Shown one piece after another: positions 1 through 55,999 of a DNA stretch of 55,999 nt. The translations under genes were made by a program, and so were the position numbers. The notes under the pieces are model-generated. The model worked only from the letters and a program-made list of their open reading frames with translations. It had not been told where the DNA came from and made no database searches. The stretch covers positions 1 through 55,999 of the forward strand of contig JANBPT010000210.1 of NCBI GenBank assembly GCA_027575765.1, read 5' to 3'. Every line of letters begins with the position of its first letter. Within the stretch, counting starts at the first letter, position 1. This DNA comes from Tieghemiomyces parasiticus. Taxonomy: Eukaryota > Kickxellomycota > Dimargaritomycetes > Dimargaritales > Dimargaritaceae.

Positions 1-3000
1 CGACGGTCGGCTTTACCAATGGAGGTCAGGGGCAGGGCCTCCATCGACACAACCACCTCCGGGACCATGTAGTGGGGAAGCTTAGCCGCAATATGCTCCT
101 TCAGCGCATCGACCTGGACATCAGTGGGTGAGATGTAGACGACCAGGCACTTGCCTTTGACCAGGGCCACAGCGTTGGCTACACCGGGGAAGACCTGGCA
201 CGTACTTTCGATCTCACCCAGCTCGATACGAAAGCCGCGTAATTTCACTTGGAAGTCCTTGCGGCCTAGAACTTGTACCCCTCCATCATTGAGCCAGCAG
301 CCCATATCACCCGTACGGTATATTAGGCCAGGGGCGAATGGATTACCCACAAATACCTTGCTGGTCAACTCAGGTCGCTTCCAGTAACCCTCAGACACAC
401 CAGTCCCGCCAATACAGATTTCACCTGGTCGGCCGATAGGTACGGGGCGTAACTGGTCGTCCAGGATGAGACACAGCATATTTGCCATAGTAGTTCCGAC
501 GCTGATGTTGGCCTCAGATGTGATCAGTCTACCATGACTGAAAATGGTCGCTTCCGTGGCACCGTAAACGTTATATAGCCGAACCCTGTCAGACCATTTA
601 GCAACAGCACTAGGTTGGAATGCTTCACCACCGACCAGGAGGTGGGTTATGTTGCAGTAATCTGCGGGTTCAAGGGCCGCCAGGACCGAAGGGACTAGGA
701 AGCAGGCCGTGATGCGATGTAAGTCATTAAGAAGCTCCCCATCCTGGAAAACCAGGGTTCCACCGGCATGGAAGGCACCAAACATCTCGATTAAGAGAGC
801 ATCGAAGGAGAGGTTGGACATCTGGAGAAACCGGCAGTCGGGGAGCAACTGGAAACGTTCACTAAAAGCCAGGATAAAGTTGGCCAGGGAGCGGTGGGCG
901 ACCTGGACGCCCTTCGGCTGGCCAGTAGTTCCCGAAGTGAACACAATGTAGGCCAAGGAGTCAGGGGTATGCTCAATGGGATGTACTATAGACTCTTGCG
1001 TGGAATTGGTCAAGGCGCGGTCCGCATAGATAACTCGCTCCTGCGTGAGCCCAAGTTCGGCAACTAGATCGCTTTCAGTGGAATGGGTCACCACCCATGG
1101 GTCGTCCAGAAGGTCTACCATGTAGAGGAGGCGGTCCGGGGCGTTGTTGGCGTCCATGGGCACGCACACACCTCCCAGGAGGAGTACGGCAAGGTAGCTG
1201 AATATGAACTCAGGGCTGCGCGTAAATAAAAGTACCACTCGGTCGCCACAACGAGCGCCTTGGCTATGCAGGACAGCGGCAATGGCGCAGGCCCGGCGGT
1301 ACACCTCGGCGTAGGTGAACTGGTCGGTGGCGGACTCCAGGGCAATGGCGTCAGCACGAGTGGCCAAATGCTGGGTGAAGAACTGGTGGGCCAGCCAGTC
1401 CTTCTGCGGGAAGTCGATGGTGATGCCGTCGGACCACTGGCTGACCAGCGCCTGCTCTGCTGCAGGCAGGGTCAGGATGTTACCAAGTTTTCCAGTATGG
1501 CCGGAGACAATGGCAGCTAAGCAATGGTCGATGAAGTGGACTAGGTAGTGGGCGTAGCTCGGGTTGCAGTGTCGGGTCTGGTAACTCAGGTTCAGCATTA
1601 ACGTATCATCCTGGTCATAGAAATTGGCAGTGTACGCATACTCTGTAAAGTTTTGTCCGGAACGAGGGACGTAGTTGATTTGGTCGGTACGGGCGGAGGT
1701 CGTGGTCTCGTAGTTGTCGTAGACTAGGAGGGAGTTGAACAGGTCACTATCAGCATCCAACTTAGCCCACCGCTTGATATCGACTAGACTACATTGTTCG
1801 TACGCGGTGAGAGCCCCCGAGTCCGCATTGACTTGACGGAGGAAATCGGTGATAGTGCGGTTGTGGTCAACTCTAACGCGTAGGGGTAGAGTATTAATGC
1901 ACATACCCACCATACCTTCGATGCCAGGGACGGGCACGTTGCGACCCGACACGAGCACACCCAACGTAACCTCCTCATTCTCGCCAAGGTACCGCGCTAA
2001 GGTTAGGGCCCAGACGGCGCGAAGTAGGGAGTTTACGGTCAGCCCCATCCCACAGCAGAACTGTTTGATGGCGAGGAGGCTGGTGGACACGGGCTGACTA
2101 ATCTCACCGTGCTCAATTGGCTTGGCGTTGGGCTCTTTGGGGAACTGGATGGTGGGGTGCATCTTGACTCCATCCAGATTATCCCTCCAGAAAGCCATCA
2201 TGCCTTCCTGGTCAATGTGGGTCAGATGCTGGATAAATTCATGGTACTGGGGCCGTGGCTGAGTCTTCACGCCGTGGTAATACTCCAGGGATTCGGCTAT
2301 CACGATACTCTCCGACCAAGCGTCGAGCAAGGCGTGGTGGATCGTGGTGCAGAACAAGTGACGATCAGCCGGACCGTGGTAGACAGCAAAGCGAATCAGC
2401 GGACCAGTCAGGGTGAACCCACGCGCCCGGTCGGCGGCAAGGTGGTGGTGCTCGGCCTGATCAAGGCTTGCCAGGGGCTGGTCATGGTAGGTCCACTCGA
2501 AATCAGTGTCACGGAGTACCACCTGGAGGAAGGCATGCTGCGACTGGTCGGTGGGGACGAGGAACTTGGTACGCAGGATCTTGTGGGATTGGACGACCTG
2601 CGACCAGCTCTGGTGCAGTTTGGCCACGTCAAGCGGGCCCGTCAGGTCGTATGTCATCTGCACCATGTAGGTGCTGGGGTCTTTGAGAGTGCTGACGAGA
2701 AACCCCTGCTGCAGGCTGGACACGGGCAAGATATCCTCGATGGCCCCGGGCTCAACACCCAAGCTTGTCGCAACCTCAGCAGTCAGATCATCTATAGCCA
2801 CCCCAGAGGAAGCAACGAGTTCAAACGGCTGGTAGGCCATCGTGGTCAAGGGCGAGCTATCAAATTCTATGATACCGGCAAGCGCCGCAGGGGTGCCGTA
2901 CTGGAATATCTGCGCGATACTGACATGGATCCCATGGTCACGGCACAGTGAGGAGAGCCGGATGGCCGAGATGGAGTCCCCACCCAGTTGGAAGAAGGAG

Positions 3001-6000
3001 TCATGCGTATCGATCTCTGCCGCAGACAGGTTAAGTGTTTGAGCCATGGCCGCCACAACTAGGCGCTCCGCGTTGTTGCGGGGGCCCTGCGTCGTGCTAC
3101 CTCCATTGCGAACCAGTAGCGTAGGAACCAGCTTCTTAAGAGAACGGCGGTCCGCCTTGCCGTTATGGCTGAGTGGGAACTGGTCCAGGGCGAAGGTGAC
3201 TGTGGGTACCATATAGGCCGGGAGACGGGCAGCAGTAAAGGCCCTGACTTGGCAGACCGGTACGCCTTGGGGGGTTACAAAGGCGTACAGCTTACCATCC
3301 AACAGGACGGCCGCCGCCGATTCGACATCGGGGGTTTGGAGAATAACCGCCTCCACTTCGGTCAGTTCCACACGGTAGCCGCGGACCTTGACCTGGTCGT
3401 CCTTCCGGGCGATGTACTCCAACTTGCCGTCGAGCAGCCAGCGACCCAGATCGCCCGAACGATATAGTTGACCCTTGCCGGTGAACGGATTGGGCACGAA
3501 CTGGGTACGGTTCAGCTCAGGGAGGTTGAGGTAACCGCGTGTCACACAGGGACCGCCGAAACAGATTTCACCTGTGACCCCAAAAGGTACGGGACGCAGC
3601 TCAGCATCCAAGATGTAGCACTCCGTGTTGGGTATCGGATTGCCCACCGTGACCTGGTCGTCCGGCCCGAGCTGGATCGAATGCGTGGCGAACGCCTCTG
3701 CGGGGCCATACAGATTGAGCACTCGGCAGTGACGGGCCCAGCGTTGGGCGAGTAGGGTGGGCAGAGCTTCGCCGGCCGTGATGATTTGCTGCAAGTTGGG
3801 ATAATTGCCCGGATCAAGCATCGCCAAGACGGATGGTGTAATCATTACCGCCTCCACTCGCGGCAGCGTGTCCAGCAGCTCAGTGCGCACCACAAGCGTG
3901 CCCCCCTGGGCCAGGGTGGTGAGCACCTCGAGGATGAGGCAGTCGAATCCCAAGGCCATGTTCTGCATGAACCGTGTCCCGGGGGCAACCCCGTGCACCT
4001 TCTCCGACTGCTGGAGGTAGCTGGCCACTGTACGGTGTTCGATCGGCACTCCCTTGGGCCGACCGGTCGTACCTGATGTGTAGATGATGTGAGAGAGGTT
4101 GGCGGGTGAGACCTGCGGCAGGGTCACTAGGGCCTGGTTAGTGGGGCTGGAGTACATGATGGCCCCGATATCATGAACTTGGACCCCTGGCAGCTCATTG
4201 ATACTGGTAACCAATGCTGCATCAGTCACGTTGGACAGAATGTGCCGCATGCCACAGTCTTCGACAATGAGGCGAAGCCGGTCTAAGGGCAAGTCGGCAT
4301 CCAGCGGTACAAAGGCGCCGCCGGCCTGCAGGATGGCGATCATGCCCACTACCAGGGTGGGATGGCGCCGAATAAGCAGGCCAACTGGTTCTTCACGATG
4401 GACACCCTGGGAGAGGAGGTGACCAGCGACCTGGGTGGCCCGGTCGAAAAGTTCCTGGTAGGTCCAGCCGATAAGGCCCGTGTCGGGGTCGTCGTATTCT
4501 ACGGCGCTGGCGTCAGGGGTACGCCGGACCTGCTGGGCGACTAGATCATGCACACAGACGTCACAGTTGACCGCCGAAGTAGGTCGGGCGAGGACATCGG
4601 TCACCGCTTGAAGCTCACTAGGGGAGAGGAGCTGCAGGCTCGAGAGAGTTGCCACACCTTGACTATCCCCTCGCAGGCAGTCTACCAGTTGTGCGAAGAC
4701 GTTCCGAAGGTGCTGACCCAGGGCCTCAACGTAGGGCCCTGCAAAGGTGACACCGTCCCAGTTCAGAATGGCTGTAAGCTCACCGCGTTCAACTTGGGTG
4801 ATCACCGTCATGGCGTACTCGGTGGATTCGATGGCCCTGAAGTCGGAGAATGTCACGGCGTTAGTTTGGTTGTTGATGTCGGTGTCGGGATAGTTCTCAT
4901 AGACCAGCAACGTATTGAACATGTCAGTGACGGGGACGCTGCTCTCCACCCAGCGGTCGAGTTGAGCCAAATGACAGTGCTCTACGGTAACCAGCCGTTG
5001 GCTCTGCTCATTGATGCTCCGCAGGAAGTCACTGAGCAGCACATTTGCGTCGATTTGGATACGGAACGGAATGGTACTGATGAGACAGCCAAGCATCCCC
5101 TCAACTCCGGGCAAGTCCAAGGCGCGACCCGACACGGTATTGCCAAACACCAGATCGGACTGACCCGTGTAGCGGTGGAGGAGGTAGGCCCAGGCGGCCT
5201 TGAGCAGGGTGTACACAGTCAACCCGCAGTCTTGCACCAGGGTCTGCAGGTGGGCCGCGTCATTGTGGATCACAATATGGTACTCGGTATTGGTGCAGGG
5301 AGAACTGGGTTCCTTTGGCAGATTCAGCGTCGTCGGTTGCTCGATACCTCGCAAGTAGTCCACCCAAACGGCCCGCGCCCCCTTGTCATCCAGGTTGCCT
5401 ATGTGCTCCACGTAAGCGGAAAATTCTACCGCGGGTGATAAACTGGCCGACGGACCAGACGAAAGGAAGTGGCGCAGTTCCTGCGTAAAGATGCCAAACG
5501 ACCACCCATCGATTAACGCGTGGTGAATCGTCATGATCAAGCGAGTGCTAGTCTGGGTGGCCGGTGCAACACAGCAGCGGAGTAGCGGCTGGTCCGGGGT
5601 GAAGCCCAGGGCCTTGTCGCTACGTAGGTAGTCCTCCTCGTCCTGTACGCCAACCTCTGACCAGCACCCAACTGCTCGCCAGCCGAATCGAGGCCGCCGT
5701 GACACCACCTGGATGCCATTGCTCCGGGCGTTGCTGAAGGAGGTTAGGAAAACGGTGCGCAGGATGGAGTGGCGGGCAACGACTGCCTCGAGGGCGTGGA
5801 GGAGAACGTCGCTGTCGCTAACACCGTTGATGGTCATGGCGGACTGGAGAAGGTATTCGGTGGGGTCCTTGGCGGTAGCCGTCCAGAGTCCCTGCTGCAT
5901 GGGCGTCATGGGGTACAGATTCTCCACCTCGGCGACGGTGAGTCCCAGGGTGGGGAGATCGGCGACGATCTTGGCCATGTCATTGAGACTAGCCTCGAGC

Positions 6001-9000
6001 AAAGGGAAGTCTGACGGAACCCACAGGCCGGTAAGATCGAGGGCAGCAACTTCAGCCAAGCACTTGACTAGCTCGTCGCCCAAGACCGCTACGGTAACAG
6101 TTTGGACCACCTGCGGGCAGTAGTTGACTGTCAGTTCTAGGCCGGTATTGGTTTGTCGGCCGAGCACCTCCAGCACGTGTGGCCGGAGCTCCTCAGGATC
6201 GCAAGTGGGGATGTGGCCAACAAGATCGTGGCGAACGACCCAGGGTGCCCTTCCCTGTCCGGTAAGGGCATAGTCACCTGTAGTGCGGCCCAGGAAGTTG
6301 AACACGACCCCCATGGGGCAATAGCTGGGAGTCGAGTCGGGATTTGAAGTGAGGGGCGTTGTCGACCAGCCGGCCTCCAGACCGTGGAAGGGTAGACCCC
6401 GTTTTGCGTATTTGACCTGGCGAAGGTAGCCACGCAAGTCACCCGAGGGTGGGCCAGTCACGGTAATGGGTAGGATAGTAGTGAACCAGCCCACCGTGCG
6501 GCTGAGGTCTAGTCCATCATGCCAGGGGTAACGCCCATGTGACTCCGTATGTACCGTGGTGGTGGGGGACTGGGTCACTATGGCCAATGCTCCGCATACG
6601 GCAGCCAGGAGGAGCTCGTCAAGGCGGAAGGAATCACCGGCGGTCTGAATCAGCGATTCGGAAACCTCGGTGGGAACCTGTACGGTGTAGCTGACCTCGC
6701 CCGCCGCTACGTTGGCGGCCAATGAAGCGGGACTATGCAGCAAGGACCAAGGCCGGCCGGCTACCGCGGGCTCTGGGTCTAAGGTGGTCGCAGTCACCGT
6801 TTGGCGCCATCGGGCGAGCTCCGTGGCCCAGGAGGCGAAATGCAGACGGGGCGGTGGAGGCACCTGGCCGTTCAACAGTGTGGCGAGGTCTTCCAGCAAG
6901 ATGGACCAGGATACGAGGTCCACGACCAAGTGGTGGATCGTCAGGAAGAGCAGGGACGGCGCTGGACCAGAGCCGTCCGCTCGAGGGTCCAGATGAACCA
7001 GTGCGGCTGCTACGTTGCGGCCCTGGTGGATGTCGATCGCCTGCTGCACTTGGCAACAGAGCTGGGACAACCCCTGCTCGGTACAGGTAGCCTCGTGGAC
7101 CTGGTGGTCCAGGGAAGTGAACGGGACCGGTATGCTCTGGGACCACTGTTCTTCCGGGTCATGGCTAAACCGGGTGCGCAGCACAGGGTGGTGGTTGACC
7201 AGAAGGAGTAGGGCCGTTTCAAGGGTGTCCCGGGATACGGGACGAGTCAGTTCTAGCAAGAAAGACTGGTCGAAGCGATTGACGTTCCGCAGACCCTGGG
7301 CGAAGAACCAGGATTGTATCGAAGTCAGGGGGAAAGGCACCCCGTAGGGAATAGGGGTCAACTCGGACTTGACCATCCGCCCCAGGGGTTCGACTGCGGT
7401 AGCCACTGCAGAAAGGGGCTGGTTTTTGAGCAGGGCAGGGACCGGTAGACGATAGCCCGACTGGCGGCATTGCGCGGAGACCTGGATGGCCGAGATGGAG
7501 TCCCCGCCGAGCTTAAAGAACGTGAGATGGCCGATGGTCGGGTCCCGCGGCAAACCCAACACGCTGGCCACCGCGGCCCATAGGACCAGTAGGGCGTCGC
7601 CTTGGACCTGCCCATGTGATTCGCCCTGCGCGGATCGCTGCAGCGTGCGGAGGTACTCTGTAAACAGCGCAAGCAGGGCTGGTTGGTCCGCCTTGCCATT
7701 GGGAGTGCAAGGAATGCGGTCGAGGCCTAAGCTGTGGTTAGGTACCATGTAGGCCGGCAGGACCCTCCGTAGTGCCGATGCAATGGATTGCTCGTCCAGC
7801 TGATGGGGGCATATAAAGGCCACCAGACTGCGCTCGTGGACCAGGACATGGGCGTCTTGTACACCCAGAAGGCCGAGGATGGCCCCGCGCACCTCGGCCA
7901 ACTCAATACGGAACCCGCGCAGCTTGACCTGGTCGTCGCGACGGCCCAGGCTCTCTACCTCACCGCTGGGTAGCCAGCGGCCCAGGTCGCCGGTACGGTA
8001 CACTAGACCGTCAGAGTAGGGCAGACTAACGAACTTGGCGTCGTTGAGATCGGGCCGGTTGACGTAGCCTGCGCTGACCCCCAGGCCGCCGACGCAGATT
8101 TCTCCTACCACGCCGATCGGCACAAGCCGGTCGAACCGGTCCACGATAAAGCATTCGCTGCCAGTGATGGGCCGACCGATGGTGACAGGTCGGCCAGGTT
8201 CAACCTCCCAGGCATGGCTGCAGACGGTTATCTCCGTCGGGCCGTACTGGTTTTGCACCCGGCAGTAGGGTAGCCATTTCGCTGCCAGTTCCGCTGGCAA
8301 CGGCTCACCGGCAGTAGTGATACGACGCAGGTTGGGATAGTCAGTAGGGCTAAGGGACCCGAGGACAGAGGGGGTCATCAAAACGCTCTCTGCCCGGCAC
8401 AGGGCGGCTGGGATGTCGCCGTCGCTAAATACCAGGGTTGATGATGTAGAAAGCGGCGACAGCGCCACGAGGATAAAAGAGTCAAACCCCACGGCCATGA
8501 CTTGCAGGACACGGGAACCAGGGGTGGAGCAGAGCGTGGCCTCTGGCGCAAGCAGTAGGTTGGTGAGGCCGGCATGCCGGATCATGACGCCCTTGGGCTG
8601 ACCGGTCGTTCCCGACGTGAAAATAATGTAGGCTAGGTCTTCAGGGTAGGGTTGGTAAGCGAAGGGCTCAGGGCTGGGGCCAATCTCGGCCCGCAGTAGC
8701 CTTAACCCGGGCAGGGCTTCCGTCCAGGTCACTTCGGCGTCAGTCAGGTTCAGAACGTGGGTGCACTGCGCCGCCTTGACCATATAGCGCTGGCGCTCTG
8801 CAGGCAGTTTCCGGTCGACAGGGACGTAGACGGCCCGGATCAGCCAGAGGGCCAGCATGGTCATGACGGTGGCTGGGCAACTCTCCACAATGACAGCCAC
8901 CCGCTCCTGCGGCTGAACGCTATGGCCCTGTAGGGCGCGGGCCAGGTGGTGGATTCGGGCATGCATTTCGGCGTAGGTTACAGCCTCGATCTGGGATTCG

Positions 9001-12000
9001 AGGGCCATCGTGCCGGGGCTGTGCTGGACGCTGTCACGGAAGAGGGTGAGGGCACTGATGCTGCTGGCCCTGGAAGGGTCGTACTTGCCAGGGTTCCGGC
9101 CAAACTGGTCGAGTAGTAGACGCTCCTCCGCCGGGCAGACCAAAGGGGTCAGGGAGAGGGATCGGGAGCCGGTGCGGGTGACCTGGCAGTAGTGTAGCAG
9201 GTTGTTCCCGAGGTGCTGGATGGTGGTGGACTTAAAGAGGTCGGGGTTGTACTGGAGAGTCATGGCGGGCTGCCGGTCGGTGAGGTCGAGGCGAACGATC
9301 AGGTCGTGCCACAGGGCAACGCACGATTGGTGGTAAATGCCCGGTTCAGCAAAGTCAACGTGCACGCCGACACGGACAGGGTGCCAGCGTGAGTAGGCTG
9401 GTGGCCGTGCTAGGGCAGTGTAGGGGTCGTAGTCGGGGGTCAGGTAACACAGGGAGCGACGTAGCTGCTGGGATAGGGTTGTACTGAGATCATTAAGGGT
9501 TGACGCACCTACCAGGCCCTGGACTCGCACGGGACAGGAGGCGTGGGCCAATGCGGGCGAGTCTAGCCCTTCGCATTGTAACCCCCGATTAAGGAGCATA
9601 TCTACCATTACACCCTCAGCGCCGCTTATTCTCTCCAGATAGGACCCCACCAGTGCAGCCCATGGGACAGGCAGGGCCTGGTAGTCTTTGACGAGCGAGG
9701 TCAACCCACCGATGACCCCCCGGTCCAGGTCGAAGCGGACGGAGGTAGAATGAAACGTGGGTACTCGCGGGCGGGGTTGGCTGGGCGGTAGGCCCTGGTC
9801 CGTGGGTGCTTCTGCCAGCAAGGCCTCCCAGTATGCACGGGCGGGCTGGTCGGACATCCCGGGGTTAGGGGCGACCGCATAGGCTTGCGTGAGCGACGGG
9901 CTAATGGCGTACCCTCGACCTTCGTGCTTCGCGCCTATTGCGAGCTGGAGCTCATAAGTGAGTTGGTTGAAGAGAGCATCGGGGGCCAGGATCGGGTGTG
10001 CACGGACGATGAGCTCTGGTGGTTCGGGGCGGTAGGCGACAGTTAGCAAATCGGTGCGGACCAAGAGGTTGCTGTTCCCTTCGAGTTCGTCGCAGCGGAG
10101 AGCTAGGAATCCAGTGGTGGCTGGCGCTTTTAGGTGTGAATGCCTTGGGCCAAGAACATGGGTCAGAAGGCGGCCCTCCTCCTTCCGTACGGTAGTGCGC
10201 AGCCATTCGACCGTGTCCATGAACCGGTCGAGGATACACTTAAGGTCTGACTGCGTGACCTGGTCGGGAGGCCGGAGTCTGGCTTGGTGGTGAAACTGGC
10301 TGGGGTCCTCCGAGAGTTCGCAGGCAAGCCAGACCTGGGTCTGATACGGTGTAGCACTCGCTGTGCGTAGATCCACTAAACTGGCGCGTGCCGCCTGGTC
10401 GGCGGGATCGGACCTAAGAGCGAGCCGAGCGGCTGGGGGTGTGATTTGCCTGGCCAATGCGGGCCAGTTATCACAGGCCACGATGGACCGGATGCTCAGG
10501 GACGTACCAAAACGCTGGCTGATGCGGTATTGCAGTTGCAAAAGTAAGGTGGGCTTGGTGAGTACGCACGTCCAGACATCTTCGGTCAGTTTGGCCTCAA
10601 GCCCGACGCCCAGGAGTAGATCGGTACAGGTCACCGCTATCCATCTATTAACACTGTCCAAGGGTACAATCCGATCCTCACCGTCCGACACTAAAAGACA
10701 TGCCTCCGCGAGTCGGATGAACTCCCCATCATCTGCGCCGGACAGGTGGGGGAAAGAATCGAGCGAGATAATCGCGGCGGGCACGAGGGCCGAGGGAAGG
10801 CTGAACCCGAGTAGTAAAGCCCTAAGCGAATCGCACTCTGCCTCCGCAGCCGCGGTGCGGGTTACAATGCGGCCGTCGCAGGTCACCACAGAGTACGGCG
10901 AATCCAACCCCTTGTCGGCCAGATACCGGTCCAGGGTTACAAGGGGGATCTGGACGCCATCAGCGGTGATGTGCCGTCCAGGACTTCTCGGTACCGGATC
11001 AGAATGACCCAGCGACACCTCGCTGATTGTGGCGTTGTCCGACGCCCCTGTAAGTGTGGACAGCACGGAGCTGATCAGCTGCACCAGTCGAGCGATATCA
11101 GCCTCGCCACAGAACATTCGTTCGTAGTAGCACTTGACGCCGACGGCCCCGGACTCGTCGACAAAGTTAACCGAGAGTGGGTACTCGGTAAACTCATGGA
11201 GCTGCAACAAATCCATGGCAACGTCGCCGCCCTGGAGGGATGCCTGGGGGAAATTCTCCAAACCGCCAATGGCATGGAACAGAGGCGAAGTGGAAGTGTG
11301 ACTGCCCCAGCCGTTAACCTTAACTAGACTGGTATTCTCATACGGAATCATCCGGGTGGCGTCGGCTTGGAGCTGCTGGAGCCACGCACCAAGGGGCTGA
11401 TCGGTCAAGAGGAAACGCACTGGAACGGTGTTGAGGCAGGGGCCGACGACGTTAGCGATACCTGGGATGTCCAGGTTACGACCCGACACCACGAAGCCAA
11501 TGACGAGGTCGTCCCGGGCCAGGTAGTGACCCAGCACCAAGGCGTAGGTAGCCCTGAGAAGGGTGGAGAGAGTCACACCGAACCGCTGGGCGGTCAGGAG
11601 TAGGGCAGGCTTGGAGACAGCGAGGGGGCAGTGGTATAATGCGGATCCGTGATCTCCAGTAGGCTCCACGGCGAGCATGGGCGCCGGTGTGGGTCGCACC
11701 CCGTCAAGGTACTCTGCCCAGAATACACGGGCCACCTCCTCCTTCTGGGTAACTACCTGCTCGACTACCTGGCGGAAGGAAGAGATGTCCCCCCTGGTCG
11801 GCATTTCAGGGGATGTGTACAGCTGGCACAGGTCATGTAGCAGCAGTGGGATCGACCAACCGTCGACCAGGGCGTGATGGATGGTAATGACTTGCAGGTA
11901 CTCATTGGGGCACTCGGCGGGGGACACGTGGACCCGGACCATGGGTCGGGCCATGTCGAAGCCCAGGGTACGATTCTCGTTGAAAAAGTCAGTCAGGGAA

Positions 12001-15000
12001 GGAAGGGGTGCCTCGGCTAGACTCCAGGCCAGCGGTGCGCGGTGTAGAACAACCTGGGCAAGCCCGTTGCCACGCGGTGCGGCGGTCGGAATGAAGACAG
12101 TACGTAGGACGCTGTGGCGCTGAAGTAAGTTCACCCAAGCTTGCTGGAGCCGGTCGAGATCCACGTTACCGGAGAAACTCACCGCTGCTTGAACCAGGTA
12201 GGCCGAGGGGTCCTGCAGCGTAGCAACGAGCAGACCGCCCTGCATGGGGGTACAGGGCAGGATATCCGCTACGCCGGAAGCAGCAATGCCGCGTTCCTCC
12301 AGGTCGGTCAGAAGGGCGTCGAATTCCTGGGCGGTGGGCTGGAGTAGCGGCGCATCGAATCGAGTGAGAAGCGCCTGGACGGAGGCCGTTGGGGTGGCGG
12401 CAAGGTGCTCGAGGTCTTGGCGCCACAGGCTAATCAGTTGCTCAGCCCATTGGGTCCCATACACCCGCGGATTGTACTCCATGACCAGGCGCAGCCGGTC
12501 CTGGTTGACGAGGGGCATGGGGTTGATGTCGAAGATGACGTGCTCGTCGGGGGCAAAGTCGTGTAGGCCGAAGCGGTCATCCCACTCGATACTAACCGCA
12601 CCACTGCCTTCACCACCCGTGCCCGCATTGCCGAACCGACCAAAGTAGTTGAACTGGACGTCAAGGTGATCGGGGGTTTTGGCCAGCAGCTTGGTCCGCT
12701 GAGCTGGGTCCACCCCCGGCATGTGGCGGAGTAGACTGTAGGGGAAACCACGCACAGGGATCTGCTGCATCGCCTCCTTGGTATGATGCAGAGTGGCTAG
12801 GACCGAGCTGCCCAGGGGTACGTCCAGGACCAAGGGGTACAGGGCGGTGAACCAGCCTACGGTGCGACTCACATCCATGGCGTCCGACCAGGGCTCCCGA
12901 CCGTGGCCCTCCATCACAAAGGAGACCTGGGTGGTACCCAACGCCTGGCAGTAGGCCCGGGCAAAGGTGGCCAGGAGCATGTCGCGCGGGGTGACCCTCC
13001 ATTGTGGCGCCAATTGCAGCAGGAGCCGGGTGGTGAACTCCCGGTCGAATTCGTAGGATATGGATAGGCGGGCCGCGGTGGGCACTGGGTCAAGGACCTC
13101 TGGGGGAGGCAGGAGTTGGCGGTTATCCACCGTCATGCTCTGCACGGGCCAGGCATCGGCAGTGAGGGTCCGGGCGTAGTCATCCAACTGGCTGCACCAG
13201 GTCTGGAAGGACAGGGTCTTGGGCGGCAGCTGACCCCCGGTGAGCAGGGTCTGCAGGTCCTCGATCAGGACGCGCCAGGAGACCAGGTCAACCAGGACGT
13301 GGTGGATGGTCCAGAACAGACGGGCTGGCTCGGACTCGGCGCCAGTGTGAATCAGGAAGGCTGCCATGACAGGGCCGTCCGTGAGGTGCAGGCTGGACTG
13401 GACCTTCAAAATGAAGTCGGCATAGTCCACCTCGTTCACGGTGGCCTCGGTCACAGGGATGTGGCTGGGGATGGCCTCGGTGGTTGGGATGTACTGCCTC
13501 CAAGCGCCCTCGTCGTTTAGATGGAACCGAGCACGTAGGATGTCATGGTGGTTAGCCAGTTGGACTAGAGCGTGGCTAATCTGCCCGAGGGTAACCGACT
13601 GATCCACACGCAGGGTGAAGGACTGGTTGAAGTGGTGGGGGTTGCGGAACGGCAGACCATAGAACCAGCGCTGAATCGGGGTCAGGTCGACACAGCCCTG
13701 GACCTGGTGCTGATATTCCCCGGAGGCGGCCGTGGTTAGCGGGGTCAGTCGGGCGGCCAAGGCGCGGAGCTGGCGGCATTCGTAGATGAGCGGCACGGTG
13801 GCCTTGTACCCGAGCTGCCGGCATTTGGATACGAGCAGGATGGCCGAAATGGAGTCACCGCCAATACGGAAGAAGTCGTCGGTTGTCCCAATGTGGTCAC
13901 CAGGGAGCTGGAGGATCTGGGCCCAGGCCTCACGCAGGCGCAGTTCCAAGTCAGTGAGGCTTTGGGATTGAGCGGGGACGATCTCTAGGAGGGACTGAGT
14001 TGCGGTCGGTAAGGCCTTGCGGTCGACCTTACCGTTGGCGGTCAGCGAGAGGCGGGCCACGGGAACGACGCGATCAGGTACCATAAACCTGGCCAAACGG
14101 CTGCGTAGGTGGTCAAGCAAGCCCACGGTGTCCACCGACTGGGGTTCCACAAACAAGGCCAGAGAATTACTTTGAACTGAAGCTACGGCAAGCTGAACGG
14201 CGGGAAAGCTGGTGGCGGCAGCCTCGACCTCCTCGAGTTCGATACGGAAGCCCCGGAGTTTGATCTGGTGGTCCATGCGACCCAGCAGGTCGACGTGGCC
14301 ATTGGACAGCCAACGGGCTCGGTCACCCGTCAAATACACGCGACCGGGACCGAAAGGGTTAGCGATGAACTTCTGGGCGGTGAGATCCGGCAGGTTGCAG
14401 TAACCACGGGCAACGCTCAAACCACCGATTAGAAGCTGGCCCGGGGCACCCAGGGGCACTAGCCGCAGGTGGTCGTCCACAATATAGCATAAGTAGTTGG
14501 CACTGGGTGGACCGACCGAGATGTAGTTAGGAGCAGCGAGAACTAGGGTATTGGACGTCACCGTAGTTTCGGTGGGACCGTAGACGTTGGCCAACTTGCA
14601 GTGGCCACGCCATTTGGCATGAAGGTCAGCAGTGACGTGTTCACCGGCCAAGACCAGAAACGCTAGCTGCGGATACTGACCAGGGTTCAAGCGGGTGGCA
14701 AACGACGGTGTGACGATAGCCGAGTGCACACTCTGAAGGTCAGCCAGTAAGTCGGCACCGGGAATGACCACTGTCCCACCTTGGCAAAGAGTCCTGAGGA
14801 GACTCCATAGGATACCGTCGAAGCCCAGTGAGAGGACTAGTAGGTCACGCTTGCCGGGTCCATAGTCGTCTGCATAGGCCAGATCGGTAGCAAAATTAGC
14901 CAGATTGCCGTGCTCGACCATAACACCCTTGGGTTGCCCTGTGGTACCCGAGGTGTACACAATGTAGGCCAAGTCAGTGGACTGTGGGTGATGGGCAACA

Positions 15001-16229
15001 GACGGTGCACCGGCTCCTTTCGTGGCTGGAATAGATGGGGTCTGGTCGTCGACTTGCAGCGTGGGACACGTGAAGTCCCCCAGAAGAGCCTGGGTCGTTG
15101 AAGTAGTCAGGACTAGCGTAACCGCGCTATCTTGGACAATGTAGCGGATACGCTCTTCGGGGTACTCCGGGTCAATGGGCACGTAGGCGGCGCCGGACTT
15201 GAGCACAGCGAACAGGGCTATAACAAACTCGATGGACTTGGGCAGGAGGAGGGCGATACGAACCTCGGGCCGGGCGCCATGGTCGCGGGTAAGCATCTGG
15301 GCCAGGGCCGAGGTCATCAGGTCAAACTCGGCGTAGGTGACGGTGCGGCCATCGTGATCCAGAGCGATACCGTCGGGAGTCCTACTCGCCCATTCACCGA
15401 CTAGGAGGTGAACAGGGGTATCGACTGCATCAGGGTGACTGATGGTGCCGGCGAACTGCAGGAGGCGTTGGCGCTCGATCCCATCTACCCAGGCCACATT
15501 GGCGATGGCTAAGTGTGTGAGCTGTTTGGGATGCACCATCGCCTCGGCCAATGCACGGACCACGATACAGAATTGGCGTCCGAGTTCCTGCACCGCTGCC
15601 TCGGCCACCTGGGTGCGGTCGAAGGCCAGACGGACCTCTAGATTACCGGTGACCACCTGCCAGGAGATGACGAGGACGGCCTGAGTCATTGTCGCCAACA
15701 TAGTAAGGGAGGCCTGTTCAACGCTAACGCTAGACTTGTGGCTGGGGTCGAGACCCGATGGGTTGCGGTCCCCAGACTGAGTAGACGGAAGGTTGGTGTA
15801 GCTAACTAGGACGGTGTTGAGCTGGTCCTGGTCGCTAGCCTGTACCGGCCACTCCTGATGATGCGAAGGGTGATTGGAAGAGGAGGTCAGATGTCCGAGG
15901 GCCGAGGCAAGCTTGACACCAGGGCCAAGGCGCAGGCCACATACGGTGAGACTGTTGGCCGGTAGTGTAAGATCCAGCGGCGGCGACGGGGTCTGGACGT
16001 GGCCGAAAGCAACCTGTTCAGCACCGGTGTAGCGGGACAGGAGGATGCCCCAGGCCACCTTGCAGAGTCTGTCGGGGTGGAGGTTGGTTGACAGGGGAGT
16101 TCCCGCCGAAACCTGGCCGTAACCTGGTTCAGGGTGAACGGGCTTGACCAGGGGAACGGCAGTGGTCGGGGGAGGACCGTCCACATTGTCGGTAGAGGCG
16201 GGACGGTTAGGATCGAGGACAGCCAGCAT
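1..16229 (-). CDS. Giant multimodular non-ribosomal peptide synthetase (3' end outside window)
   Basis: The frame is open without a stop from the ATG at 16229-16227 to the left edge (5409 codons), with an in-frame TGA at 16316-16314 upstream, so this is the only ATG start. Domains by residue: C-terminal part of a condensation domain (about 1-250); A1 (270-740, YTSGTTGQPKGV, GKVDRK); T1 (GGDSIS, Ser793); E1 (850-1260, HHVLVDLVSW, EGHGRE, FNYFGR); C1 (1320-1740, HHALVDGWS); a degenerate A/T plus C segment (1745-2360); A2 (2393-2848); T2 (Ser2911); E2 (2966-3376, HHLVVDLVSW); C2 (HHALIDGWS); A3 (3893-4360); T3 (Ser4419); C3 (HHALLDAWS); A4 (from 4940, cut after GKADR). The family builds peptides on phosphopantetheine arms, and E domains turn the bound residue to the D form. 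I infer a peptide of at least four residues with D residues from A1 and A2. No terminal release domain is in view and no tailoring gene lies nearby. Confidence 0.97.
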   Translation of the reverse strand, partial: MLAVLDPNRPASTDNVDGPPPTTAVPLVKPVHPEPGYGQVSAGTPLSTNLHPDRLCKVAWGILLSRYTGAEQVAFGHVQTPSPPLDLTLPANSLTVCGLRLGPGVKLASALGHLTSSSNHPSHHQEWPVQASDQDQLNTVLVSYTNLPSTQSGDRNPSGLDPSHKSSVSVEQASLTMLATMTQAVLVISWQVVTGNLEVRLAFDRTQVAEAAVQELGRQFCIVVRALAEAMVHPKQLTHLAIANVAWVDGIERQRLLQFAGTISHPDAVDTPVHLLVGEWASRTPDGIALDHDGRTVTYAEFDLMTSALAQMLTRDHGARPEVRIALLLPKSIEFVIALFAVLKSGAAYVPIDPEYPEERIRYIVQDSAVTLVLTTSTTQALLGDFTCPTLQVDDQTPSIPATKGAGAPSVAHHPQSTDLAYIVYTSGTTGQPKGVMVEHGNLANFATDLAYADDYGPGKRDLLVLSLGFDGILWSLLRTLCQGGTVVIPGADLLADLQSVHSAIVTPSFATRLNPGQYPQLAFLVLAGEHVTADLHAKWRGHCKLANVYGPTETTVTSNTLVLAAPNYISVGPPSANYLCYIVDDHLRLVPLGAPGQLLIGGLSVARGYCNLPDLTAQKFIANPFGPGRVYLTGDRARWLSNGHVDLLGRMDHQIKLRGFRIELEEVEAAATSFPAVQLAVASVQSNSLALFVEPQSVDTVGLLDHLRSRLARFMVPDRVVPVARLSLTANGKVDRKALPTATQSLLEIVPAQSQSLTDLELRLREAWAQILQLPGDHIGTTDDFFRIGGDSISAILLVSKCRQLGYKATVPLIYECRQLRALAARLTPLTTAASGEYQHQVQGCVDLTPIQRWFYGLPFRNPHHFNQSFTLRVDQSVTLGQISHALVQLANHHDILRARFHLNDEGAWRQYIPTTEAIPSHIPVTEATVNEVDYADFILKVQSSLHLTDGPVMAAFLIHTGAESEPARLFWTIHHVLVDLVSWRVLIEDLQTLLTGGQLPPKTLSFQTWCSQLDDYARTLTADAWPVQSMTVDNRQLLPPPEVLDPVPTAARLSISYEFDREFTTRLLLQLAPQWRVTPRDMLLATFARAYCQALGTTQVSFVMEGHGREPWSDAMDVSRTVGWFTALYPLVLDVPLGSSVLATLHHTKEAMQQIPVRGFPYSLLRHMPGVDPAQRTKLLAKTPDHLDVQFNYFGRFGNAGTGGEGSGAVSIEWDDRFGLHDFAPDEHVIFDINPMPLVNQDRLRLVMEYNPRVYGTQWAEQLISLWRQDLEHLAATPTASVQALLTRFDAPLLQPTAQEFDALLTDLEERGIAASGVADILPCTPMQGGLLVATLQDPSAYLVQAAVSFSGNVDLDRLQQAWVNLLQRHSVLRTVFIPTAAPRGNGLAQVVLHRAPLAWSLAEAPLPSLTDFFNENRTLGFDMARPMVRVHVSPAECPNEYLQVITIHHALVDGWSIPLLLHDLCQLYTSPEMPTRGDISSFRQVVEQVVTQKEEVARVFWAEYLDGVRPTPAPMLAVEPTGDHGSALYHCPLAVSKPALLLTAQRFGVTLSTLLRATYALVLGHYLARDDLVIGFVVSGRNLDIPGIANVVGPCLNTVPVRFLLTDQPLGAWLQQLQADATRMIPYENTSLVKVNGWGSHTSTSPLFHAIGGLENFPQASLQGGDVAMDLLQLHEFTEYPLSVNFVDESGAVGVKCYYERMFCGEADIARLVQLISSVLSTLTGASDNATISEVSLGHSDPVPRSPGRHITADGVQIPLVTLDRYLADKGLDSPYSVVTCDGRIVTRTAAAEAECDSLRALLLGFSLPSALVPAAIISLDSFPHLSGADDGEFIRLAEACLLVSDGEDRIVPLDSVNRWIAVTCTDLLLGVGLEAKLTEDVWTCVLTKPTLLLQLQYRISQRFGTSLSIRSIVACDNWPALARQITPPAARLALRSDPADQAARASLVDLRTASATPYQTQVWLACELSEDPSQFHHQARLRPPDQVTQSDLKCILDRFMDTVEWLRTTVRKEEGRLLTHVLGPRHSHLKAPATTGFLALRCDELEGNSNLLVRTDLLTVAYRPEPPELIVRAHPILAPDALFNQLTYELQLAIGAKHEGRGYAISPSLTQAYAVAPNPGMSDQPARAYWEALLAEAPTDQGLPPSQPRPRVPTFHSTSVRFDLDRGVIGGLTSLVKDYQALPVPWAALVGSYLERISGAEGVMVDMLLNRGLQCEGLDSPALAHASCPVRVQGLVGASTLNDLSTTLSQQLRRSLCYLTPDYDPYTALARPPAYSRWHPVRVGVHVDFAEPGIYHQSCVALWHDLIVRLDLTDRQPAMTLQYNPDLFKSTTIQHLGNNLLHYCQVTRTGSRSLSLTPLVCPAEERLLLDQFGRNPGKYDPSRASSISALTLFRDSVQHSPGTMALESQIEAVTYAEMHARIHHLARALQGHSVQPQERVAVIVESCPATVMTMLALWLIRAVYVPVDRKLPAERQRYMVKAAQCTHVLNLTDAEVTWTEALPGLRLLRAEIGPSPEPFAYQPYPEDLAYIIFTSGTTGQPKGVMIRHAGLTNLLLAPEATLCSTPGSRVLQVMAVGFDSFILVALSPLSTSSTLVFSDGDIPAALCRAESVLMTPSVLGSLSPTDYPNLRRITTAGEPLPAELAAKWLPYCRVQNQYGPTEITVCSHAWEVEPGRPVTIGRPITGSECFIVDRFDRLVPIGVVGEICVGGLGVSAGYVNRPDLNDAKFVSLPYSDGLVYRTGDLGRWLPSGEVESLGRRDDQVKLRGFRIELAEVRGAILGLLGVQDAHVLVHERSLVAFICPHQLDEQSIASALRRVLPAYMVPNHSLGLDRIPCTPNGKADQPALLALFTEYLRTLQRSAQGESHGQVQGDALLVLWAAVASVLGLPRDPTIGHLTFFKLGGDSISAIQVSAQCRQSGYRLPVPALLKNQPLSAVATAVEPLGRMVKSELTPIPYGVPFPLTSIQSWFFAQGLRNVNRFDQSFLLELTRPVSRDTLETALLLLVNHHPVLRTRFSHDPEEQWSQSIPVPFTSLDHQVHEATCTEQGLSQLCCQVQQAIDIHQGRNVAAALVHLDPRADGSGPAPSLLFLTIHHLVVDLVSWSILLEDLATLLNGQVPPPPRLHFASWATELARWRQTVTATTLDPEPAVAGRPWSLLHSPASLAANVAAGEVSYTVQVPTEVSESLIQTAGDSFRLDELLLAAVCGALAIVTQSPTTTVHTESHGRYPWHDGLDLSRTVGWFTTILPITVTGPPSGDLRGYLRQVKYAKRGLPFHGLEAGWSTTPLTSNPDSTPSYCPMGVVFNFLGRTTGDYALTGQGRAPWVVRHDLVGHIPTCDPEELRPHVLEVLGRQTNTGLELTVNYCPQVVQTVTVAVLGDELVKCLAEVAALDLTGLWVPSDFPLLEASLNDMAKIVADLPTLGLTVAEVENLYPMTPMQQGLWTATAKDPTEYLLQSAMTINGVSDSDVLLHALEAVVARHSILRTVFLTSFSNARSNGIQVVSRRPRFGWRAVGCWSEVGVQDEEDYLRSDKALGFTPDQPLLRCCVAPATQTSTRLIMTIHHALIDGWSFGIFTQELRHFLSSGPSASLSPAVEFSAYVEHIGNLDDKGARAVWVDYLRGIEQPTTLNLPKEPSSPCTNTEYHIVIHNDAAHLQTLVQDCGLTVYTLLKAAWAYLLHRYTGQSDLVFGNTVSGRALDLPGVEGMLGCLISTIPFRIQIDANVLLSDFLRSINEQSQRLVTVEHCHLAQLDRWVESSVPVTDMFNTLLVYENYPDTDINNQTNAVTFSDFRAIESTEYAMTVITQVERGELTAILNWDGVTFAGPYVEALGQHLRNVFAQLVDCLRGDSQGVATLSSLQLLSPSELQAVTDVLARPTSAVNCDVCVHDLVAQQVRRTPDASAVEYDDPDTGLIGWTYQELFDRATQVAGHLLSQGVHREEPVGLLIRRHPTLVVGMIAILQAGGAFVPLDADLPLDRLRLIVEDCGMRHILSNVTDAALVTSINELPGVQVHDIGAIMYSSPTNQALVTLPQVSPANLSHIIYTSGTTGRPKGVPIEHRTVASYLQQSEKVHGVAPGTRFMQNMALGFDCLILEVLTTLAQGGTLVVRTELLDTLPRVEAVMITPSVLAMLDPGNYPNLQQIITAGEALPTLLAQRWARHCRVLNLYGPAEAFATHSIQLGPDDQVTVGNPIPNTECYILDAELRPVPFGVTGEICFGGPCVTRGYLNLPELNRTQFVPNPFTGKGQLYRSGDLGRWLLDGKLEYIARKDDQVKVRGYRVELTEVEAVILQTPDVESAAAVLLDGKLYAFVTPQGVPVCQVRAFTAARLPAYMVPTVTFALDQFPLSHNGKADRRSLKKLVPTLLVRNGGSTTQGPRNNAERLVVAAMAQTLNLSAAEIDTHDSFFQLGGDSISAIRLSSLCRDHGIHVSIAQIFQYGTPAALAGIIEFDSSPLTTMAYQPFELVASSGVAIDDLTAEVATSLGVEPGAIEDILPVSSLQQGFLVSTLKDPSTYMVQMTYDLTGPLDVAKLHQSWSQVVQSHKILRTKFLVPTDQSQHAFLQVVLRDTDFEWTYHDQPLASLDQAEHHHLAADRARGFTLTGPLIRFAVYHGPADRHLFCTTIHHALLDAWSESIVIAESLEYYHGVKTQPRPQYHEFIQHLTHIDQEGMMAFWRDNLDGVKMHPTIQFPKEPNAKPIEHGEISQPVSTSLLAIKQFCCGMGLTVNSLLRAVWALTLARYLGENEEVTLGVLVSGRNVPVPGIEGMVGMCINTLPLRVRVDHNRTITDFLRQVNADSGALTAYEQCSLVDIKRWAKLDADSDLFNSLLVYDNYETTTSARTDQINYVPRSGQNFTEYAYTANFYDQDDTLMLNLSYQTRHCNPSYAHYLVHFIDHCLAAIVSGHTGKLGNILTLPAAEQALVSQWSDGITIDFPQKDWLAHQFFTQHLATRADAIALESATDQFTYAEVYRRACAIAAVLHSQGARCGDRVVLLFTRSPEFIFSYLAVLLLGGVCVPMDANNAPDRLLYMVDLLDDPWVVTHSTESDLVAELGLTQERVIYADRALTNSTQESIVHPIEHTPDSLAYIVFTSGTTGQPKGVQVAHRSLANFILAFSERFQLLPDCRFLQMSNLSFDALLIEMFGAFHAGGTLVFQDGELLNDLHRITACFLVPSVLAALEPADYCNITHLLVGGEAFQPSAVAKWSDRVRLYNVYGATEATIFSHGRLITSEANISVGTTMANMLCLILDDQLRPVPIGRPGEICIGGTGVSEGYWKRPELTSKVFVGNPFAPGLIYRTGDMGCWLNDGGVQVLGRKDFQVKLRGFRIELGEIESTCQVFPGVANAVALVKGKCLVVYISPTDVQVDALKEHIAAKLPHYMVPEVVVSMEALPLTSIGKADR
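9150..10995 (-). other. Fossil NRPS module: remnant A/T plus inactive condensation-like domain
   Basis: This stretch lies inside the NRPS frame between C1 and A2. Residues about 1745-1930 look like only the C-terminal end of an adenylation domain followed by a carrier domain. LPSALVPAAIISLDSFP sits where A domains read LPxYMVPxxxxxLxxLP, but the GKxDR lysine motif is gone. The carrier core that should read GGDS is LTEDVWTCVLTKPTLLL (about 10520-10590), so there is no serine for phosphopantetheine. The following condensation-like domain (about 1960-2360) has AHPILAPD (about 9961-10014) in place of HHxxxDG, missing the catalytic His and Gly. The large N-terminal A subdomain is absent. All of it stays in frame, so it may be kept as a structural spacer. 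Alternatively it could be a divergent non-catalytic domain type that I do not recognise. Confidence 0.75.
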
Positions 16230-16346
16230 GATTACAAAGCGTAGGGAACGGGCAGTTTGACGAAGGGTGAGGCGTACGTTGGCCGTGGTAGAAATGGAGT
16301 TGGCGATGGATAATCAAGCTGCGAGTATAGAAGTCGGATTAGAGAG

Positions 16347-16358
16347 TTCTTATACCCC
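16347..16358 (-). promoter_or_regulatory. TATA-like element upstream of the NRPS
   Basis: Read on the minus strand this is GGGGTATAAGAA, about 120 bases before the NRPS ATG. It is the only TATA-like match I see close to the start. Sequence resemblance only; no transcription start can be read directly. Confidence 0.3.
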
Positions 16359-19300
16359 AGTCGTACTGAGTAGAGGTGTGGGGCAGGCATTTCCTAGGGA
16401 AAGTTATATCCCTGGCTTTTAACGCAGCTAACCTGGAAGGAAGGGTCCAGACTATCCTCTGTCACTCTGATGTGGCGACACCTTCGGCTAAATTGGCGCT
16501 CTATGTGGCGTGGCCGGAGATTAAGAGTACTGTGCTCCTGGATATAGGTTGCCGACTGGCAATGCATCTACCTGTGCGTTGTATCCATCACCCACCTGGT
16601 ATGCTTCTTGCAACTACCCAGTAGTGCGCATTTTATATATACGATACGACTATCAACTAAAGTGGATTAGGTACGTACAGGCATACCAATGAGCTGCTCC
16701 CTCGCATAGAGTGCGATGGAGGGGTTTGGAAGCTCTTCCCCCGAGGCAGTCTTCCCTGCTGCCACTCTTGATCCCCAATAGCAATGCCCTGCAGGTCGCC
16801 CCGATCGCAGGGACAATCGCCGAACTCTCCCTAAGCAGAAGGGCAAGTTCAAAGGCCGGGAACGAAACCCGACCACTCTTTCACTCTCCTGTCTTCACGG
16901 ACTCCCACGCACTCCCTTCCACCCGTCTGATTTCGGGCCCAGCTCATTTCCTCGTTTGTCCGTGTCAGTTCTCTCCAGTTGGGCACATATTATTAAATTT
17001 AGTTCAAATGAGAAGAGCGGAGGAGAAGAAAAAAGAAATATCAGTGCCTAACAATGGGAAGCGCGATCGTGAGGTATGAAATGGTGTCCATACATCAGAT
17101 CTAGTATTCTTAGCCTAGCCTTACTCATGCATACACATCCATGGTTTCCATCCTTGCCCCTGCGTGCTGCCCTCACCTCGACCGCTAACCATGCCTACCC
17201 ATCCCACCATTACAATCGGGTATTTCAAGGAAGGCCGTATGGATCAGGGGGCTTCAGGTCGATGTATCATGTGTGTCCCTTGAATTCAACAGATGTTGTA
17301 ATGGAGGATACTACCGTAGGACGCAGGACGTGGAAGTAATCTATGTAATGCCATGTGGTAGCTGCGTCTCTCATCAATATGATGACATAGCCGTATTACA
17401 TCCAGCTGTAAAAAAAATTTCCGATGAGGAGAAGATGTGGTTCGAGTGGCAGTGGGGGTATTGGCCCCCCTCCCGCAGGTGGGACGGGTGGTGGGAGTGT
17501 AGCAGGAAGAGATCAGGGGAGGGGTAACCCCTTAGGTGTAGAAACGGGACTGCAGGTTAAGCCATCATATCCAGATGCGGTGGATTGCGAAGGTAAGGAT
17601 GTCATGGTGATGATGGGAGGGTGTGGAGTCTGAGGCCATTGGGAATGCCAGGCTGGCAGTCGCCTCTGGGGAAGGGGAGCTGATAGTGTCGGTTTGGAGT
17701 AGGTGGGTGAATTGGCACCAATGGATGACGTGGAGGAGAGTGAGGCGAGTCTGGCATGCGGCACACTGGAAGCTACCTAAAGGAGGGGAGTAGATGAAGT
17801 GGAGACTAAAGGGGGAAGTTGATTGAAGTGAAGACTATGGTGAAAACGATAATTGCTGATTATTCATTGGTTTTGGGTTGTCCAAGGTTAAGTGATCTGT
17901 ATATAAAATAAGGAGCATCATTTACAAGGAAACCACCTAAAGTTGTTATACCAACTTTGAACCGTGGCCTACACCATTTGATAGCCCTTTCATTCCTGAC
18001 ATATCAGGTACACGTCTATTGGGTGGGTGGGCTATAGTTTGCTGGTTATGTTCATTAGAATTTTAGAATGTTATGCTTAATCTGCGGAAAAAGGTAACAT
18101 TTAATATACCCCTAAAAGTTGTCTGAAGCATACCATTCTATGGAGGCTGGTACACATCTCAAAGCCCACTGGTGCAAACGGCAGAAACATTTGCCATGTG
18201 CAGCTGGAGTTGGGGATTCCAAAAAACCAAACAAAAGTTAAATAGGACAACCCTCCATAGAGAAAAGTTGATAATGTAAAGCAATATAACAATGACCAAA
18301 GGTATTACCAGAGAATATTTATATCTCATAAATAGTCATGTTTACTAGTAGGCAATTTAAAATGCATATGGAATTATATGTCATAAGCAGCTGGACCCTA
18401 CATTAGGTACTTGGGTCTGGCTTCTATAGTTTGCAGTCCATAAATGATAGTCAAACTTCTGCAATGGTATCTTTACCTGATCAACCCTTTGGGGGTGTGG
18501 TGATTGGGAACCACCACATTAGATTATCCCAGGGTAAAGTTCAAGTCTACTATTTAAGAACCATAAATTCTGTGATAGTAGAATAGCCTCTTGGTTATGG
18601 TATTAGACTTGGGCCTAATATCAACACAAGGTGCTTGGCAGTTGTTTACACTTTCCCAGTGTTGGCGTGCCCATTGGATACCTTCAAGAGGCAAAGCAGG
18701 TATTGGCACCACAACAATGCTGTGGTTAGCCGCAGCTAATCACCAACTGGTTTTATCAACATCAGCCGCCAGAGGACAGTAACCAAAGCCCCTGGACGCC
18801 CAGGCCAAGTTTATCAATAATATTAGCTTCCTTTGATTGCAAAACCAAAAGCCTATCGTCTTTTTCATAACCGGACATCAGTTAGACATCCAATAGCAAG
18901 TATAAAACGGGCCCAAGTTGGGCCCTATGAATAAACAACAGCTTTGATTTTGACCGTTATTCATATCTACATAATTGTGCCAGTTTTCCTTTTATTTTTT
19001 TTCTCATCACGTCTTATCTTTTTGGGACTCATCATAGTCCGTGCACAACAACAATGTGAAGCGTAGATAGTAGAAAGGTTATGAAGGTGGGGCACAACAG
19101 AATACAATAGTTGGGTTTTAATGAAAGTAGGTGCCTCAAGGCAAGGCAGGGAAAACACTCCCCAAACCATTAGGTGTAATAGGTTCCACCTTAAATATAA
19201 AACTAAAATGATGCTGCACTGAGGTGCCCTCAGGTTGCCCTGGCTGGTGGGTATGGCTGGCAACCTGGTAGATGAAACAGAATAAATCAAAAAGTATGAA

Positions 19301-19520
19301 ACAAATAAAATCGAAAAGTGTAAAACCCCATCCATGGGAAATTAGGAATACTATTGGTGGAGGGTTTGGGGGATTGTCTTGTGCTTGTGGATTGTTCTTT
19401 CCCCTTCCCCTAGTGGGTTTTTTGACCATTTACTGTGGAACCGAAGTTACCCCCTTATACAAGGGACCCTTGGGTCTCTTAGGAAGCTCAAAATATATCA
19501 GGGCTCGTCAACAAAATGTG
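16359..19520. other. Gene-poor spacer between the NRPS and tRNA-Lys
   Basis: I find no supportable gene here. Short open frames on both strands (for example 16711-17079 plus, 16667-16876 minus, 19272-19697 plus) have no recognisable domains, and the last one runs through the tRNA. From about 17.8 to 19.3 kb the DNA is clearly richer in A and T than the coding regions and contains small inverted repeats such as GTGGT...ACCAC near 18500. No transposase, reverse transcriptase or terminal repeats are visible. Confidence 0.6.
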
Positions 19521-19593
19521 GCCCGGTTAGCTCAATCGGTAGAGCGTGAGACTCTTAATCTCAAGGTTGCGGGTTCGACCCCCGCATTGGGCT
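19521..19593 (+). tRNA. tRNA-Lys (anticodon CTT), no intron
   Basis: The cloverleaf folds fully. The acceptor stem GCCCGGT pairs with ATTGGGC (two G-U pairs), with T as discriminator base. The D arm is GCTC-AATCGGTA-GAGC. The anticodon stem TGAGA/TCTCA holds the loop CTCTTAA, giving anticodon CTT (lysine, codon AAG). The variable loop is AGGTT, and the T arm is GCGGG-TTCGACC-CCCGC. The A and B box promoters are inside the gene. A run of four T's follows at 19599-19602 and another at 19604-19607, matching RNA polymerase III termination. CCA is not encoded, as expected for a nuclear tRNA. Confidence 0.97.
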
Positions 19594-19598
19594 ATCTG

Positions 19599-19607
19599 TT
19601 TTCTTTT
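19599..19607 (+). terminator. RNA polymerase III T-run terminator of tRNA-Lys
   Basis: TTTTCTTTT starts six bases after the tRNA 3' end. Pol III stops at such runs of four or more T's. Confidence 0.7.
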
Positions 19608-22267
19608 GGTCACGCGTCACTACCCGCTCTATTGAGGCACCATGTCTGCTCGTTGGCCCAGCTCTCACGGCACCTTAAACAGTTCGTAACATGGTAGTTC
19701 TTTCTAATAGTTGATATTCCTGTCATGGTTCTAATTAATTGCCCAATGGAAATATCTAAATTAGTTGGATACCAGTGACTGTTTGGCCCGAGTCCTCGTT
19801 CTGTAAAGTATGCATGATTCAAGCTACATCTTCAATTTTCGATCTCCTAGATGTATTTTATGCGGGAAAACCTTCTATCAAGGTGTTGTATTCTCGCTGT
19901 AGCCTGAGGTAGGTGTGATTTCAGAAGGTCGGGTTAAATTAATAAAGTTAATAATAAGTAAGCTTGTTGGGATGATTGCATTCAATTCCCAGCAGGCGGA
20001 TTCGCCGGTACTTGAATATGCCCGGCTCGAGGCTTCTCATAACTCGGTTGATCATAGGCTGAAACACCATCCAAGTCACAGCAGAGATCATTTCATCTAA
20101 ATTTTAGTCCCTTTAATCGTTCTACGCTATTGTAAGTCGACCTATGTTGCCAATGGAGACTCATGGCCGCGACCAATGGGTACATGCTAAATTATTACAT
20201 AACCGAATCTGCGGGGTGTATTATTGGGAGGCCCTGTAGAGTCTACATATTACGTAAGACACGAGCTCAGATGAATAAGTCCGCCACCTTTATCTTTCCA
20301 AAGTAACTACAGAATCGGGCAGTGGAGAGCTTTATGTAAAGTGATGCTTTCAAGATTTCTAAGGAAAAAAGCGGTACGCCGCTTGATTTTGAAGTGGATA
20401 TTATATTTAGAGTCTCCCGTGCCCTTTTAACACACCATTACACGACATTAGCGCATGTCAGATACGTTACGTTCTTACATTGGGGCTAGTTATGCTAGAA
20501 AAAAGAAAGTTCAATGAAAAAAATGGTTGTTAGGACCAAACGCTTCAGTATAATGATTAAAGCTGAAGGGTCACATCGAATCGTCTGATGATTAGATGGT
20601 CGACCCCGTAAAGTTTTAGAGCCACGAAATTCTACCATGAGAAGCCGCAGGTGAGTCGGCGGGCTATAAGGAAGGGATTGAATTGGATTGCCGATTGGAC
20701 CGTCAGTGAGGAAGTGAAAGTCAAAGCAGCATACCACGATACTCACCTATGGGCCGGAAGCTTGCCTCCAGCCCACGAGACGGGGGCGATGGTAGCGTGT
20801 CGTCCGCACTTATCTCTAACCTCCCCTACCTGGGTTTATCGCCCCCGACAGTGACTTTTGGCAAGACTCTGTCTAACGCGATCGAGGCCTCAGCGCTTCG
20901 ACAGGAGACTAGGCAAGATCATGCGCTAGTTTCCATATGGCACAGCGAAGCCGGCAATCGGAAGCGACGAAGAGCGCTTCACCGGTCTCGAAGGAGAGTG
21001 AGGACGATGGGGGAAGGCCAAAGGAAGTTGGGCAACCGCCGAGTGTTGGGCTGCTCGCACGACGGTGCCACCTATGCACATACGACCAGTCAGCAGCCCA
21101 GCCCGCAGAATGTGCTCGTACGGTGTAACGAAGGATTCTGTAAGGGGACGCTTTTTTTTCGCCCGGCACTTCACCTCTCCCCCACTTTCCCCTCGTAACG
21201 AAGCGTCACGAAAACAAAAAAATGTCTTTGGGATGAAAGAATGCTTTGACGGCACAAGCGTGTTGCACGTTGGCACAGGGAGGGGGGGCGTGTAGGTCTT
21301 TCTGCAATGTTATTAGCCAGAGTGACTTGGCTATCTATATTTTTTTCACTGCCAGCCTTTTCGCGACACCTCCTCCGCCATCGGGTGGCTCACTTTGGTG
21401 TCACCCAGGAGGGCAACAGGATCAAGGTTGGCGGCCATGTCGCCCCCGCGGTCCGCGACAAGTAAAAGAGAAGAGTAATTGATAGTAGGCGTAGCCTTGA
21501 AGTGAAGTATAGTATATAAACAGCGTCCGTGTCTAACATCTCTAAGGTCTACTCCTCGTGTACCTGCCCCTCCTCTTTGATAACGTTAGTTTCCTATATG
21601 TCCTGAGCTCACCTCTACGCGCACTGCACCAGGCCTATCGCGTCGATTCTTGATTCCGGATTGTCGGATCTCTTGTGACCTCTCCCCACCACTGGGCTGG
21701 ATACTTCCATTAAGGTGACGGCTGTTATAAGTAGCTTTTTCAGATTGAGACCACCACGCACCTCCTCCCTTTAATCCCAAGTATATTATAGTAGGTATGT
21801 TGAACGCGCCTGTTAGTTTAGCAGGTCCTGGGTTGGGACTCACCGCTGTCTATAACTTGGTACCCGACCAGATTATACGGCGCTTTGGCGACCACCTGGT
21901 ATCCCATAGGTCATCCTACCTTTCTGCGCTAAACGGCCCCTAAATTCGAATATTGGCGACCGGCACTATCGCCCCTGCTCCCCTGCTGTACATCGATCTA
22001 ATCCAGCGCACCGCCTTCCCCAACTTACTTAAACTACCGTTTATAATCATACCATACCTCCGCCCGTCCATCTGACCTACCAACCGTTCCACAGAAACCC
22101 TCTCCCGCCTTCCTCGTCCCCTTTCCGACCCTCTATTCACCTTGTACACCCCGTTCGCGGCCCGGATAGGTGGCGGTTATAGTTGTTAGCTCTACTACTA
22201 CTCTCTACGCCTTTCACAGCGCTTCGCTTTTTCATCCGCCCAACAACTCTACCTGTGGCTTGTGATC
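19608..22267. other. Spacer upstream of the phosphate transporter; no firm gene
   Basis: No gene could be supported. Around 20740-21280 the base composition rises to coding-like GC and several frames are open on both strands: an ATG-started 149-codon frame at 20749-21198 plus, a 63-codon frame at 20937-21128 plus, and 116 codons at 20926-21276 minus. None shows a known domain and they contradict each other. From about 21.5 kb the DNA is probably the promoter and 5' leader of the transporter. A TATATAA element lies near 21512, some 750 bases before the ATG. Confidence 0.5.
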
Positions 22268-24742
22268 ATGAAATTTTCTTCGGCCTTGCAGTTCAACTCA
22301 GTCCCTGAGTGGGCTGACTACTACTTGGCCTACTCGCACCTGAAGAAGTTGCTGTACCAAATCGAGAAGGAGGTGTTCACCCCCACCACGTATCCGCCCA
22401 ATGAAACTGCCCCGCAACGGTCCTCGGTGGCCAGCCTACCTGACGATAGCGGTCATATGGAACCCGGCGCCCGATGCCGTGCCCTGTTTGTACCTGCTCT
22501 CAATATTGAGCTCCAGAAAATTGTCGATTTCTATACCCGAAAGGAAGCCGAGCTCTATCAGAAATTCCACGCCATTCGCGGCAAGGTGGACGATGTGGCC
22601 TGCGTCGAAAGCCTACTCATTACCGTCGCGGATAATGCCCACTCGCTCAAGGATGACCACGTCAAGACTTTCAGTGACAAAATAGCTATCCCTTCAGCCC
22701 ACCGGACCACCAAGAACGACTTGACCACCGCATTCGAGTTCTCGGCCCCGTCCTCTGCCCATGGAGTCCCGGCATCCACCGATACGGCCCACAACAGCGG
22801 TGATGACCATGACGGCGACGACGAATCGCTGGCTTCCTCCCGCCATAGTTTCCGGGGTCGGCTGGTCAACAGTGAAGAGCACCGCCGGGAACTCACTGAC
22901 CAGGCCCGTGATCTCTTTATTCTGCTCAGTGACCTTAAAAGCTATGTCAATCTCAACTACACGGGGTTCACCAAAATCCTTAAGAAGTATGATAAGGTTA
23001 CCAGCAGCAGCCTACGCGAATCCTACATCGAGCGTACCTTGCTACCGGTCTACCCGTTCCGCGAGGAGACCCGCCAAAGTCTGGATCAGCACTTGCTGTC
23101 GCTGCGGCGCATGTACGCCGAACTGGGCCGGTTCCCGGACCTGGCCGGTGCCACCAAAGCTCTGCGTGCCTGCTTACGCGAGCAGGTGGTATGGGAGCGC
23201 AACACGGTGTGGCGCGATATGATCAGTCAGGAACGGAAGGTGTCTGCCGTGGGGGTGCGACCGGCCACCATCGTGGACGATGTCGAACCCGCGACCGGGG
23301 CGGGTCCCTCATCTCTTTGGCAACGCCTGACTCCGTACGCCCGCCAGATACTGGCCATCCTCGGCTGCACTGCCATCTTCATTATCCTACTCCTGGTCCC
23401 CATCTTTCGCACCCCCGAGGAGCAGAACTGCCTGGCCCTCCTAATTTACGTGTCCCTACTGTGGGCTACCGAGGCGCTGCCTCTCTTCGCAACGGCCTTC
23501 CTGGTTCCGCTTCTGGTCGTTATGCTGCGCGTACTGCGATCCGAGGGTCAGGACCCAGCTCGCTTGGAGGCCAAGGACGCTGCTAAAGAGGTGTTCGCCG
23601 CCATGTTTTCTCCCGTCATCATGCTATTGTTGGGCGGTTTTTCCATCGCCGCCGCCATGAGCAAGCACAACATCGCCAAAACGGTGGCATCCATGGTACT
23701 CTCCCTGGCCGGCACGAAGCCGAGTATTGTTCTGCTCATGAACATGCTGGTAGCTACGGTGGCCAGTATGCTTATCAGTAACGTGGCCGCACCGGTTCTG
23801 TGCTTCTCCTTGATTCAGCCGATCCTCCGCACCTTGCCCCAGGGCAGCCCCTTCGCGCGCTGCCTCATCATTGGTATCGCCATGGCGTCCAACGTGGGCG
23901 GCATGTCGTCACCCATCAGTTCGCCCCAGAACGCCATCGCCCTGCAGAATATGAGTCCCGAGCCCAACTGGCTCGAGTGGTTCGGCGTCGCCCTGCCCGT
24001 GGCCTTCGCGACCGACATCCTCGTGTGGGGCTTCCTCCTTCTCATCTACCGCCCGGCCAACTCCACCCCAGCCGTGCACCAGGCCCGTTTCGTGCGCGAA
24101 CCCTTCACTTTCAAGCAGTGGTTCATCATCGGTGTTACCCTCGTTACTATTGTTCTGTGGTGCGTCGAGTCGGCCATCCGCGCTTACGTTGGTCACATGG
24201 GTGTCATCGCCATACTGCCGCTTCTCGTCTTATTCGGCACCGGCCTACTGACAAAGGAGGACTTTAACAACTTCTTGTGGACCACAATCATGCTGGCCAT
24301 GGGCGGGGTGGCCCTGGGCCGCGCTGTACAGTCCTCGGGCCTCCTACACACCGTAGCTACCCTCATTCAGGCCAGGGTCGAAGACTGCTCCCTGTACGCC
24401 GTCTATGTGATTTTCTGTGGCCTCATGCTCTTCGTGGCCACTTTTATTTCGCACACCGTGGGCGCGTCCATCATCCTGCCGGTTGTCAACGGCGTAGGCC
24501 TAGCCCTGCCCCACGGCCACGCCCGTCTTCTGGTGTTCGGTTCCACGCTCATGTGCTCGGGCGCCATGGGTCTGCCCGTCTCGGGCTTCCCCAATATGAC
24601 GGCTATTATGATGGAGGACGAGACGGGTAAGCCGTACGTGACCACCAAGGACTTCCTGGTGGCCGGCGTTCCGTCCAGTGTCCTGGCCTTCGTGGTGATT
24701 ATCACCGCAGGCTACGGTCTCGGTCTTGCCTTTGGACTTTAG
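22268..24742 (+). CDS. PHO87/PHO90/PHO91: SPX-domain low-affinity phosphate transporter (SLC13/DASS type)
   Basis: Single exon, 824 residues. I start at ATG 22268 because SPX proteins begin MKFSxxLQFNxVPEW, exactly as here (MKFSSALQFNSVPEWADYYL). The frame also extends 6 bases up to a GTG, which is not a credible eukaryotic start. The SPX domain covers about 1-300, ending with the YVNLNYTGFTKILKKYDK helix that binds inositol pyrophosphates in this family. From about 345 on come roughly 12 membrane segments of the divalent-anion/Na+ symporter fold, with the conserved loop SNVGGMSSPISSPQN near 540. Yeast Pho87, Pho90 and Pho91 have the same architecture and are 880-925 residues. The first two are plasma-membrane phosphate carriers and the last is vacuolar; the sequence alone does not tell which this is. 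Convergent with the SUN gene downstream. Confidence 0.95.
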   Translation: MKFSSALQFNSVPEWADYYLAYSHLKKLLYQIEKEVFTPTTYPPNETAPQRSSVASLPDDSGHMEPGARCRALFVPALNIELQKIVDFYTRKEAELYQKFHAIRGKVDDVACVESLLITVADNAHSLKDDHVKTFSDKIAIPSAHRTTKNDLTTAFEFSAPSSAHGVPASTDTAHNSGDDHDGDDESLASSRHSFRGRLVNSEEHRRELTDQARDLFILLSDLKSYVNLNYTGFTKILKKYDKVTSSSLRESYIERTLLPVYPFREETRQSLDQHLLSLRRMYAELGRFPDLAGATKALRACLREQVVWERNTVWRDMISQERKVSAVGVRPATIVDDVEPATGAGPSSLWQRLTPYARQILAILGCTAIFIILLLVPIFRTPEEQNCLALLIYVSLLWATEALPLFATAFLVPLLVVMLRVLRSEGQDPARLEAKDAAKEVFAAMFSPVIMLLLGGFSIAAAMSKHNIAKTVASMVLSLAGTKPSIVLLMNMLVATVASMLISNVAAPVLCFSLIQPILRTLPQGSPFARCLIIGIAMASNVGGMSSPISSPQNAIALQNMSPEPNWLEWFGVALPVAFATDILVWGFLLLIYRPANSTPAVHQARFVREPFTFKQWFIIGVTLVTIVLWCVESAIRAYVGHMGVIAILPLLVLFGTGLLTKEDFNNFLWTTIMLAMGGVALGRAVQSSGLLHTVATLIQARVEDCSLYAVYVIFCGLMLFVATFISHTVGASIILPVVNGVGLALPHGHARLLVFGSTLMCSGAMGLPVSGFPNMTAIMMEDETGKPYVTTKDFLVAGVPSSVLAFVVIITAGYGLGLAFGL

Positions 24743-25268
24743 GGGGCCCACCAGTCCGACCGAGCCCTTCTGTCCGTTTATAACGCAGCGGACATTGTGA
24801 TACTCCCCTCCTCTCCTTCCTTACCTAATCTGATTATGTAACCGCTCCTACCCCGCTTGCTTGCGATCACTTCTCCGCTTCCGGTTTTAAGTTTCATCCG
24901 TGTCATTGCTGCTCACTTTTAGATTTCCTTTCCCAGCGGTGCAACACCACCCCATTAATGTTACCCTTACCCTCGTCGGAATTACCTCCTTCGCTTCATA
25001 GGTCTAACCTTCAATCCTTCCCTGGCTACTCTTTTTCTGTTATTTTTCTTCTACAGCGTTGGACCGCTCGTTCCCATGGGCACTTGGTGCGCTGGCCAGC
25101 GACCATGGCGTTTCTTGACTATAAACGTAAATTTGTGTTGTCTACTCCCCTTCCGTCTCCAACCTACGTCCGCTAATACTGGCCAGGTTTTAGGTGGTAA
25201 TATATATAGTAAATATGTAAAAATACAAAGGGTGCAAAGTAGAAACGAAACGGAGGGAGGGTTAGCCA
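24743..25268. other. Convergent 3' spacer
   Basis: This holds the 3' ends of the phosphate transporter (+) and the SUN-domain gene (-). It is pyrimidine-rich. I see no gene, RNA or repeat. Confidence 0.6.
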
Positions 25269-27380
25269 TCATTTTTCCTTCTTATCCTCGGGTAATCGCG
25301 GTGAAACCACTTTAAGAGCCTTACTCAGACCCACCACAAGAATGACGGCAAGCAGCAGGATGAGCTGAGCGATCCGCATGCGCTTCTCAAACACCAGATC
25401 CTGTGAGAGCTGGTTAAGCCGAGTGGTGAGCTGCTCAATATCGCGGCGGCTGTGGTGTTCGTAGGCCTCGACATCAAATATGATGGCCTTCCAGATCTCT
25501 TCGCAGGTGATTTTCTGCCAGTATGGGGTCAAAGGTGAAGAAAACGGTGAGAGAAAGTCAGCTCAGATATCGGCCAACCAGAGAGGTCTAATGACAACGT
25601 TGCACGATGTCCATTTGGTCATGGGCAAAGTACTTACCAACGCCTGGATCTGCTTGGCAGTAGTGGTGTTCAGGTAGGAGAAGGCCTGGTGGACCTGGTG
25701 GCGGTGGGCATAGTCCAGTTTGGCAAGGATGTCGTTAATGGCCCCATTCTGCTCTTCCAAGTACTGGTAGGTCATGGTCATATTACGATCCAGCCAGCCG
25801 AGCCGCTTCATGATGGTCTTGAAGATACTCTCCTGCGTACCGCCGGCGCTAGCGTGCGGCCGTAGCGGAGGCGGGGGTTGGGACGACGAGGTAGGAGCCT
25901 CTGCCGCGGGAATTTCGACATCGGCGTCTGTCATTATGGGCTCGGATTCGGTATCAGCTAGGCCCCCTTCTTTGGTAGAGCCGGGTGCAGCCTCTAGAAC
26001 ACCGACTTCGCCGTCACCCACGTAGACTGGATCGAGGTCTGGGTCGGACCCGGCAGTGGTGACCGCGTCCCGTAAGGGCATGCGAGGTAGGGCCGAGATG
26101 GCCGGGCTGGTGTCCTCAAGGGCGTCACCAAAGGCCTCGCCAACGGGGCCCGTGTCTTGCATCAGGCGGTCCAGCCGGTCCCAGTACGACCGGAGGCTCG
26201 CCGAGGAATCTACGGGGGGATCGACGGCGGGTGCAGGTGGGGGTGGCGGCGGAGCCTCCAACCAGGTCTTAGGTTTCGGTGGGACCTCGCGAACGGGTGC
26301 TACTGCTACGGCGTCGGCCTCGTCAATGATGCCAGCGTTCAGGTCTTCCTCCTCCCGCTTGTACTGTTCCATAATCGTGTTACCGTAGACCCGCACCAGG
26401 CTGACAGGGCAGTAGTACTCAGCGCCGTAGTGGGTGAGCAGATCGATGCGGATGAACCGTGCCCACATCACCGGATCCGGCACGGTGAATATTTGGGTCT
26501 CGCGGGAGTTGTAGGCCTGGAACCGGCCCAGGAGACGCCACGCGCCATCTTTAGGTGGGTATCGGTCTGTAACGTGGACTGTGAAGTCCTTGAACGTGGA
26601 TGAAAAGAACTCGTAGTTGGCCAGGGCGAGCGCATCGATCAGGATGTCGTCACAGAGCTCTATCAGGAGGAATTTGGTTGCCGAACAGAGATTGAGCATG
26701 TATCGTTCCTTACTGTTGGTGAGCACCGCTGCGGGACCTTTGGCCTCTGGGTTGGCTTTGAGTACCACTGCAGCGCAGTCAGCCGACGCGTGGTTAAACC
26801 GGCCCTTCACGGCAGCCAAGGCGGCGGCTCCGCCCGGGTGGATGACGGCGGCCGGACTAGCAGGTTTAGGCGGTTTTTTAGCCTCGGATAGCGACTGACT
26901 GGGTGGAGGCGGATCGGCTGCCGGGGGTGGTACCAGGGTGGCCGAAGCGACCGTGGTGACCGTGGCCGCCTGGGTCCGGACCCACTCCAGGTAGCGCTGT
27001 TGGCGGCACCTTTCTGTGTCGTTACCACCGCATCCCACTGCTTCCGACTGTTGGGTCCGGCGCCACTCCTCGAAGGATGGAAGGTACTCACCACCCTCCG
27101 CGAGGGAGAAAAGTGGCAGTGGCGTGTGGCCTTTCAATGTTGCGATGCCTTCACCCTCACCACTATCCTCCACTGGTAAGAGAGGTTGAACCTCCGGTGA
27201 GTCGCCCGCCGGTGGAGCTTCTGCGACAGCTGTATTGTGGAAGGCGGTGGCCTCGGCCATATTGTCCGTGGTCTGCGAAGTCGCTGCGGAGGGGTCGGCC
27301 AGGACGGTGGCCGTCGCAAGGGCTAGCAGCCCGATGACTAGGTGACGCCAGCGTACGGCATGACGTCGTTGGGGGCACAT
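25269..27380 (-). CDS. SLP1: SUN-domain membrane protein, Slp1/SUCO (osteopotentia) type
   Basis: Two exons: 27380-25638 and 25514-25269, with a 123-nt intron (GTAAGTA donor, GGCAG acceptor) that joins IQAL to KITCEEIW in frame, giving 662 residues. Reading on without splicing hits a stop after 24 further codons. Residues 1-29 form a signal peptide (basic start, then LVIGLLALATATVLA). A low-complexity Pro/Ala/Glu part follows, then a SUN domain at about 193-335 (NHASADCAAVVLKANPEAKG ... FIRIDLLTHYGAEYYCPVSL). Next come an acidic, proline-rich linker, a coiled coil (about 540-630) and one transmembrane helix near the end (IAQLILLLAVILVVGL). This matches the yeast Slp1 / human SUCO family, which acts in the ER and nuclear envelope, in yeast together with Emp65 in guarding soluble ER proteins. 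SUN1/2-type LINC proteins have the SUN domain at the C-terminus instead, so I exclude that class. Confidence 0.9.
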
Positions 27381-28270
27381 GGCAGGGTGAGGGGCGATGG
27401 GTACGGGACGGCCTCACCGGTCAGCAGTGACCAATAGTGTTGAACTGGCTGGTAGCAAGGGTAGCTTAGGTGGACCTCGGGTGAATGCAATGGCTTACTT
27501 CCCGAACGTGATGGGGACCAACCGTTGGGATAGAGTACCGGGTAAAGGAAATATAAACGGCAAGAGCCGGCAGAGAGTCCAGGACTATTGACAGGCAGTA
27601 GCGAATGGGGGGAAAGATGGCGAAGTCCGAGTTGCTGCGCCCAACAGACCGTGGCCCCACCCCTCCTCCTAAGGAGTACCCCGCCGTGGTCACACATCGG
27701 GGCCCAATGGCAATGATGCAGGGAAGGCACACAAGATGAGCAACGGCCTGGAGCTAATCAGTAATCCCAAGCAGATATAATCACGTGATATACGCCGTTG
27801 GTCGCCGTATTCCGCCCTAGCACACTGTTTCAATGGCCCACATTTGGACTGGCGCACGCTATGCGAGGGTAGTTATTCCCCCCCCCAGTCCATTGAGCGA
27901 GCCATTCCTGCGCACGAGAAGAAAAAAAAAAAGCCGCTGAAGCAGCCGACTTCGGGCCTCGGAAAAGGTTCCTTGGTCTTGTCGGCCCTAGGCCACCCAA
28001 CGAATGTGCGCCTGTGTACTATGCCAACGAACCGAGCCTATGCCAATTCCCGTCCCTTGGTCTCGCTGTTCATACTTGCACCCGACTCGCAGCAATCCAT
28101 TAGCCAACGCCGCCACCAAGGTCGCTTCAACAGCCCGTACGCCAGTCTACCTTGCCCGACCAGCTCAATCGCCACCAAACCTCCCAACCAAGGCCCCGAG
28201 CAACGCTGAGGCGACTAATTTGGCAATTCTGTCACAACCCAAAGCCTAACGTATTCAATATTATACTGCC
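27381..28270. promoter_or_regulatory. Divergent promoter region of SUN gene and DBP10
   Basis: About 890 bases separate the two start codons. A palindromic ATCACGTGAT (CACGTG core at 27782-27787) sits near the middle. CACGTG is the E-box bound by bHLH factors such as Cbf1 or Pho4 in fungi, but I cannot say that it is used here. Open frames in this stretch (for example 27844-28209 plus) show no domain. A 12-base A run lies near 27925. Confidence 0.45.
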
Positions 28271-31010
28271 ATGCAGGCCCCAATGAACCGGAAGAAGCCC
28301 AAGTCGGGCGGATTCCAGAGCATGGATCTGATCCCGAACCTGTTCCGCGCCATCCAACGTAAGGGTTATAAGCAGCCCACGCCCATCCAGCGCAAATGCA
28401 TACCGCTCGTCCTCAGCGGCAAGGACGTGGTGGGTATGGCCCGTACGGGGTCTGGTAAAACCGCCGCGTTCCTGATCCCGCTTATCAACAAGCTACGCCA
28501 GCACTCCGCCAAGGTAGGTTTTTTCCGCGCATGTCAACCGCATTGACGCAGCGCTCTATTAATCAGGCTGCCTTTCACTTGAACCTATCCGGCACGGTAG
28601 CTGACTTTTCACCCGCCTCGCGTCACCTTCTGCCTCCCCCACCCTGAACCATTTAACCACCTACCTTCCTCATGACCAGGTCGGTATCCGTGGCCTGATC
28701 CTCTCCCCTAGTCGTGAATTGGCACTCCAGACCCAGCGCGTCACGGGCGAACTGAGCAAGTACTCTGACCTCCGTAATGGGGCCATCGTCGGTGGTAACA
28801 GCATTAGCGACCAGTACGCCCTCTTAGCTACCAACCCAGACATCATCATCGCCACGCCCGGCCGCTTCCTCCACTTGTTAGTGGAAATGAACCTGGATCT
28901 CAGCACCGTAGAGTACGTGGTGTTCGACGAGGCAGACCGGCTGTTCGAAATGGGGTTTACGGTCCAGCTACACGAGATCCTCAACCGGTTGCCGGCTACC
29001 CGGCAGACTCTCCTCTTTTCGGCGACCCTACCCAAGACCCTGGTTGATTTCGCCAAGGCTGGACTGGAAGAACCCGAACTGGTCCGTCTGGACGCTGAGA
29101 CCAAGGTGAGCGAGGAACTGGAAATGGCCTTCTTCCATGTGACGGCCCCGGAGAAAGAGGCTGCGCTACTCTACCTGCTCCGTGAGGTGATCAAGCTGCC
29201 CGTGACCACGCTCGAAGAGCGGCGGGTTGCCGCCCAGCAGTTTGCCCAGATCAAGGCCAGGCCGCGCCGCAAGGGGAAGGGGAAAGGTAAAAGTGGTTCC
29301 GACGCCGAGGAGGACGACGACGATGATAACGACGAAGAGATTGAACGGGTACTCACGCGGCAGCGTTCCGGGGGTCCTAAGGCCAACATAGATCACCAGA
29401 CCATTATTTTTGTCGCTACCAAGCACCATGTGGAATACCTGGCCCAGCTCCTCCTGGAGGTAGGGTACGCCGTCGCGTACATTTACGGGTCCCTCGACCA
29501 GACGGCGCGCAAAATTCAAATTGAGAACTTCAGGGCCGGCCGCTCCACCGTCTTGGTCGTCACGGACGTGGCGGCCCGCGGTATCGATATCCCGATCCTG
29601 CAGAACGTGGTTAACTACCACTTTGTCGATAACTGCAAAACCTTCGTGCACCGAGTGGGCCGCGTGGCCCGAGCCGGCCGGCGCGGCTGGGCCTACTCCC
29701 TCGTCACCAACGAGGAGATGCCTTACGTGCTCGATCTGCAGCTCTTCCTTGGGCGCCGCTTACTCGTGGGCCAGCAGGGCGCGGAGGGCGGGACCTTGGA
29801 CTACTCCAAGGACGTTGTGATAGGCCGGCTGCCCAACGAGCTGATGATGGACGACATGGAATGGGTCACGAGCCGGGTCGAGAACTCGATTATCATGGTC
29901 GACCAGCGGCGCATGGCCACCAACGGGTACAAGCTGTTCAGCCGGACGCGGCAGGCCGCAGCCTCCGAGTCTCATAAACGATGCAAGGAACTTTTGCAAT
30001 CTCCGGCCGCGCAGGACACCCACCCGCTGCTGACCGCCCATTTCGACGACGCTGAACGGCAACGCATGGTCATGGTGAGCGCCATCTCCCAGTTTCGGCC
30101 CGCCGAGACCGTGTTCGAGGTGGGCTGTCGTGGCACCAAGAACGTCACCCCGGCCACCCTACTCATGCGCAAACGGCGTGACCAGATGGATAAGGTGATC
30201 ACCGAGACCCGGCAGCGCAAGGCCGAAGCCCGGGAGGAGTACAATCGGAAGGTCCAGCTGGGAGCTTACCAATCCGACAGCGATGATGACGGAAGCAACG
30301 CCAGCGACGACGACGATGCCAGACCCGTTGGCAAGAAGGCTCGCTCCGCCGCCACCCAGGCCAAGGAGGAGGAGGAGGTAGATCTGGACGCGGCCTTCCC
30401 TAGCCGCTTAGCCGCACCAGCCCAATCCTACCGTGATCCCGAATATTACATGTCGCACGCACAGTCCGGGGCCAACACCGAGCGTGGCTACGCCGTCAGT
30501 AAGGGTGGATCCTTCGCCGAGCAGGCACAGAAGGCACTGTTCGACGTCAACGCTGACGACCAGGCTGACATCATCCGAAAGCGTAAGGCCCTCCGCTGGG
30601 ACGCCAAGAAGAAGAACTTTGTGCGCGGTACGGGAATCGGTGCCGACAACAAGAAGCTGATCAAGTCGGAGAGCGGTGTGCTCCTGCCTGCCTCCTACTC
30701 GAGTGGCAGCTACCAGGAGTGGCAATCCAAGCACGGAATGAGTATTCCGCGTTCCGGCGAGCAGGAACTGCGCGGGGCGCATATACCCAGCAGCTCAGGT
30801 CGTGGAGGCGGCCGCGGAGGTGGCCGTGGCCGTGGTCGTGGTGGCCGAGGAGGGGCGACGGGCGACCGTGGGGATAATAAGGGCAAGGGTAATAACAAGG
30901 GCAAGCCTAAGAGTGAACTGCGGGACGCCGGCCAGATCGCCAAATTGCGCCGGGATGAGCTCAATAAGCCGACGCGCGGCTCCAACAAGTCCGGTAAGCG
31001 GAAGCGTTAG
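28271..31010 (+). CDS. DBP10: DEAD-box ATP-dependent RNA helicase Dbp10 (DDX54)
   Basis: Two exons, 28271-28513 and 28680-31010. The 166-nt intron has donor GTAGGT and acceptor ACCAG, and the frame continues [18 protein letters not shown]; 857 residues. Helicase motifs in order: Q motif (GFQSMDL, PTPIQ), I (ARTGSGKT), Ia (SPSRELALQ), TPGR, II (DEAD), III (SAT), then a second RecA lobe with [18 protein letters not shown] and [11 protein letters not shown]. An acidic/basic insert ([17 protein letters not shown]) lies between the lobes. The rear contains the DBP10 C-terminal region ([11 protein letters not shown]...) and an RGG-rich tail ([16 protein letters not shown]) for RNA contact. Dbp10 works in the nucleolus on 60S ribosomal subunit assembly. 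Yeast Dbp10 is about 995 residues. This copy starts close to the Q motif and lacks most of the usual N-terminal extension. Confidence 0.95.
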
Positions 31011-31279
31011 CCCGACGCTGCTCGAGTCGCCCGCATGGTTAAACCGTGTGAATCGGCCCCTTACGCCGTGGGGCCAACGGTACCAGCTGCGTAAGAGCCA
31101 CGTTCCTATGTCTCATCCACCTCACGTTGCATTTTCGAAATTCGAAATTTATCTTACGATCTGTTAAAATGATTACAATTGGTACAAATGGGAAGGTCGT
31201 GTGGACAAGACCTGGTGAATTGTATGAGGGCCTGGGGGTATTGTGACCTACTCCTCAGTGAAAATGCCTAGACAATGGA

Positions 31280-34200
31280 TTAGCCGGCGGTGAGTTCGCG
31301 CAAAATCTGGTCGTAGTAGACCCCGTAGGTGCGCCGGTTGTGAGACAGCAGACTGCCAATTAGGGTGAACAGCTGGCGCATTTCGGGCGCCACGAGGTCT
31401 AGGCCGTAGCTGCGTAGGAGGGATTCGGCTGCGGCGGACTTGGTCGCCGGCGGCGTTTGGGGGACCCCTCCGCGGGGCTCCATCTCGCTTGCGCCGCGGC
31501 TCATGAAACCGGTTGCCATCCGGATACCCAGCGGGTTGGCCGGCGCGGGGCCGGCCTCGGAGGCGCTATCACCTTCGGCGGGCTTACTGAAGTGGCCTGG
31601 GTAAAGCAGCCAAGTGCGGAGGACGGTGCGCAGACGTCGGGACAACACATTGAACACCGGGTCCCGGTACGAAAGAGTCTTGAGCACCAGCGTACGTACC
31701 ACCTCGGGCGCCACAGGTTTATGGGGTCCCCCCAGATACGTGGTAGCCGGAGATAAGGTTTGGAGTGGTGAGGAGGTGGTCTCGTTGGCGGCCAGGTCGC
31801 CGCCGTCGTTAGGACCGCTGCTGATTGCTCGCTGTAACTCGGCCACGAGGTGGTCCACGTTCGTCTCGTCGTGACGGAGCAGCTCCAGGAGTCGGTCCTT
31901 AAGTAGCTGGCTGGGACTGGCGGGCCCCGTGGCGCCACGATGCAGCAACCGCTGGCGAACGGTCGGCGGGGCTAGGTTCTTTGCCAGGATGAGCAGGGCC
32001 GACACGATGGTGAGGGCCTGCAGCTCGTTCTGGAACCCAAACAGACGGTCCAGGTCCAATAGGAAGGTCTCTGGGCACTGTCCCGGGTCGGCCACTTGGG
32101 TGGCGAAGAGGAGGTTCAGGACGCCCTCGTAGTACCAGGCAAGGAACTGGGACCCCTCCGTAGCGTCGCCCCGGCCAGAGCTCGTGACGGCCTGCTCAAG
32201 CCACCGTCGGGTATGATCCAGGGTCAGGTCGCCGGACTGCAAACGACGGTCAAAGTGTTCGCGCTCGTAGCGGGCGGCGTGACGGGCCAGAAACGGGCGG
32301 ATAAGAGTGATCTGAGCGTTCAGGTAGTCCTGCTGCATGCGCTGTAGCGCCTCAAGGGTAACCTGGGCGCCGCGGAAGGGGTCATCAAGGGCACGCAGGT
32401 GGGCCACTTCGCTGTCTCGTTCGGGGGCGCACATTTGGGCCATCAAGTCCGCGATGAAGCTGAGGTAGGCTTTAAAGTCAAACTCGGCCAGGGAGGCTGG
32501 ACGGGCCCGCCACTGCTGTTCAAGCAGGTCAACGTCCAGACGGGCCTCGATGGTGGCACGGAGAGGTCCGCGGGCTGGAGCAACACTCAGCAGAAGGTCG
32601 CGGTAGTCCCGAAACAATTCGACCAGGCAGTCGGTCAGGATTGAGGGTAGGGCCGCGGGGTCATCCGAGGAGTCCGCTGGGGACACCGCTCGGAGATCGG
32701 CGAAAAGCTGGCGGAGGTGATCAAAGTAGGCCCGCTGGGCCACGGACCGTATCTGGCTGGCCACCTCCGGGCCGGGGCCCTGACCTAACTTGAAGTACGG
32801 ATCCACGGCGATCTCGTGGGCCAACTTCTCGTTCTGCAAATACTCGGCGATCCCAGTAGGGGCGGGGATGTCTTCATCGGTTTCATCGGCCGCAGGTGGG
32901 GCTACAGTGTCTGTCTGGTTGGTGGTGGCGGTGGCGGCCGCAGTCAGGGCGTCTTTAGCCAGGGGGACGGCTGGGGAGGCGGCTGGTTGACTGTACTCAC
33001 GGCGAGCGGCTTCCTGGGCCCGGTGCAACCGTTCGAGAGCGGATGGGCCGCCGAACCGCTCAATCTGCTCGCGGATGGCGTCGCGCTGGGCGGCGATAGG
33101 GGCCCGCCAAGTCTCGTCAGCTCCGCCAGCGGTGCGCACCGTGTGCCAGAGCCTGTCAAGTTCCAGAAAATGGGCAATTAGGGTCTCGAGGACATGTCGA
33201 CTGTCTTTGCGCTTCCACGCAAGAAAGGTGCGGTAGAAGGTATCCCAGTCGCGAACAAACGCGCGTACACGCTCAGGATCGGTGGCGGCGCGCGGGCGGT
33301 CGGTCAGACGTTCCAGGCTCCGCGCCATGGAGCTGGCCAGGTCAGCCAGTAGCCGGTCTTGGGGTCCGCTGGGGGACAGGATCTCGCTGGGGTACACTGC
33401 TAGAAGCATCCCCATCAGTAAGAAACGGCCAGCATTGGGGTAGGCGCGGGCCCGCGCTGACGTTGAGGCGGCAGATCCGTCGGTGGGGCCTGTTGGCAAC
33501 TCTGAAAGGTCTGACTGGTCGTCCCGGGCAGCGGCCAGTACGACCCGGACGAGCCGGTCAGCAGCCCGCATCACGGGGGCGGTGGTCATGGCCTGGGTGG
33601 CCGCCGCGGGTCCCAGTTCGCGCAAGCCGGCCAGGGAGAACTGGTGGCGGTGGAGTTCCTGGTGAGCCGAGGTGACCTGGCGGCCCCGGAAGGTCCGCTG
33701 GAGGGCCACGACTCCGCGCTCGATGACCTCCTGACGGCAGCGGTGCTGGGGCGGCGGCGAAGGTGGGCCCCCGGCAATACCAACGCCCGGAGCGGCGAGG
33801 CGGGGCAGGCGCAAGATCCGGTCGCGCCGCGCTTCGGTGAGCCGTAGGCGCTCCTCTAGTTGCTGGCGCTGCCGCTCGACCTTTTGCTGCTGGCGGAAGG
33901 CCTGTAACTGGGCCACTCGTTTGGCGCGGCGTACGCGGTCAGCACATTGTTCGGCCTGCTCCCGAAGGAGCCGGGCGCGGTTCTGGCTGGCCGTCTCTAG
34001 GCTCTCGCGCAGGGCGACCGACTGCTGGTCGGTCTGGGCCTGGGTCTGGCTTTGCTGCTGGGTCCGCACCAGCTCCACGTGGTGGAGGTGCTCGGCTGCC
34101 TTGGCCCGGCGGGCAGCTAGGTAGGCATCGTGATTAAGTTGAGCCTGGGTGGGCGACGTGCCAGTGTAGACGCACTCGGCGTGGGCGTCCTGCTCCCGCC

Positions 34201-34327
34201 GCTGCTGGAGGCGGGTAGCGACGTGGCACGGCTTCTTACGGGTCGGTGTCAGTTCATTTCCGCTGGCAGTGGCGGCCGAGTAAGGAGGCGAGGCCGGAGG
34301 CGGTGGGCCTTGGTCCGAGGCGGCCAT
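31280..34327 (-). CDS. SOK1: TCP11 / Sok1 family protein
   Basis: Single exon, 1015 residues from the ATG at 34327-34325. The frame extends 26 codons further upstream but only to a TTG. The N-terminal third (about 40-200) is charged and Gln/Arg-rich with a predicted long coiled coil (RRAKRVAQLQAFRQQQ, then KVERQRQQLEERLRLTEARR). The C-terminal half (about 490-1015) matches the TCP11 family: AEYLQNEKLAHEI; then QMCAPERDSEVAHLR; then LEALQRMQQDYLNAQITLIR; then ARYEREHFDRRL, the block where TCP11 proteins show CAPxRDEEV and YEREKF. Human TCP11 acts in sperm cAMP signalling, and yeast Sok1 is a dosage suppressor of protein kinase A loss. I infer a similar PKA-linked role only by family. It is divergent with SEC13. 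Confidence 0.85.
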   Translation of the reverse strand: MAASDQGPPPPASPPYSAATASGNELTPTRKKPCHVATRLQQRREQDAHAECVYTGTSPTQAQLNHDAYLAARRAKAAEHLHHVELVRTQQQSQTQAQTDQQSVALRESLETASQNRARLLREQAEQCADRVRRAKRVAQLQAFRQQQKVERQRQQLEERLRLTEARRDRILRLPRLAAPGVGIAGGPPSPPPQHRCRQEVIERGVVALQRTFRGRQVTSAHQELHRHQFSLAGLRELGPAAATQAMTTAPVMRAADRLVRVVLAAARDDQSDLSELPTGPTDGSAASTSARARAYPNAGRFLLMGMLLAVYPSEILSPSGPQDRLLADLASSMARSLERLTDRPRAATDPERVRAFVRDWDTFYRTFLAWKRKDSRHVLETLIAHFLELDRLWHTVRTAGGADETWRAPIAAQRDAIREQIERFGGPSALERLHRAQEAARREYSQPAASPAVPLAKDALTAAATATTNQTDTVAPPAADETDEDIPAPTGIAEYLQNEKLAHEIAVDPYFKLGQGPGPEVASQIRSVAQRAYFDHLRQLFADLRAVSPADSSDDPAALPSILTDCLVELFRDYRDLLLSVAPARGPLRATIEARLDVDLLEQQWRARPASLAEFDFKAYLSFIADLMAQMCAPERDSEVAHLRALDDPFRGAQVTLEALQRMQQDYLNAQITLIRPFLARHAARYEREHFDRRLQSGDLTLDHTRRWLEQAVTSSGRGDATEGSQFLAWYYEGVLNLLFATQVADPGQCPETFLLDLDRLFGFQNELQALTIVSALLILAKNLAPPTVRQRLLHRGATGPASPSQLLKDRLLELLRHDETNVDHLVAELQRAISSGPNDGGDLAANETTSSPLQTLSPATTYLGGPHKPVAPEVVRTLVLKTLSYRDPVFNVLSRRLRTVLRTWLLYPGHFSKPAEGDSASEAGPAPANPLGIRMATGFMSRGASEMEPRGGVPQTPPATKSAAAESLLRSYGLDLVAPEMRQLFTLIGSLLSHNRRTYGVYYDQILRELTAG

Positions 34328-35621
34328 GACAGACTGACGGGGCGGACGTGAGAGAGGTGGAAGGAACGCTGCAAATGAGGCGGGTGACGAAGTCGGCAAG
34401 GTCAATTCGACTGGGCAATATTCGACAGGGCAGGAGCGAGTAAAGGCGGGTGGGGAAGTTGGCTCGGATAGCCGCCTAGAGCGAAGCTTTGTGCTGGGCG
34501 GTGTGTAACGTCAGTGGACAAGAGGAGTGAAATTTAGATTTTTAAGCAGCCTGCACGGTGGCCTTTCCAAAGTGTTCGAGCCGTCTCCCCGAGTCGGGCG
34601 GTGAGAGTGAAACGGGGTCACGCCAACCGGGCATCCCTCCGCTCCCCCCGCTCAGCCGACGCAGCGGTGAATGGGGTTTAGCCCAGGGGTCTCACTACAC
34701 ACTGCGGCTGCCCACCCCTCCCTCCAAGGTACGTATATAGACAATTGTATACGCACTCGGTCGAGCCAGCTGACATCGACCCTGGCCGCGTGTCCTCGAG
34801 AATCCAGCAAGGCGCAGACCCTACGCCTGTCCCGGAGATAGCACAGCTGACCGATTGATGGTCGCCGTCTGCTTGTATACGTGCGCCAGCCTAGGTACTA
34901 CTCATGGGACCAACTGTCCGCCGGTACTAACCTGAGAGCGTTGAGGCCGCCGTCGAAACCTAGACGCCTTACCCTTCATTGGTAAATATTGTGGGACACA
35001 AGTATCCCTAACGATAGCGGCCAGCGTGGTCCCGGCCGTTTCCCTTATTCCGGCACATTACACTTGGGACCGTTGTATGCCGAAAGCATGGTACCCGTGG
35101 CTCACCCATTACAGTTACGGCCGACCTTTAGAGCCTCGTCGCGGCATAGCCAAGTCGCTGAGGCTGACTGTGGGCCTATGAACATGTTGGCACGCTCAAA
35201 CTACGTGGGACATGGCCCACAGAGAAAGAGAGAGAGGGTTATGTGTTTGGTCCTTATAGACCATGAAGCGCTTCCATGCCTCAGTCAATTCAAGCCAGGG
35301 CCTAGACAGTGCCCTGCTCATGGTTAATAGCCAGTCGCCGGTAACCACGGGGGGAGGTGCGGGGGACGGCCCTGCGGCACCCAGTGTCCCACTTCCCAAC
35401 CGCGCCATGTAGTCATCCCCTCGGCGTCGCTAGCCATCTCCGCCCATCCGTTCCCCTTGGCACCATCGTACGACCCACATCGATTTAGCTCCGCTGTACC
35501 TGCAGGCCGCCATCTGTTTTTAGCCCATCCAATTCGTGCCGTCATTGTCGTTTACCGCACCCTTCCAACCAGCGGATAGTTTCGCATTTTACCTCCGCAT
35601 TTCGCTTCATTTCCATACACC
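34328..35621. promoter_or_regulatory. Divergent promoter region of TCP11-like gene and SEC13
   Basis: 1.3 kb between two starts. I see no gene or RNA. Short open frames in it (34989-35327 plus, 35324-35545 minus) have no recognisable protein features. The last 100 bases before SEC13 are pyrimidine-rich, a common fungal core-promoter trait. Confidence 0.45.
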
Positions 35622-36767
35622 ATGGCCGCCACCACTACCACCGCCGCGTTCGACACCCAGCACCAGGACATGATCCACGATGCCCAGCTGGACTACTACG
35701 GCAAGCGGCTCGCGACCTGCTCATCGGACCGCACCGTCCGGGTGTTTGAGGTCCAGGGTGACAAGCAAACCCTTGTGGAGGCCCTCCAGGGCCACGACGG
35801 CCCCGTGTGGCAGGTTGCTTGGGCGCATCCGCGCTTCGGCCCCATCCTGGCCTCCTGCTCGTACGACGGCCGGGTCATCATCTGGAAGGAAATTGAGGGC
35901 GACTGGGTCCGCGTGAAGGAGCACCAGTCCCACACCTCATCCGTCAATTCCATCGCCTGGGCCCCTCAGGAGCTGGGCCCCATCCTGGCCTGCGCCTCAT
36001 CCGACGGCTACGTCTCTATTCTGACCTTTAATGGTAAGTACGCAGAGTACTCCGAATGGGATTCGGAGCTGCTGCGAGGCGGTGACCTCATGTTCCCGCC
36101 CCGTTACGGCGGACCCAAATGCCAAACTACCTTCCCTCCTTACATGTAGTTGTTCGATACTCAATCCTGCCTCACCCCCCCCCTCCAATATCTACACGGT
36201 TCCTATGCGCCTACCTACACCTTCCATTTCTAAACTCGCTGACGTTCAGCCGATGAGGGCGTGTGGACGCAAGAGAAGTTCCTCGCCCATCACGTCGGCG
36301 TTAACGCCGTGTCCTGGAGCTCCCCCGTCGCCCCGGGATCCTTAATCCAGGGTAACAACACCACTGCCCCTAACACCGTAAAGCGCCTGGCTACCGGCGG
36401 CTGCGATAACTTGGTCAAGATTTGGGTGTCGCGGGACGGTGAATGGGTCGAGGACACCGTGTTGGAATTGCATTCCGAATGGGTACGGGACGTAGCCTTC
36501 GCGCCCAATTTCGGCCTAACCAAGACACTTCTGGCCAGCTGCTCGCAGGACCGGACGGTGGTCATCTCCACCCACGACGCCGAGACTAACACCTGGACCA
36601 AGATGCCACTGCGTGAGACCAAGTTCCCCGACGTCGTGTGGCGGGTGAGCTGGTCGCTGACCGGTAGCGCTCTGGCCGTCTCCGGCGGCGACAATAAGGT
36701 CACCGTGTGGAAGCAGAACCTCAAGGGCGCCTGGGAGTGCGTTGAGGAGCTGACAGAGAAGGTGTAG
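35622..36767 (+). CDS. SEC13: Sec13, WD40 subunit of the COPII coat and nuclear pore
   Basis: Two exons, 35622-36033 and 36250-36767. The 216-nt intron has a GTAAGT donor and a TTCAG acceptor. Splicing in phase 1 yields [20 protein letters not shown] without a break, 309 residues (yeast Sec13 has 297). It forms six WD40 blades: [82 protein letters not shown] and [20 protein letters not shown]. Sec13 pairs with Sec31 to form the outer COPII cage on ER vesicles and with Nup145C/Nup96 in the Y complex of the pore; it is also in the SEA complex. An AATAAA signal follows at 36875-36880. Confidence 0.97.
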
Positions 36768-36874
36768 TCCCCCATGATGACTACCCCCTCCAACCCGTGT
36801 TTGATTAGCGCCCTAAGATTGCCTCCCTATTTTACTGGCTCACCTCCGCCTTTCTAGCCTGGGCGTAGCAAAAC

Positions 36875-36880
36875 AATAAA
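36875..36880 (+). terminator. Polyadenylation signal after SEC13
   Basis: AATAAA about 110 bases after the SEC13 stop codon. Confidence 0.5.
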
Positions 36881-37918
36881 CGTTTTCTTGTGTACTAATT
36901 TTATCACCAGCAAGTCCCGGGCTAGTTGATTAGATGAGTGGCGGGGGTGGCTGGACTAGGCGTTATCATGAATGTGGCAAGCCATGAGATTATTCGTACG
37001 ACTACCGTTAGAGTAGTCTCTTTGTCCGTGGCCTCCGTCCTTCGTCTCAGCATTCAGACCTGTGAAGCAGTCGGTAACGAAGTACGCTGCCGCCCCGCCA
37101 CCCCCTCCCCCTAGAGGTTTGCAGTTGACAAGCTAGCCGGGCCTGCTATTTCAGTATGACCTACGTCTCTCTAACGAGGTCCCACTTGCCTTAGTAACGG
37201 TTAACGGACATCATTGACACTGGATCTGCCGGGCTAGGCGTTGGAGACACAGCCGGGATGGAAGTGAGGCGGGGACACAGGCACGTCGTCCGCTGTAACC
37301 GCGCCCACAATCCGAGCGTCGCTGAGTACTCAGGGTCAACAATTCTCGGTGGTGCGGATCGGATAAGCAGATTGGATTGACCAAGAGTAGCGTTCGCTGA
37401 CAGTGAGGAAAGATTACTCTAAGACCTGTCCATCGAGGCACCATCGGCACAAGTCCTCGGTGACACCAACACCTAATCCACCCCGACTCATCACAAGTAC
37501 ACGCACGCCGTGATATCAATCCCATAGCAACCACGACGTTGTTCTTGGAAAAAAAATTAAAATTGGCTTGGGAGGCCAGCGCGCGGAAAGCGGTGGGACG
37601 TCAAGGTTCCCTTCCTGTTCTGGGGGAAGGCTGCCTTGCCGAGCCGAGATCTGCTTTCCCGACAACGCAGCACCCTGGCTATAATATCTACAACACTCGA
37701 TTACCCGCCTGGCCTCCAAGGCTACACTGTGCTTTATTTTTGCATTGGATTACCATTCGGGTTGCATTTGGCATTCCTATTTCGTCTACCTCGATTCCAT
37801 TAGGACACCTCCCATCGCGGCTCTACTCCGCCTATCTTGCCTACAAGCCTGCCGGACATTTCCCAGTCTGATTTAACCGCCCCTGCCCCCACTTCAATAC
37901 TAGATACTACTTTCCAAG
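36881..37918. other. Spacer between SEC13 and eIF5B
   Basis: About 1 kb, probably the SEC13 3' end plus the eIF5B promoter. No gene, RNA or repeat could be supported. Confidence 0.55.
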
Positions 37919-40900
37919 ATGGGTAAGAAGAAGGGAGGAAAGAAGGCCCAAGATGATTATTGGTAAGTCACATCGCGCCTGCCCCAGGATCCGGATCCCG
38001 ACTCAGTGCAGTCCTTAAGCGCACTGGGAACCCCACCTACTCCCATCCGGAGACTCACTCACCCTCCTCCGAACCCGCCGTCCGCAACACCCACCATCGT
38101 CGCAGGGACAACGAGTTTGAGAACGACCAAGCGCTGGTCGAGGCCACCCCAGTGGAACTCGCAGCCGCCGATGTCCCCTCCGGAGAGGAGGACGCCGGTC
38201 TCATGGGTATCATGAACCGCTCAAAAAACAAGAAGACCAAGAAGAAGAACAAGCTGGTCCTGGCGGACGAGCCCGAAGTCGAGGCGGAGGAGCCCGTCCC
38301 TGAGCCTGCGGGTGGGAAGAAGAAAGGCAAGGGAAAGAAGAACCGGCGGGACGACTACGACTACGAGGACCCCTACGCTAACCTCGACGAGGAAGTCCCA
38401 CCGCCACCGGCCGCTGACGAGGAGGAGGTGGAAGAGGAGGAGCCCATTCCGGCCCCTGCGGCGGGAAAGAAGAAGGGCAAGGGCAAGAAGGGCAAGCGGG
38501 ACGACTACGAGGACCCGTATGCCAACCTTGACGAGGAGGTGCCCCCGCCCGCCGCACCCGCGTCCGAACCCAAGAGCAAAGCCAAAGTAAAGGGCAAGGC
38601 GAAGGCCGAACCGACCCCGGCTCCCGCGCCCGCCGCCACCCCGGTCGCCACCCCGGCTCCTTCGGCCGAGAAGAAGACCGCCAAGCCCAAAAAGAAGAAC
38701 GCCAATATCAGTGCGCTGCAAAAGCTGGTAGAGGCACGCAAGGCGGCCGAGGAGGAGGAACGTCTCCGGCAAGAAGAGGAACGGCGGCTGATCGAAGAAG
38801 AGGAGCGACGCCTTGAAGAAGAAGAGCGCCTAGCTGAGGAGGCCGAGGCCGCCAAGAAAGAGGCTGAACGGGTAAGTAGCACTACCAGACAGCACCCGGC
38901 CGATAGACGCAGCTAGCCCAGGCGACATGACCAGAGCCGACTGAGCGAACGAATGCGATATCGGCTGCTCACTACTAACGGTCCATTTCAAATTCACCCT
39001 CATCTCCCTTCACCATCTCCGGAACACCTCACAGGCACGGAAGGAGCAGCTACGCAAGGAGGGCAAGTTGCTGACTAAGTCCCAGAAGGAGGCCCAGAAG
39101 CGCGCCCAGGCTCGTCTGCAGCAACTACTCGATTCGGGCGTTCAGGTCGCCGGCCTGCAAGAGTCGGGGGGCACCAGCTCGGGCAAGGGAAAGAAAGCCA
39201 GCTACAGCAAGCGTAAAAACAAGGGCAAGGGTGCCTCCGAAACCGAGGCCGTAACCGAATCCCTCAAGGGTCTGGCGGTCACTCCCACTCCGCCGGTCGA
39301 AACCCCGGCAGCCGCGGAAGACGACGACGACGAAGATGACTGGGAAAAGCTATTAGAGAGCGACCCGGAACCCGAGCCCGAGGTCAAGGAAGAGGGTGAG
39401 GGATCAGCCGAGAATTCCGACGACGATGACGACGACGACTCGGATGATGACTCCGACTCAGACGAGGAGGCCACGGCCGCCGAGCGAGAGGCTCAGCGGC
39501 GCAAGCAGGAGGCCGCCCAGCGTCGCGAGAAGCGCCACGAGGAGGCTTTGGCCGCCCGCAGTGCCGAGGATCTGCGCTCCCCCATTTGTTGTATCCTGGG
39601 CCATGTCGACACGGGTAAGTGTTTCGGCCTGGGCACTGAGATTCTGATGGCAGACGGTACCGTGCGTGCCGTGGAGACCATCACCGACGGCGACTACGTA
39701 CTGGGCGACGACGGGACCCCGCGCCTGGTCACGGGCACCACCCGTGGCCACGGTCCTATGTTCCGCATCGACGCTGCCGACCCAGCCACCCTTGTCCGTG
39801 GCTTCGTGTGCAATGATGCCCACATCCTGGTGCTCCAAGTGACTGACGCCATCACGGTCCGACACGCCAGCCACACGGCTGGCGAGGCCCCCACGGGTGT
39901 GTACGAAGTGGACTACCTCGAGTTCGCTCCGGGGGCCGAGTCTGAAGAGGACGGCGGCGCCGCCCGCCCTGATCTAGACACCTTCGTCGAGCGCACCGCA
40001 ACCTTCCCGTACCCGAGCGAAGAGTACGCTGACGTGGCCCTCGCCGCCCAGGCCGCCGAACACTTTGCCACGGGGCTGCGGAGCTTCCACGCCCGCCACC
40101 TGTGGCAGCCCAGCGTGACCACCTTTATGGCCGCCCCGGAAAGCGTGCAGGCTCGCGCCCGCATGTACCACCCAGAAACCGTCACGGCCGCCCACCCGCG
40201 CGCCCCGTTTGCCGACCTGGTCCGCACCCTGCCCGGGACGTCGGACATCAATGATCAGGGCCTGGAGGATCTAGCCTGGGCCACTGGTTACGCCTTCGGT
40301 ACCGCGCGCTGGTTCCGTCGTGGAGGGAACGACGTGGACAGCGGGGCCGAGGCAACCACGCCCGAGGACGAAGTGAGCCCGGGGAATGCTCACCAGCCCG
40401 CTCCGCCGGCCTACGTGGCCATCACCGAGGCCTACCCCAAGGTGATGCGTGCTCTGGCCGGCCACAGCTACATGGAGCTCCTGGACCTGGCCCAGTGGGG
40501 CAATGCCACTAAAGTGCGTCGCCCGTTCATTGCTGGTTACCTCGAGGCCGTCGCCGTGGTCACACCCGTCGCGGGGGTGCGGGTACCCATCCGTGGGGTC
40601 CGCACCGAACGGGCCGCCCGCTTAGCCACCCTGCTCCGCGCCGCGGGTCTGACCGTCCGGGCGGCGCCTGAGGAAGGCGAAACTCTTGAGGCCCCGTCGA
40701 CGACCTTTGACTGGTGCACAGTTGCCGGCACGGCCCTCGTGGACTTGCCCTACCGGTCCGCCGATTTTGCTGCTACTATCGCGGCCACCATCCCGCCGGG
40801 CAACCCGGTCGGCGTGCGCAATTGGGCCGTGCGGATCACCAAGCTCCAGGAAGATGCCTTCTACGGGTTCTGCGTCGATGACAACCACCGGTTCCTGCTG

Positions 40901-42685
40901 TCCAGTTTGACGGTCACTCACAACACCAAGCTGCTGGACAAGATCCGCCAGACCAACGTCCAGGAAGGCGAAGCCGGTGGGATCACGCAGCAGATCGGCG
41001 CCACCTACTTCCCGATGGATGCCATTAAGGCCAAGACGGCCAAACTCAACGCCAGTGGCAAGGTTGAGTACAAAGTGCCCGGACTGCTCGTCATTGATAC
41101 CCCCGGGCACGAGTCGTTCACCAACCTGCGCTCCCGTGGGTCGTCGTTGTGTAACATTGCCATCCTGGTGGTGGACATTATGCACGGCCTCGAACCCCAG
41201 ACCTTGGAATCGATTCGCCTGCTGCGGGACCGCAAGACGCCTTTCATCGTGGCCCTCAACAAGATCGACCGGCTTTACGGATGGCAACCCGTCCCGGACA
41301 ACCCCTTCCGTGACAGCCTGGCGAAGCAGACCGCGGCCGTTCAGCGCGAGTTTGAGAGCCGCGTGGAGGCCACCATCCTGGCCTTCGCCGAGCAGGGGCT
41401 TAACTCCTGTCTGTACTACAAGAACAAGAACCTCGGTAAGTACGTGTCCCTGGTGCCCACATCGGCGCACAGCGGGGAGGGTATCCCGGATCTGCTGCTC
41501 CTGCTGGTCAGCCTGACCCAGTCCCGTATGACAGAGAAGCTCATGTACCTATCCGAGCTGGAGTGCACGGTGCTCGAGGTCAAGGTGATCGAGGGCCTGG
41601 GTACTACCATTGACGTGGTCCTGTCCAACGGTGTGTTGAACGAAGGCGACCGCATCGTCGTGTGCGGTCTGAACGGACCCATCACCACCAACGTGCGGGC
41701 TCTGCTCACCCCGCAGCCCCTTCGCGAACTGCGCGTCAAGTCAGCCTACGTGCACCACAAGTCCATCAAGGCCGCCATGGGCGTCAAGATCTGCGCACCG
41801 GACCTGGAGAAGGCCATTGCTGGGTCGCGCCTCCTGGTGGTCGGCCCTGACGATGACGAGGAGGACCTCGAGGAACTGGTGATGGAAGACCTGGAGAACA
41901 TGCTCAACTCGATCCGCAAGGTGGACAAGGGCGTATACGTGCAGGCCTCGACCTTGGGCTCCCTGGAGGCTCTGCTGGAATTCTTGCGCACGTCGGAGAT
42001 CCCGGTTTCCGGCATCAACATTGGACCGGTGTTCAAGCGCGACGTAATCCGTGCCGCCACCATGCTGGAGCGGGCCAAGGAGTACGCCGTGATGCTCTGC
42101 TTCGACGTCAAGGTGGATCGCGACGCCATGGAGCTGGCGCAGGAACTGGGCGTCCGCGTGTTCACGGCCGAGATTATCTACCACCTGTTTGACCAGTTTA
42201 AGGCCTACTCGGCCTCGATCACTGAACAGAAGCGTAAGGACCAGGCCCCGGCGGCGGTGTTCCCCTGCGTGCTGCGCATGATCCCAGGTGCGATCTTCAA
42301 TAAGCGCGAACCTATCGTGATTGGTGTGGACGTTATCGAAGGAGCCCTGCGCACCGGTACCCCCGTGTGTGTAGTCGAGGAGGACCCCGAGACCAAGACC
42401 CACACCGTTGTGCCCCTCGGCAAGGTGACCAGTATCGAGCAGAACCACAAGTCGCTGGATATGGTCAAGAAGGGGCAGGCCGCCGGCGGCGTCGCCATCA
42501 AGATTGAATGCCCCGTGTACGAGACGGCCAAGATGTATGGCCGCCACTTCACCGAGAAGCAGGACATTTATTCCCTCATCAGCCGCGGGTCCATTGACGT
42601 GCTCAAGGAGTCGTTCCGTAAGGACGTGTCTAAGGAGGAGTGGGCACTGATTGTGCGCCTCAAGAAGGTCCTTGGCGTTGCCTAA
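37919..42685 (+). CDS. FUN12: Translation initiation factor eIF5B, interrupted by an intein
   Basis: Three exons, 37919-37962, 38106-38871 and 39035-42685. Introns are 143 nt (splitting the TGG of QDDYW-DNEFEND) and 163 nt; both have GTAAGT donors and CAG acceptors. The precursor has 1486 residues. Removing the 435-residue intein (466-900) leaves 1051, close to yeast Fun12 (1002). The N-terminal part is Lys/Glu/Pro-rich with a tandem repeat and acidic runs. The GTPase core follows: G1 GHVDTGK-[intein]-T, G2 [11 protein letters not shown]3 DTPGHE, G4 NKID. Then come domain II, the IF2-like domain III, the long helix and domain IV, ending [16 protein letters not shown]. eIF5B joins the 60S subunit to the initiating 40S in a GTP-dependent step. 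Because the intein splits the P-loop, the factor can bind GTP only after protein splicing. Confidence 0.97.
38287..38553 (+). repeat. In-frame tandem repeat in eIF5B N-terminal domain
   Basis: Two copies, 38287-38412 and 38437-38553, encode EEP[VI][14 protein letters not shown] followed by a [17 protein letters not shown] block. The spacing is 150 bases, joined by an acidic linker (ADEEEVEE). It lies in the poorly conserved, dispensable N-terminal region typical of eIF5B. Confidence 0.85.
39620..40924 (+). mobile_element. Intein in eIF5B P-loop (435 residues, endonuclease decayed)
   Basis: An in-frame insert from Cys (TGT 39620) to Asn (AAC 40922-40924), followed by Thr as +1 residue. Block [20 protein letters not shown], with GDYVLGDDG. 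Block [14 protein letters not shown] (His kept, the usual Thr is Asn). Block [15 protein letters not shown]. Block G: LTVTHN, with the His-Asn pair. So the Cys, His-Asn and Thr needed for class 1 protein splicing are present. The middle (about 130 to 380 of the intein) is where a LAGLIDADG homing endonuclease belongs. The best matches are [14 protein letters not shown] and [14 protein letters not shown], and both lack the catalytic Asp. A low-complexity acidic/Pro stretch ([20 protein letters not shown]) lies between them. Base composition equals that of the host gene. Confidence 0.95.
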
Positions 42686-43347
42686 TTTTACTCCCTCTCT
42701 CTCTCTCTCTCCCGACCGGGGTTGTCAAGGCTGCAGGATGGACAGCACAGTTGTCTACTTTGAGATGACCTGGACGCTCTTTTCTCGCCTCCTTCTGTTT
42801 ACCGTTTTTGCTTTCATTTTTATTTTTTTACATATTGCCTATGGCTATCCAAGTAACCGTACCCAGTACACATCGCTTTTGCATTGCTTTATTTTTCCAG
42901 CTGTGGCGTCATTATAAAAACCACATTATCCTACTGATATCGGTAACAAATTAGACGTAGGGGATGAAGGACCAACAGCGGACGAGGTCGGAGATTGGCT
43001 GGCCAGGCGCGCTACGGCGACCTTACCCAGGTAGCGGATACTGGTCAAGGCAGGCCTAAAGTTTATAGGCAAAGATGTTGCCGTGCCGGCTGCATGGAAA
43101 TCGCGGGATGGGAACCCCAGAAGGCCAGGCGCTGTCCGCCACATAGGAGGGCAGAGTGACTGGCTTCAGCTTCCTACAACCCATGCCCTGCCTTTGCCGC
43201 ATCACATATTTTTCTGACACATTGCCTCTTTAGTGATCACTTGACGCCTGGCTACCTAGTCCAATTGAGTGTCCTTCAGGTTCCCCTTCCCCTCTCCACC
43301 GCCCAAACCACCCGAAGTGTTTCCCCCCCCCCGGCTTCCAGCTCACC
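42686..43347. other. Spacer between eIF5B and RBM8A
   Basis: It starts with a (CT)n run right after the eIF5B stop (42695-42712), probably in the 3' UTR. The rest shows no gene. A C-run at about 43323-43332 lies 16 bases before the RBM8A ATG, within its leader. Confidence 0.55.
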
Positions 43348-44623
43348 ATGGACGAGAAATTTGAAGTGGCCGAAGTACTGCCTCCGACGTCTGCCGAGTC
43401 CGAGATGCAAGTTGACGAGCTGGGTAAGTGTGACGAGGCCGGAAACGACCCCCTTTCGTATCGTCCACTGATCGGCCATCTGGTTGACTAGGTCAGAACG
43501 GGCCCATAACTAGTTCCACCTTGCTGAAGCGTCCTGCTAACCTTCGCCTCCCCCCCCCTCCTATCTCCATTTATACACTACAATCCTCAGAAGAGACCCC
43601 CCGTGCCCAGCCACCGCAGGAAGAGCCTGAGGACGTTAAGGAGACGAGGCCTAGGCCGGCCGTCCGGTCGGTGGTTAAAAAGGGCCGCGGGTTCCTATCC
43701 AGGGCCGACGGTAAGCTACCCAGGATGAGACACGCGTGAGTACGGGCGAGACTCTGAACGGTCAGCACTGGCTGCACCTCCCGTACTTCATTACTAATGA
43801 GCGGGTTGGGTGATTATTATTATTTTACTTTGCACTTTACGTCGTTTCTTCATTGCGCGGTATTGCTCCAGCCACCACGATGGACCCGGCTGACGAATCG
43901 ACTGCGGATACCATGGAGCAGGATACCACCACGGTCGGCCAGTACGAACGCTCAGTCGAGGGTTGGGTGATCATCGTGACGGGCCTGCACGAAGAGGCCA
44001 CGGAAGAGGATGTGACGGACAAGTTCGCTGACTACGGCCGGATCAAGGACTTCCAGATGAACTTGGACCGGCGTACCGGTTACGTTAAGGTAAGTGGATC
44101 GCGGACCTCCTTAGTCTAAGGAGCGGGCTGGTTGTGGATTGATCCTGTCGGCAGGCCGCGACCTTTCTGATGTTTATATATATTCTTCACGCTTACGCTT
44201 GGGACTTTGGTCACTCATCACTCACATATCCCCCCCGAGCACATTAGGGCTACGCGCTCATTGAGTACGAAGAGTACAAAGAGGCCGAGGCCGCGGTGGC
44301 CGACACCAACGGGACAGAGTACCTCGGTCGGCCCCTCCGCAGCGAATTTGCCTTTTTGGAGGGCAAGTCGTCCTCGTACACCCAGGTCACGAGCCGGCGT
44401 CGGTAAGTTTGAACCCACGGCTTATTCGATTCTTTATAACCATTATTGTGTCAGTGGAGGGATCGTCTGTAACCTAGCTGTGTGACTTTGGCCACTACCC
44501 CGTGACTTTTTACCGACCCACTTACACTAATCCTACCACTCATTCACCCTTCCTGGTTTCTCACTGACATTCAGCAACAACCGCTACCGCCGGCGGTCCG
44601 TGAGCCCAGACCAGCGCCGGTAG
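43348..44623 (+). CDS. RBM8A: Exon junction complex protein Y14 / RBM8A
   Basis: Five exons: 43348-43423, 43591-43710, 43872-44089, 44248-44402 and 44575-44623. All four introns have GTAAG donors and CAG/TAG acceptors, and the frame is kept throughout; 205 residues. The RRM covers about 90-175: [20 protein letters not shown], then [20 protein letters not shown], then [20 protein letters not shown]. The C-terminus is Arg/Ser-rich ([11 protein letters not shown]), a Y14 hallmark. Y14 pairs with Mago in the exon junction complex deposited on spliced mRNA and is used in nonsense-mediated decay and mRNA localisation. In Y14 the RRM face binds Mago, not RNA. Human Y14 has 174 residues, so this copy has a longer N-terminal arm. 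A second ATG (43880) in exon 3 could give a shorter form. AATAAA follows at 44691-44696. Confidence 0.95.
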
Positions 44624-44690
44624 ATATCCGTTTAGTGTATGTGCCCTTTCCGATATTTGATTTAAAACTGACTAGGTGTACTAAATCCAG

Positions 44691-44696
44691 AATAAA
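44691..44696 (+). terminator. Polyadenylation signal after RBM8A
   Basis: AATAAA 68 bases after the RBM8A stop codon, between the convergent RBM8A and CCDC25 genes. Confidence 0.5.
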
Positions 44697-44841
44697 TAGG
44701 ACCCAGCATTTATGGTTAAATGATGTAGCATGCAGACCGCTTTATCGACCGTGATATACATGGTGGTGAGGGCAACAGCGGTTCGGAGAGCTCACAAGGG
44801 GGGGACCAGTTACGAAGAGCGTGAAATATGAATCCACCACC

Positions 44842-46211
44842 CTACATAAAATCGTCTTCGAAGTCCTCAGCCATGTTACGGTTACTGTTGGTGGTGGTCT
44901 CCTCGTCGTCAAACATACCGGAGTAACTGCGCTGGTCTTTCTGCAGCTGGTACTCCTTCCGTTTACGCTCCGCCTCCTTTTTCTGTGGGGAGGGTGGTAA
45001 TCGCGGCGGCGGGGATAGTAAACAATACGGTCTTTCATCGAATTAGCACTGGATCTGGGTGTTTGATGGATGGGGTTAAGCGGGACGATGGAGTGTGCTG
45101 ACATATGATCGATGGGACCGACAAGGCCCGTTGCCAGGTTACTTACGTGGGCCAGTCGGATCGCCGTGGCCTGTTGGCTCTTTTCTTTTAGCATGGCCGC
45201 TTTTTCGGCCTGGAAGTCGGGGAATCGCTCGACCTTCGTTTTGTTCAGCCGATTGACGATGGCGTTCACCCGAGTGTCGATATGGACACGCTTAACCTAG
45301 CCGCCGAGGTTACACAGGATGTAGAGAGAGAGGGATGAGGGGGGGGGGGGGGCGACGTGACAGCAAGTTGGCAAGGTCATTAGTTAAGCATAGCTAATTC
45401 CGACCGGGCTGCTATGTGGACACGTCGCGCTCACCTGGCGGCCGAACGCATTGGCTGGGCGAGGCAGTAACCCTGGGGAATCTACTTACCACGTTCTGCT
45501 TATGGAAGGACACCTGGCCCACGGCCATGTCGCCTGTTTTTTTCAGGTTACTCCACGGTGTGTAAATGATGGTGATGTTGTCCTTCTTGTTACCTGGCAA
45601 CGGTTAAGATGTAAACGCGGAGGGGCAGGTGAGTAAGACTGGCAGACAATAAAACCACGCGTCAGAGGGCACGCCCGATTACCATTTACTTTGCGGTCTG
45701 TGTGTCACTCACCTTCGATACTGTTGGCCTTGGTGAGCTGACCCAGGTCAAGGAGCAATTCCTGCGGTAGGTTGTCCCAAGTCTGGCCCGGTGACATGCG
45801 CAGGTAAATGTGTGCGCTGGATAGCTTATCGACATGGAACCAGACATCCTCCTCCCAGCCGTGCTTGATGAGTTCCTCATTCTCGACCTTATCTTTACCG
45901 ACATATATCTTAGCCGGCGGGCTAACCGCTGTCGATGGTACACGGCGGCAGAATATACGGGGGTTGGAAGGAATGTCCGGATAGGCGATGGCGTGGGGTT
46001 AAGTGCAGCGGCGAAGCGCGGGCGAAGTGTTTCTAGAGCGTAAGAATATAGCCGCGTCGTCACGTTTGCGAGTGACCTTCGGTTGGCGCCCTCTCTAGCC
46101 GGTAGGGTACATAAGTCTTTGAGGTCCGGATAAGAGTCCTGGGGAGGGGGGAGGGGTTTCTGGGGCCGCCAGGCTGATTCACCTACCGTTACTTTCAAAG
46201 TAATATACCAT
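44842..46211 (-). CDS. CCDC25: CCDC25 / Jlp2 family protein (NFACT-R domain)
   Basis: Five exons on the minus strand: 46211-46187, 45928-45713, 45593-45490, 45296-45147 and 44982-44842. Introns are 258, 119, 193 and 164 nt with GTAGGT/GTGAGT/GTAAGT donors and AG acceptors. The frame stays open to TAG; 211 residues (human CCDC25 has 208). Matches run the whole length: [92 protein letters not shown]; then a Lys/Glu coiled coil with RSYSGMF and an acidic end (DFEDDFM). In animals CCDC25 has been described as a surface sensor of extracellular DNA; the conserved eukaryotic role is likely tied to its NFACT-R-like fold. The first exon is only 25 nt long. Intron 3 carries a 14-base G run (45339-45352, plus strand). 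Confidence 0.95.
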
Positions 46212-46711
46212 GGCGGGATCAGGAGGGAGGGAGAGAGGGAAGGGTTACAATGACGGACCGAGGCGAGCGGGGATAGGCGAATGGGGGTTGATGCAACCCG
46301 GGTTTGGGATTATGGAGGAGGGGTTAATAATGCGCATGGGCACCGCCATACTGCTCTCGGCATGTACAAGGGTTATAGCCGGGCTGCAATTGGGGCGGGG
46401 CGAGACTCAAGGAAACCCGGCCGACCCTCCTCCCGCTCCTCGCCCTAACGACAGTGTATACCGAGTTACCTGGATTCCAGTGATTCACAACCCTCCCCTG
46501 TGGCATAGGTACGGCCACTCCTGATACCAGCCTAGTCCCTGGCGGAGTTGGGATGGACGCAACCCCACCTTGTATCGTTTGCCTGACTCTCCACGCACAC
46601 ACTTACGCACTGTCTACGCCTCTTGCATCTTCCTATCGACTCGACGCAAACTCGTCCGTGCCATACCGCCCGCATCCTACATCCCATCTCATAACTCTTT
46701 AAAGCCACAAC
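46212..46711. promoter_or_regulatory. Divergent promoter of CCDC25 and dynactin p24
   Basis: 500 bases between the two starts. No gene seen; open frames here (46210-46524 plus, 46324-46602 minus) are unremarkable. No clear TATA box on either side. Confidence 0.45.
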
Positions 46712-47635
46712 ATGGCCGCTACTACTGCCCCTCCGTTAACCGACATGGATGTGCTTGAACTTCGTATCTGTCACTTGGAGACTCTGCTCCAACCGACCAC
46801 AACCACCTCAGACGACACCGAAACCCCGGCCCGCGAATCGGCACTACCGTCCGTGCCCGAGCGGCTGGAGCATGCCGAGCACAAGTTCCGGAACCTGACC
46901 AAGAAGGTGCTTTTTATCGACGAGTTCTTAGTCAAGTGTAAGTGTCACATTAATAAGCCGTGCGCTGTATCGTAAAGCGTACCGGACTGGCCGCTTGTCT
47001 TCCATATTTTGAACGTGCCGTATTGACAGCCACACACATACACACATACACACATCCTTCAATCCTTCCATCGTCGCCTTGCTCTTTTCCCGCAGACGAA
47101 TCGGTGCGTCATCTTGTCGAGGAAGACAACTTGGACGCCGCCGCCGAGCGGCTGTCGCTGAGTGCCAAATTGGAGATTCTCCAGAGTGCCTCCGGGGCAA
47201 TGACAACCCTCTTTGACCAGCTGCGGGAGATGGAAAACCTCGCCAAGTTTGTCAATCCGCCCGAGTTCGAGGCGATGGTGGCCCGGACCGACGACGTTCG
47301 GGAGCTGGCTACCCGGCACCAGGAGCAGGCCGTTGCGTACCAGCAGCTCTCTGCGCACGTCATCGGCTTAATCGATACGTACAACAACACCGTAAGTAGT
47401 AAGCCTTATCTATCGCCTGCCGACCTAGGCCCTCGGGTGTCCTGGACCTGTCAATTGGCTGGCGCAGCTGGGAGTTCCTTGCGACCAGATATCTAACCCG
47501 ACCGACCGTTACCCTACCACTACCAAACCGCACTCGCAATGACAGGTGAATTCACTCTCCGAAGTTTTCCTAATGTGGGATAGCGCCCTCGCGAAGCTCG
47601 AGGCGAAGGTCCGGGTCCTAGAAAAGAAAGAGTGA
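46712..47635 (+). CDS. DCTN3: Dynactin subunit 3 (p22/p24)
   Basis: Three exons, 46712-46937, 47096-47391 and 47546-47635. Introns have GTAAGT donors and CAG acceptors (158 and 154 nt); the first contains an ACACACAT microsatellite. The frame continues FLVK-YESVRHLVEEDN and DTYNNT-VNSLSEVFLMWDSA; 203 residues. It is largely helical with heptad patterns: DVLELRICHLETLL, VPERLEHAEHKFRNL, EILQSASGAMTTLFDQLREM. The ending NSLSEVFLMWDSALAKLEAK resembles the SKQFVQWDELLCQLE end of animal p24. Dynactin p24 sits in the shoulder of the dynactin complex, which links dynein to cargo. The family is weakly conserved, so identity rests on the length, helical pattern and these end motifs. Confidence 0.8.
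47031..47055. repeat. ACACACAT microsatellite in DCTN3 intron 1
   Basis: Three imperfect copies of an eight-base unit (CACACATA) just upstream of the polypyrimidine tract. Confidence 0.8.
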
Positions 47636-49039
47636 GACGACATGGTCTGTCCGCATGCAGCATCGCTTTCAATGGTAGCTCCGGCTTCTACACGGGCCCT
47701 GGTTCGACGAGTATTATTATTTTTATGTAACTATAAAGGTGCCATTTAGGGAATTTATCTCGACGCACTTATCTGGTGTATTAGGAAAAGTGCAGAGCGC
47801 GTCTAACCATACGCCCTGCACGTTAAGTGGAATGGTAATACGACCTGCGGAACTGCTATATTTCATTCCGAGCTCACTAATCACGCATCCCGCTGATGCC
47901 CAGTCGATGACCTAGACATCCCATGTTTATTAGGCAGAGAAAGATCTACCGCGTAAGGTAAGGATGTACCTAGGACTGATGTCGCCAAGGGTTTTCTGTA
48001 GATAAAATTGGACAAGACGGTACTACGTCATACAGTCGGGCCTAACGAGCGGCTTGGTAGTAAAACTGGGTAGGGAAGTAATAAGGTATATACGTTGGGA
48101 AGAACAGTGGTCAGAGGTCAATCAATATTAGGTAGCCATAACCATGTCACCTTTTCGGCCTTCCTGATGTATTCACTCAACCATCTACCGCCCTTCTGGC
48201 AATCAAGTCCCAATCTTAGCGCCTCTTCTATGGTGAACTGTTTCTCATGCACGTCCAACCTACCCACAATGACCCTCCCTGACTCGTCGAGCATTATGAC
48301 AGGTATCTCTCCATGCACTACCTTTCACTGACTTCTTTCTCTACCTGCGCCACCGAGCTAGCGGCACCATTAATCAGTTATTCGACCACTTGGGTTATTG
48401 TCCCTCCCTGTGGCATGTGGAAAGACTACGGGGCAACACTGGACTCTAGCGGTGTGTGCTACAGGTCAGCCAGTTGCTGAGTCTACGGGAGGTGCATATA
48501 AGTACCTCACCTATCACCCTCCTAATAAACCGTCAGTAACCGATAACTCCATCATTTTTTATACAAATTTTTTATTCACCCTGGTACCCGGGGGTTCCCG
48601 TCTACCATAAATAACGAAACCAAGTAGTATATTCTGAGCAGGTTGAGTCCTAGAAAGTGGTGAGCTGACCCGTATTTTAATATTTAGTTATATGGTAGGA
48701 TTCTACTAAGAGCGACAACAGCGGGCTGCTTTTCACTAAGGGGAAGTCGACCAGATGGCTTCGTTACTCTGCGCCGGCAATTAGCTTGTTGGACTTGGCT
48801 GGCTGCTTTTTGGCGCTGGTGGGAGGGGGAGGACATGGTTGGTTTATGTTACCACGGAACGCTCCCGTGCACCAAACCTGGCCTAGTGCAGACGATTGGT
48901 GCACTACCCAGTGGGGTTGTAGAAGATGAACAGGGCCTAAATCACGTCACATACCTTCGAGTTGTGATGGGCGGTTATCCTCACTAGTATGTAGCATTGC
49001 TTCACATTGGCAAGGCACAGATGTACTCTGGGCCGACAT
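47636..49039. other. Gene-poor, AT-rich stretch
   Basis: No firm gene. A minus-strand open stretch at 48318-48118 (66 codons, GTG at its upstream end, ends in TGA) reads VHGEIPVIMLDESGRVIVGR and then FTIEEALRLGLDCQKGGRWL. It is protein-like, could be a terminal exon of an unrecognised gene, but has no convincing upstream exon. Between 48780 and 49027 lie possible extra 3' exons of the small gene at 49530-49040. A 9-base inverted repeat (GTGCACCAA at 48867, TTGGTGCAC at 48896) lies here too. Confidence 0.4.
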
Positions 49040-49530
49040 TTATTTGAATACTTTTTTGGACTGTATATTCTCAACCTCCTTATCGTCAACCGGGTCTCGT
49101 ATTCGTTTGAGTTTCGACTCTTCCTGGATCGAAAATAGAGCCCGAGGTCGGGGCACCCACAATTGCGGTGTTAATCTCGCACTGATTGGAAATACGTAGA
49201 GCGGTCATTAGAAATGGATGGCGTAATCGTCGATTAGTCTCTCGCATGACGGCTTCCAAGTAACTGGTCGATATGCAGCCATTGGGACCGAATTCTTGGT
49301 CGACTTACAGATACTTAGCAGTTTCTCTTTTGGACTCCTTAGGTGGTTCATCCATGGTATGGGTGGGGGGAGATTGCAGTACATTGAACAGTCCATTAGA
49401 AATAACGTCGGTTAGCGGGGCTCCCAATCAGTATCAAGGTTGATATCGTTATTGATGGTCCGCTTACCTCAATGGGCTGTCGTTCGCCTGTCGGACTCAG
49501 CAGCGAATCGGGGTCACGCTTGCGAGACAT
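49040..49530 (-). CDS. Small spliced gene of unknown function (77 residues)
   Basis: I do not recognise this protein. Three short exons can be joined: 49530-49468 (MSRKRDPDSLLSPTGERQPI then E), 49337-49309 (ESKRETAKYL) and 49181-49040 (ARLTPQLWVPRPRALFSIQE and onward to KKVFK and TAA). Introns are 130 and 127 nt, with GTAAGC and GTAAGT donors. The second acceptor is a standard ATCAG, but the first is the weaker TAAG. Frame and intron size agree with the other genes here. The product is charged, basic and soluble, with no signal or membrane segment. An alternative skips the TAA by a 48-nt intron (GTTGAG...CCCAG). It then adds exons 49027-48955 and from 48815 (GTATGT donor, pyrimidine-rich CAG acceptor), also in frame. 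Codon use is AT-richer than its neighbours. Confidence 0.45.
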
Positions 49531-52138
49531 GGTACAAGACCTAAATACCAAAGTTAATTCAGTGTACAGCAATGATACTGGTTAGCCCATGTAGACAGAT
49601 ATCGAACATAACGGAAGTGGATCTACGGTAACCGCGAGACAGGGACGTCGTTCCAGTTGGTTGGTTAGTTGCGTTTTGCTGAACGCTGAACTTGGTGGAC
49701 ACTTACCTTGGCTTCCAGGTTATCGTTTTAGTGAAAGGTGGCAAAGGGTTGGGATGACTGGTTATGAAAGTGGACGTTCCAGCGTTAAAGGCGGCCAACG
49801 CAAGGGAAAAGTTGACTGATAGCTGAGTGCTATTTCAAGCTAATGGAAGGAGGGGCTGAAGGGGGAAAAGATAAGATGTCTAATCAATTATGGCCAGGAC
49901 CCGGTCGAACTTATATACTTTAAGTTGCCTTGTACTGCTCCAGGTGGTGGGTCAGCGTCTTTGTTCGTCGTTAAGTGAGTTAGTCCCTAAGCAGTGGCGA
50001 GCCTGCTATTAAGGAAAGAAAATAACAATGATGAAGATGTAAATAGAGGCAAGTGGGAACTGGTGGAAGAAAGGCAAGATAAGGTTAAATAAATGATGAA
50101 TGTAAATGGGATGAGAATAATGATTTAAGTGAAAGTAAGAGGGGGCTGATGGAAGTGGCGAACGGAAAGCATAATGGGACATTGTCGCCATATACGCTGA
50201 GGCGTCTTCCAGGTGTTTGTGGCCAGAGATCTGATCCCTGATCTAACAATGTAAGCTTGAGCTGAGGTGATCAGTTGGATTACTGCAGTGGAGGTATTGC
50301 GTAACAACCCTCGACTAGGTCATTGAAGGCGCCAGCATTATGATGAAACTGGATGGCGTTCACGTAGCGTATGGAAGCAGCGGTCCTGAAGTTAACCTTT
50401 AAAAACCCAGCACCCGACCTTAACCACGCTACAAGACCAAGGTCCCAGCCAGCACAGGAACCTAGTAGACTATGCCCAATCACGGATTAGTATGTTTTGA
50501 CAGTGTCCAGTATTATTTGTACTGTCGTGTGACGATTATGGTGACATTTGATCTGCAACATTGTGATAAGGAACGTCCCATTACTGTTAGCGCCCCTTCA
50601 TTATACATACCATGAGCTAAAATGTACACAACATTCCGCACCTCTGTTGCCATACTTTGGGAGGAAATGTGGATGATGCTAACTGACTAAGATTGTATCC
50701 CGGTGCCCCTTCACTCTCTTTTGTAGCCCATTATCCGTGAACCCATCTAGTTGAACTCTCTTCCAAAGAGGTACTTTGTCAACCGGGATACCAAGGCCCG
50801 TGGCTGATTATTCGGGCCATAACGATGGACCAGGGTTTTACTAAACATCAGCAATGAACCCGGAACGCAAAGTGTGCCTCTTTGGCGGCGGGCTGTATCC
50901 ATTCAAATCAATGGAGGCGATCACTTGGTCGTTCTCCTTGATCGCACACCAGGTGATGTAGCCAAAGACGGCAACATATCCCATTTATCGGAAAGACCCC
51001 CAGGCATCATTGTCAGAAAAATCTAGCCGATCTCGATCTACGATGCAACCCCATAGGCTGCGTCCCAATGTCCAGCGTTCAGGTATTCCTATCGGGATTA
51101 CCACATCCAGGCCTCGCCGGTAACCTGGCACTCGGTTTAGCGGATAAATTTTCCTATGCGCATTGCATTCGCCCCTTCCTAGCTCATGCGCCAAGCCCCT
51201 TATTCATTGCAGAAATAAGCCTTCAGTGGTGGCACAAGCCGTCTGGGATGTTTCTGGGGAGGGACAGCCTAGTCTGCGGATATGCTGGCCCTGGTCGGGA
51301 TAGGCACTGGCAGACGAACCAGGCGACACTCTCCAACTATCGAAGACACTGGCGTGAATGACGGAGTGGGCCCATGACACAGTTCAGCAGTAGGAAGCCA
51401 CTACCAGCACATCCGGGTGGTACCACCGTGCTGGTAGGCTATTGGCCAAGGGCAACGTTCGTGAAGGCATGAGTGGGCTTAACATCATCGGCTTGATGGG
51501 GTACACGTCGGGGCTCCGAGGATTTTTTTGCGAGCCAAAGGCCTGGAAGTCACCTATCGAGAGTTGGCCAATTCTCCCCTCTGAGTCGTCAACCATCTAG
51601 GCCGGGTCCCAAGGCAAAGGACCCATGGTGGCCCTTTGACACGTGCTAAAGTGGAAAAACACGGCGACTGTCGAGTGACCAGCAGCGGATTGGGTTGGAT
51701 AGTTCAAGGGGATGGGGGGTTACGGGGTCCACCACTATGGATTGTTCTCACAAGCCGCCCCACTGCCGGTCCTTTGAAACAGGTGACTAACTGGTTCAGC
51801 CCCCCCCCCCCCCCTGCTTTCCACCTTAAGTGCCCCCCTCCCAGTCACCCTGACTGTCATTGCCTTGTGAGTATTGACAGTAAAGGGATAATCATCACAC
51901 GCCGGCCGCCCTAGAGACCAGGTCCACACTTTTATCTCTCGAAGTGCCTAATAGTTTCGCAACTGCCCGGTCCTTCCTGCCTGTGTCTCAGATAGCCCTT
52001 ACGTTCAATCGCCTTCGTCCCGCATCTCTTCCTAACTCTCTGCTCCGGTTTCTACTACCCTACGCTGACCTCCGCTTTCCCGTCCGCTCTTCATTCCCTT
52101 ACAGCTCACTTAAACCCGTCCATTCCTCCACTACCGAC
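49531..52138. other. Gene-poor stretch upstream of the acyl-CoA dehydrogenase
   Basis: Nothing supportable as a gene over 2.6 kb. Short open frames (50280-50483 minus, 50985-51194 minus, 51068-51361 plus) show no domains or splice-supported partners. A 15-base C run lies at 51800-51814. The last 200 bases before the dehydrogenase ATG are pyrimidine-rich and probably its promoter and leader. The frame is open upstream of that ATG to 51944 but only from a GTG. Confidence 0.5.
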
Positions 52139-53389
52139 ATGGCCCACCTGCTCCCACGTACCTTGGCCGGCCACGCCCGCCGCAGCGCCCTGGCCGCTAC
52201 CACCGCACAGCGTACGTTCGCCACCTCGCGGCCAGCTGGCGTCGACTTTAACCTGACCGAGGAACAGCTGTCGTTCCAGGACCTGGCACGCAAGTTTACC
52301 GCCGAGGAAATCACACCCAAGGCGGCCCACCACGACCGCACGGGCGAGTATCCCACCGAGATCCTCCAGAAGGCGTGGAAGGTCGGTCTCATGAATACCC
52401 ACATCCCGCAGGCCTACGGCGGCCTGGGCCTGGGCATCCTGGACGGCGTTGTCATCACTGAGGAGCTGGCCTACGGGTGCAGCGGTATCCAGACCGCCAT
52501 CGAGGCCAACGGGCTGGCTCAGGCCCCCGTAATCCTGGCCGGTAACGACGCCCAGAAGAAGAAGTATCTGGGTCGCATGACGGAGGAGCCTCTGATGGCG
52601 GCCTACTGCGTGACGGAGCCCGGAGCCGGATCCGACGTGGCCGGCCTGCAAACCCGCGCCGAGAAGCATGGCGATAAGTGGATCATTAACGGCCAAAAGA
52701 TGTGGATTACCAACGGCGGCAAGGCCAACTGGTTCTTCTTGCTGGCGCGCACCGACGACAAAGCCAACACGGGCAGTGCCTTCACCGGGTTCATCATCGA
52801 CGCCGACTCCCCAGGGATCACGGTGGGGCGCAAGGAAATCAACATGGGCCAGCGCGCCAGCGACACCCGAGGCATCACGTTCGAGAACGTTGAGGTGCCC
52901 GCCGAGAACGTGCTAGGTGCCCCCGGTAAGGGGTTCAAGGTGGCCATGGGGGCCTTCGATACCACGCGGCCCCCCGTGGCAGCAGGCGCTGTGGGCCTAG
53001 CTCGCCGGGCCATGGAGGAGGCGACCAAGTATGCGCTGGAACGCAAGACGATGGGCCAGCCCATCATTGAGCACCAGGCGATCAGCTTCATGCTGGCGGA
53101 CATGGCCATCGGTATTGAGGCGGCGCGGATGATGGTCTGGCGGAGCGCATGGATGGGCGACCAGGGCCAGCGCAACACGTACTACGCCAGTATCGCCAAG
53201 GCGCTGGCTTCTGAGGTGGCCAACAAAACCGCTGCTGACGCCGTCCAGGTTTTCGGCGGCAACGGCTTCAACACCGAGTACCCCGTCGAGAAGCTCATGC
53301 GCGACGCCAAAATCTTCCAGATTTACGAGGGTACCAGCCAGATCCAGCGTCTCATCATCGGCCGCCACGTTGCCTCCCAGTTTAGCTAG
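52139..53389 (+). CDS. ACADM: Mitochondrial medium-chain acyl-CoA dehydrogenase
   Basis: Single exon, 416 residues (human ACADM has 421). The start at ATG 52139 gives a classic mitochondrial presequence, [20 protein letters not shown] and onward to RTFATS, rich in Arg, Ala and Ser without acids. The mature enzyme begins with [20 protein letters not shown]- and substrate-binding blocks: [18 protein letters not shown] (family signature), [54 protein letters not shown]. The catalytic base is Glu in [16 protein letters not shown], at the position used by medium- and short-chain enzymes. It oxidises acyl-CoA to enoyl-CoA in mitochondrial beta-oxidation and passes electrons to ETF. Budding yeast lacks this pathway, but many filamentous and early fungi keep it. 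Chain-length preference is inferred from similarity; a short-chain enzyme is the main alternative. Confidence 0.93.
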
Positions 53390-54632
53390 ACGTATTTTCT
53401 AAATACTGTGTGTGATAAGTGGAGGGCAATGGTGTTTACCTCACCAGCCTCGACGGGCAGCATGACTCGTGTATTGCGCCGTGAGCACTTATGCGCCAAC
53501 CTTTTGGACCAAACTATAATCTGTAAACAAAAATACCAATCGACTTGATAACTGGGATGCATCAGAGGCTTTAAGTGGCGGGGGGACCAGGTGAGGGCTT
53601 CTCTTCCCTGCTCTTTATGGTACCAAGCAACCCTCGAAATAAATGCTTAGTGGTGAAATGGGTCGTGGGCTTACAACGGCTGGGCGTTGACAGGGTAGGC
53701 AGCTTATGCCTTTAAGGCCGCAACTATTGTATAAAGACCCGGTGGAGTGACGTGGCCAGCTGTCCCTGGGACCAGAGATGGCGCAACTTTAGCCAATCAA
53801 TCAGTCGGCCTCGGCTAGCCAGCGCAAGGGAATCGCTTTGTGCCATGCGAACAGCGAGTGTAGGCCCAGTCAGGGGAGACGGAGGGTGGAAGGGGTGGCA
53901 TAGAGAGAGAGGGTGGTTTTACGGGTAGCATAGAGAGACGCAACGGGCCGTCCCTCCCTGGATCAGAGCGCAATGCATGAGTCACACACCTACCACTGGA
54001 TCTCCCGCAGTCCTCAACAAGGCAGGAATTCTGCTGAGAGACTTTCCCAAAATTAAATCGCGCATTCAGACGGTCACGATTCGCTGGTTTGGCTAACCCG
54101 CGCCCCAATCCCCCACATTAGTCAGGCGCTCCCGCCTACAAGGGGAGGGGGTTGATGGTGGCGCCAGGGGCCCATGTTGAGCCTGTAATGGGTGATGACA
54201 CCATCGTTCGTGTCTGCAACCCGCCCTTTAACCCCCGCCGTCTGGCGGTGGGAGAAGCTAGGAGCCTGCCCCCAGCCGAGCGGATGAGCCGCAGGCGAAG
54301 TGGCGGGCATGGGGAAAAAGGCGACACGGGGGGGCCGCGGAAGGGTGACGAAGGATTCTCCAATCCTCTCATCTACGCGGTAGGCCCGCCACCACCTTAC
54401 TCCCGGTAAGGACTAGGCTGGGCCAAGCAGGATTCATAAATACCGGCGCCTGCACTGCAATCTTGCTCGTTATATACCGCCGTCGTGCCCTTGATTTCCC
54501 TCCTTCGACCTCTAAAGGCTTTCTAACTGCTTCATTTATCCATTCCACCCCCCAGCTGCGCCCTGCCCATTTGTACTATCTTACCTTTCCACCCAACCCT
54601 GTATCTCCCCCCCTTAAGCCCTTTTATTTACC
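53390..54632. other. Spacer between acyl-CoA dehydrogenase and SOD1
   Basis: 1.2 kb without a supportable gene. Two copies of AGCATAGAGAGA-like sequence lie near 53900-53940. The last 200 bases form the SOD1 promoter and leader. Confidence 0.5.
54470..54476 (+). promoter_or_regulatory. TATA box of SOD1
   Basis: TTATATA about 160 bases before the SOD1 ATG, followed by a pyrimidine-rich leader (many CT and CCC runs), as in many strongly expressed fungal genes. Confidence 0.45.
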
Positions 54633-55103
54633 ATGTCTTCTTCTCTCAAGGCCGTTGCTGTGCTCACTGGCGACAAGGGCGTTAACGGTACCGTGACCTT
54701 CACCCAGTCCAGCTCCTCCGGCCCCGTGTCGGTCACGGGTGAGCTGAAGGGCCTGGCTCCGGGCAAGCACGGTTTCCACGTGCACCAGTTTGGCGACAAC
54801 ACCAACGGCTGCGTCTCCGCCGGCCCTCACTTCAACCCTGAGGCCAAGACCCACGGTGCCCCGGACGCTGCTGTCCGTCACGTTGGTGATCTCGGTAACG
54901 TCCAGGCCGACTCCAACGGCGTGGCCAAGATTGACATCAAGGACTCCGTCATTCAGCTCTCTGGCGCGCACTCCATTCTTGGCCGTACCATCATCGTCCA
55001 CGCCGATGAGGACGACCTTGGCCTCGGTGGCCACAAGCTGTCCCCCGCTACTGGTAACGCCGGCGACCGTCTTGCCTGCGGTGTGATTGGCATCGCCGAA
55101 TAG
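54633..55103 (+). CDS. SOD1: Cytosolic Cu/Zn superoxide dismutase
   Basis: Single exon, 156 residues, typical length 153-156. It converts superoxide to hydrogen peroxide and oxygen in the cytosol and intermembrane space. Metal ligands are all visible: GFHVHQFGD (two Cu His), [12 protein letters not shown] (bridging His and a Zn His), VRHVGDLGN (Zn His and Asp) and [12 protein letters not shown] (Cu His). The disulfide pair is Cys in [10 protein letters not shown] and Cys in [11 protein letters not shown]. The active-site Arg is present in NAGDRLACG, where the usual residue before it is Gly and here it is Asp. There is no signal peptide, so it is the intracellular form. Codon use is strongly C-ending, consistent with high expression. 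The 3' UTR has a GA repeat (55205-55222) and AATAAA at 55248-55253. Confidence 0.97.
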
Positions 55104-55204
55104 GTGAATCAGGGTAGCTCCTTGTCTATCTTGCGGAAGCCTTGCATCTCCCCCCTCCCGTCCGTGCGCACCCCTCTCTTCGACCTATACTTCCTTTCTA
55201 TTTG

Positions 55205-55222
55205 AGAGAGAGAGAGAGAGAG
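55205..55222. repeat. (GA)n microsatellite in SOD1 3' UTR
   Basis: Nine uninterrupted GA units just before the SOD1 polyadenylation signal. Confidence 0.85.
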
Positions 55223-55247
55223 TTTAAAAAATCAACCCCACCTGACC

Positions 55248-55253
55248 AATAAA
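55248..55253 (+). terminator. Polyadenylation signal of SOD1
   Basis: AATAAA 145 bases after the SOD1 stop. Confidence 0.6.
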
Positions 55254-55350
55254 ATTCTAACAGCCACCTGCCCATGGAGTGGGTTCGAACGGAGTACAAT
55301 ACAAGGTAGTTTAATGCGTTTGTAAGCGCCTGATCATCCACTGGTAGTAC

Positions 55351-55999
55351 TCAGCTTGACGGGCCTTGGTCCTCCATCTCCTTACTGACTTCGTCGTCCA
55401 GTGTCCCCCAGTCATCAATCACGCCAGCGAGGGCGCGTCGGGCTTCGTCCTCCCCAAACGGCTCGCCAAACCCGCCCATGTTGCTAAATAGGTCGGCTTC
55501 GTGGTCCAGGGATGATGTACGTACCTCGGCAGCCAACCGAGCCATAACGGCCCGATGCATGTCGGCGTTTCCCGTTGCATGGGTATCGTTGGCCACGGGT
55601 TGCTACACATTCGGGATTACAGGGTGGTTAGAAAGCGAGGGTAAGGAGATAGATATGTGGCAGTGGTGTCGATGGAAAGCATGGGATACCCCTCCCCCTC
55701 CAAAAAAAAGATCGCGTAGGTTAGTCTATAATACACTGGGCGTCAGCGAGCTTTACGCTCTTGATGTAGCCCTACCGTTTATGGCATACTTTGACCAGGT
55801 ACTTACCGCCGCCCGCGTAAAGTGGTCTTCTAAATCGGCCATCAGCGACTCGTTCGGGTCGGCTGCTGCCTCAGACTCCGGAGGAGAAGTAGGAGAAGAA
55901 GAGCATGACGGGGAAGCGGTTGGCCCACGTTCTCGCGAGCTGGCGATCTGCCGGAGCAGCATCTCCTCCGCCACGAGCTGGTTCAACCGGTCCAGCGCG
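55351..55999 (-). CDS. 3' end of an unidentified protein gene (partial)
   Basis: Two exons are visible: from the right edge to 55807, and 55602-55351 (stop TGA). The 204-nt intron has a GTAAGT donor and a GTAG acceptor and joins HFTRAA to QPVANDTHATGN in phase 0. The 5' part is outside the window, so no start can be given. The visible 147 or so residues are acidic and Ser/Pro-rich: a short helix (LDRLNQLVAEEMLLRQIASS), a disordered stretch (PTSPPESEAAADPNESL), another helix (HRAVMARLAAEV) and an acidic end (DDWGTLDDEVSKEMEDQGPS). There is no catalytic motif or membrane segment. I do not recognise the family. Confidence 0.75.

Follow-up and report, generated by a model that had tools for sequence, protein, structure and literature searches.

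An intein in the P-loop of eIF5B from the fungus Tieghemiomyces parasiticus: splice residues, a degenerate endonuclease and horizontal spread at one site

The gene for eIF5B, an essential translation factor, is interrupted in Tieghemiomyces parasiticus (Dimargaritales) by a long in-frame insert that falls within its nucleotide-binding loop. One question then is what kind of element can occupy such a position, and whether it reached it by ancient descent with the gene or by horizontal homing, the two alternatives raised by the first-pass annotation of this DNA. Our reading, to which we assign a probability of about 0.95, is that of a class-1-type intein of the PI-SceI lineage at the Lys/Thr boundary of the loop (a slash marks the insertion point throughout), which is predicted to splice, whose endonuclease is without its acids, and which is retained by descent after an earlier horizontal spread.

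The insert and its host gene

The insert, 435 residues without a stop and ending in LTVTHN, is preceded by GHVDTGK and followed by TKLLD, so that the GHVDTGKT motif of eIF5B is broken at its Lys/Thr bond (Table 1). The limits proposed in the first-pass annotation prove exact to the base, and its precursor length is equalled by our exon model, in which the full protein has 1486 aa, residues 466-900 being the intein, and is shortened to 1051 aa by its removal.

Table 1. Features of the eIF5B locus in the window (the whole stretch analysed, 55,999 nucleotides)
Feature	Position	Strand	Basis or remark
eIF5B exon 1	37919..37962	+	exon model; GT-AG intron; agrees with P0010 (protein of the other haplotype)
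eIF5B exon 2	38106..38871	+	exon model
eIF5B exon 3: P-loop, intein, GTPase and IF2 domains, stop included	39035..42685	+	domain matches, exon model
N-extein end, P-loop GHVDTGK	39599..39619	+	flank translation, exon model
Intein, 435 aa, Cys1 to Asn435	39620..40924	+	translation, Pfam, PI-SceI match, alignment to relatives
Intein N-terminal splicing region, residues 1-95, blocks A and B (NDAH in B)	39620..39904	+	limit chosen by us
Linker and degenerate LAGLIDADG endonuclease, residues 96-395	39905..40804	+	limits chosen by us; no acid at either aligned catalytic column
Intein C-terminal splicing region, residues 396-435, blocks F and G, ending VTHN	40805..40924	+	limit chosen by us
C-extein starting at Thr+1 (TKLLD)	40925..42682	+	domain matches, exon model

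Judged from its sequence, the insert is a PI-SceI/VMA-type (Hom_end_hint), class-1-type intein. It matches PF05203 (Hom_end_hint) over the entire model, 1-228 of 228, with E=2.2e-23 and 83.9 bits against a cut-off of 32.1, and phmmer aligns it with PI-SceI (8.3e-14) in two stretches, 1-86 and 299-435, that extend to residues 1 and 454 of PI-SceI. All the splice residues named in the first-pass annotation are present, namely Cys1, the penultimate His and terminal Asn of the H434-N435 pair and Thr+1, as is the block B His. The readability claimed for block B holds for this His, but the sequence, FVCNDAH, has NDAH in place of the canonical TxxH, with Asn at the position of the usual, although not universal, Thr. 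In Prp8 inteins the block B Thr is reportedly less conserved than the His, according to PMC6805012.

Among the structural matches listed for the predicted precursor (mean pLDDT 78.3) are 11 PI-SceI chains, aligned across 477-510 columns with E 2.6e-22 to 5.8e-18 and a target TM of 0.57-0.67, although the rmsd of these superpositions, 6.5-10.5, counts against the match. The aligned LAGLIDADG catalytic columns are occupied by Arg and Val, the first motif aligning poorly, while Val311 lies opposite PI-SceI Asp326 by our count from the pairwise alignment. The endonuclease fold is predicted to persist, but its catalytic acids are gone.

Distribution and horizontal movement

The first-pass annotation called nuclear eIF5B inteins rare, a view contradicted by our searches, in which 51 of 82 search-hit rows carry a PF05203-type intein in eIF5B, spread across early-diverging fungi and Anaeramoeba. 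These comprise 5 Dimargaritales (one being the other T. parasiticus haplotype, whose intein is 96% identical), Mycoemilia, 28 Coemansia, 9 Glomeromycotina, 2 Mucorales, Sorochytrium, Batrachochytrium, Anaeramoeba and 3 further rows. The Batrachochytrium intein that the first-pass annotation cited is among them (P0056), and the host, a member of the Dimargaritales, does represent the different fungal lineage suspected there. The comparison with other inteins and fungal eIF5Bs that it proposed places the T. parasiticus intein in end-to-end alignment with 29 others at the same position (28 from other species, 1 from the second haplotype); these are 29 of the 51 rows, the remainder being mostly Coemansia, partial or lacking a recognisable junction. 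A clean GHVD[TS]GK/C junction is seen in 27 of the 30 aligned inteins, the other 3 being broken gene models at that point. The extraction pattern required HN before Thr, so that the constancy of HN across the 30 is there by construction; a pattern search for the terminal HN before Thr gave no match in P0032, P0044 and P0051. Within this set the T. parasiticus intein belongs to a CFxxGT...TVTHN sublineage common to Glomeromycotina and Mycoemilia. Both endonuclease acids are kept in a single relative, jgi29, one or both being absent from the 29 others, and jgi29 is sister to Umbelopsis species with an uninterrupted eIF5B.

Groupings in the intein tree are rejected by the host data and groupings in the host tree by the intein data, from which it follows that horizontal transfer at this one eIF5B site happened. 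The intein data reject a single Kickxellales clade (p 1.3e-5) and a single Kickxellomycotina clade (p 1.9e-6); conversely, the host data reject a group made up of Coemansia, jgi29 and the two Mucorales (p 4.3e-40), as well as one of Mycoemilia and Spiromyces with Dimargaritales (p 6.7e-5). Sorochytrium is an ambiguous case of transfer, because its host eIF5B is itself placed inside Kickxellomycotina (98/89), on a branch flagged as long. Whether the intein was inherited anciently or homed horizontally has therefore a twofold answer: the tree conflict indicates horizontal movement between distant fungi, while within Dimargaritales descent looks vertical.

Splicing, retention and rival origins

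Translation would yield the 1486-aa precursor, in which Cys1, by the chemistry established for inteins, would undergo an N-S acyl shift at the Lys-Cys bond; attack by Thr+1 and cyclisation of Asn435, aided by His434, would follow, and joining of the exteins would leave an intact GHVDTGKT in a 1051-aa factor. Earlier, its lineage had spread horizontally among distant fungi at the same eIF5B site. Whereas the identity of the intein, its site, its splice residues, the missing acids and the tree conflict are read directly, splicing, homing and the direction of transfer we infer. Since the endonuclease acids are absent, and only exact deletion or splicing leaves the essential gene working, the intein probably now persists by descent. 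Between the two haplotypes omega is 0.18 across the intein, and for residues 96-395 it is 0.17 (Fisher p 1.5e-7), values from which, with two haplotypes, constraint on splicing cannot be separated from the mere need for an open frame. In blocks F-G all 3 differences are nonsynonymous and 0 synonymous, a tiny sample. A dN/dS of 0.80 for the N-extein tail was discarded, this stretch containing haplotype indels and having been counted without prior alignment.

We give virtually no credence to the possibility that the insert is removed by the spliceosome as an intron, or that it is an artefact of the gene model. The sequence GGTAAGTGT at its N edge does look like a 5' splice site, and public gene models of some relatives (P0062, P0075, P0090) remove most or all of the insert, but the 435 codons are open in both haplotypes and conserved as protein. 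A GT-AG intron was rejected directly, as neither edge of the insert can be shifted (0 left, 0 right), while 0 of 15 in-frame GT-AG pairs in the searched stretch restore GHVDTGKTK. An unlikely, if less remote, proposal concerns retention: Cys1 in the P-loop might sense oxidants or metals, such that precursor eIF5B, unable to bind GTP, pauses translation initiation under stress. There is a precedent in the P-loop intein of Mycobacterium smegmatis DnaB, inhibited by ROS as described in PMC6195587, and the eIF5B intein has been retained, with low omega, despite a dead endonuclease. Yet the need for exact deletion already explains retention, and protein change is far faster in the intein than in the extein, with 18 against 0 nonsynonymous differences between haplotypes (the C-extein having 40 synonymous ones). 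Wider ancestry is also in play. That fungal eIF5B and archaeal IF2 P-loop inteins descend from one element, passed down along with the gene and missing today from nearly all lineages through loss, appears improbable, somewhat more so than a stress switch. It draws on GHVDHGK/C in 90 prokaryote loci, 52 with an IF2-like sequence upstream, 40 of these 52 having HN/[TS][TS] at the far end; the IF2 and aIF2-gamma labels of archaeal loci are our reading of the flanks. In AU tests, uniting the eIF5B and archaeal IF2 inteins costs 33.9 log units (p 0.063) with Prp8_T1 and aIF2-gamma included and 0.67 (p 0.478) with these two long rows omitted, neither test rejecting kinship, the trees having 119 columns and chosen subsets. 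Against it, all 3 prokaryote IF2 inteins scanned are PF14890 with no PF05203 match, and the fungal eIF5B HMM gives 13 prokaryote rows -3.7 to 20.2 bits (8 under 5), compared with 74 to 233 bits for 23 phage, viral and metagenome P-loop inteins, rows favoured by selection, since they came from similarity searches or from a query alignment that included eIF5B inteins. In addition, of the 96 eIF5Bs among the best 120 that look intein-free, 94 have an uninterrupted GHVDTGKT and 2 no motif match. The shared site is thus probably convergent, a preference owed to profile scores and Pfam families, the 119-column trees being undecided.

Somewhat short of an even chance is the idea that the endonuclease of this lineage recognised P-loop coding DNA and carried the element from one NTPase gene to others unrelated to it, with eIF5B among the places where it settled. 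As tentatively, the eIF5B inteins might form a branch of a P-loop-hopping lineage extending over viral and phage ATPases, a helicase and eIF5B in distant fungi, whose endonuclease later died in nearly all sampled hosts, leaving the insert fixed and still constrained. With an alignment query, the viral search returned at least 600 stretches, with at least 374 relatives among the matches listed; of the best 80 of these, 70 loci remained after 10 near copies were removed by eye from the table, and 43 have the insertion at GK/[TS] and 16 at /[TSC]GK, with a query that contained no extein; near copies still figure among the 70. The P-loop intein of a helicase, P0074, encoded on a 60-kb contig, is the best match to the fungal eIF5B HMM (233 bits), groups with 14 eIF5B inteins against 12 phage, viral or metagenome ones (100/100) and within the eIF5B group joins the Coemansia/chytrid lineage (99/93). 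But P0074 is one helicase only, its placement is not settled in the larger tree set, the smaller set (without Prp8 and Anaeramoeba) was picked after seeing the larger result, and the eIF5B inteins alone as one clade are not rejected (p 0.067). Further, Lys/Thr in the P-loop is a classic bacterial and archaeal insertion site, as stated in PMC5050341, so that a common preference need not mean transfer. Single-query searches for a viral source gave 3 pattern matches with the T. parasiticus intein and 2 with P0074, with 0 relatives in each. The hosts of P0002, P0004 and P0005 are putative A32-like packaging ATPases; a Pfam search for their extein family gave no match.

Relation to known inteins

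These results show that an intein in this loop is widespread in early-diverging fungi, not one chytrid's curiosity, and that its sideways movement was to the same codon boundary. With jgi29 beside 29 acid-deficient inteins, the homing cycle, long homing-free retention and cross-gene P-loop targeting become directly testable; a caution is that gene predictors excise such inserts as false introns.

PI-SceI, from the yeast VMA1 intein, resembles the T. parasiticus intein in Pfam family, sequence at both ends and predicted Hint and LAGLIDADG fold. It is an active nuclease, inserted just upstream of Cys-Gly-Lys in its P-loop, in contrast to the Lys/Thr site in eIF5B. The T. parasiticus genome also contains five inteins in Prp8; as in the eIF5B intein, four of the five are PF05203, but they lie outside P-loops and one (T1) is of PF14890/TIGR01445 type. 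Genome matches to PF05203, PF14890, TIGR01445 and PF05204 were confined to eIF5B and Prp8, more diverged types being liable to escape these models. Phage, viral-contig and metagenome NTPase inteins (helicases, terminases, DnaB) share PF05203 and mostly the same P-loop spot, but their hosts are not translation factors, and the 12 sampled lie across the 100/100 branch from eIF5B and P0074. Archaeal and Patescibacteria IF2 inteins share the gene family (judged from flanks) and an identical GK/C start, yet differ in their PF14890 type (3 of 3 scanned) and near-zero eIF5B profile scores. Green, Novikova and Belfort 2018 (PMC5784728) tabulate inteins of Chytridiomycota and Glomeromycota in the same host gene, eIF5B (IF2); those of Batrachochytrium, Rhizophagus and Funneliformis recovered here, which may be that table's three entries, share the insertion site exactly and can be aligned over their whole length. 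The T. parasiticus intein thus adds to a known family, in an informative setting, and differs from the earlier-listed members in its new host order and in having no acid at either catalytic column.

An insert within the P-loop of eIF5B

In the window translation the third exon of the eIF5B gene is occupied in part by 435 uninterrupted codons, the edges of which lie exactly at AAG (Lys) on one side and ACC (Thr) on the other of the P-loop GHVDTGKT. Joined across GT-AG introns, the modelled exons encode a product of 1486 residues, the same as that in the first-pass annotation, or 1051 without the insert; aligned to the other haplotype's public protein, the full product shows 1451 identities over 1486 columns, with 3 gap positions. 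The extein is an eIF5B/IF2 (NF003078, 1.1e-174). The Pfam match of the insert to Hom_end_hint (PF05203) spans the complete model, PI-SceI aligns with both insert ends (phmmer), and the splice residues Cys1, block B His, His434-Asn435 and Thr+1 are kept, the block B Thr being replaced by Asn.

Coordinates of the features discussed
Feature	Sequence	Position (nt)	Remarks
eIF5B exon 1	window	37919-37962
eIF5B exon 2	window	38106-38871
eIF5B exon 3	window	39035-42685
Insert	window	39620-40924	within exon 3
Neighbouring frames scanned	window	22262-53389	SPX/citrate transporter, SUN domain, DBP10-like helicase, Tcp11, WD40, acyl-CoA dehydrogenase
Prp8, one haplotype	contig C269	752-13879	loci L028, L029
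Prp8, other haplotype	contig C1124	from 5214	loci L030, L031
First Prp8 intein (Prp8_T1)	contig C269	2426-3802	PF14890/TIGR01445 type

The neighbouring frames match ordinary nuclear families, a Pfam match being absent in 2 of the 8 scanned.

The sequence GGTAAGT is present at the N edge of the insert. A spliceosomal intron was nevertheless rejected, the insert edges being unable to slide and the P-loop being restored by none of the GT-AG pairs tried. Among public gene models, those for Dimargaris cristalligena (P0062), a single Coemansia spiralis entry (P0075) and others lack most of the intein and have a broken P-loop, and such inteins are therefore hidden from annotation-based surveys. Public eIF5B models that mistake the intein for an intron or disrupt the P-loop also include P0090 and P0020-P0023.

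Constraint and the loss of the endonuclease acids

The genome (46.5 Mb, 1363 contigs) gives GTPase matches that are mostly paired, as expected of two haplotypes. The second eIF5B lies on contig C345, and its intein and C-extein (the part from Thr+1) are found letter for letter within P0010, the public protein, which bears the name Tieghemiomyces parasiticus. The intein is present in both alleles, which differ at 17 of its 435 residues. Synonymous divergence is similar in intein (0.106) and C-extein (0.099), nonsynonymous changes number about 18 and 0 respectively, and omega (dN/dS between the haplotypes) is 0.18 for the intein, all of which argues that the insert is under constraint, weaker than that on the host gene. 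In the ex-endonuclease stretch omega is 0.17. The GC3 values for intein and C-extein are 0.80 and 0.83.

Part of the unspliced precursor was modelled with AlphaFold2 (40-row alignment, mean pLDDT 78.3). The model has structural matches to eIF5B GTPases and, in the region of the insert, to PI-SceI chains across 477-510 columns, albeit with a large rmsd (6.5-10.5), suggesting that the endonuclease domain is retained as a fold. Both aligned catalytic columns are without an acid in Tieghemiomyces (Arg, Val). Among 30 inteins both acids are kept in one, jgi29 (P0029), and a single acid in 4 others. The jgi29 host is sister to Umbelopsis (100/98, C-extein tree), of which three sampled relatives (P0095, P0099, P0103) have an empty site. 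This looks like a mobile stage of the homing cycle, of which the Tieghemiomyces intein would represent a late one. The jgi29 entry is a cluster of 42 member sequences, an Umbelopsis-like eIF5B labelled aIF-2/yIF-2 by its source.

Distribution and descent among eukaryotes

The query for relatives, the intein region within a long-protein context, returned 82 matches. Of these, 51 are eIF5Bs with PF05203, made up of Dimargaritales (5), Mycoemilia, Coemansia (28), Glomeromycotina (9), Cokeromyces, Benjaminiella, Sorochytrium, Batrachochytrium, the protist Anaeramoeba ignava, whose NCBI name itself states that it is intein-containing, and 3 without species name. Among the best 120 of 5271 matches to the C-extein, 96 were new relative to the intein query, 94 of them uninterrupted at the P-loop site and 2 without a motif match; represented among these are three Harpellales, Basidiobolus, Entomophthora, Mortierella kin and many Mucorales.

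The tree built from 30 intein rows contains two sublineages, one of Dimargaritales, Mycoemilia and Glomeromycotina, the other of Coemansia, two Mucorales, jgi29, lgn47 and Sorochytrium, with Batrachochytrium adjoining it; in the C-extein tree Mycoemilia instead falls with Coemansia (95/82). The intein data reject a single Kickxellales clade (cost 122 log units, p 1.3e-5) and a single Kickxellomycotina clade (p 1.9e-6), and do not reject Coemansia alone as a clade (p 0.17). Likewise, the host data reject two groupings, one that joins Coemansia to both Mucorales and jgi29 (cost 349, p 4.3e-40), the other placing Mycoemilia and Spiromyces with Dimargaritales (p 6.7e-5). Since intein and host data reject each other's groupings and the Dimargaritales inteins form a single clade (99/95), we infer that horizontal transfer between distant fungi into one site has happened, with vertical keeping within Dimargaritales. 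The case is less clear for the blastocladiomycete Sorochytrium because its eIF5B (P0041) is itself placed within Kickxellomycotina (98/89, C-extein tree) on a long branch, a placement that could be a long-branch effect, a mislabelled entry or gene transfer.

Comparison with other inteins

Viral contigs searched with the intein alignment gave at least 374 related loci, and because the query lacked an extein, the P-loop site was not selected for. In the 70 loci examined, which still contain near copies, the insertion point (slash) is GK/[TS] in 43, /[TSC]GK in 16 and other in 11, the last comprising, by reading, 6 deviant Walker A sites, 2 just ahead of GKS, 1 truncated and 2 non-P-loop sites. 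Lys/Thr of P-loops is described as a classic intein insertion pattern (PMC5050341). The helicase P0074, a more telling case, carries an intein in its P-loop, with endonuclease motifs that look intact; in a smaller tree this intein sits on the eIF5B side of a 100/100 branch, opposite 12 others, its position not being settled in the larger set, and the grouping suggests that an intein may have jumped between genes. A metagenomic protein of 571 aa (P0002), presumably similar to a virus packaging ATPase, has two inteins three residues apart in one P-loop (GKPG/C..HN/TGK/C..HN/TT).

Searching prokaryote genomes for DNA that encodes GHVDHGK with a Cys directly after it gave 90 stretches, judged by upstream residues as 52 IF2-like, 31 aIF2-gamma-like and 7 other (six bacterial, frames short); HN/[TS][TS] stands at the far end in 40 of the 52. 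A common origin with the fungal inteins is not rejected for the archaeal ones (p 0.063 and 0.478 in two row sets). The prokaryote inteins, together with Prp8_T1, are set apart at 100/100 in the splicing-domain tree; the fungal eIF5B HMM scores at most 20.2 bits against 13 of them, and below 5 bits in 8; and all 3 scanned match PF14890. We favour the reading that fungal and archaeal inteins reached the same P-loop independently. The 31 aIF2-gamma-like archaeal loci (within L032-L121) show an apparent interruption after the same Lys as IF2, for example PEVNIGTAGHVDHGK with Cys directly following.

Prp8 of the Tieghemiomyces genome is a single 4376-aa frame with five inteins in both haplotypes. 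Aligning the human protein supports four of the sites, although as a query it stops short of the fourth one's C edge, and motif and Pfam support the fifth; omega is 0.16-0.35 in these inteins versus 0.03 in the exteins. Prp8_T1 differs in type from the other four and, in the splicing-domain tree, sits on a long branch beside the IF2 inteins of prokaryotes. Seven Prp8 intein sites are on record across species (PMC6805012), and our literature search found no paper with the phrase 'five inteins' together with Prp8. Literature searches on eIF5B inteins, with most subscription journals outside their reach, found no paper on those of Kickxellomycotina; three eIF5B inteins are on record in Chytridiomycota and Glomeromycota in Green et al. 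2018 (PMC5784728). The Tieghemiomyces intein adds to this already known type, and it is its setting that merits attention.
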